Below are positions 1 through 42,575 of a stretch of DNA of 42,575 nt, piece by piece. A program made the position numbers and the translations under genes. Within the stretch, counting starts at the first letter, position 1. Each line of letters starts with the position of its first letter. The notes under the pieces are model-generated. The model was not told the DNA's origin. It made no database searches and saw only the letters and a program-made list of their open reading frames with translations. Source of the stretch: Chrysochromulina tobinii (Eukaryota > Haptophyta > Prymnesiales > Chrysochromulinaceae); the NCBI GenBank assembly GCA_001275005.1, contig JWZX01002845.1, positions 1-42,575 of the forward strand, given 5' to 3'.

Positions 1-59
1 CTTTAAGAAGGCATCGCGGCACCTCCGTGTGAGGAACACCCGCGCCCTACCGAGGACGC

Positions 60-305
60 ATGCTGCCCCTCTTCGTCACAGCTTCCCTGGCTCAGGACCC
101 GTCGGGAGGGCTGGCGAAGACACCGCCCATGGGCTGGATGTCATGGCAGGCCTTCCGGTGCGAGGTTGATTGCGCAAAGCACCCGCACTCGTGCATCAAT
201 GAGGATCTGTACAAGTCGACGGCGCTCGCCATGAAGGAGGGTGGCTACGTCGAAGCGGGTTACGTGGGTGTGCACATCGACGATTGCTGGGAGGGAACTA
301 CACCG
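60..305 (+). pseudogene. GH27 alpha-galactosidase/alpha-NAGA-like 5' fragment
   Basis: The first ~80 residues match the start of glycoside hydrolase family 27 (lysosomal alpha-galactosidase and alpha-N-acetylgalactosaminidase): G-L-A-K-T-P-P-M-G-W-M-S-W, then F-R-C, D-C, a C-I-N/S-E segment, and the strand ending in I-D-D-C-W that lines the active-site barrel. A short hydrophobic leader (MLPLFVTASLA) precedes it. Straight after DDCWE the similarity stops; the frame runs on to a stop at 414-416 with no GH27 residues, and the rest of the barrel (about 300 residues, including the catalytic Asp motifs) is not found downstream. I see no good splice donor at the break. The next frame there already encodes a different protein. 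Seen: abrupt loss of homology. Inferred: truncated relic, or a first exon joined by rearrangement or assembly to foreign sequence. Confidence 0.6.
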
Positions 306-1030
306 CCGACAATGCTGCCGGTGCGCCACGAGCCTTTCTTGAGTCGCTCGCGGATTGCTTTGAAGCAGCAAGAGACCTCGTGCTTCTTGTCATTGGCGAG
401 TCATTCTTCTTCATAATGCGCGGTGCACTCGCAAAAGCGATCTCACGGATACTTCGCGGCGACGATGGAGGAACCGAGCTTGTTGCCGTCGATAGTAGCC
501 TCCCAGCACCGCGGCCCTGCACTGCAGCGGAACGGCGTGCAGTGCACGCTGTGTTCTTCTCAATGGCATCGGAGATACGCGTGCAGCTCAACGAGCACGA
601 GCAGCCTTCTCACGCGCAGACGCCCCGGCAGCTCGCTGCAGCCAGTCCGCTCGTGCTCAAGCTCCAAGCGCCGACGCCGCCCGCCGCCATGGTCGCCATA
701 CATGGGTGGCTTCTGGGATATCCTTCTATCTTTTGCTATGCGCGCGAGGCGCCAACCGCTGGAACGTCGTGCCTCGGCGGCGTGCCGTTGGCCGTGGTTC
801 AGCTGATAGCAAGCTGTCCGGCTACCCTGCGCACAGCGGGCGCCGCTCAGGTACCTACTTCGCATCTCGTCTGCAGCTTCTCGGTGCTGGCCACGGAGGA
901 GAACGTTGCCGAGAAGCCGATGCTACAGGACTGGCGTGACGATGCCCGTCGACGCTTTGCAGCGCAAACATACTGGCAGCTGGAGCGCATGAGCGTAGAG
1001 ACGCGCGTGCACGAGCACGTCGTCTTGTAA
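306..1030 (+). CDS. DUF4504/C1orf74 (UPF0739)-like protein, 5' end unclear
   Basis: Open frame (open from about 284, ending TAA at 1030) with the pattern I associate with the C1orf74/UPF0739 family: a hydrophobic L-V-L-L-V-I-G-E segment, then W-L-L-G-Y-P, C-L-x-x-x-P-L-x-V, S-F-S-V and a terminal W-x6-R-R-F-x-x-Q segment. The biochemical role of the family is unknown to me. The frame has no ATG before 416, which falls inside the conserved part, so the true start is probably in an upstream exon or was lost when the GH27-like fragment was joined on. The downstream 300 bases to the next gene hold no gene I recognise. The family call rests on remembered motif spacing and is moderate. Confidence 0.5.
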
Positions 1031-1334
1031 TCTTTCGCATTCGTGTCTTGCTCCCACGGCGCCCAGCGCCCAACGTCGGGTCTCGGGTGACAAGTACTCG
1101 AGTACAATGTAAATATCTCACGCACGATCTCACATTAACTACGTAGTAGTACTGAATACTCGCTGGCCCTTCACTCTTTTGCACACCCGGGAAAACAATC
1201 TCACGGTTAGCCATGCACACAGGGCCGCTGATTTGCAAGCGACGAGCGCGCGGTCCTGATCCCGGGTCCGAAACACCCACGTCCGATTCGCCGGAAACGC
1301 ATACTCCAACTAGCAGACGCTGTTCAGGCACCAT

Positions 1335-1958
1335 TCATCTCGCAGCGAGCTTGGCAATCTCAGGACGCCTCATGATGAAGTTGAGCCATGTCGTGGTACC
1401 GTCCACGCGCTGCCGAGCTCCCATCGATTCATAAAATTCGATCGCCTTCGCGTTCCACGAGAGTGCCTGCCATTGCAAACGCGCGCAGCCCCGACTTTCA
1501 GCGACGACCGCCACGCTCTTCAGCAGGAGCGTCCCGCAGCCCGTGCCGCGAGCATTCGGGCGCACGTAAAGGTCTTCGAGATAGAGGCTGAGTCCCTCGA
1601 AGGTGCTGTAACTGTGGTAAAAGAGCGCCATACCAATGGGCGAGCCGTCGTCACGTGCCTCAGCCAACACGCAATCATAGTGGCCGTGCATGAAGGCCGT
1701 CATCATCATCTCTTCCGTGTTCACGACCTCGTGCAGCAGGCCATCGAACTCGGCAAGCTCCCTGACATATGAAAATATGAGCTTCACATCGGAAACGTCG
1801 GCCATGCGAAGGCGCACGGCTGAAGTGGTTGGCAAGGCAAGCGCAGGCCACGATGGGAGCGTCTTCCGCTTACGCAAGAGATAGCCTGCCAATGCGAGCG
1901 CAGCAAGTCCACAGCAGGCCACTAATTCGGCCGACGCCGACCGCGATGGGATCGACAT
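1335..1958 (-). CDS. Membrane-anchored GNAT acetyltransferase, SSAT (diamine/spermidine N1-acetyltransferase)-like
   Basis: Single-exon 207-residue protein from a clear ATG at 1958. Residues about 10-28 form one hydrophobic segment followed by R-K-R-K, a likely membrane anchor (N-terminus out or lumenal not determinable). Residues about 48-205 are a GNAT fold: motif A reads Y-L-E-D-L-Y-V-R-P followed by the acetyl-CoA loop R-G-T-G-C-G, and motif B has W-N-x-x-x-I-E-F-Y-x-x-x-G-A, with the Tyr that acts as acid in SSAT. The L-Y-L-E-D-L-Y-V signature and the preceding F-Y-H-S-Y segment resemble spermidine/spermine N1-acetyltransferases and thialysine acetyltransferases. The substrate is therefore probably a polyamine or amino-acid amine, but the anchor is unusual for soluble SSATs. 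It is divergently arranged with the GT8 gene (432-bp shared upstream region). Confidence 0.82.
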   Translation of the reverse strand: MSIPSRSASAELVACCGLAALALAGYLLRKRKTLPSWPALALPTTSAVRLRMADVSDVKLIFSYVRELAEFDGLLHEVVNTEEMMMTAFMHGHYDCVLAEARDDGSPIGMALFYHSYSTFEGLSLYLEDLYVRPNARGTGCGTLLLKSVAVVAESRGCARLQWQALSWNAKAIEFYESMGARQRVDGTTTWLNFIMRRPEIAKLAAR

Positions 1959-2390
1959 GACCCTTCACAACGACCTCGTGGCGCGGGGGGAGCCGGGACA
2001 CACAAGGGACACACGGGACACGCGGACGCACAAAGGCACACAGACGAATCTCACAACCAACCAAACCCACCAACAACACACACTCCGCACGTCAGCGCGA
2101 CAACCGAAGCCGCGGCCGACTCAACAGCCGCAAGCCCGAAGCCGACCGCTCCCCGCGGCCGACTCAGAAGAGGCCGCCCCCAGCAAACCCGACCCTGCCT
2201 CCGCCCGCTCCCAGGGCGCCTCCCCGCGCCTGCTCAAAGGCGGTCGGCGAACCGGTACCGGTATGTCCCTTACTACCGGGTAACGGGCGTTGCCGATACC
2301 GGTCGACAACTCATTACTCACAAATTCCACAACGTATAGACACGACGCGATGCACACAATTCACACACACACGCACACACGCTACCCGCG
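1959..2390. promoter_or_regulatory. Divergent intergenic region (GNAT gene / GT8 gene)
   Basis: This 432-bp stretch separates two genes that start in opposite directions, so it probably holds both promoters. It contains a CA-rich, strand-biased tract (about 1996-2095), two copies of CCGCGGCCGACTCA (about 2110 and 2155), and a perfect 12-bp palindrome ACCGGTACCGGT at 2251-2262 with another ACCGGT-like site at about 2297. No TATA box stands out. Function is inferred from position only. Confidence 0.4.
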
Positions 2391-3556
2391 ATGACTCCGG
2401 CCGGGGTTCGCAACGAGTCCTGCATGCTACGCGTCGCCCTGGCCACCCTTTGGGACGGCGGTGAGAGGTACCGCTGCGCCTTGCCGCTCTGGTGCCGCAG
2501 TGCACAGGCCCTCCAGGCGACGATCGGCGGCGGCTTGCAAACGATCATCATAAGTCCGGTTAGTGGGTGGGACGAGTGCGGCAGCGCGGTGCGGACCTGG
2601 TCCTATGAGCTGGTTGACGCCATACAGGCTTACTCGCGTGGCAAGCTTGACGGGAGCTACCTCCAATTGATGAAGCTCATTATCTTCTCGCTCACCACAT
2701 TTCATGTGGTCATCTTCACAGACTTAGACACTGATCCGCACAACGAGTGGCGCGGCGTAGACAGGCGCGGCGTCGCCCAGTGGGTGCCGTCGCTCACGGC
2801 ATTCAACATCTCTCGCGCGCTGTTCGCCTGCACGGCAGACCACCAGTCGCCGGTAAACGGTGGCGCGTTGGTGGTCAAGCCTCGTGAGTGGCTATACGCC
2901 GAAGCATTGGAGACGCTGCGGCGCAACCTCAGCTTCGATCCCACTCTCGGCTTCAACAGCGTCGGCCGGCCGCGATCGTTGCACCCGAAAACGGGCCTGA
3001 TTTCAGAGGGTTCGGGCATGAGTGCCGACGCCGTCGCCAGCAAGCTCAACAAGACAGTCATGTTCAGCACTGACTCGTGGCGATTCGTGGGGTCGAACGT
3101 CGACCAGTGCGCCTGCCATGCACCTGCCAGATTTGCCAGCCTGCAAGAATCCTCCCTCTCCAAGTGTCTTCCCTCACGCACACACGTGCGCGTCCGCGTG
3201 CTCGCAGGGGCTTCCTTTGGTACTTGCTGTACGTGCGTCATAGCCTGGGCACGTGGACCAGCCCTAGGTCCAGCCTGTGGGTTGCGCATTACTGGGGCCC
3301 GTATAAACCATGGCGTGAGGGCGGCCTCAAGAGCCCGTCGTCTGTTGCTCACTACCTCCGGCAGCGACTGGGTGCAAACGAGACCAACACATCACGATGC
3401 GTGGGTGCCCTGCTTGATTTGCGCAATAAGGGGATTGCCATCCACGACTCCCGCAGAAGAAACAGCAGTGCCAGTGGCGTTGGCGGCTTTCTCGCATTGG
3501 CCGCGAAGGCCTACAAGAACATTGAATTTCAGCCGTTGCTGCCGTATGCGGGGTGA
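2391..3556 (+). CDS. GT8-like glycosyltransferase, two exons
   Basis: Exons 2391-3106 and 3208-3556 give a 354-residue protein. The unspliced frame loses similarity at 3107; removing a 101-nt intron (donor A|GTGCGC, acceptor CTCGCAG|G, phase 2) restores N-V-D-Q-G-F-L-W-Y and then H-Y-W-G-P-Y-K-P-W, the conserved C-terminal signature of GT8 (glycogenin/galactinol-synthase type) enzymes. Upstream are F-T-D-L-D-T-D-P (the DxD metal/nucleotide-sugar site) and N-G-G-A-L-V-V-K-P. There is no convincing signal peptide; the family start is nearer M12 (2424), so the first 11 residues are uncertain. The acceptor sugar is unknown. A second glycosyltransferase starts 80 bp downstream in the same direction, suggesting a related glycan job. 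Confidence 0.82.
3107..3207 (+). other. Intron of the GT8-like gene
   Basis: GTGCGC donor and CTCGCAG acceptor; 101 nt, phase 2. Supported by restoration of the D-Q-G-F motif and of the downstream G-P-x-K-P-W motif in a different frame. Confidence 0.8.
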
Positions 3557-3635
3557 GGCGGGTCCAAAATAGGTAGGAAACACGGGAAACGCGTCCCTAA
3601 AAAGGACCGTCGTGCGTCGAGTCGGCTTTCGACAC

Positions 3636-4778
3636 ATGCGCCTTCTGCTCCATCTCCTCGTTGGGGCTGGCATTGTCGACGCTTGGCCTTCCTTATTGCT
3701 CTCCGACCCAGATCCTTCACTACTCCCAAATGTGCTGTCATCCGCGCAGTACCTGGCTCCGGACAGGAAGCCGATCCTCGCCGTCCGGTACATGGTCCTC
3801 GATTCTGAGTTCGAACGCGCCGAGCACATGCAGGCGATGCTCGATGATGTGGTGGGGAGCAAGCTCGGGGGGTCGATGCTCCCAATGGATATTGATGTGA
3901 AGCCCTTTCGAGGTGTAACCTCGGTGAATACGACGGCCAGCGAGCCGCTCACCCCGGCGACGGCGTGCCAGCTCTCACCAAACTCAGCGTTCGACTCGGA
4001 ACATGCCCTTCAGCTCGAACAGCGCTACACACAAACCTACGAGGCGATGGCCATGTGCAAGTACCCGTACCAAAACTGCCCGCAGCGCGACGAGATCACG
4101 CGATGCCGGGTGGTTGGCTGCGCCATGGCGCATCTCTCCTCCCTCATGGACTTTATCAACGGGAGCGCGAGCAACGCCGACTACCTGCTCAACCTGGAGG
4201 ACGACGTGGTGATCACGCGGGAGCTCGTTGAGCAGCTTCCGAGCATCCTCGCCAACCTGCCCGCCGACTGGCACCTGCTGCGCTTCAACACGTGGAACCA
4301 GGCGGATGACAAAGATCGCATCGCGCCTGGATCGCCTCTGTACTTGGCGCGCATGCCCCCCTTGGGAAGTTTGGATCGGTTCCAGAACTACATGGGCTCC
4401 TCGGTCGAGGTGTACCAGAGGAGAACCGCCGCGGCCGCGCTGGAGGCACTCATCCGCAATGGAGTGGGCGACATCGATTTTGGGATGGCGCGTGTGGAGC
4501 CTAGCGCGGAGCAGACGTTCAAGTCGTACGTGTACTGGCAGTCTCCGACGACGCTGACGCCCCCGCTCGCATTCACCAACGAGGCCGACGCGAAGGTGGG
4601 TAGCGTCCATTTCGGGCTGCGCCAATCCACCCTCTTCGAGCGCTCGTACAGGGACTCTCTCGAGGGTTCTCGGGAGTTCGCGCACGTCTCCGAATGGGCT
4701 CATTTGCACAAGGCGCAGCCCGCGCCAGTACGCTTGAACACCTTCTGGAAGCGCGCCGGAAACCCCGGACCGCTGTGA
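3636..4778 (+). CDS. GT25-like (procollagen/LPS type) glycosyltransferase, secretory
   Basis: A 380-residue single-exon protein. The frame is open from 3612 but the first ATG is at 3636, which begins a good signal peptide or anchor (MRLLLHLLVGAGIVDA). The centre carries G-C-A-M-A-H-L-S-S-L followed by Y-L-L-N-L-E-D-D-V, the acceptor-side and metal-binding (E-D-D) signature of glycosyltransferase family 25, and W-H-L-L-R-F-N after it. Several N-x-S/T sites fit a lumenal protein. Family members add galactose or glucose to LPS cores or to hydroxylysine of collagen-like proteins; the acceptor here is not known. It lies in tandem with the GT8-like gene, which suggests action in the same secretory pathway. 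Confidence 0.75.
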   Translation: MRLLLHLLVGAGIVDAWPSLLLSDPDPSLLPNVLSSAQYLAPDRKPILAVRYMVLDSEFERAEHMQAMLDDVVGSKLGGSMLPMDIDVKPFRGVTSVNTTASEPLTPATACQLSPNSAFDSEHALQLEQRYTQTYEAMAMCKYPYQNCPQRDEITRCRVVGCAMAHLSSLMDFINGSASNADYLLNLEDDVVITRELVEQLPSILANLPADWHLLRFNTWNQADDKDRIAPGSPLYLARMPPLGSLDRFQNYMGSSVEVYQRRTAAAALEALIRNGVGDIDFGMARVEPSAEQTFKSYVYWQSPTTLTPPLAFTNEADAKVGSVHFGLRQSTLFERSYRDSLEGSREFAHVSEWAHLHKAQPAPVRLNTFWKRAGNPGPL

Positions 4779-4806
4779 ATGAGCACGGAACGCTGTGAAT
4801 GAGCAC
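4771..4806 (+). repeat. 20-bp tandem duplication over the GT25-like stop codon
   Basis: CGCTGTGAATGAGCAC occurs at 4771 and again at 4791; the stop codon TGA (4776-4778) lies in the first copy. The duplication does not change the reading frame. Confidence 0.8.
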
Positions 4807-5516
4807 ACTCAAGACTTCCGACGTCCCATAGATCAACCATTACTAATACGTTCCATTCTTCCGACGTACTTTAACCGTACTAGGCGACAAGCAGATGCCT
4901 GTGGCGGGCGCTGTGACGGGCAGCTGAAAGAGCCGCTTGAAAAAGGCGCAGTTCCCGTCGCCCAAACACTTCCAACGGTGAGGGCTGAGGCGCGTTGGTA
5001 TAATTATGGCGGCGCGGTGGTCGCGGTGGGGCATGCGATGGGGGTGGCGGGTCCGCGCGGTGCTCGGCCGGTCACTGTACTCAGTACTGACGCGACACGG
5101 GTCACGGCCCGCGCCGGGCGGCCCGGCGCCCAGAGCCGGCCCACCGCGCGCCGCCCGGCCGGTCGCGGCGGGTAAGCTGCTGCTCGCTCTCTGTGACGCT
5201 CTCTGTACTCGTCTTACAAAGATCGATAACGGCTTATTAGAAAAATACCACGCGCACCAGGTCTATCGCCCTCGGTCTACGGACTACGCTCGCCACTCAA
5301 GACGGTCTGCGGACTTGTGCGCGGTTGTGGTAATATCGTATGGCGGGTCGTGAAAACCCGGGACGGTGTCAGAGAGTCAGACACGCCGCACGACGTGGGG
5401 TTCTGACAGACCCGGTCGCCGCGCCTAACGAAAAGAAGCGAGCGTCATCGACATCATCGTGCCTGTGAACCGCACGTGTGTCGCGCGTGTATCAGCTCAC
5501 AGCACACGCTCGCGCC
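4807..5516. other. Intergenic region between convergent genes
   Basis: About 700 bases between the ends of the GT25-like gene (+) and the EF-hand gene (-). It holds a very GC-rich block (about 5005-5175) and otherwise nothing I can assign. Short open frames here have no recognisable motifs. Confidence 0.5.
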
Positions 5517-7066
5517 TCACGCAATGTCGGCGTGCGCTCGACTGCCTCCGAGCGGTGGCGGCCTCCTGGGCGCCGCCTCGGACTCCGGCCGGCGCAGCGG
5601 CGAGAGCGCCGCCGCCCCGTTGGCCATGGCCTCCTCAGAATCCATTCGAAGTGATCGCGACGCTTGCATCTTGATGGTGTCAGCATGCTCCGCGGTCTGA
5701 CCGACCTTGAGGAGGGCGGAGGCGCCAAGGCCCTGTGTTTGGGTCAGCGGTTCGAGCGAACTTGGCCCCATCGAAGGCCTGCTCACCGAGGCGAGCAGAT
5801 CGCGTCCCGTCTTGCCGCGCGCAAACACAGAGGCTCGATCTCCGCGATCTCCGCGATCTCCGCGATCTCCGCGATCTCCGCGATCTCCGCGATCTCCGCG
5901 ATCTTCCTCCGCCGGCGGCTGGCCTGCACTACTCCCCAAGTCCGGTGAGGTTGCCGGTCGCTTTGGTGGACTCCTCGACTTGTCCTTCTTGGGCCCGATG
6001 ATGAGGGTGCCAAACTTGCGTGGGCGCGCCGCCATCTCTGCCGCGTGGATCGCTTCCTTCAGGGTGGGTAACAAGACCTCGTTCGACTTGGACCTTGAGA
6101 GTTCCGTCGAAGGCGGGAGTTGGGCACCGGATCGGATGCGCAGCTCGTTCGAAAAGGAGCGGCGCAACGTGTCCTTGGTGGGCACGTGCGGCTTCGCGCG
6201 CCCCACCCGGTTGTAGTAACCCATGAACGACACCGTCGCGTTCGGCGGCGGGTCTTTGCCTACGGCCACGCCAGCCGCCTCGAAAAACTGGGAGATTGCG
6301 ACTCGAGGCAATTAGAGGTCATCAGAAGAAATTAGAGGTCATCCGAAGAAATTAGAGGTCATCAGAGGCAATTAGATGTCATCATATGCAATCAGAGGTC
6401 ATCAGAGGCAATCAGAGGCTATTGGCGGACCTGCTTCGTGATCTCGCCGAGGTTGCCGGCGCCCTCGCGCTCGAAGAGCGTGGTCATGGCCTCGTCGAGC
6501 GTGACCAGGCCGGAGCAGTCGCGGTCCATCAGCAGGAACTCGACGATCGAGTAGAAGCGCTTCGGCTCAAACCCGCTCTCGTCGAGCTGTGAGCGCTTAT
6601 ACGTCGTCAGGTAGTCGCTCAACGACAGCCGGCCGCTCATGTTGTCGTCCACCTCCCACAGGACCTCGCGCACCTCCTGCCGGGTGAGCTTGCCGCCGAT
6701 GCGCTTCTGCGCCTCGAAGAGCTCCTCCACGTCGATGTACCCATCCTCGCCCAGGTCGAGCGTGCGGAAGACGCGCTTCAGGTTGGACGTCGTCAGGAAG
6801 CGCTTGCGCCGCTCATTGGCGTCGAGCTTCTCGACGGGCTCCTCACCCTCTGTGTCGGAGGCCTGGGCGCGAGATTTGACCTCGGTGAAGCCCTCCATCT
6901 GCACTTTCGCATACGAGCCCGGCGGCGGCGGGATGATCGGGTAGTGCCTCTGTATCATCTGGAGCTTGTGCGGCGGAATGGCCGTGAGCCGCTTGAGCGT
7001 CGTGCGCGTGAGCTTTACGCGCGGACGCCCGGGTGCCGTCGCCGCACGTGGTGGGAGGTCGTCCAT
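5517..7066 (-). CDS. EF-hand calcium-binding protein with disordered C-terminus and RGD tandem repeat
   Basis: Two exons, 7066-6431 and 6287-5517, encode 468 residues. The upstream frame extends further but the first ATG is at 7066 (MDDLPPRAATAP). Three EF-hand loops are visible: D-L-G-E-D-G-Y-I-D-V-E-E, D-D-N-M-S-G-R-L-S-L-S-D and D-R-D-C-S-G-L-V-T-L-D-E, each with acidic residues at positions 1 and 12. The intron (6288-6430, donor CAG|GTCCGC, phase 0) joins I-T-K-Q to F-F-E-A-A-G. The second exon is low-complexity, Ser/Pro/Arg-rich, probably disordered, and contains seven consecutive R-G-D units from a 9-bp repeat. Calcium sensing is established for the fold; the partner is unknown. Neighbouring ciliary genes make a flagellar role possible but unproven. 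Confidence 0.75.
5836..5904 (-). repeat. 9-bp coding minisatellite encoding (RGD)7
   Basis: On the minus strand the unit GATCGCGGA is repeated about seven times in frame, giving R-G-D repeats within the EF-hand protein tail. Near-perfect copies indicate recent expansion. Confidence 0.85.
6288..6430 (-). repeat. Intron with ~20-bp repeats in the EF-hand gene
   Basis: 143-nt intron built of variants of ATTAGAGGTCATCAGAAGAA (plus-strand reading), about five to six copies. In the sense direction the units read CTGATGACCTCTAATT, so CTGAT/CTAAT branch-site-like words recur. Confidence 0.75.
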
Positions 7067-7280
7067 ACTCCTGCGCAATCGGAGGCGTGCGCGTGAGGGC
7101 GTTGCCGGACGGCAAGCAGCGAAACACTGTGCATATTGCACCTGAACCTGTACCACACGCCGTGTTGAGCAATCTCGTCAGAAGCACATCACAATCACCG
7201 CCGTCATGCGAAATTCCGTCATGCGATATTGAAACGCGCTTTGTCTGCCGAAAATTTTAACGCTGTCTCGGGCGTTTTCG

Positions 7281-8810
7281 ATGGGCGATACGCACATGGT
7301 GCGCGTGAAGCGCGACCTATGGCCGTCTTGGCCGCGGTGTTGCAGCAGCGAGTTCATCAGCACCAGGAATGGGCCCTCTGTAATAAACCTGCTACGCCGG
7401 TGCCGCGGCCGCCGACGACCAGCAGCTCGAGCAAGCGATACGCACTTTGTGGCCGTGAGCGATGGGCACTCTGAACGTTTGGCTGCCGGCGCCGACGAAG
7501 ATTCCTCCTGGTCACCCACATGGATCACCTGCGCACTCAACGCGACCATCGACGGAGCCGCTGTGTGCGCAATCGACGGCCTCGTGAGCGAGTCGCAGCG
7601 TCGAGAGCTCCTAGGCTTCTTGACAGGTGATCTGGCAGACGAGGTCGCTGCAGCAGAGACGGAAGAGCCAAACCCGACACGCTGGGACAAGAAGACCAGC
7701 GATTCCGTCGGCCTGCCGCCGAGCTTTGGGCTGCGCCAGGAGCTGCTGCGGAGCCTCGAGTCAGCGCCTTCGAAGGCGGTTCGTCAGATACAGCGCCGCC
7801 TCGAGCGCCTGTATCCCGAGTACGAGATCCGTCCGATGCCCCACTTTCGCGAGGGAGGAGGCAGTGGCGAAGGAGGAGGCAGTGGCGAAGGAGGAGGCAG
7901 TGGCGAAGGAGGAGGCAGTGGCGAAGGAGGAGGCAGTGGCGAAGGAGGAGGCAGTGGCGAAGGAGGAGGCAGTGGCAAAGGAGGAGGCGATGGCGAGGTC
8001 ATCGGCGACGGCGACGGAGGCTCTCGCACACCCGAATCAGGGAGCTACACTCGAACGAGTTTCGTCGCGAATGCCGCCGTGGCGGGTGATTGTTTCCAAT
8101 GGCACGTGGACGCCGACCCCCGCTGCCTGCCCTCCCCCTCATCTGAGACGACGGCGCGCTGGCATGCGGCACATGGCGGCGCGTATTCCAACGGCACGAG
8201 AGGCAAGCCGCTCTTCGTCAGCCTCATCGTGTGCGCAGAGTCACCTGTCATATGAGGCGTGTTGTGGATTGCTGAGGGCCTCTGGCTGCCTCGGGATGCC
8301 TCGGGATGCCACTGACTGATGATGAGCTACTCGTACCTTCACATTCACATTCACAGCTACTCGTACCTCAGCCTCATGCCCACCCATGGCCTCCCTCATG
8401 CCAGGTATCCCGATGCCGAATGGCGACGCGAGTGGGATGCCGAGACGCTCTTCTTGCAGAGTCAGCGCGGCGTGGGGCTGCTGGTTCAACCGCGCCCAGG
8501 GCGCGCAGTGCTCATGCACCAGGAGGTGCTCCACCGCGTGTCTACTCCCTCGCTCCTCGCGCACCGTCCGCGCTACTCGATTGTGTGGAAGCTCGTCTTC
8601 GTGCCCAGGATGGCGGCTACGGCGGCTGTGGCGACAAGTAGTACGAGTAGGCCATCTCGAGGCGGCGGCATGGGTGGGGGTAGTGTTAGTGGCGGTGGAG
8701 GAGGGGCCCATGGGATGTCCCATAGTGGGGCCTCAGCTGGCAGTCTACTCGCCGGCGGCGGCGGAGAGAGCATCCTCCGCGCCGAATGGGGCGAGCCGTT
8801 GCGGCTGTGA
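7281..8810 (+). CDS. 2-oxoglutarate/Fe(II) oxygenase with Gly-Ser repeat insert
   Basis: Exons 7281-8230 and 8405-8810 give 451 residues. The double-stranded beta-helix motifs are present: the first metal triad half W-H-V-D-A-D (HxD) at the end of exon 1, and in exon 2 the distal His in M-H-Q-E-V-L-H-R-V-S-T-P plus the 2-oxoglutarate Arg in R-P-R-Y-S-I-V-W-K. Splicing GT|GTGCGC to CCAG|G (phase 2) rebuilds F-V-S-L-I-V-Y-P-D-A-E-W and continues to W-D-A-E-T-L-F-L. Between the N-terminal helices and the core lies a (GGGSGE)-type repeat of eight units, and the tail is Gly-rich. Prolyl-hydroxylase-like hydroxylation is the family role; the substrate is unknown. The repeat is probably a flexible, recently expanded loop. 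Confidence 0.78.
7853..7996 (+). repeat. 18-bp coding minisatellite encoding (GGGSGE)n
   Basis: About eight units of GGAGGAGGCAGTGGCGAA, nearly identical at DNA level, the last two changed to GGGSGK and GGGDGE. They lie in frame inside the oxygenase just before its conserved core. Confidence 0.88.
8231..8404 (+). other. Intron of the 2OG oxygenase gene
   Basis: 174 nt, donor GT|GTGCGC, acceptor ending CCTCCCTCATGCCAG. It holds small repeats (CTCGGGATGC twice, TTCACA several times). The acceptor tail resembles the CCTCCCTCATCAG tail seen in other introns of the window. Confidence 0.75.
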
Positions 8811-8933
8811 CGAAAATAGCCTTCACATCCCTTTTGCCAACACGGCGCCTTCGCGAATAAATGAAGGCAATCTCCCGAGCTAAGATTTTGAAGAAAGCAA
8901 TGTACGACGCTGGATGCGCGCGCGGCCCGAGTC

Positions 8934-9000
8934 GCTTGCGCCCACATCACGCGAGCTGACCTCCCGAGCAGCTTGCGCCCACAGCACGCGAGCTGACCTC
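8934..9000 (+). repeat. 30-bp direct duplication upstream of the antenna gene
   Basis: The segment starting GCTTGCGCCCACA and ending GAGCTGACCTC is present at 8934-8963 and 8971-9000 (one mismatch, 37-bp spacing). It lies in the probable first intron or 5' leader of the antenna gene. Confidence 0.8.
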
Positions 9001-9024
9001 GCACGACGTTCGCTTCGCGTGCAG

Positions 9025-9595
9025 GTCGCTGTCGCTCTTCTCTGCCACCGCCGCGTTCAACGCGCCGGCGTTCCATGCGCCGGTCGCCAGCCGCGCTGCC
9101 GCTGCTGCGATGGCTGCGCCGGACATCAACAAGATGATCGGCAAGTACTCGGTGAAGGGCACCGTCTACGACCCGCTGGGCCTGAGCACCAAGTACGACC
9201 TCAACTGGATGCGCGAGGCCGAGCTGAAGCACGGCCGCCTGTGCATGCTTGCGGTCGTTGGCTGGCTGACGGTCGACGCAGGCATCACCTTCCCGGGTCC
9301 GGCGTTTGAGGGCATCAAGTCGATCGCTGCGCACGACGCGGCGGTCAAGAGCGGCTGGATGTGGGCGCTGCTCGCCAGCGTGAGCGCGCTCGAGGCTATC
9401 CACATGTCGGTTGTCGTGCCGAAGCTCGACGGCGACTGGGGCGATTGGGAGCCGGGCAACTATGGCGTTGACCCGCTCAAAATGGCGACTGAGAACCGCA
9501 AGATCGCGGAGCTCAAAAACGGCCGCCTCGCGATGCTTGGGTTCAGCGGCCTCGTCACGCAGGCGGCGCTCGGCTACCCCGACTGGCCCCAATAA
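9025..9595 (+). CDS. Fucoxanthin-chlorophyll a/c antenna protein (LHC superfamily), 5' exon unresolved
   Basis: From the ATG at 9110 there are 161 residues with three thylakoid helices. Helix 1 carries E-A-E-L-K-H-G-R-L-C-M-L and helix 3 carries A-E-L-K-N-G-R-L-A-M-L, the charge-paired chlorophyll ligands (E-x-x-x/H-G-R and E-x-x-N-G-R) of LHC proteins; helix 2 is W-M-W-A-L-L-A-S-V. The reading frame continues upstream of 9110 as Ala/Phe-rich transit-like sequence (S-L-S-L-F-S-A-T-A-A-F-N-A-P-A-F) back to a likely acceptor GCGTGCAG|G at 9024; before that a stop occurs. So a short first exon with the signal peptide lies upstream. One phase-compatible option is 8914-8930 (ATG, donor GA|GTCGCT), but its leader is weakly hydrophobic. 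Role: light harvesting in the plastid. Confidence 0.85.
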
Positions 9596-9912
9596 ACAGC
9601 TCCAAAGTTGCCGCTCTGCCACGCCAGATCGGGATACCGGCGGTCAGGTCGCACGCCGTGGAGCTCCACACGTCCACTCCTGTGTAGTAAATGAGCATTC
9701 CTCGTTGTCATTTCCAAACGCACCGCCCGTGACAACGCGGGCCGAGTGTCGCATATCGTCCTCCGTCCCCGAGCACGTCGGAGGGCCGTCTCGCCGACGG
9801 AGCAGTGTGTGATCGCCACCTCAGACCCGAATGCCCTCCCGGCTCGAGTGTTCCGTGAGCTCCGCTGGCACCGCTGCAGTCTCACTGGCCTCTCTCGCGT
9901 GCAGGAACAAAA
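9596..9912. other. Intergenic region, antenna gene to MTAN gene
   Basis: 317 bases between two genes in the same direction. I see no RNA gene, repeat array or clear promoter element. Confidence 0.5.
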
Positions 9913-11523
9913 ATGGCCTCCTCGAAGTCGTGCTTAGGCATCCTCGCGGCGGTGCGCAGCCAGGACCCCCGCCAGCGCGCGCCGCAATCCTTCCAGCTGC
10001 ACAGCGCTCACGCGGCCTGCCCAGCTCCGCCACCGCAGATGCCCCAAGAGGTTGAGAAGCTCAAGGCCAACGTCACTGACCAGGTCGAGCACAATCGCGG
10101 CACTGTCTTCACATTCACTACGGGAACTCTGGGCGGTCGGCCGGTGGTCTTCGCCGCAGCCAACGTGGGCACCGTCTTCGCTGGCAGTGCAGCGACGACG
10201 ATGATCAACGAGTTCAAGGTGTCGGCGATCGTCTTCACCGGCGTGGCGGGCGGTCTCAAGCAGGGCCAGAAGGTGGGCGACCTTCTCATCGGGAAGGATG
10301 TCGTGAACTACGAGATGGACGTACGCGCGTTCCATCCGCCTTGGGATCCTCACGTGTACCAGCTGGGCGAGATCCCGTTCCTCAAGTGGCGGTTCTACGA
10401 GGCCGACCCGACCATGCTCGCCACGGCGCTCGAGGCGCCCCTCGCTCACGGCGTGGTGCTCGCGCAGGGACGCATCGCGACCGGCTCCATTTTCATCGAC
10501 ACAGCCGCCAAAAAGGCGATGACCTCGACAGTGTGGGAACCCCTTGGCTTCCCCGACGCGTGCGAGATGGAGAACGCGGGCGTCGCGCAGATCTGCAAGG
10601 CGTACGGCGTGCCCTACCTCTCCCTGCGCGCCCTCTCCGACGTCATTGAGGGCGACGCGAACGCTGACTTCGGCGCCTTTTGCCAGCAAGCTGCGGACAA
10701 CGTGTTCCCTATTGTCCAACACCTCGCAGCGACGCTGGTGGACGCGGTGGACGTATCCGCGGGCGAGGGCGCCAAGCCCAAGGGAGGCAAGCCGTCGGCG
10801 GAGGAGATTGAGAAGATGAAGGCGGAGAAGGCCGCACAACCGAAGAAGGAGCCGCCGCCGCCGCAGACGAAGGAGACGCCAGAGGAGAAGGCAGCCAAGG
10901 AGGCGGCGAAGGCGAAGGACAAGCTGCTCAAGACGGTGATCAAGGAGGGCGGCAAGAAGGGCGTCGAGATCGAGGGCGCTGCCGAGATGGGCGGCCTCGA
11001 CTTCTTTTGCACGACCATCGAGTCGCCCGAGGGCGACCAGTCGCTGCTGCTCACGGCGATGCAGGCGATGAACGCAGACCCTGACCCGCTTGCCGAGGAG
11101 CGCAAGGGCTGCTCGGGCTTTGTGGGCAAGATGATCTTCTCGGCGGGCACCGCGCAGCTCGCCATCGTCGCGTACGTTCCCAAGCCCGAGTCGAACAAGT
11201 CGGCCGAGAAGGTGGACGTGACCGAGTGGATCAAGTCTGTGGCCGCGGCCGTCGGCGGCACGGTGACCAACGAGAAGATGGAGGCGCCCGACACGTTCGT
11301 CAACGAGGGCAAGCCCTTCCCGTGCCCGCACGGCGGCCACTTTGCGGAGGCGGTCGTCGTCTCCAACCCGGAGGCGGGCAAGTACGCGATCAAGGACAAG
11401 GACACGGCCATGGCGGCCGCCTTCGACTACCTGCGAAAGCACGGCGCCTTCCCCGAGGACACCGGCGACGACGAGGACGACATGGTCTTTGGCGACGACG
11501 ACGACCTCAGTGCCTTTGATTAG
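9913..11523 (+). CDS. 5'-methylthioadenosine/S-adenosylhomocysteine nucleosidase with C-terminal extension domain
   Basis: Exons 9913-9951 and 10039-11523 give 507 residues. Residues about 8-240 are a PNP/UDP-phosphorylase-fold MTA/SAH nucleosidase: spliced N-terminus L-G-I-L-A-A-M-P-Q-E-V-E-K-L (equivalent of Met9 and Glu12 of E. coli Pfs), V-F-T-G-V-A-G-G-L, E-M-E-N-A-G (Glu174 equivalent) and A-L-S-D-V (catalytic Asp197). It cleaves adenine from MTA or SAH in the methionine and methylation cycles. A Lys/Glu/Pro-rich linker (about 245-300) leads to a ~200-residue folded C-terminal domain I do not recognise, ending in an acidic D/E-rich tail. Cytosolic location is likely, since no targeting peptide is seen. 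The fusion is unusual; bacterial enzymes stop after the first domain. Confidence 0.82.
   Translation: MASSKSCLGILAAVRSQDPRQRAPQSFQLHSAHAACPAPPPQMPQEVEKLKANVTDQVEHNRGTVFTFTTGTLGGRPVVFAAANVGTVFAGSAATTMINEFKVSAIVFTGVAGGLKQGQKVGDLLIGKDVVNYEMDVRAFHPPWDPHVYQLGEIPFLKWRFYEADPTMLATALEAPLAHGVVLAQGRIATGSIFIDTAAKKAMTSTVWEPLGFPDACEMENAGVAQICKAYGVPYLSLRALSDVIEGDANADFGAFCQQAADNVFPIVQHLAATLVDAVDVSAGEGAKPKGGKPSAEEIEKMKAEKAAQPKKEPPPPQTKETPEEKAAKEAAKAKDKLLKTVIKEGGKKGVEIEGAAEMGGLDFFCTTIESPEGDQSLLLTAMQAMNADPDPLAEERKGCSGFVGKMIFSAGTAQLAIVAYVPKPESNKSAEKVDVTEWIKSVAAAVGGTVTNEKMEAPDTFVNEGKPFPCPHGGHFAEAVVVSNPEAGKYAIKDKDTAMAAAFDYLRKHGAFPEDTGDDEDDMVFGDDDDLSAFD
9952..10038 (+). other. Hidden in-frame intron (87 nt) in the MTAN gene
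   Basis: Donor GCG|GTGCGC and acceptor CCACCGCAG|ATG, length divisible by three and without a stop, so a plain open frame hides it. Its removal joins L-G-I-L-A-A to M-P-Q-E-V-E-K-L, which exactly matches the canonical spacing of the nucleosidase N-terminus. Confidence 0.85.
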
Positions 11524-11875
11524 ATTTCAGGCAGCTCTGTTGAGCTGTGCTTTACTGCTCTCGCAGATGCAGACCGCGAATCCGCGATGTGGCGGCGGAA
11601 CCCGCTCCGGTCGTCTCAATATTTCACATGTGTGCGCGCGGGCCATTTGGCCCAAGCATAGCATGCATGCCCGCGGGACCCGCGCGGCGCGGGTGCTGCT
11701 GCTGACACGGTCACGCGAGTAACGCGTATACGTTATGAAAACGCCGCGGGTGGGCCGACGGCCGAGTGCAAGACCGGCCCAACGCGGCTCGCGGGGCGGC
11801 AACGGCGTGCGCGGTGCGCGGGAGCTGCCGCACCGTGGTAATCGAAAGTGAGTAAAATTCATACAACACATGGTC
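11524..11875. other. Intergenic region between convergent genes (MTAN / FkbM)
   Basis: About 350 bases, both neighbours ending here. No feature recognised apart from GC-rich, partly self-complementary stretches near 11680-11790. Confidence 0.5.
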
Positions 11876-12987
11876 CTATTTGGTCGATGCCTCCGAGCCG
11901 TCAAACAAGCCTTTCATTTTCATGCAGACGCGGTGTTCGGAGCAGTCGGGCGGCCATGTGCCGTTGTGCGCGAAGAGCAGCTCTTCCAAACCGGGTACCT
12001 TCGCATGGAAGTTGTTGCTCGCGTACTCGTCGTGCGCAATCACCCGCGGGAAGCTCGCGTTCGCCTGACGCCGGGCAGCCCAGGATGACTGGCAGCCCTT
12101 GGTGAGGAGCTCGTCGAACGCGAGACGCAGCCCGAGGAAACGTAGCCGGCGAGAGTAGGGCAACTTGTTCAGATGCCACTCGACCAGGAGGTGCGTCGCC
12201 CGGCACAGCGCCCCCGACACGATGAGGTGGGGCAACAGGTCGTACTCTGCGCCCTCGATGTCAATCTTGAGGAGCCGGAGTGTGAACGCATCCGAGAAGG
12301 AGGCGCCGTGCAGCAGCCAAGCAGCGAGGTCGATGGTGGGGACGATGGTCTTTTGGCCGCTATTGACCATCCTGCTCGCGTCTGCACCATCGGCCATGAG
12401 GGAAGATTCCTGACTGGACTTCAAGGAATAAAAGGTCATGTTGCCGTTGCGTGTCCACGCGGCAACTGGTAGGAAACTCACGCTGACATTCGGTGTCCGT
12501 CTTCTGAGATCAGTCACCAGCTTGGTCAAAACGGGCGCCATGCTGGGCTGTGGGTCGAGCATGGTCACATTGAGCTGACCGATAAGATGGCTGCGACTGT
12601 GATGGCGTGCCGCTATATTCGCAAGGAGTGTCATCCACCTGGAGAATTCACCAGTATTTGCGCCGACGTCAACGACGACGGCACGCTCCATGCGGCTCAG
12701 CCGAAGAAAATCTGCACATGCGACCCGATCATCCATCAGTAGCCAACGGAGGCAATCAAAAGGTACTCAAGGTTCGTCACATGCGTCCGACCCGAGAAGA
12801 ACCTGTTGCGAAACGGAATGTCGGGCCGGCACACCCCGCACAGTCCCTTGCTAGGGTTGCAACTCGGCGGCATGCTGTTGGGTGAAGACCAACATGGATC
12901 TAATTCCTTGACCTCCGCCTCTTGGGACTGGCCGGCTTCTTGATTCGACGAGGCAGCAACGCAGACGGTCAGGCAAAAGCCAAGCAT
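11876..12987 (-). CDS. FkbM-family methyltransferase, apparent frameshift near 12736
   Basis: The main frame 12736-11876 encodes a Rossmann methyltransferase of the FkbM type: SAM-binding V-V-V-D-V-G-A-N-T-G-E-F-S, and the family hallmark L-L-K-I-D-I-E-G-A-E-Y-D-L-L with L-L-V-E-W-H after it. Upstream, another frame (ATG at 12987, signal-like MLGFCLTVCVAASSNQ; open to 13185) gives C-N-P-S-K-G-L-C-G-V-C-R-P-D-I-P-F-R and ends at a TGA overlapping the ATG of the main frame by one base. The two read as one protein (Y-L-L-I-A-S-V-G-Y then M-D-D-R-V-A-C-A-D-F-L-R-L-S-R). Either a one/two-base frameshift (lesion or sequence error), or an 80-nt intron (donor G|GTCGGAC, acceptor TGTGCAG|AT) explains it. 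Probable O-methylation of a glycan or small molecule in the secretory pathway. Confidence 0.72.
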
Positions 12988-13258
12988 CGTGAGGAGAGTG
13001 GACCGAGCTCCTCGGTGAAGCCGAGGGGCCAGGTCGTCCGGCCCATCTCCGGCGCCCGAGAAGTACGGAACGGACCAGGTGTGAATGCAGAGAGGAGTAA
13101 ACGTAGACGCAACGAAAAACATTGGGTTGCATGAAGAACACGTCGCCGCTGAACGCCGTGTACATGTAGAGCACTTCACAGCCATAGTTATAATTCACAC
13201 GTGCGTCCGTTCAAAGTCCGCACACCAACCGTCAACCGTCGCGTTGCTCCTGCCCGTC
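12988..13258. promoter_or_regulatory. Divergent region between FkbM and CFAP96-like genes
   Basis: About 270 bases between two genes that start in opposite directions; presumably both promoters or 5' leaders. No specific element recognised. The FkbM frame stays open to an ATG at 13185, so part may be coding. Confidence 0.35.
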
Positions 13259-14737
13259 ATGGGACGGGCGCGCCATGGCGGGGACGGTCCGCCTCCACCG
13301 CAGCTGTATGCGGATGGCCGCCCAACGCTCAAAAAATTTGGCACCTTCTCGACGCCCTCGTTCCACGGCGTCGGCGAGCCTTACGATGACAGCCGGCAGA
13401 TCCTCGACCGGGACAAGGGCACGCAGATGTTCACGAATCGATCGAAGAAAGGGCAGACGGGTGGAAACTGGAATGAAGGCCGCTACGGTAAGCGACCACC
13501 GGTGAAGCCGCTCTACGAGGGCATCAAATTCGTCGAGGAGTTCAAACTGCTCCAAAAAGTCAACATGGAGGAGCGGAAGCGGGATCTGACGACAAACGGC
13601 TTCAAGAACCCGGGCAAGCCGAAGATGAACTCGGGCGTGGGCGCGTACTGGGGTTGCATTGGGCCCAAGCTCCCTCACGGCTACGATGGCATACTCAACG
13701 GCAAACCGATCGACGAGAAAGGCAAGGTACCGGCAGGGACCATCCACGAGATGAAGCAGATGATGACGATGCCGGGCAAGAAGGGGTACGGCGCGTCGAC
13801 GCCCGGGTGCATCTTCGGGCCGGGGCCACTCAAGGACGAGTCTGGTTTGGGCAAGTACGGCGGTCGCGAGTACAAGTGGGAGAAGGATCCTTGGGGAATG
13901 GCACACGAGAAAGAACAGGAGTACCATCGGAAGCACATTGAATCGCTTCAAGGGCGGCCACCGTTGGTGTCCATGTACGCCTGATCTACGCGCCTGAGTC
14001 GCGCTCCGGATCTCCCATCCCGGATCTCACGTTCCGGAACTCCCGTTCTAGATCTCCCGTTCTGGATGTCCCGTTCTGGATCTCACGTTCTGGATGTCCG
14101 GTGCCTCGCTCTCATGACGAATCTCCACGTGCCACGCAGGTGCCACGCGCTCGACTTTTTCGACGGCAAGAAGCGAGTGGCGGCGCCCGAGATCTTCACA
14201 GAGAACCCGAGGCTCCCCGAGCGGCCCAAGTCGGCGCCCTACGGCAAGCCCGTCTCAGACGCACCCTTCTTCCCCGCCAAGGCGCCCAAGTCGGGCCCGC
14301 ATGCAACCTTCAGCAAATTCCCTGTGTACGCCGCGCCCGATAAGCACCTATTTAGGACCTCGCCACCTGCCCGATGAGTGCCTCGCAATGTACCGCGACG
14401 GAGGGGCACTCGAGTGGCCCTCGGATCGCTAACGGCGAACGGCGAACGGCGAACGGCGAACGGCGAACGGCTCGTCACCGATCGCCTGAGTGCCGTCGCC
14501 CTGTGGTGCTCGCAATTACACACATGGACGACCCCTGATTGACTCTGATGACCACTGATTGCCTCCCTCATCAGGTACATGGACGATCCGGACACTCTCA
14601 AGATCAAAAAGGCCCACGACGAGTTCGCCAAGCATCCCATCCTGGGAGCACCCTTCAAGCCGACCGGCCCCTCGTCCGGCGCGCCGACGCCCTCGATCAT
14701 GTTCCACGTGCCGGGCAACAACGGGTGTGGCGCGTGA
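13259..14737 (+). CDS. CFAP96: CFAP96 (C4orf47/UPF0602)-like cilia protein, three exons
   Basis: Exons 13259-13968, 14140-14325 and 14575-14737 give 352 residues. Conserved family blocks appear in order: L-K-K-F-G-T-F-S near the start, an N-R-S-K-K-G segment, G-V-G-A-Y-W-G-C-I-G-P (the G-x-Y-x-G-T-I-G block), M-P-G-K-K-G-Y-G, then in exon 2 L-D-F-F-D-G-K-K and in exon 3 Y-M-D-D-P and P-S-I-M-F-H-V-P. Both introns are phase 2 with GT|GT donors and AG|G acceptors, and splicing rebuilds P-L-V-C-H-A-L-D-F-F-D and F-P-V-Y-M-D-D-P. The third exon is too short to stand out alone. Family role: cilia/flagella- and centrosome-associated protein, conserved in flagellated eukaryotes. It faces the WDR90-like ciliary gene across a 1.1-kb gap. 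Confidence 0.82.
13969..14139 (+). repeat. CFAP96-like intron 1 with CCCGTTCTGGATCT repeats
   Basis: 171-nt intron. From about 14000 to 14098 it is built of 14-16-bp variants of (C)TCCCGTTCTGGATC, some with ACGTTCTGG. Acceptor CCACGCAG|G. Confidence 0.78.
14326..14574 (+). repeat. CFAP96-like intron 2 with 7-bp array and shared 3' tail
   Basis: 249-nt intron. It contains six copies of AACGGCG (about 14430-14472) and ends with CTGATTGCCTCCCTCATCAG|G, preceded by CTGATG and CTGATT words. The same tail ends introns of unrelated minus-strand genes in this window. Confidence 0.82.
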
Positions 14738-15675
14738 GCAGCTGGGCTCCTTGCTGCTGGGCGCTGCTGGGCGCCTCGTCTTGAGCTCTTTGGCGCGCCG
14801 TATTGGGCTCCAGTCGGCTCTTGTTCGCGTCTTGCGCAGCCTCTGCGCCGCTTTAGCGCCTATTTCTCTCTCTTTTCAATCTCAACATGTTCGTCCTCTT
14901 TACAGTGCATGGTGCATGTGCCTTCCAAGCTTCATATCTTCGGTCAGGGGTCCAAGTGTGTGGGAGGAGTCAGGAGACGTACGCTTTACCCCCTGGCGTG
15001 CCGCGATGAAGCGAAGTAACAGAATTTAGCGGCCGGCTGACGGAACGTGTTTGGGCTCGAACTGAATTTACTTTGGCACCAAAATCCAAATACACACGAC
15101 CGGTCACACGCGACGACGCCGATATAATAATTCGGGCGCACGACCGGACATATTTCATATCATCGGAACGTTCTCCGCTGGACGAGTCGTGACCCGTTGC
15201 GACCTTCAAGAACTCACAAATGAGCGTGGAACCGGGGGTTACACATTCAACATGGTTTCATAGGCCTCGCAGCCGAGCCGCCAGTGTCATTGGCCCGGCG
15301 TCATTGGCTCGGCCTATCTGTCATTGGGGAAAGTGGTCATTGGCCCGAGGTCTGCCTCTGTCATCGCCTCTTTGGCATGCGAGGGAGCGCCCGGGCTCGG
15401 CCAACCCCACCACGAGCGCGTGCGAGTCGCACCATCCATGACCGCATGGTGTATGCCCACTGATGCTGTGCCCTCACTTCTGCCACGCCTGCTGCACCGT
15501 CGTTCGCCCCCACATGCTGCTGCGCGCTTGCTCGCGCGCGCCTGAATGGTGTGGCCGTTCTGGCCGTTGGGACGGTCGCCTAACGGTTGCCTTGGGTCAA
15601 GACCTGCCGACTGACCTGCCCCACCCTCCCCAAGTCGCCCCTGCTGTCACAAACCCCACAGCTGGCGGCCAGGAA
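14738..15675. other. Intergenic region between convergent ciliary genes
   Basis: About 940 bases with no recognisable gene. GTCATTGGC-type words recur at about 15285-15345 (GTCATTGGCCCG, GTCATTGGCTCG, GGTCATTGGCCCG). Small open frames lack motifs. Confidence 0.5.
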
Positions 15676-15813
15676 GCCCCTCTGCGTCTGGCTGATCGCA
15701 CGGCAAGGCGCCCGGCACGGCGCCCCTCTGCGTCTGGCTGATCGCCCGGCAAGGCGCCCGGCACGGCGCCCCTCTGCGTCTGGCTGATCGCCCGGCAAGG
15801 CGCCCGGCAACGC
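15676..15813. repeat. 46-bp tandem repeat, three copies
   Basis: Units start at 15676, 15722 and 15768 with GCCCCTCTGCGTCTGG and end in CCCGGCA-type sequence; the copies are almost identical. It lies just past the 3' end of the WDR90-like gene. Antisense Arg/Gly/Ala-rich frames through it are a by-product of the repeat. Confidence 0.88.
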
Positions 15814-15864
15814 GCCTCGGGGCAAGATGCACCACGCGGGGCCAATCGCCATTCACATTCACAC

Positions 15865-17162
15865 CTAGATCGGCATCTGCCACACGGCCACCTCGTCCTC
15901 TGCGGCCGAGAAGAGCCGATTGCCACCGAAATGGAGCGAGCGCACGTTATGGCAGTGGAGCTCGACAGAGGCTGCCCCAATGAGCACCGAGCCCCCACTG
16001 TCGAGCACGCGCTCCTCAGCGGCCGCCTCCTCGGCAGTCATGGGAGAAGCGAGGTATTCGATCAGCTGTACGGCGCCGCTCGCGCCGCCCACAGCGAGCA
16101 GGGGGGCGCAGTCGCATGCGGCCAGAGAGGTGGGCCATTCATCGAGCGAGAGCGCCGCGACGGGCACACGCTGCAGGAAGTCATACAAGGTGAGCCGTCG
16201 CTCGCGTGTGAGGCCGGTGCACGCGATGACTCCGGGTCGTCCCGGGAGGAAGCTCACGAGGCATCGCCATCCGAGGGGCGCCAGCTTCGCGGGCAGCTTG
16301 AGCACAGGGGCGGACTCGAGTGAAAGGGAGACGAGCGGCGTCGCCTCCGCTGCCGAGCGAGCGTCACGTACGAGCGGCCATACCTCGACTTGCTGATGCT
16401 CAGATGCGACTGCCCACAAAGCGACGGGCGCGCCGCCCGTTGGCGTCGCCGTGTCGCCGATGATGTACCCGCCGTAGCTCAGGTCGAGGCAGGTCACGGG
16501 CACGTTCGTAGGGGGGCGGAGCGTCGCCAAGGGCGCGAGCAGCTCGCCGAGGGCCGCCGAGTGCAAGCGGACCTCGCCGTCGGCGGCGGCGGAGAGCAGG
16601 CATGCACGAGGGCCAAAGGCGAGGCAGGCGATCGGCGCCACGTGTACCCGGCGCTGCGTGAGCAGCTGCAGCGAGCCGATGGAGACGAGCTGCACGCGCC
16701 CGGAGCTGTAGCCCACCGCCACCAGCCCCCCCGCCGTCGGGTCGTCGACCCCCTTTGCACTCTTCCCCCCCCAGCCGGTCGTCGGCGTGATGCCGAGCGC
16801 CGTCGCGGGCTCATTCGGCTGATGAATGCGCGCGAGCGGCGCGCCGCACGGCGCGCCTGGGCGCGCGTCCCAGAGCAGCACGCCGCATGATTCGCCCTGC
16901 ATCTCGCCAAGGGAGAGCGAGGCAAGCACCGTAGGCGCCGCGCCGTCCTGGGCGCGCGGCACCGCGAGGGCGACGAGCGGCGGTGGCACCGCACCCGTGA
17001 GTAGCGTGGCGGCACCCGTAGTCCACTGCACGTGCCACAGCGAGCCTGCGGCGGTCCCCACCACGCCCTGTGTGCCGTCCTCGGCCCAGCTCATCGCGAT
17101 CGCATCGCCGTCCAACTCAATCTCCCCGAGCGGGGTGAGCACTAGCTCTGGCCGGCCGCCCA

Positions 17163-17195
<33 letters not shown>

Positions 17196-18736
17196 TGGGA
17201 GGAGGGATGGTGAGACGGAAGCGGCAGACCGCGTGCGTGGCCGAGGCGCCCCCGACGACCAAGTGCCAGGAGGCGAAGTCGGAGGCGCCGACGGGCGCCA
17301 CCGCCACCGACGCGTGCAGCAGGTCGATTTCGTCAAAGAGCGACGAGAGTGTGAAGACGCCAATCGGCGCCGAAGCGGCGGCCGACGCAAAGGCGGCGCT
17401 CGTCGAGGCGGCGGCGGGAGGCGGCCCCCACAGGCACAGGGTGCCCTCGGTGTCGCCTGTGAGACTCAGGGTGGGGCTCAGGTGCAGCATGGCAGTCGCG
17501 TGCACCGGGTTGCCCTCGACGTCGGCGGGGAGGAGACGGGGCGAGAGCGGCAGCAACATCGGCCGAGCGCGAGGCTCCTCGGACGGCTCGTCCTCGCCCT
17601 CGTCCTCGTCGCCGCCCGCGGCGGGTAGTGAGGCCGCGGGCTGCGTCGCTACCCGCCACGTGTACAGGCCGCCCTTGCCCGCGGCGGAGATCTGAAGCCC
17701 ATCGGCGGAGACGGCGAGGCAGTGCAGGTCGGGTGGCGTGGAGGCGCTCAGGAGCAGCGCGCCTGAGATGACGCTGTGCACGCGCAGCTGCCCGTCGTGC
17801 AACCCGAGCGACGCGAGCGCCGCCTGCCCCAGAAAGGCAAGGCACTGCACGCCGCCCTCGTGGCCGGGCAGCCGCATGCGCAGCACGGCGCTCGCCTTCT
17901 CGGAGCTCGCGGCGAGATCGAGATCTGCCGCGCGAGGATGCAGGTCGTACACGCAGAGCGGCGCGTCGCTGCCCGCGCCCACGGCGGCGAAGCGCCCGTC
18001 GTTGGAGAGCGCCAAGGTCGAGATCTCGCCAGATCCGCCCGTCAGGTGGACGGGCGCCGTGCCGGGCGCGAGGCTGTCGACGACGAGGGTGTCGCCGCTC
18101 GCGTAGATGAGAGTGGCCGTGCTCGGTTGCCACACGACGTGGTCATGCGCGTGCGTCGAGAAGCCGATCAGTCGGAGCAGCTCGAGGCCGGAGGCCACAT
18201 GGGTCGCGAGGGAGTCCCCCTCGTGCTCCGCCGCGAGCCCTCGCGCCTCTGCCACCAACGCGGCGACTGACGAACCCCATGTAACGGCCTCGGCCGCTGC
18301 TTGGGCGGAGCGTCCACCGGGATGCGCCGAGATCGCATCGAGCTCGCGAGCTCCCATGGCCTCGGCGAGGGCTGCGTCGGTCACTGCCTCGACGGGGGCA
18401 TCGTCGGTGTACACGACGCGAAGCCGGTAGCGCTTTCGAGGGAACGGGCTCTCATCCTCGCCCTCGTCCTCGTCCTCGTCCTCCTCCTCCTCCTCCTCGT
18501 CCTCCTCCTGCGGGTCCTCCTCCTGCTGCTGCTGCTTGGTCGCCACCGCCGCCGCCACGACCGGGTCGGACAGCGTCACCGAGCGGCCCGCCTCCGCACC
18601 AGCCATCAGGTACCCCGCCTCGGCCGTCCCGAGAGCACGCAGCCGTTGACGAAGCGCCTCAAAGTCGTCCGCCGTCGGCCCCACGTCCGCGAGCGCCGTC
18701 TTGGGCGCCGCCGCGCCCACCGCGCCCGCGTCCTCA

Positions 18737-18769
<33 letters not shown>

Positions 18770-21700
18770 CCCTCCTCGTCCTCGTCCCCGTCCGCACCCG
18801 AGGCGGCGCCGGCGAGCACTTGCGACGGCGACGGTAAGCGCTCCTTGGCGCGCTCGTAGAGCCCCTCGAGCTCGAGCAGCCGCCCGTCCCGCTCGGCCTC
18901 CGCCTGACGCACCGACTCGTCCACCACATCCTCCGGGTCGGCCCCTGCCGGTCCGCGGTACTCCCACACGAAGACCGTGTCGCCGCCGCCGACCATGAGG
19001 AGCGTCTGGCCATCCGACGAGAAGGCGAGCTTCGTGATCACGTCGGGCGCTCCGATGAACGGCTGGCACGCGCCCGGTCCACAGCCGCGCGTCTTCTCCG
19101 GGCCGGCGCCGCCCTCGCGCACGGTGGCCATCGGCCACATGCGCAGCTTCTTGTCATGGCCGCCGGTGGCCACGTGCGCACCCGAGCGTGCCAGGGCGAG
19201 CGCGTCGATGGGCGCCGTGTGCGCGTGAGGCAGCACGGCCGCTTCGGAAGCCGCCAGCCCACCTGCGGTCAGCGGCACGCAAAGCAGGGTCCCCTCGAGC
19301 GTCGCCAGGAAAAGCGTGCGGCCTGGCCCCATGGCCACCGCCGTCGCGTTCGCCGAGAGGGAGAAGGTGTTGAGGACTGTGAGCGTGCTCGCGTCGAGGG
19401 TGAGCACCGCCTTATTCTGAAGCCCACCAGCGACGAGCAGCTTGTCGTCAGAGGTGAGGGCGAGGCACGGCTTCGCGTCCGGGAACGCCTTGGCCGAAAA
19501 CGCGCGCGAGGGCTGGTACGAGTGCACCACATCGTACGCGGTGAGGCCGCAGTCCGTGCCGGCTGAGTAGAGTCGCTCGCCGTCGGCGGAGTAGGCGAGG
19601 TCAATGACCTTCCCCGCGTGCTGCGTGTACTCCTCGAGCAGCGACGTGGACGCGATGTCAAAGACGCGCACCGATCCGTCGTCGAAGCCGGCGGCGATGA
19701 CATACTCCGTCGGGTGGTACGCGACACAGCGCGAGCACCCTTCGGGCAGCTCGAACTCGACCAGCTGCGCCTGCGTGCCGTCGAGCTCCCATACGCGGAT
19801 CGAGCCGTCGCAGGAGGCGGTGACGAACTCGCGGTTATGCGGGTCGAGCGCGAGCCCATAGATGATGTCCGTGTGCGAGCGCACGATGGTTGCATGCTTG
19901 AGCGTGGGCACGTCGAGCATCCCGATCGTGCCCGAGGCTGTCCCGATGAGGAGCTTCAACCCATCGGGCGACGCGTCAATGGCCGTTACACTCCCTTCAT
20001 GCTCCGTCTCGAGAAAGTGCGCCGAAAAGTCGAGCGGCCACACGCGTAGCAGACGGTCCTCGGCGCCCGTGACCGCGAAGCCGGCGGAGAGGTGGACGGC
20101 GTGGATGGCGGCGCCCTCGTGGAGAGCGTGCACGGCCTGATGAGGGAGGCCATCACGCGCCCAGTCAGTGATGAGGGAGGCCATCACGCGCCCAGTCAGT
20201 GATGAGGGAGGCCATCACGCGCCCAGTCAGTGATGAGGGAGGCCATCACGCGCCGAGACCATCGGAAGGGCGAACCGACGGAAGACGGTGGCGGCGGGGC
20301 ACTCTGCGGCAATCATCGGTCCTCAGAAGGCAATCATCAGTCCTCAGAAGGCAATCATCGGTCCTCAGAGGCAATCATCAGTCCTCAGCGGCATTCATCG
20401 GCCCGTATCCTCGGTCCTCAGCGAGATATCAACGACATATCAACGAGATCTAAGCGAGATCGCACCTCGAGCGTGCGCTTCGTCGGGTCGATGACGAAGA
20501 GGTGGCCAGAGGAGCCGCCGACGAGAAGGCGGCGTTGCTTTTGGCGTTCGGCGCCGCCGCCGTGTTGGGCGGGGTCGTCGAGGGCGAGGCACAGAAAGAG
20601 CGTGCCCGCCTCGTGCTGTAGAGGGATGCCGCAGCAGTGCAGCTTGCCGCGGCGCAGCCGCCAGAAGCGCACATTCTCGTAGCCGCACGCGACGAGCTGA
20701 TGGCCCTCGGCGGGGGGCGTCCCCTCGGCCTTGGCGTGCGCGACGTCCATCGGCTCGGGAGGCACCCATTGAATGACGCGCACGTGGGTGGACGACACCT
20801 TGGCATCGAGCAGCGGGCACGAGGGCAGCGGCGCCGCCGCCTGCGTCACGTCCCAGACGGCGAGCAGCTGCCGGCCGCGCGCGTCCTTCCCCACAGCGGC
20901 GAGCAGAGAACCGTCCGACGAGAGGGAGAGGGTGTGCAGGTCCGCCGCGTGCTGCTGCAGCATCGCGAGTGGCGTGCACGTGTTGCTGTCCCACAGCCGG
21001 ATGATCGGCAAGGCGCCCACCTGTGGGGAAGTGGAGGGGGCGTCGTGGTGAGCACGTGCAGGCTGCTCCTCGCCCGCAAGCATGCAAGAAGATCGGCAAG
21101 GCGCCCACCTGCGCTGACGCGATCAGGGGCGACGTCGAGGCCGCCGAGAGCGCGCACACGTCGGCCGTATGGCCGATCAGGAACCGCTGGGCGCCCGTGT
21201 CCAATTCCTGCAGGATGAGCAACGAGGCGGCCGCGTAGAGCACGCGACGCCCGTCCTTCATCCACACGAGCAGCCCGTTCCGCTCGCCCGAGTAGCCCAG
21301 CACGCGGCTCAGCGCGAGCACCGTCGGGTCGGCCGGGGCTGTCGGCTTGGGGGGTGGGGGGAAGAGGGCGCGAGGCGCGGCGCCCGATCGCTGCCGACGG
21401 CGCCGTGTGACCTCATCGACGTCGGCGGCGGCGCTGCTGCGCGGCTCGGTGCGCGGGCTTGCGCCGGCGGGCGCACCAAGACCGGCACTCTTGAGAGCAC
21501 GCGTCGGTGGTGCGCTCAGAGGGGCGCCAGAGACAGCCAGATCGGCCGCCGAGAACGGCGCGACGGCCGGCGGCGCAGGTAGCCATCGCCACTCGAAGAG
21601 GTCGCCGAAGGCCTTGCCTGCGGGGAGCGGGATCGCAAACTCGCGCGGCAGCGTCTCGAACTGGTACACGAGGTCCGACGTGAACGCCGCGCGCAGGTTC

Positions 21701-22194
21701 ATCGAGCAGCACGCGACGAGGCCCTTGAGCGCTGCGAACCGCCCCTTGCTCGACGCCACGACGGCGGCGGTGAGCGCGGCGAGGTCGACGGCGAGGACGG
21801 TCCAGCGGCCCGCGGTGGCCGCGAGCTGCGCGCCCGGGATCTGCACCACCGTTCCCACCTGCTTGATCGTCGTGAAGCGGCTCGAGAGCGTCACGCGAAC
21901 GACAAACTTGGCGTCGGTCAGAAGGTCAAAGTGCAGCGTGAAGGCGGCGCCGGGAAGCAGGCAGAGCTCGAGGTAGAGATAGGCGCCGCTCAGTCCGAGC
22001 CCGATGGGGCCGGGCTTGGGCAGCGCGAGGTAGTTGGCTGCCGCCGTCTTGCCACGGATGGCGACGCACTTTTTGCCGATCGTCTTGTCGATGGCCTCTG
22101 AGACGTCGCCCTGCTTCTCCGCGTCGGCGAAGCCGCTGGAGGCGAAGTGCTTGAGGATGTCGACGTACGGGTCGGGGAACTTGTGCGCGAGCAT
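15865..22194 (-). CDS. WDR90: WDR90/POC16-like protein (CFA20-like domain + WD40 repeats), three exons
   Basis: Exons 22194-21109, 21020-20466 and 20136-15865 give about 1970 residues. The frame reads upstream of 22194 only from non-ATG codons; the ATG gives M-L-A-H-K-F-P-D-P-Y-V-D-I-L-K-H-F, matching the CFA20/DUF667-like N-terminus of WDR90, followed by G-D-V, D-K-T, I-R-G, A-A-N-Y and the Y-L-Y strand. Then come many WD40 units through the two last exons, including V-T-G-A-E-D-R-L-L-R-V-W-P-L-D-F and H-E-G-S-V-T-A-I-D-A-S-P-D-G-L, characteristic of the WDR90 central propeller. Acidic low-complexity inserts (18450-18535, 18720-18795) and a poly-Gly run (17165-17195) lie between propellers. 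Known role: centriole inner scaffold/ciliary component (POC16 in Chlamydomonas). Human protein is about 1750 residues, so inserts explain the excess. Confidence 0.88.
20137..20465 (-). repeat. WDR90-like intron 2 with 31-bp and ~21-bp arrays
   Basis: 329-nt intron, donor GAG|GTGCGA, acceptor CTCATCAG|G, phase 0. Four 31-bp units start at 20138, 20169, 20200 and 20231 (TGATGAGGGAGGCCATCACG...), each carrying a copy of the CTCATCA acceptor sequence on the sense strand. A second array of about 21-bp units (CAATCATCGGTCCTCAGAAG variants) occupies about 20306-20400. Confidence 0.88.
21003..21111 (-). other. WDR90-like intron 1, bordered by a perfect direct repeat
   Basis: Intron 21021-21108 (88 nt). 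In sense direction the donor side reads CAG|GTGGGCGCCTTGCCGATC and the downstream exon also begins CAG|GTGGGCGCCTTGCCGATC (copies at 21091-21111 and 21003-21023, 88 bp apart). The second copy continues as coding sequence (V-G-A-L-P-I-I-R-L-W-D). This is what a tandem duplication around an AG|GT site would leave. Confidence 0.9.
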
Positions 22195-22561
22195 CGGCCC
22201 GGAGCGCGCCTCCCTTCGTTGCGAAGCGCCCGGTGAATAGGAGGGGCGGAGCGACGCGCGCGAAAAAGTTGCCGCGGCAAGGGGTTTCGTTTCCTGAAAG
22301 GACAAGTCAAGTCAAGTCAAATCCAGCAGACTGCCACTTCTCGCACAGTTACATTGAACGTCAGCTCGATAGGTCGACCAGTGATCGCACCTTTTGTTTC
22401 GTACACCACACTGACTTCCAAAATCGCGCACCCAAATTTGCGCTCAGGCGCAATTACGTCCCTCATCAGGGGCGCCTCCCAGGCGCGCGCCTGCCGCAGC
22501 GCGGCTGGCCCCCCGCTCTGTGGGGAAACGCAAAGGCCTGATTTTCAACGCGCCAACGAAG
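22195..22561. promoter_or_regulatory. Divergent region between WDR90-like and NLR-like genes
   Basis: About 370 bases between two opposite starts, presumably both promoters. A short (AAGTC)n-like run lies at about 22303-22322. The NLR-like frame is open back to 22520 but without an ATG. Confidence 0.4.
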
Positions 22562-25500
22562 ATGTGGCACCGCTACTTGACGGCCTTTTGGCACCGCTTG
22601 ACGCTCCGGTGGCGGCCGGGCGGCAAGAATGAACGCGCGTCCATGGATGCGCGCGGTCGTCCCTCCGTCGCGGTACAACAACTTGAAGCATCAAACGAAC
22701 AGCCAGACGTCGTATCACAAGACCCAACGAGCGCATCGCATGACGACCTTGAACCATCACAAGTCGAGCCCATTATCATCTGGACAGAGGCGACGACGCG
22801 CCAATGGCTCGAGGAGCACGAAGTGCCCACCGGCTTGTGGGGAGTGGGCAGCGCCAAGTCCGTGGGGCAGCTTTGGGCCGAGGTGAAACACGGAGAGTGT
22901 ACCCTCATTTACGAGGAGGGACGTGCGCTGCGCGAGCTGCGAGTCGTGAAGCTGCGCGTGCTGCATCCGGCGTCGACCCAGCACCTCATCGAGCAGAAGC
23001 AGACGCTGGCCAACGGCGAGGAGCGGATTCGCGGCGACGTTCCCGGCGAGAAGCTGACGCACGGAGAGATGGCGGAGGTGGGCGCCGTGCGTGGCGTGAA
23101 AGAGGAGCTTGGGTGGGAGGTGGTGGGCGATCCTCGGCTGCTGCACACCACCGTCGAAGTGAAGCCAAGCGAGTCGTACCCGGGGCTGATGTCGCGGTAC
23201 ACGTTCTACGAGTACGCTCTCAACGTTCGGGGCCTTACGGAGGAGCATTTCCAGCCGGCGTTCCAGACGGTCGAGGGCGATAAGATTCACCATTGGCAGT
23301 GGCGCGACGCCATCGTCCAACCGTTAGACGGTCTGGTGCTGCGCGACGCCGACGTGCGCCTGATCGAGCGCCTCTTTGAGCGAGCAACGCGCGTGCGTGT
23401 CTCTGCGCTGCACGGCGGCCTCTCAGGCTCGCTCGTGCTTCGCACGCAGGCCTTCTACGGCGATGCACCCGACGAGCCGACCGTGACCAAGCTCGATGTG
23501 GCCGCGACGCTGATGAGCGAGGTCGCGCGCACAAACGCAGCTGCTCGGCTTGGTGTGCCCGTCGCGCGTGTGATCCGTGGGCCCCTGTTCTCCGAGGAGC
23601 AGACGACGCACAGCCTCGCCTTCGTCGAGGCCAAAATCGATGTGCCGCTTCGAGAGCGGCTGCGCGATGGTTCCATTCGGCTGGTGCGGTGCTCGTGGCT
23701 TCGTTCGGCCGAGGCGGACAAGGCGTTCGGTCGCGACAAGAATGGTGCAGTGGTCGTGAGGCGGCGGCAGGAACTGTCGCACGAGGCTTTTGTGCCGGCG
23801 GCCGAGGCGGTCGAGATGCTGCGGCGCGACGACCGCTCGGTCCTCGTGCTGAGCCATGCGTGGCAGACGCCGTTTCACCCGGACCCGCACGGCACGACGC
23901 TCGCGGCCATGCGAAGCTACCTGGACACGGTGGGCGACGCCGATGGCTGCGGGCTCTTTTGGGACTTCTTATCGATCCACCAGAAGCGCAATGCCGAGTA
24001 CGGACGGACGGAAGACGAGGCAGCGGCCTTCCGGCGCGGGCTTGATGTGATGACGTTCTTGTATGCCAGCCTGACAAGCACCACCGTCCTACTTCAGACG
24101 GAAGTGCCGCCGCGGCCCCAGCAGTACGAAGGGCAGCTCACCGTGTGGAATGTGTTTGACGAAGCCGCACTGCGCGAAGAGATGGCGCAGTACGGCACAG
24201 TGGCGGACATCATGGTGAGCGGCAAGACAGCCACGGTCTCCTTCGAGTCGGAGCTCTCGGCGCAGGCGGCACACGCGGCGCTCCAGGAGCGGGCATGCCG
24301 CACGTACAACGAACGCGAGTACAGAGCGCGCGGATGGACATCGATGGAACAGGGCACCGCGCGCGTCGTGGCCGCGCACCTCGCCGCGGCCGAGGCCACG
24401 GCGCGCCTGCCCATGCGCTTCCAGCTGGCACAGCAGAGCCCGGGCCAAGGTCATCGACATCAGCGGCGGCAGGGTGGCGGACGTGGTGCTGGATAGCCCT
24501 GAGCGCGAGCTCGCGAACGCCAAGGCGGCGATTGGGTGCTCCGTGTTCACGGGCAAGGGCGACGAACCCGTAGTCAAGGCGCTCCTCGCCGGCTTCTACT
24601 CGGTTGTGCTCGACGGCCTCGAGCGCTGGGCACGCGAGCCCGCCCTGGCGACACAGGATGAGCGGCGCGGCGCAGTCGTGCTCGAGTTGGCGGGGGCGTG
24701 CTGGCTGATGCCCGAGTTTAGCGAGCAGGCGGGCGACACGCTCATCAGCACGCTCAAGACGCGGGCCACACGCCGGCTCATGTGGCGCCGCGCCAGTCTT
24801 ATGGGGACACTTTTCGGCTCGAATGACGCACCGGACATTGCCAGCGCCATCCATGCGCTCTTTGGGCCGGGCGGCCCGATCAGCACGCTCGCGCTGCGCT
24901 CAGTGCGCCGCGCGCCACCCGGCCAGTACTTTGGGAGCTGGCGCACCGAGCTGGCGGCGCGTGCTGTGGCGGTAGTCGTGCACCCCGACGACAGGGCCTC
25001 ACCGCTCGCGACGGCGCTGCGCGACGCCGCACGCGACGCAGCGTGGCTCGAGGAGAAGCACGCGGCTCGGTACGCCGACAGCTTTGTGCACGAGCTCGAG
25101 CCTGCGGAGCGCGTGGCTGCTCAGACGTGGTGCGACGAGCTGCTCGCGCTGCTCGAGCGGCTGCGGGACGTGCCGTGGGCAGCGAGATGGGCGCCGCTGC
25201 AGGTGCAGGTTCACGGCGACCTCAACCTGGCCAATGTGCTCCTCGACAAGCAGGACGAGCTTTGGCTCATCGACTTTGCCAAGGCGAGCGTCGGCAGCGT
25301 GGCCGACGACGCAGCCTTCTTCATCTCGCGGCTGCTCTTCCAGCACGCCCCCATCCCACCGACGCTCGACGATGTGCGCACGGCCGTGCTCGAGGTCGAT
25401 GGCGCGCCACGGCCCAATCTGCTCGTCGACGTGCTCGGGCTGAGTGCTGCCGAGGCAGAGCAGCTGCAGATCCCGGCCCGCGCCGGCGGCTCCTTGCCGA

Positions 25501-28500
25501 CGACGCGCCTGCACGGCCATAAGGTCAACGAGTGGCTGGGCGACGACCACGCGGCGGACGCGGTACTGCGCGAGATGGAGCAGGTGGTCGACGCGCTCTT
25601 CGGCTGCGACGACCCGTGGGCCCCAGAGCGGCCCAAGAAGGCAGCATCCAGCTGGTCGACGGGCGTGCGCGAAGTCTTCGAGCTGTGCGCCGCCGTGGCC
25701 ACGCGCACCCGAAGGCTCTGCGCGCGGTGCTGCGCGACGGCTGGCGCGGAGTCGGCGAACGCAGTGGCGGACGACGCCCACCCGTCGCTGCTGCTGCTGC
25801 CACTCCTTGGCTGCGCGCTCACATCCCTGCGCTATCCGCAGCTCTCGCGCCGGCACAAGCGGCTCGCGTGGCACGCCGTGCGCCAGCTCTCCACGGCGCT
25901 TCAACGCCACTTGGCGAAAGCCGTGATGGTTCCGGGCATGCGTGCGCTCCCTCCACCCACTGCTGGACTGCCATGGGCTGTTGGCCAGCCCGTCGTGGTG
26001 ACGCGCAGCCTGATCGACGGCGGCGAAGGCGATGTGCGCCTGGACTTTGTCGCGTCAGGCGGGCAGCTTGAGCACCAGAGCGAGTCGGATGTGTTCTGTG
26101 AGGTCGTGCTGCCATGGCGCATGGGCGCGGAGGGGGGGGTGGCCCTCGAAGACGCGTGGCGCGCACGGGTGGACGTGGCGACGCTCAGAGCGGCGATGCC
26201 TTTTGATGCCGAATTAGCATCCGCCGAAACAGCATCTACCGCGCTGCGCGCCGTCGCTGTGGCAAGTGATGCCGCGCGCCGCGCGGTGGCAGCGGCGGCA
26301 ACGGCGCTCGACTCATTGGTCGCCGAACGACGACGCGACGAGCGTGGCGGCGATGAGAGAGTAGAAAGGGCTCTGCAGGAAGCGGCGCGGGCTCGTGCGA
26401 TCCTGGACGCTCTCTGGCGCCACGATGTCGACCGCGAGTGCGTGGCCGCGTGGCGTGCGACCGGCGTGGCGGGTGGCCGCACGTATGCATCGGGCACGCT
26501 GCTGACGGCCACAGTCGATGGACGTCGATGGCGCGACGCGCGCGTCGAGGAGGGCGCCGACGGTGGTGGCACCCACCGCCTGGTCTGGCTTGACGACGAC
26601 TCGCCTGCACAGCAGGTGGCGCTCCACCCGTGGAATCATGGGTTGCGCGAGCTGCCCGCAGACGACCACGACGCGGCGCGACGACAGTATGAGCGCACGC
26701 TGCGCATGGCACATGCCGCAATCGTCGACGCTCTCTCGGGCAAGCGGCTCGACGTGCGTGAGCAGTGCGTGCCCCTCGCCGTCGCCACGGGTGAGGCCAA
26801 GGAGCGCTTTGGCGAGGTGGATGCCCTTGCGGCCACGCTGCTCGCCCTCCACCGTGGTCGATGCGAAGAGGGCGTCGCCGAGAAGCGTGGGTGCGTGCTG
26901 CTCACCGGCCCGCCGGCAGCAGGCAAGACGTGCCTGATCTCGCAGCTCGTGACACACGTGCTTGACGACCCGGATCGACGGCTCGTCCCCGTGCTCGTGC
27001 GCGTGCAGCTGCTGCAGCGGCTGCTGCTCCTCGAGGAGCATCGAGACACCTTTGCCACCGCGTGGAACTGGGTCGACGCATACCTGCGCTGCGTGCACGG
27101 CTCCGACGCAGATGCGTACCGCATGCTGCGCGGCGCGATGCGCGCGCGACGCGCGCTGCTGCTGCTCGATGGCATGGACGAGGGCGGCCGAATGCGAACG
27201 GCCATCGAGCGGCACGTGACGGAGGTGCTCGCGCCACAGGGACACGTGCTGCTGGTCACGTCGCGCCCCGATGGGCTCGACAGGACGTGCTTTCAGGAGC
27301 ACTTTCTGGCGCTCGAGCTGCGGCCACTCGACGAGACCCAGCAGCACATCGTTGTCGAGCGGCGCGTGGGAAGGGCGCTCGGCGAGGCGCTGTGGCGTGA
27401 GATTGCGGCGACCGCGCCACGCGACGAGCACAATGAGCTCGTAACGAGCAATCCACTGGTATGTACACAGCAGCAGCAGCGCCCGCGCATCACAGCCGCG
27501 CCGCGTCGCACCGTCTCACCTCCACTCTCTCCTTGCCCCACCCTTGTTTCGCGCGCGCACAGATGCTGAGCATGGTGATCTCGCTGTACGAGGCGCGAGG
27601 CGCGCTGCCGCGCAACATTGCGGAGCTCTACGCGGCCGCATCGCGCGCGATGCTCGAGGGGGCTGAGCGCAAGGAGCGGGGCGCAGCGGGGGTGGAGCAC
27701 GTGAGGAGTATCATCCAGGCCATCTTCTTCGAGGCGCACGTGGCAGGCCGGCGGATCATCGAAGAGGATCAGATGCTTGCGGCGGCGGTGGGGCTGCACG
27801 CGAGCGCCGCCGACCGCCTTGCTGCGATCCGCTGGCCAGCACATGCAGGCAAGCCAGTCGTGGGCGAGTATGCAGAGGTGCGGCATGGGGCACACGCAGG
27901 CAGGCGTGGCGAGGTCAGCAAAGCCGGCAATGGCTATCGTGAATACGAGGTCAAGTTTGAGGATGGCACCACTGCCGACAGACTCGGAGCCGAGGACCTC
28001 GCGTCGTCGGGCATGCGCAGGGCCGAATTTGACGCGGCCTACCACCGAAAGCTGTGCGAGGCGCACGATGCGCTGACCGTCGAGCTGCGCGAGGCGTTCG
28101 ATGTTGTGCGCGAGCGCGTGGGGCGCGGCCGCCTGCCGCTGCTGAGCCTGCTGCAGGCCAATCCGCTCCACCTGCAGGCGTCCCACTTGTCCTTCCAGGA
28201 GTATCACATGTGTGCTCTGTGCTGGCGCGCCGCTGCCCGCTGGCGCGCTGCCGTGGCAGTGGACGGCGTGGTGGGCGAATGTGCTGCGTATCGGCGAGGC
28301 GCAGGGCGCCGCGTTCCGCGCCGGCCTGCTGCGCGCAGCCGGGGTGGGCGAGTCGCTGAAGCTCGAGAGTCAACTCGCAAAAGGGCCGACGGCCCTGCGC
28401 GCCGTGCTGCTGCTGGCTGAGAAGGTCTCGCACCTAGACTTGAGAGAGAATGATCTCGGCGCGACAGGTGCGGCAGAGGTGGCTGGGGCTTTGGCCGTCA

Positions 28501-29366
28501 TGGCGGTGGTGACCGAGCTCGATCTCGTGGCCAACGAGATCGGGGATGAGGGTGCCATCGCGATCGCGGAGGCGCTGAAGGTCAACGCGGTGTTGACAAC
28601 CCTCTTCCTCGGCGTCAACAACATCGGGGTCGATGGTGCCAAGGCGATCGCGGAGGCGCTGAAGGTCAACGCGGTGGTGACCACCCTCGTCCTCGGAGGC
28701 AACTTCATCGGGGATGAGGGTGCCATCGCGATCGCGGAGGCGCTGAAGGTCAATGCGGTGATGACCACCCTGCACCTGGCCATGAACCAGATTGGTGCGG
28801 AGGGTGCCATCGCGATCGCGGAGGCGCTGAAGGTCAACGCGGTCGTGACCAAGCTCGAGTTGTACGGCAACAAGATCGGCGACGACGGTGCCAAGGCGAT
28901 CGCGGAGGCGCTGAAGGTCAACGCGGTCCTGACCAAGCTGGACTTGGACGACAACGAAATCGGACCAGAGGGAGCCATCGCGATCGCGGAAGCGCTTAAG
29001 GTCAACGCGGTCCTGACCACTCTGGGCCTGAACTACAACAGAATCCGTCCAGAGGGAGCCATCGCGATCGCGGAGGCGCTGAAGGTCAACGCGGTCCTGA
29101 CCGTCCTGTACTTGGGTGACAACAACATCGGCGTTGGCGGTGCCAAGGCGATCGCAGAGGCGTTGAAGGTCAATGCGGTCCTGACCACCCTGCGCCTGGA
29201 CAACAACAGTATCGGTGCAGAGGGTGCCAAGGCGATCGCGGAGGCACTCAAGGTCAACGCGGTCCTGACCGAACTGGACATCCGGGCCAACAACATGGGA
29301 GATGCAGGAAAAAAAGCGGTGCGAGACGCGGTGAAGGACCGGAGTGGATTTGAGTTGGAGCTGTAG
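22562..29366 (+). CDS. NLR-like STAND ATPase: Nudix-like, split kinase, HET-like + RRM-like, NACHT, LRR (two apparent frameshifts)
   Basis: Reads as one protein of about 2230 residues, if frames are switched near 24437 and 28220 and intron 27459-27562 is removed. Order: Nudix-like domain (22775-23380; box with R-G-V-K-E-E-L-G-W at about 23090); kinase N-lobe with G-G-L-S-G-S (about 23414) and V-T-K-L-D; a HET/TIR-like domain (L-S-H-A-W, F-W-D-F-L-S-I-H-Q, Y-R-A-R-G-W-T-S-M-E-Q) with an RRM-like insert (24142-24285); kinase C-lobe with H-G-D-L-N-L-A-N-V-L-L-D (25212-25247) and I-D-F-A; SH3-like stretch (about 26450-26640); NACHT P-loop G-P-P-A-A-G-K-T (26907-26930), Walker B L-L-L-L-D-G-M-D-E (27156-27182), sensor V-T-S-R-P; winged-helix region with a KOW/Tudor-like insert (27868-28000); eleven 28-residue LRRs (28434-29363). 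ATG choices: 22562 or 22643. Inferred role: intracellular sensor that oligomerises on ligand binding. Confidence 0.8.
24432..24445 (+). other. Apparent frameshift 1 in the NLR-like gene
   Basis: The frame from 22562 reads R-F-Q-L-A-Q-Q and then turns into Gln/Arg/Gly-rich nonsense ending at 24496. The next frame carries on with R-A-R-A-K-V-I-D-I-S-G-G-R-V-A-D-V-V. Phases of all nearby GT and AG sites were checked and none joins the two, so an indel (real lesion or sequence error) is the simplest reading. Confidence 0.65.
27459..27562 (+). other. Intron in the NACHT region of the NLR-like gene
   Basis: 104 nt, donor CTG|GTATGT, acceptor CGCACAG|ATG, phase 0, with a CA/CAG-rich start and a pyrimidine-rich end. 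Splicing gives T-S-N-P-L-M-L-S-M-V-I-S-L-Y, the conserved NPL motif that follows the NACHT ATPase core. Confidence 0.85.
28212..28225 (+). other. Apparent frameshift 2 in the NLR-like gene
   Basis: L-S-F-Q-E-Y-H-M-C-A-L-C in one frame is continued in the next frame by A-G-A-P-L-P-A-G-A-L-P-W-Q-W and then the LRRs. The first frame degenerates after this point. Loss of two bases (or gain of one) within CTCTGTGCTGG would explain it. Confidence 0.6.
28512..29330 (+). repeat. 84-bp coding repeats (28-residue RNI-type LRRs)
   Basis: Near-identical units with the core GCGATCGCGGAGGCGCTGAA are repeated about ten times. Protein consensus: L-T-x-L-x-L-x-x-N-x-I-G-x-x-G-A-x-A-I-A-E-A-L-K-V-N-A-V. DNA identity is high in the helix half and low in the L-x-L-x-x-N half. 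Confidence 0.9.
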
Positions 29367-29756
29367 AAAATGATTGTGCAAGCACTGTGAACATGTGTGG
29401 ATCGCTGTTTTGGGTTCTATGAAGGTATTTCCTAATTTGGAAGCTGCCTTAAAAGGCGTTTTCAATAGGGTGCTGAAAAATTTACGCAAAGCGAGCGCTG
29501 TTCACGAGGAATTTGGACGGACTTCGTTTTAAGCTACCGGTAAGGGTGCGCGCATTTTGCTTTCGCGGTGCTCCGCGATGGCGAGCTTCCAGACATCAGC
29601 ACACACGAAGGTCCTCATGCCTTCCGTCCAAACATTCGAATGTCGTCGACGACACCAGGGGCGCCCTCCAATAGCCCTCCAAGCCGCTTCCAAACCCTGA
29701 CTCGCGATCCGAGCTGTGCGACGGCTGGCGCCCTAAGCACGGCACGACGGCCGTGC
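29367..29756. other. Region after the NLR-like gene
   Basis: About 390 bases, AT-richer than the neighbouring genes up to about 29560. I see no coding motif. Probably the 3' end of the NLR-like transcript plus spacer. Confidence 0.45.
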
Positions 29757-29850
29757 CCGACTTGAGGAGTCGGCGATGGCCTTGGCGCCGTCGTCGCCGA
29801 TGCTGTTGTCTGTTGCAGCCCAACTCCAAGTTGGTCAAGTACACCGCCGC
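29757..29850 (-). pseudogene. LRR relic on the opposite strand
   Basis: Read on the minus strand, 29844-29810 encodes A-V-Y-L-T-N-L-E-L-G-C-N and, one frame over, D-N-S-I-G-D-D-G-A-K-A-I-A-D-S. Together these are one LRR unit of the same RNI type as in the gene 0.4 kb away (N-x-I-G-D-D-G-A-K-A-I-A). The frame is broken in the middle and the flanks show no further unit, so this is a decayed fragment of a second LRR gene or an inverted duplicate. Confidence 0.65.
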
Positions 29851-31108
29851 CCGCGAGTGCTGGCTCGGTGGCTGTGCGTACCAGCCCGCTCACCCGGTGC
29901 TCCAAGCTCCAACTTCTCGGGTCAGGGTCTAATTGCAACCACAACCAGAATGGCTGCAGGACTACAACCTGACTACATCCAGACGTAGAACAGCGCTACT
30001 CTAGCGCGCTACTTCAGCGCGGGTACAACAAGGACTACAACCAGACGGAGGCCACAGTCCTGCGGAGGGGACGGCATTGCGCCTCATCGCAAGACGCAAG
30101 ACTCCGCCCCGCGGACCTACAGGTCAGCGCTCCTGAAAAGCTGCAGCACATTTTGTCGAGTGTGCTAAATTTCGTCATACTTTCGACCTGGAGTTCATTT
30201 GCTTGCCAAGATCGGCAAGGAGAAGGTTGGAGAAGGTCATCTACTTTGCCGCGGCTCGTAGTCGTGCATCGAAATACGAAAACGACCAGAACGTTCTGGC
30301 GCGGAGTTGGCCTTGTGTACGGTATTAGCGAGCTAGCGACGGCGGAAGTGTACTGCGGGGTCTCACTGTCGACTGTCCGTCTGTGTGTGCCTAATATGTG
30401 TCTAATCTCCTCAAAACACAAAAGACGTGTTGTACTCAGTGAGTCAGAACTCAGTGTGAAACTAAGCAAAGAGAGCAGGCGCGCGCGCGCGCGCCGGGCG
30501 CAACGGCCAACGCGAGCCCCGCGAGCGCTCGCACACGGTCACCGGGCACACGGCCACAGGGCACACACGCACGCGTCTCCATGTGAAACACAGACCGCGA
30601 GTCGTACTAAGTCCGCGCGCCGAGTGTGTCGCTTGGAATGCCAGAAAACGCCCGGCCCGCACCCTCAGTCCGTGTTGCGCCCATTGAGCATTGAGCATTG
30701 CACTGTCTTGTAGCAGAGATCATCTACAGTACACGATCGTCTTGCGCTTGGCCGCTCGCGGCAAAGCTGGAAGCTCGCGTCTGCGGCTCGTTCCGTCGTT
30801 GCCACGGTGGCACCTGCATCCAACAACTCTCCGTCCGTCTTGTCCGTCCGTCCGTCCATCAGTCTCGGCAGTGCGTCGCCTCTCTGACGCCATCCTTTGG
30901 TTTGGAGCATAGCGCCCCCTCGTGTCGCGACCCTTCCGCCCAAGACCGCGTGCCCAAGACAGCGCGCCCAATACAGCGCATCCAACACAGCGCGTCCAAG
31001 ACAGCGCCCCATCGTGTCGCGACCCTCCCGCCTCAAAGGTATAGCTGCCTCGATCCGCGCTGTTCTGAGCGCTGCAAGCTCCCCCCGCCCCCGTCTGATG
31101 CCCCGCAA
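29851..31108. repeat. Intergenic region with short direct repeats
   Basis: About 1.25 kb with no gene recognised. GGACTACAACC words recur near 29957 and 30031; a CGCGCG run lies near 30480. From about 30926 to 31035 the segment CGTGTCGCGACCCT appears twice (about 80 bp apart) around a 13-bp-type array of CCAAGACAGCGCG variants. Confidence 0.6.
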
Positions 31109-31214
31109 GCGCCTCACACACCTTTCGTCGAGCGGTAGAGCTCGCCGCCCAAGACAGTGCGCCCAAGACAGCGCGCCTCACACACCTTTCGTCGAGCGGT
31201 AGAGCTCGCCGCCC
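31109..31214 (-). repeat. 64-bp-spaced duplication of the 3' end of the glutamate-synthase-like gene
   Basis: A 42-bp segment (GCGCCTCACACACCTTTCGT onward, plus strand) is present at 31109-31150 and 31173-31214. The second copy contains the last codons and stop of the gene (Y-R-S-T-K-G-V-stop), so the terminal codons are repeated in the 3' flank. Confidence 0.88.
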
Positions 31215-34200
31215 TGCTTCCACCAAAGGGCGAGCTGCTCGGGCACCCCGGGCATCGCGCTATCGAGCAGCACCCCTGGTGTCTCGAGCGCGGGGAAGTT
31301 CTCCGAATGCAACTTCGAAAAGGGTACCGTGTGCATGCCTGAGACGCGAGGGCGCGCAATCAGCGGTCATCAGTGGTCTCACTGGTCCTCAGAGGCCATC
31401 GGAGGTCATCAGAGGGATTTCCAGCATGCATGCAGTCACGAAGGTACAGGTGCTCGCCGGATTAGGAAAGTGCATGCATGCAATCAAGACGGTACAGGTG
31501 CTCGCCGGATTAGGAAAGTGCATGCATGCAGTCCAGGTGCTCGCCGGATTAGGAAAGTGCATGCATGCAGTCCAGGTGCTCGCCGGATGAGGGCTACGGA
31601 AAGTGTCAGGGTTGGGGTGAGCGCATGCCTGAGTCGCGTCGGTACAGGTGCTTGCCCGAGACCATGGAGGGGCTCTCAACGCCCAGAGCTCCCACAATCT
31701 CGAGCGCGGCCTTGACGGTGGCGCGATGCAGGTTGGCCACCTGATGAGGGAGGCAATCCGAGGTCATCAAAGGCAATCAGAGGCAATCAAGAGACAATCA
31801 GAGGTCATCTTGAGCTCGGCCACCTGATGAGGGAGGCCATCGGTGGATGAGGGAGGCAATCACATGATGAGGGAGGCAATCACACGATGAGGGAGCCAAT
31901 CTGCCTGATGAGGGAGGCAATCCGACTGATGAGTGAGGCAATCCGTCGTCAAGAACAGTCGTCAAACCGCCGCGGCAAGCAGTGGATCATCAGTGGTCAT
32001 CAGTCAGCGTTGTCGCTCGTCATCAATGGCCATCAGTCAGCGTCGTCACTCGTCGTCTCTCGTCGCTACTCACCCGCTCACTCTTGCTTGCGACGTCGAG
32101 ACCAGACTCGAGACGAGGGTCCTGCGTAGTGATGCCGGTCGGGCACTTGTTGCTGGGGCAGGGTGGGAAGGAGTGTCAGTGGAAAGCCAATATCCGTGCC
32201 ACTCCATGTCACCCCATGCCAGCCCATGCGAATCACCTGTTGCACTGAAGAGCCTGGATGCACCCGAGGCCAAACATGAAGGCCCGCGCGGCGTTCACCA
32301 CGTCGGCGCCGTGCGCGAGCGTGCGCACGAGGCTGAAGCCGTCGTACACCTTGCCACTGGCGATCAGCTTCACTTCCTTCCGAAGCCCCGCACCAGTCAG
32401 CAGCGAGTTGACGAGACGCAGTCCTTCAGCAAGGGGGAACCCGATGGAGTTTTGGAACTCTAGAGGCGCGGCGCCGGTGCCGCCCTCGGCGCCATCGATC
32501 GTGATGAAGTCCGGCGTGATACCGGTGTCCAGCATGGCATGCACTAGTGCGGCCACCTCCGCGGGCTGCCCCACGCACATCTTCATGCCGACGGGCTTGC
32601 CACCGGAGAGCTCGCGCAGCTGGTCACAAGGCATGATGAGAGAGGCAATTAGGGAGGTGAGAGCTCGCGCAGCTGGTCACAAGGCATGGGGTGCCGCCAT
32701 CCTCAGAGGTCATCCGAGGGCCACCCGAGGGCCATCCGATGGTCATGCGAGCGAGGTGCGACGCAACGCAATCACCTGAGGGAGGTGCGACGCAAGCAAT
32801 CGCAATCGACTGCAACCATGCGCAATCGATCGCAATCATGCGCGATCACTCGCAATCCATCGCAATCAGAGCCCATCCATCCCATCCATCGCATGCACCT
32901 TGGCGATGAATTGGAGGCATCCAAAGACCGAATTGAACGCCGAGTGGCTCGCGGGCGAGTTGCAGTCCGAATAGGGAGGCTCGCCTAGCCCGCGCGCCTC
33001 GGCGATCACAGCCGTGATCTTGGCCGCCGTCAGCAGGCCGCCATGGCCTGGCTTGGCTCCCTGCAAGAGAGGTTAGGGACTCATTAGGGACTCATTAGGG
33101 ACTCATTAGGGACTCATTAGGGACTCATTAGGGACTCATTAGGGACTGGCTTGGCTCCCATCAATGGCAACCCATGGCAACCCATGGCAATCAATGGCAA
33201 TCAATGGCAATCACCTGCGAGAGCTTGAGCTCGATCATCTTCACTTGGGGGAGCGCCGCGTTCGCTTTGAAGAGCTCCTCGTCGAATCGACGCACCTGCA
33301 TGCAATCAGGGTCCAGCAGGGTCGCTCAAGCGCACTCAGGAGCACTCGGGTGCGCTCAAGCGCACTCAAGCGCACTCAAGCGCACGCAAGCGCACGCAAG
33401 CGCACTCAAGCGCACGCAAGCGCACGCAAGCGCACGCAAGCGCACAAAAAGGCCATCCGGCGCAATCAGGGTCATCAGGCCCCATCTCAGTCGCCCTCCG
33501 AAGCCATCGACGCACTCCGTCCTTGTCCGTGTACCCGCATGCAAAGTAGCCAGTGCCCACGTTCCACACGATGTCGCCGCCGAGCTTGTGGAAGCGCGAG
33601 ATGCCGCCCTCGCCTGTGTTGTGATAGCACCCGGCGATCTGGGCTCCCAGATTGAGAGCCGAGACGGCGTTGCCCGAGAGCGCGCCGTAGCTCATCGCCG
33701 ACACGTTGAAGAGCGAGGCCGAGTACGGCTGCTTGCACAGCTTGCCTCCAATGGTCACGCGCCCGGCCACCGCGGGGTCGAGGTGCTTGGGGAACATCGA
33801 GTGGGCCGCCCACTCATGTCCCTCGAGGTACACGTTGCGCTTGGTGCCGAAGGCCGTCGTGTCGGGTAGACCCTTGGAGCGGTTGTACACGAGCGTGCGC
33901 GCCTCCCGCGAGAAGGGCGCGGCGATGTTGTCGCTCTCGATCAGGTACTGCTGGATCTCGGGCCGGATCGACTCGAGAAAGTACCGAATGTGGATGAGCA
34001 CCGGGAAGTTGCGCCGCAGCGCCTGATGCTTCTGCTGCAAATCGCTCAAGCCGAGCGACCAGTAGCCGGCGGTCAAGGCAGCCAAGAGCGGTGGCACCAG
34101 CACATTCATCTCGTGCACGTATGTTAGCACCGCGGACGTTGCGGTGAGCCCGATCAGACCGTATCCACCCTTGTAGAAGTGTGCCGGAGTCCAGAGGTGG

Positions 34201-34352
34201 ATCCAATCGGGGACGCTGCCCGGATGGCGTGTGTTCACGCCCGACTTCTGGTCCACTTTCGTCGACAGGAGGCGGCAGGTGGCAAGTGGGACCGCCTGGC
34301 GTAGGGCGGCGTGCCCACCTATGAGCTGGAAAGACCGACGGCGGACGAGCAT
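31178..34352 (-). CDS. FMN-binding glutamate synthase-like protein, mitochondrial, seven exons
   Basis: Exons 34352-33516, 33295-33215, 33060-32899, 32619-32237, 32152-32074, 31740-31629, 31338-31178 join without frame conflict into 604 residues. The frame upstream starts at GTG; the ATG at 34352 gives an Arg-rich mitochondrial presequence (MLVRRRSFQLIGGHAALRQA). One or two hydrophobic segments (about 70-110) follow. The FMN-binding glutamate synthase domain shows M-S-Y-G-A-L-S, N-T-G-E-G-G, L-S-Q-G-A-K-P-G-H-G-G, G-G-K-P-V-G-M-K, I-D-G-A-E-G-G-T-G-A and the 3Fe-4S cysteines C-x5-C-x4-C in G-C-I-Q-A-L-Q-C-N-S-N-K-C-P-T-G, the last created by splicing. It lacks the glutaminase and FAD domains of GOGAT, as in bacterial stand-alone proteins of this type, so the electron donor and product are uncertain. 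The last intron uses a GC donor. Confidence 0.88.
31339..31628 (-). repeat. GC-AG intron 6 with repeats copied from the exon edge
   Basis: Donor CTCAG|GCATGC and acceptor CTCAG|GCATGC are the same 11 bases, and splicing keeps frame (G|GC). Inside are four copies (starts 31449, 31497, 31536, 31575) of GGTGCTCGCCGGATTAGGAA plus CATGCATGCA. On the sense strand part of each copy reads like the end of exon 6 (S-G-E/K-H-L-Y-R), so the array seems to derive from the exon border. Confidence 0.8.
31741..32073 (-). repeat. Intron 5 with repeated 3'-tail elements
   Basis: 333-nt intron, donor GCGG|GTGAGT, acceptor CCTCATCAG|G. Plus-strand CTGATGAGGGAGGCAATC-like units occur about six to seven times between 31741 and 31950, and GGTCATCAGT words fill the rest. 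On the sense strand each unit is a copy of the acceptor tail. Confidence 0.85.
32620..32898 (-). repeat. Intron 3 with a duplicated acceptor/exon border
   Basis: 279-nt intron, donor AAG|GTGCAT, acceptor GACCAG|C. The border segment GAGCTCGCGCAGCTGGTCAC at 32610 is repeated at 32663, so a copy of the start of exon 4 and the acceptor lies within the intron. Further inside are GCAATCGCAAT and CATCCAT words. Confidence 0.82.
33061..33214 (-). repeat. Intron 2 with 11-bp array GGGACTCATTA
   Basis: 154-nt intron with seven tandem GGGACTCATTA units (about 33077-33150) and 10-bp ATGGCAATCA units. Between them sits a copy of the first 13 bases of exon 3 (CTGGCTTGGCTCC, plus strand, 33147-33159), again an exon-border duplication. 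Confidence 0.88.
33296..33515 (-). repeat. Intron 1 with 10-bp array CGCACGCAAG/CGCACTCAAG
   Basis: 220-nt intron. About ten units of CGCA(C/G)(T/G)CAAG lie at 33349-33446. The intron starts GTGCGTCGAT and the downstream exon also starts GTGCGTCGAT, so both borders share a 10-bp direct repeat. Confidence 0.88.
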
Positions 34353-35208
34353 GGTGACCTTCACGTCCGGTGTTGGCTTTGCGTTGCCGCGGAGGTGCGG
34401 AATTCTTTTCTACCACAACGGCGCTCCGTTCGCGGTAAACCCCACTCAAACAAGGGGTCACAGGCCCAGCTTAGCACCGATCGGCGCCGACAGGCACCCT
34501 GATGCACACACTCATGCTTTAAGACCGCTCGCACGCAAAGTCACCCTCAAATCGCTCAACGAGAACGCTCACGCCGCTCGCTGAGTTTCTAAATATGCCC
34601 GGTCGGCCGTCGCCCCGCCCGCGCCCCAAGCCGGCGCCCGCCATGGCGACCCAAGCATGCACCCGTCATGGCGCCCCCAGCCGGCGCCCGTCATGGCGCC
34701 CGTCGGGGTGGAACCCAAATAAGGCACCTGCGGCGACCTAGACGTCGAGCCTGCCTGCATGCACCAAGCTGCTGCCTCTCCAGGCGCGTAGTACCCGTCG
34801 CCGCTCCACGGGCCAAGGGTAGGCATGCCACACCTTGCATGTGGCCTACCACCTTGCCCCACGCCCGCCGCCGTCGCATTCCACACGTCGCCCCTCATTT
34901 CCGCCACGTCACCTCCGCCACGTAGGAGTCGCAAAGGCGGCAGGGATGCTGCTCAACGGTCGCCCCTCATCCACCCCTTCCCACGCATCGACGGTCGCCC
35001 CTCATCATCCCCCCCCCACGCACACACACACACCGTGGGCGTGCATGCGTGGAACTCCGAAGCTCGAGTCAGGAAGCTCCAAGGCGCCCAACATGGCGCC
35101 CAGCATGCACTCAGTTGCCTAATAGGGCAACATGTGCGCATGCAACTGGGAGCTCAGAAGCTCAATCGCTCAGTTCTCCCTCATCTCAGTGGCCTCATCG
35201 GGCAACCT
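34353..35208. other. Upstream region of the glutamate-synthase-like gene
   Basis: About 860 bases between two minus-strand genes. GGCGCCCG(T/C)CATGGCG units occur three times near 34617-34700 and CGTCGCCCCTCAT three times near 34885-35010. No gene recognised. It should contain the promoter of the gene starting at 34352. Confidence 0.5.
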
Positions 35209-35347
35209 CTCATCGACGGGAGCTCACGGGAGCTCACGGGAGCTCACGGGAGCTCACGGGAGCTCACGGGAGCTCACGGGAGCTCACGGGAGCTCACGGG
35301 AGCACATGGGAGCTCACGGGAGCTCATCGACGGGAGCTCACGGGAGC
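35209..35347 (-). repeat. 10-bp array GGGAGCTCAC after the CHAT gene
   Basis: About nine tandem GGGAGCTCAC units, then degenerate copies up to the stop codon at 35348. On the sense strand each unit contains GTGAGC, a good splice-donor word, and the palindrome GAGCTC. It lies in the 3' flank or UTR. Confidence 0.88.
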
Positions 35348-38300
35348 TCAGAGGCCTTTCGCCGCGCCGATGAGGGCGAACCCGGCCCAAAAGGCGGGGT
35401 GGGCCCACTTGCCGCCGTCCGCCTGGCGCGTGGCGAGCATCGCCTGGCGCAGCGCCTCGGCCTGCGAGATCGGCGGGCCGGGCTTCGTCAGCGCCTCGTA
35501 GAAGGCGGCGAAGAGCGTCGTCGCGGGCGCGTCGGCGACCTCGTGCATCGCGCCCACGACGGCGCGCGCCCCCGCGCACAGGAGCGCGCGCGGGAGGCCG
35601 AGGGCGCCGTCGTGGGAGATGGAGCCATAGCCCGAGTGCGAGCCAGCCAGGACGACTGTGGGGAATCCCTTGAGGGGCCGATCCGAGAGCGCATCCACCA
35701 CGATCAACCCGTCGCCCAACGGCCCCAACTGCTGCGCGCGCTCCACCAGCGCCGTCGCGGGCGCGGCCTCGGCCATGATCTGTTCGGCCTCCTCGAGCTG
35801 TCCCTTCACCTGATGAGGGACGCAATCAGTGGTCATCAGTGGTCATCAGTGGTCATCAGTGGTCATCAGTGGTCATCAGCCCACAGCGCTCGAGCTGTCC
35901 CCTCACCTGCCGCCCAATGGAAAGGCCATCAGAGAGAGGCCATCAGAGAGAGGTCATCAAAAAGAGGCCATCAGGCTCGAGGGGCGCATTCACACCTCCT
36001 CAGAGTCAGCGCTGAGTTCTCCGCGCTCCACCGCCATCATCATCTCCCGCGCCACCTGCTGCGCCTCGAGCGCGGCGTTGGCCATCGTCTTGGAGGACTC
36101 ACCGACCATTGGCGTGAGCGCAAGCACCCGGGGGCGCGCGTGGCTCGCGATGTGCACGAGGCGGCGACGGCCGCCGAGAGCCAAGCCCACCGCGTACCCG
36201 GTCGCCTCCTCGCCCGTGAGCGCCGTATCGGGCGCCATTCCGAGAAGGGTCGCCACTTTGGTCGCCTCAACCAGAGCGCCCTGCGCGCACACCATCAGCC
36301 CAATCTCAGCCCAATCTCAGCCGAATCTCAAACTCAGACGGATCTCAGCCCAATCTCAGCCCAATCTCAGCCCGATCTCAGCCCAATCTCAGCCCAATCT
36401 CAGCCCAATCTCAGCAGGTGCTGTCAGGGAGGCCATCAGTGAGGCCATCAGAGAGTGACGTACCGGCAGATCGGGCAGCTCATACGAAGGCGAAGGGATT
36501 GCCCCACCGACGACGAGAGATTCGTCAAGGGGCGCTGGCGCTGTGTCGGCCGCTGCCAGCGCGGCCCGATGCACCAGATGTCGGTAGACCGTCAGGGAGG
36601 GTGCGAAACTGATCGGATGCACGTCGACGAGGCACGCGCCTGTGCGAACGCTCGAGGGAGTCGCCGACGCCGGGTGCGCCGCAGGCAAGGGCAGGGCGCA
36701 AAAGGGCACCCATTGGAGGGAGAGGTGCGTGATGATCAACAGGGGCGTCTCGGGCGTCAGGAGCGCCGCCGCGGGCGCGAGGAGCAAGTCCGACATCATC
36801 GTGAGCTCAGAAGTGACATTCACACCCGGGGCATACGGGTCGGGCTCGGCGCCTTGCCCTCGCTCGGCGAGCTCTTCCTTGCGCGCGCCGTGCACCTCCT
36901 CCTTCTCCGGCGGTCCACGTACCTGTGGGGAAGGGAGCAGGGCGCTCAGGGACTCATTCGGGACTCATTCGGGGCTCATAGGTGCTCATTAGGGGCTCAT
37001 AAAGGGCTCATTCGGGCTGTCCGCGTACCAGATGCCCCTCAAAGGAGAGAGAGACTTTGGTCAGGTAGTCGGAGAGGAGCGACGAGAACGAGCGCCCATC
37101 CTTCGCACGAGCCGGGGTCCGGTGGAGCAGCACGCACTTGCCCTCGCCGTCGAGCACCCACAAGATGATCTCGTCATCAGGCGGCTCCGGCTCCGCCTCG
37201 GCGGCATCGGCCTCAGCGAGGCGCTGCATGGACGCGTCGCCCTGGGCACCGGGCGGCGGCTTGGGCGTCGTCTTGGGCGGCGTGGCATCGCGGTCCGCCT
37301 CGAGCAACGCATAGTACAGGCACATGCCCGGCGACTTGGCGCCACTCTTGCCCGAGATCTCGCCGAGATGCGAGAGCGCCTCCGACACGTGCTCGGGCGT
37401 CGAGATGAGCGCCGGGCCCGCCGGCACAGACGGCGTGGCGCCGGGCGCCGTGCCGGGCGCGTCCTCCTCGACCTCCTCGAGGGCGTCCGAGACGTTATCG
37501 CCATACTTGACGCGAGATTCGGTCGAGGTCGCGCCGAGATTGCGGATCGGGTTGTCCGCGAGCAGGTGTCGCAAGGTCACGCACCTGCCCGCCTCGGCAG
37601 CGAGAAGCGAGGGCAGAGAATGCTGCGGCTGCAGCGCGATCAGGCTGGCCACGAGGAGCGAGGTGGTGTCTGCGTGCTCGTCGAAGAATTGGAGGCTCTC
37701 GGGGTCGTCACCTGCAATCAGTGGTAATTCAGTGGTCATCAGTGGTCATTAGTGGAAAGCAGTGGTCATCAGCGCCCATCAGTGGTCATCAGTGGTCATC
37801 AGCGCAGTCCAGCGCCATCAGTGGCACTCACCGCCTGCCTCGCCCGCGACGACGCGCTCCTTGTGCGTCTCATGCAGCGACTCAGCGAGAACGGTCCAGA
37901 CACTGGCGGACTGGAGGAGGCACGGGAGGGCCTTGGACCACTCCTTTTGCTGCACGAAGACGGCTCCGAGGCGCGTGTTGCACTCGCCCTTGGCTTCGTC
38001 ATCGTCGAGCTCCGAGGCGATCGCGAGCGCCCGCTGCAGCGCGACGACCGCCTCGTCGAGCGAGCCGCTGCGAGATTGGGAGATAATGGGAGATGAGGGG
38101 AGATAAGGGGAGATAAGGGGAAATTAGGTGAGATTTGGGGAGATTGGAGAGGTGGAGAGGGGAGAGCCAGAGAGCCAGAGAAGGAGAGGGACGGGGGCGG
38201 GGCGGGGGCGGGGCGGGGGAGGGGCTGCTGGCGTGGGAAAGAGCTCCACCCCAGCCATGCGCACCGGAGGCGGAGAGTCATCGCCAGATCAAGGTTGCCA

Positions 38301-40138
38301 CGTCCTTCCATGAAAACGTCCTTCAGAGCCGCCGCCTGATCCACCGCCTGCTGCTGGTGACTCACTGCCGGCTCGAGGTCGCCGAGCAGCCGGTAGACGA
38401 AGCTGAGATTGCCGTGAGCTCGCATCTCGCGCTCGCCGTCGTTGGTCGCGTGCGCGAGGTCGAGTACCGCTCGGTACAGCGCGAGTGCGCCATGTGCGTC
38501 GCCGAGCTGCAGCTTCACCTACACTCGTGGGCACACGCACGCACACTCAGGCGCACTCAGGCGCACTCAGGCGCACTCAGACGCACTCAGGCGCAAGCAC
38601 GGGAAGCATCAGCACTCATCCGTCGCAATCAAGGGCCATCATCCTTCGCAATCAAGGGCATCATCACCTGCGCGAGATCGGACGAGGCGCAATCAAGGGC
38701 CATCATCCATCACAATCAAGGGCATCATCATCACCTGCGCGAGATCGGACGAGGCGCGTGCTTGCCATTTGGAGCGGACTGCGCCCTCGGGCAGCTTCTC
38801 CATCGCCCGCTGCAGCGCGGCCTCGAGCACCTGATGAGGGAGGCAATCCAGAAGTGCTCAGCGGCAGTCCGACGCACGATGTCCTAATTAGGGATATGTC
38901 CTAATAGGGGTATGTCCTAATTAGGGAGATCAAGAGACAATCGGAGAGACCATCTTGGACGCTCGAGATGGCGCGCGGGCGTCGTCCCGGGTACGTACCT
39001 CCTTCGCCTCCTCGTGCTGCTCGAGCTGCGCGCGGCAGCTCGCCTCCGAGATTAAGTCCGAGATCACGGCCTCGTCATCAGGCGGCTCGAGGGACTCATG
39101 CACCTGAGGACACAGGCGCAATCAGGCGAGATTAAGTCCGAGATCACGGCCTCATCATCAGGCGGCTCGAGGTGTTCCCGAGCACAGGCGCAATCAGTGC
39201 CCATCAGTGCCCATCAGTGCCCATCAGTGCCCATCAGTGCCCATCAGTGCCCATCAGTGCCCATCAGTGCCCATCAGTGCCCATCAGTGGCCATCAGTGG
39301 CAAATTGCGATGGCCATCACCGATGGCTCAGAGCGGCGCACATCTGCGGTGGCTATCAGCGGTGGGCATCAGCGGTCATCAGCGGTCGTCAGCGGCCATC
39401 AGCGGCCATCAGCGGTCACAGCGGCCATCAGCGGCCATCAGCGGTCATCAGCGGCCATCAGCGGCCATCAGCGGTCATCAGCGGCCGTCAGCGCACCATC
39501 CGCAGCTGATGGAGAGCGGCCACCGCCTTGTCGAGGGCGCCCAGCTCCGAATGGCACCAGACGAGGCTCTCAAGGACCTCGATCTCGGCGGCGGGCGTCT
39601 CGGCCAGCCGCAGCGCCGAATCGTAGCAGCGCGACGCCTCGAAGAGTGACCCGAGCATCACCATCGATGTCCCCATGTTCTGAAGCGCGGTGCACTCCTG
39701 TTGCCTGTCACCTGCCTGGTGGGCGGCCTCGGCGAGGTAGTAGAACTTCTCGCCCGCGTCGTCATACGCGCCTGCCTCGAAGAGCTCGACCGCCTCCTTT
39801 TGGATCGCGTCCGTGAGTGGGTTGCCCTGCTTCTCGAGCTTGAACGACGGCTTCGCTGCCACCGCCTCCTCGTCCACGTAGCCAGTGTCTTCGACCGCAG
39901 CAGCGCCCCCGCCGGCGGCCGGCGCCACCGCGGCGCCCCCGCCGACACCACCCGCGTTTGGCATCGCATCCTCCTCCTTCTTCTTGCCACCCCTGTTGGC
40001 TCGGCGCGAGAAGGAGTTGGAGCGCTTCGTCGGCTTCTTGGCCGCCGCCTCCTCGGGGTCAGGCGCAGTCATCGTCGGCTTCTCAGCAGCCGGCGTCTCG
40101 TCGGGCGTCATGTCGATGGCATTCAGCGTCGACGACAT
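35348..40138 (-). CDS. TPR-CHAT protein, nine exons, catalytic Cys replaced by Ser
   Basis: Exons 40138-39497, 39103-38999, 38830-38735, 38518-38265, 38067-37832, 37711-37029, 36922-36464, 36280-35996, 35809-35348 join in phase to 1073 residues. Residues 1-75 are Pro/Glu/Lys/Ser-rich and likely disordered. TPR-like helical pairs follow (for example N-P-L-T-D-A-I-Q-K-E-A-V-E-L-F, and G-D-A-H-G-A-L-A-L-Y-R-A-V-L-D-L-A). The C-terminal half is a CHAT (caspase/separase-like) domain: L-Q-W-V-P-F-C-A-L-P, L-P-G-A-L-V-E-A-T-K-V-A, the His strand L-V-H-I-A-S-H-A, then V-V-L-A-G-S-H-S-G-Y-G where active members have S-A-C-x-x-G, and G-L-P-R-A-L-L-C-A-G-A-R-A-V-V-G-A and H-P-A-F-W-A-G-F-A-L-I-G-A. Family: peptidases often fused to TPRs. 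With Ser for Cys it is either inactive or uses a Ser nucleophile. Confidence 0.85.
35810..35995 (-). repeat. CHAT gene intron 8: GGTCATCAGT array and exon-start copy
   Basis: 186 nt, donor GAG|GTGTGA, acceptor CTCATCAG|G. Five to six 10-bp GGTCATCAGT units (35829-35880), plus a second copy of the exon 9 start (GGGACAGCTCGAG on the sense strand, near 35884-35896) preceded by its own CGGCAG|GTGA. Confidence 0.85.
36281..36463 (-). repeat. CHAT gene intron 7: CTCAGCCCAAT array
   Basis: 183 nt, donor CCG|GTACGT, acceptor GCGCGCAG|G. About ten 11-bp CTCAGCCCAAT-type units at 36296-36415 (some shortened or changed to CTCAGCCGAAT, CTCAGCCCGAT). Confidence 0.85.
36923..37028 (-). repeat. CHAT gene intron 6 with matching borders
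   Basis: 106 nt, starting GTACGCGGACAGCC, while the downstream exon starts GTACGTGGACCGCC (12 of 14 bases the same). The middle holds GGGACTCATTC-type units. Acceptor TTCCCCACAG|G. Confidence 0.82.
37712..37831 (-). repeat. CHAT gene intron 5: GGTCATCAGT array
   Basis: 120 nt, donor G|GTGAGT, acceptor TGATTGCAG|GT. Mostly GTGGTCATCA/GCGCCCATCA 10-bp units. Confidence 0.82.
38068..38264 (-). repeat. CHAT gene intron 4: GGGGAGATAA array and purine-rich tract
   Basis: 197 nt. Units of GGGGAGATAA (10 bp, about five) lie at 38070-38145, followed by a GGGGCGGGGCGGGGG-rich purine tract at about 38190-38225 (plus strand), i.e. a strongly pyrimidine-rich sense strand. Confidence 0.82.
38519..38734 (-). 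repeat. CHAT gene intron 3: ACTCAGGCGC array and exon-edge duplicate
   Basis: 216 nt. Five 10-bp CACTCAGGCG units (38546-38594). The end of exon 3 (ACCTGCGCGAGATCGGACGA, plus strand at 38733) is copied at 38664 in the intron, 69 bp away. Confidence 0.85.
38831..38998 (-). repeat. CHAT gene intron 2 with shared 3' tail
   Basis: 168 nt, donor GAG|GTACGT, acceptor tail GATTGCCTCCCTCATCAG|G. TATGTCCTAAT(TA)GGG units recur at about 38877-38925. Confidence 0.82.
39104..39496 (-). repeat. CHAT gene intron 1: CCCATCAGTG and CATCAGCGGC arrays, exon copy
   Basis: 393 nt, donor ATG|GTGCGC, acceptor CCTCAG|G. Nine to ten perfect CCCATCAGTG units (39199-39290) are followed by about a dozen CATCAGCGG(C/T) units (39355-39490). 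A ~48-bp copy of exon 2 (GATTAAGTCCGAGATCACGG, exon at about 39050, copy at about 39130) lies near the 3' end of the intron. Confidence 0.9.
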
Positions 40139-40480
40139 CGCGAGCGCGGTCCGTGCCTATATCTCGATGTCGCGGCGCGAGTGTCCGCGACGCAAACGTC
40201 GGCGCTTCGCTGCGATGGTCGGGCGACGGCCGTTGCCTCTGAGCGCTGCGTTGAGCGTTTATGGAGCTCAATGTAAGGTTAGGTCTGTTGTGTGTGCATT
40301 CTCCGTCACACGCGAGACACAAGACAGCCGCAATGCACAAATCTCAAATGAAGAGAGAGCAGGGGAGGATGCGGCCTATTCCGGCACTTGAAGATAGTGC
40401 CGCTACACGCACATCGCGTCTTCGCCTCATGGAGCCTTCTAATTGGCGCCCGGAACGGCGCCCGGAACATGCTCTCTAAC
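40139..40480. other. Region between CHAT gene start and MFS gene end
   Basis: About 340 bases upstream of the CHAT gene and downstream of the MFS gene (both minus). It should hold the CHAT promoter. No repeat array or RNA gene seen. Confidence 0.45.
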
Positions 40481-42536
40481 TCAGTCCGCCTTCTTCTTGG
40501 CGCCTGCCACGGCGGCGCCACCGCCGGCCGCACTAAGGTCAATGTCTTCGAGGGCGACCCCTTTGGTCTCCGGTAGGCACCCGAAGACGAGGGCCCACGC
40601 CAACACGCACACCGACGCGAACCCAAACAGGATCGGCTGCATGCCGAAGCGCGCGCTCGCAATCGGAAAGAGCGCCGCCACGAGCATGTTGGAGAGCCAT
40701 TGCACCGTGGTCGTGGCCGACACACCGGCGGCACGCACCTGTGCCATTATGAGGAGGACCCCATCAGAGGCCATCAGAGGCCATCAGAGGCCATCAGAGG
40801 CCATCAGAGGCCCTATCAGAGGCCATCAGAGCCCCTATCAGAGGCCATCAGAGCCCATCAAAGGTCATCAGAGCCCATCAGAGCCATCGGAGAGTCAGTG
40901 CACGATCGAGGCCGCTGAAATGCCCGCGTACCGCTGTGGGGAAGAGCTCCGCGGCAAGGGATTCATCAGGGATTCATTAGGGACTCATAAGGGACTCATT
41001 AGGGCGGTCCGCGTACCGCTGTGGGGAAGAGCTCCGCGGCAAGGATGTTGGGGAGCGGCCCCAGGGACATACCAAAGAACACCCCAAATAAGGTAATGGC
41101 GGCCGTCGCTGCTGCTGCTGAGAGAGCCGAAGGCGCCGTGCCGAGCGCCGTGCCGGCGGCGGCAGCGGCGGCGGGAGCACCGACAGTGAGGGCGAGTACT
41201 CCGAGGCAGATGGCAAGGGGCGGTATGAAGTGGAGGAGCATCCAGCGACGTCCTTTGCGATCGATCAGATAGGAGGCGAGGAGGACGGACGGGATCTTGG
41301 GAAGGTAGGTCAGTACCTGCCATCGGGAGTGGCCAGGCATCGGGTTACGTCATTTGGAGTGGCCATGCATCACGATCAGAGGGCCCTCAGAGGGCCCTCA
41401 GAGGGCCCTCAGAGGGCCCTCAGAGGGCAATCAGAGGGCAGCTGTGATGGCGTTCATTACCGTCGCCAGCATCGCCGCCACGTCTGGTTGAGTGACGCCG
41501 AGCGCCGTGAACATGGCGGGCGCCCCGGCCTTCTTGAGGATTGAGGGTGTGAAGTACACGATCGCGTTCACGCCGCAGAACTGCTGGCAGAGCTGGAGGG
41601 CCGAGCACACAAGGAGAGCGCGGCGCGTGCGACGACTCTGCCAGAGCAAACGGAGCGTCGTCGCGGGCGAAGCGTTGTCCTGAGCACGGGCCACGCCGCC
41701 GGCGCCGTCGCGGGCGCCGCCACCAGCGGCAGTCTCCTTGGCAAGACCGTCCTGGATCGAGCGCAGCTCGTCCTCCACCTGTGGGGATCGAAGACGCTCG
41801 AGGGCAATCAAGGGTGATCAAGGGTGATCAAGGGTGATCAAGGGTGATCAAAGGTGATCCAATCGTAAGGCTCAACCACCTCCATGTGCCCACGAAGACG
41901 CTCGAGGGCCACCCTCGCACCGGCTTCGTCATTTCGCTTCGAGAGGAGCCAGCGTGGAGATTCCGGAAGGCTGAGGACGACGAGGGCCTGGAAGAGCGCG
42001 GGCACGAGCGAAAGGCCGAGCATCACGCGCCACGAGTGCCCGAGCACCAGGCCACCGAGCCCCACGAGGTACGAGAGCAGAATGCCGGACGAGACGCACA
42101 GCTGCGGGAGCGTGCTCAGGGCGCCTCGCTGCGCCGGCTCGGCGCACTCGGCGATGTAGGTGGGCACGGCGGAGGAGACGATGCCTGCGGCGAGGCCGAC
42201 GGTCATGCGCCCGGCCACGAGCACCTCGCTCCCCGGAGACCATGCCATCAGCAGCCCGCCAAGCACGAAGCAGGCCGACGAGAGCACAAGCGTTCGCTTC
42301 CGGCCGACCCAGTCGCAGAGCTTTCCCGAGCAGGCGGTGCCCACGACCGCACCCATCGTGGTCGACGACGCGATCAGCCCCGTCACCGCCGGTCGCGCCG
42401 CCAGCCCAAACTCGCTGCTGATGCCCAGAAGCGCGCCCGCGATCACGCCCGTGTTGAAGCCCTGGAGCAGCGAGCCGAGCGCGGCGCCCGCCGCGACCTG
42501 CAGCCCGGCGCGCTTGCGGCTGCTTGGTACTACCAT
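40481..42536 (-). CDS. MFS sugar porter (SP family), four exons
   Basis: Exons 42536-41880, 41778-41461, 41316-41017 and 40738-40481 join in phase 0 to 510 residues, the usual length. Sugar-porter signatures are all present: G-F-N-T-G-V-I-A-G in helix 1, D-W-V-G-R-K-R and D-R-K-G-R-R loops (MFS R-x-G-R-R), G-R-M-T-V-G-L-A-A-G-I and P-x-Y-I-A-E, P-E-S-P-R-W-L-L, Q-Q-F-C-G-V-N-A-I-V-Y-F in helix 7, A-E-L-F-P-T-A-V-R and P-E-T-K-G near the C-terminus. It would carry hexose or polyol across a membrane by facilitated diffusion or H+ symport; Gln-Gln in helix 7 fits hexose binding. Target membrane unknown. An internal copy of the exon 3 end inside intron 3 looks like an extra exon but is skipped here because exon 3 to exon 4 gives A-V-R-A-A-G-V-S. 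Confidence 0.9.
40739..41016 (-). repeat. MFS intron 3: AGGCCATCAG array and 35-bp exon-border duplicate
   Basis: 278 nt, donor GCG|GTACGC, acceptor GGCACAG|G. The end of exon 3 plus donor (plus-strand CGCGTACCGCTGTGGGGAAG onward, 35 bp) is at 41010-41044 and copied at 40925-40959. Between and beyond are GGGACTCATTA units and about nine AGGCCATCAG units (40765-40890). Confidence 0.88.
41317..41460 (-). repeat. MFS intron 2: palindromic AGAGGGCCCTC array
   Basis: 144 nt, donor ACG|GTAATG, acceptor GATGGCAG|G. Four to five AGAGGGCCCTC units (41379-41425); the unit is itself a near-palindrome (GAGGGCCCTC). A GGAGTGGCCA(G/T)GCATC duplicate lies at 41326 and 41357. Confidence 0.85.
41779..41879 (-). 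repeat. MFS intron 1: GATCAAGGGT array and exon-border duplicate
   Basis: 101 nt, donor GAG|GTGGTT, acceptor TCCCCACAG|G. Five 10-bp AAGGGTGATC units (41806-41860). The end of exon 1 (sense GCCCTCGAGCGTCTTCG) is repeated just before the acceptor. Confidence 0.88.
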
Positions 42537-42575
42537 CGCTGTCGTCGCCCTGCGCCCAGCTGACGGCAGCGCTGC

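Follow-up and report, generated by a model that had tools for sequence, protein, structure and literature searches.

Architecture of the gene

Within the 42,575 nucleotides of Chrysochromulina tobinii DNA analyzed here (the window: contig JWZX01002845.1, positions 1 to 42,575), four open reading frames on the forward strand (22415-24496, 24219-27569, 27437-28420 and 28146-29366) raise the question of whether an NLR-like receptor and the unusual set of domains upstream of it form a single gene, as an earlier note had proposed, and what such a gene might do. From these frames and a collinear paralog, C729, we place the gene at 22562..29366 (+), from first ATG to stop, with two exons and, in the window copy, two frame changes. 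The paralog is 76-78% identical to the window gene and repeats its architecture. Because its first exon lies inside a single 1790-aa stop-to-stop frame, its intron occupies the same position and its second exon is open, the parts from the Nudix-like domain through the LRRs are very likely one gene. Of seven relatives compared, two correspond to genes already introduced (P0009 to C729, P0012 to the window gene), whereas P0011 and P0013 add two more distinct copies with the Nudix-to-NACHT order and, with C729, support the single gene. Separate genes for the N-terminal and NACHT-LRR parts, the outcome named in the note as fatal to its proposal, appear unlikely given these three copies, the long C729 exon in particular speaking against them.

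The intron is 104 nt long (27459..27562, +; GTATGT..GCACAG, a GT..AG intron; 82 nt in C729), and its removal restores the post-ATPase NPL motif, as had been claimed. It is followed by the post-NACHT part of exon 2 (27563..28207, +; MLSMV ... HLSFQEYH), which is conserved in C729 and in P0024-P0026. The first frame change, at 24435..24439 (+), is marked by overlapping reading frames, and the second lies at 28208..28214 (+). The JGI protein P0012, which is near-identical to the window translations (100% over P0001 36-675 and 99.8% over P0002 73-1116), is open through the first site with identical sequence around it, and three relatives (P0024, P0025 and P0026) keep the frame open at the second; an assembly error is therefore a possible source of both changes.

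Order and nesting of the N-terminal domains

The serial order of Nudix, kinase, HET and RRM domains described earlier has to be rejected, with the HET-like module nested in the kinase and the RRM nested in the module. The kinase N-lobe, with its GGLSGSLVL loop and TVTKLD lysine, occupies 23339..23605 (+; KinN profile, ORF residues 309-397), and the remainder 24672..25631 (+; KinC profile, P0002 152-471, and TCAD9), with the hinge VVLELAGACW and the two motifs already reported for a kinase-like domain, HGDLNLANV (25212-25238) and LIDFA (25266-25280). Between them, as delimited by a module profile and alignment, lies the HET-like module (23633..24599, +; SVLVLSHAW, FWDFLSIHQ, RGWTSMEQ), itself holding an RRM-fold insert (24131..24325, +, ends approximate) that is missing from 4 of 21 aligned module rows. 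The lysine-to-hinge distance is 402 in C729 and P0011, 409 in P0010 and, by slightly different anchors, 397 in P0012, whereas in four kinases without the module it is 46 (C1434), 48 (C1713), 83 (C1297) and 93 (C2166); in P0014 it is 230, the module being absent and a long linker present, and P0015, which begins behind the insertion site, is uninformative. As the distance is short in most kinases without it, we regard the module as an insertion.

Trees favor separate capture of this module from that of the genome's other HET-like NLRs. A NACHT tree of 18 rows (21 were extracted, three of which repeated loci already represented) groups the domains of the latter in a clade (99/96) to which the window gene does not belong, and their modules fall across a 100/100 split from that of the window gene. 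No close relatives of the module were found in genome_contigs or viral_contigs, nor of P0009 in viral_contigs, and a viral library search gave nothing usable.

Identity of the individual domains

For the Nudix-like domain (22760..23338, +), the earlier assignment holds at the level of the family, and the catalytic box is incomplete. PF00293 matches the domain alone at 24.3 bits (E 3.4e-5) and the whole frame at 21.3 bits, against a cut-off of 21.1; C729, its translation cut at the N-terminus, scores 17.9, under the cut-off, and 5 of 7 family members give a match at E <= 1. In a PDB profile search, 9 of 10 weak matches were Nudix-type by name (best E 0.022); the predicted structure was unusable (pLDDT 39). 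A complete Nudix box reads GX5EX7REUXEEXGU. In the window box, GEKLTHGEMAEVGAVRGVKEELG, the first E of REUXEE is G, as in C729, and all seven aligned rows carry G, A or R there. A role in ligand binding or regulation is more likely for this domain than active hydrolysis.

The kinase keeps its catalytic Lys, HxD...N and DF in the window gene. Over 11 rows the H, L and N of HGDLNxxN are invariant, and its D and that of the DF motif occur in at least 90%; C1297, in which HAN and LEA replace HGD and IDF, is a divergent kinase. Against the TCAD9 cut-off of 40, the window frame scored 36.3 and 39.1, both under, and C729 scored 44.9 (over) and 38.5 (under), in separate searches; relatives scored 58.0-64.2. 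NCBIfam kinase models matched at 1.6e-5 or weaker, far under their cut-offs, and in the large structure model confidence is low over both the kinase and the Nudix segments (overall mean 60).

The HET/TIR identity previously suggested for the inserted module was not borne out by profile tests, and the case for it rests on motifs. Blocks of the LSxxW, FWDxxSxxQ and GWxxxE types, which we take to resemble those of HET domains, occur in order, and the Glu is present in all 17 rows that reach its site. Pfam HET (PF06985) was absent from the best 25 of 28 families for 21 members at E <= 10, the other three ranking below E 0.67; the corresponding genome search was silent, as it was in 14 control genomes. 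Alignment by hhalign to seven TIR rows of the same genome gave probabilities of 0.2 and 0.3% (shallow alignments). PDB profile searches returned RRM matches, the EF-hand matches in one of them stemming from an extra domain of P0020 itself. A fold search (Foldseek; VIA) of a 971-residue model listed mostly RRMs, with no match to PDB at E <= 0.001 by Foldseek; since the model was searched whole, the missing HET/TIR row is uninformative.

The RRM-like region fared better, its beta-alpha-beta-beta-alpha-beta fold appearing in the predicted model and being supported by PDB profiles and the fold search. The RRM consensus has aromatic RNA-stacking residues in RNP1 and RNP2; these are missing from the RNP2-like LTVWNV and RNP1-like GKTATVSF of the window gene. 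Rather than reading RNA, this fold more likely mediates protein interaction, perhaps coupling oligomerization to the HET-like module.

The ATPase and the leucine-rich repeats

The NACHT ATPase (26895..27362, +) matched PF05729 at 29.2 bits in the genome search and at 25.5 bits, just under the cut-off of 26.7, in another profile search; C729 was over the cut-off too. Both motifs reported before are present: an intact P-loop, GPPAAGKT (26907-26930), and a Walker B of the D-G-M-D-E form, LLLDGMDE (27159-27182). Such an NTPase is expected of an NLR, as are C-terminal LRRs on the same polypeptide; this linkage is predicted from exon 2 of C729 and from P0014, a single 2639-aa protein carrying kinase, NACHT and LRR. 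PADLOC gave two weak matches only (0.0026 and 0.0089), both to the ATPase part. Single-sequence PDB matches to capsid VP1 (0.019, P0001) and PilT (0.45, P0002) were taken as chance.

Pfam identifies 11 LRR_6 stretches, in agreement with the eleven LRRs counted earlier, and 28509..29366 (+) comprises 28-residue units, nine of them complete (28509-29264), and the C-terminal end. Positions 5, 7, 8 and 10 had the top entropy sum among all 20475 four-column sets (8 units), having been picked after the variable columns were inspected and being also the textbook exposed positions. As a descriptive figure, pN/pS in the nine window units was 1.25 at these positions versus 0.09 in the framework; we relied on the window units, as figures over all 21 are biased by L001-L008 having been fetched by a framework pattern. 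Variation is thus concentrated on the predicted ligand-facing, concave positions of otherwise near-identical repeats, and through this pattern the proposed role as a self/non-self sensor gains indirect support.

Wider repertoire and relation to known systems

A tally compiled by hand, omitting Nudix- or kinase-only rows and several short weak rows, gave 43 contigs with HET-like and 42 with NACHT matches, the two lying within 6 kb on 16 contigs. All three Tpt1/KptA matches found in the genome (best E 8.7e-50) share their contig with a NACHT match, and one precedes the same kinase type, which suggests that N-terminal domains may be exchangeable among paralogs (Nudix, Tpt1). The same-genome HET-like NLRs (C1485, C1242, C1095 and others) share the module, NACHT and LRR, but no kinase or Nudix was found in them, and they fall in the separate NACHT clade and across the module split.

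Among described systems, the HNWD receptors HET-E/HET-D of Podospora are similar in joining HET, NACHT and near-identical repeats that are hypervariable at the contact surface (available parts of PMC12222747 and PMC4986451); they differ in having WD40 repeats and an N-terminal HET outside any kinase, and in lacking Nudix, kinase and RRM, the HET identity of the window module being putative in this comparison. In plants, TIR-NLRs and integrated-domain NLRs likewise combine an NB-LRR receptor with TIR or additional domains, and a Nudix protein, NUDT7, works on the products of TIR in trans (PMC9153377, in part); unlike the window gene, whose TIR identity is putative, they have NB-ARC in place of NACHT and lack the kinase[HET-like[RRM]] nesting. 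Bacterial vWA-MoxR ternary conflict systems, after which TCAD9 is named (PMC10910872, in part), use APH-type kinases, TIR and Nudix as effectors (PMC7159879, in part), but are multi-gene, and the available parts of both papers describe no NACHT-LRR polypeptide of the window order. Brown-algal ROCO-LRRs, likewise algal candidate immune receptors with LRRs, have a ROCO GTPase instead of NACHT and gain diversity by exon shuffling and splicing (PMC11378527, in part). HET relatives in Haptophyceae are mentioned in the available part of PMC4986451. A literature search, with subscription journals mostly outside its coverage, found no account of such receptors among the titles listed, and the C. tobin genome paper (PMC4580454) does not mention NACHT, NLR or LRR.

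Proposed function and alternatives

We favor, at somewhat better than even confidence, a non-self sensor of the STAND/NLR type that acts inside the cell and uses its NACHT to cluster a composite effector. That it is an NLR-type sensor is highly probable; that the effector works by proximity is likely; a nucleotide-type output is an evenly balanced call. A variable ligand would bind the concave LRR face, NACHT would swap ADP for ATP and oligomerize, and the composite N-terminal effectors would be gathered. Their output may be nucleotide- or small-molecule-based, by kinase phosphotransfer and a HET-like activity through the GWxxxE Glu, and could end in stress signaling or cell death. A more specific version, which we consider quite doubtful, has a HET-like enzyme built into a small-molecule kinase so that both handle a single nucleotide-derived messenger in relay: the HET-like part would produce it, the kinase would phosphorylate it and the Nudix-like part would bind or erase it, while the RRM fold would serve as an internal gate. 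If so, Tpt1/KptA in the Nudix place of a sister receptor would point to swappable NAD/ADP-ribose chemistry as a general output.

The N-terminal domains could instead be baits, the receptor sensing attack on an inactive or host-like Nudix, kinase or RRM. The Nudix box without its catalytic Glu in the window and C729, the RRM without the aromatic residues of the RRM consensus, the altered C1297 kinase and the swapping of N-terminal domains among paralogs all fit such a decoy, for which plant NLR-IDs offer a precedent (PMC9528084, in part). However, kinase catalytic residues are kept in the window gene and most aligned relatives, and these together with the strong Tpt1 match suit enzymes better than baits, making the decoy rather unlikely. 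Decay of the window copy into a pseudogene, with only C729-type copies functional, is about as unlikely: its two frame changes and the failure to find a near-identical sequence spanning the second argue for decay, against which stand P0012, open across the first, intact splice sites and LRR units, and dN/dS versus C729 of 0.33-0.67 by segment, two 150-codon stretches at 0.79 and 0.85 indicating weak constraint there. STAND proteins serve many roles, and the same biochemistry might, in place of the putative immune role, regulate development, mating or symbiosis; we judge this improbable, as the homogenized LRR framework with hypervariable exposed positions and the large NACHT and HET-like repertoire suit non-self recognition.

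Under the favored reading of a non-self sensor, the receptor class itself is known from animals and plants, and what appears unusual is the signaling end, nested behind a nucleotide-hydrolase-like domain. If true, this would be a case of two putative effector enzymes, one built into the other. Unicellular algae would then hold an NLR repertoire of hypervariable LRR sensors with enzyme-rich, exchangeable N-termini and domains within domains, and recognition of viruses or bacteria by single-celled phytoplankton would become directly testable.

Gene structure and paralogs

Four overlapping plus-strand frames span the gene (22415–24496, 24219–27569, 27437–28420 and 28146–29366), and in Pfam the first matched NUDIX and, weakly, RRM; the second scored under the cut-offs of both TCAD9 and NACHT, narrowly so for NACHT; the third matched nothing, and the fourth gave eleven LRR_6 stretches. 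The NACHT P-loop (26907–26930) and Walker B named in an earlier note were both confirmed at the positions it gives. Removal of a 104-nt plus-strand intron with GT..AG ends (27459–27562), which joins the second and third frames, gives NPL joined to MLSMV, bearing out that note's claim of a motif restored by splicing. Two plus-strand stretches flanking NACHT (26496–26858 and 27839–28021), tudor- or KOW-like by eye, had no Pfam match and are common to many paralogs.

The 53-Mb genome (2253 contigs) carries a paralog on contig C729, with 76% identity to the first ORF and 78% identity to the second. Its Nudix-to-NACHT part occupies one stop-to-stop frame of 1790 aa; next come an intron of 82 nt, placed as in the window gene, and an exon 2 that is open and encodes LRRs. 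Protein search returned seven relatives (P0009–P0015): the C729 protein itself (P0009), the window protein itself (P0012), two distinct copies with the same Nudix-to-NACHT run (P0011, 1767 aa; P0013, 1725 aa), a 1124-aa piece (P0010), a kinase without the HET-like module followed by NACHT and LRR (P0014), and P0015, whose first residue lies behind the insertion site of the module.

By eye, another frame (9859–11523, plus strand) joins nucleoside-phosphorylase-like and elongation-factor-1-beta-like parts, and WD40-rich frames (15865–22311, minus strand) resemble ciliary WDR90/POC16, a likeness that would suit the nuclear genome of a flagellate.

The window copy changes frame twice on the plus strand, at 24435–24439 and 28208–28214. 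P0012, from a JGI sample and 99.8–100% identical to the window copy, is open across the first; P0024, P0025 and P0026, with 67–81% identity in the searched region, read through the second without a break, and the search found no near-identical sequence that covers it. Comparison of the window copy with C729 gave a dN/dS of 0.67 N-terminally, 0.49 from kinase to NACHT and 0.33 after NACHT; two 150-codon stretches reached 0.79 and 0.85. Assembly error or a strain variant is the likelier account of the frame changes, over old decay.

Nested domains

Segment searches found the kinase without the HET-like module on contig C1297, and the module with NACHT, with no kinase match, on C1485, C1242, C1095 and others; profile search added kinases without the module on C1713, C1434 and C2166. 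Profile search also related a stretch of C1713 to the Nudix-like domain, though its divergence puts it beyond the reach of Pfam NUDIX; NACHT on this contig sits in a frame of matching length (1798 aa). With the module, the ATP-lysine strand is separated from the hinge strand (LAGACW) by 402 residues in C729 and P0011, 409 in P0010 and, by separate anchors, 397 in P0012, versus 46 (C1434), 48 (C1713), 83 (C1297) and 93 (C2166) without it; P0014, with a long linker there, has 230. These distances show the module to be an insertion within the kinase fold, in its N-terminal half. The RRM is absent from 4 of 21 aligned modules (P0017, P0018, P0019 and P0021).

In the same 21-row alignment, L013 (C746, 1603–2970) seemingly holds, by eye, two RRM-type inserts in tandem inside a single module. 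The C1297 kinase (L034) reads HAN..N where HGD..N is expected and LEA where IDF is, and this kinase-NLR probably carries a pseudokinase.

Origin of the module

Nine of the 18 rows in the NACHT tree form a clade (99/96) that excludes the window gene; eight have a HET-like module on their own contig, and the ninth, C664, is unassigned. The window gene's place among kinase NLRs there is weak (59/75). In the module tree (21 rows), a 100/100 split sets C729, with membrane-type, RRM-free and other modules, opposite ten modules, nine of them on contigs that also match NACHT and the tenth on C2191, which ends first. Both trees are unrooted, and the C729 branch is long; they favor, without proving it, that the module was captured independently of the genome's other HET-like NLRs.

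Other architectures were also seen. The three Tpt1/KptA RNA 2′-phosphotransferase matches found in the genome (L043/L046 on C2166, L047 on C1990, L048 on C1389) share their contigs with NACHT matches; the C2166 domain (E 8.7e-50) precedes the same kinase type. TIR_2 had 26 genome matches. CHAT is fused to NACHT/NB-ARC in L045 (C920), which also has a doublecortin match, and in the shorter L044 (C252), with CHAT below its cut-off. HET-like modules with no NACHT match nearby occur in L011–L014 (C1634, C1989, C746, C788); L011 adds to its module an LRR part, traces of another module and, by eye, a hydrophobic membrane-type region. L049 (C2125) repeats a Nudix-like domain in tandem, with the two copies nearly identical, in a single 537-aa frame, L041 (C2246) fuses a class III aminotransferase to an APH-type kinase, and P0020 (JGI sample) combines a HET-like module with EF-hands.

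Repeat variation and possible output

The window gene's translation contains nine complete 28-residue LRR units (28509–29264, plus strand). Among the eight compared, position 5 takes eight residues, positions 15–28 are invariant except position 17, and positions 5, 7, 8 and 10 are the highest-entropy set among 20475, in a test made after the pattern was spotted. Across nine units, pN/pS, taken without a significance test, was 1.25 at these four positions versus 0.09 in the framework, a 24-base piece of which occurs 69 times in the genome. This pattern matches that of Podospora HNWD receptors, described as having concerted repeats with hypervariable contact sites (PMC12222747).

As expected for the NLR family, NACHT would cluster the receptor and bring its effectors into proximity. 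The Nudix protein NUDT7 is reported to cleave products of plant TIRs (PMC9153377), and APH kinases, TIR and Nudix are among the effectors listed for bacterial conflict systems (PMC7159879); these make it plausible that the receptor's output would be nucleotide-type.
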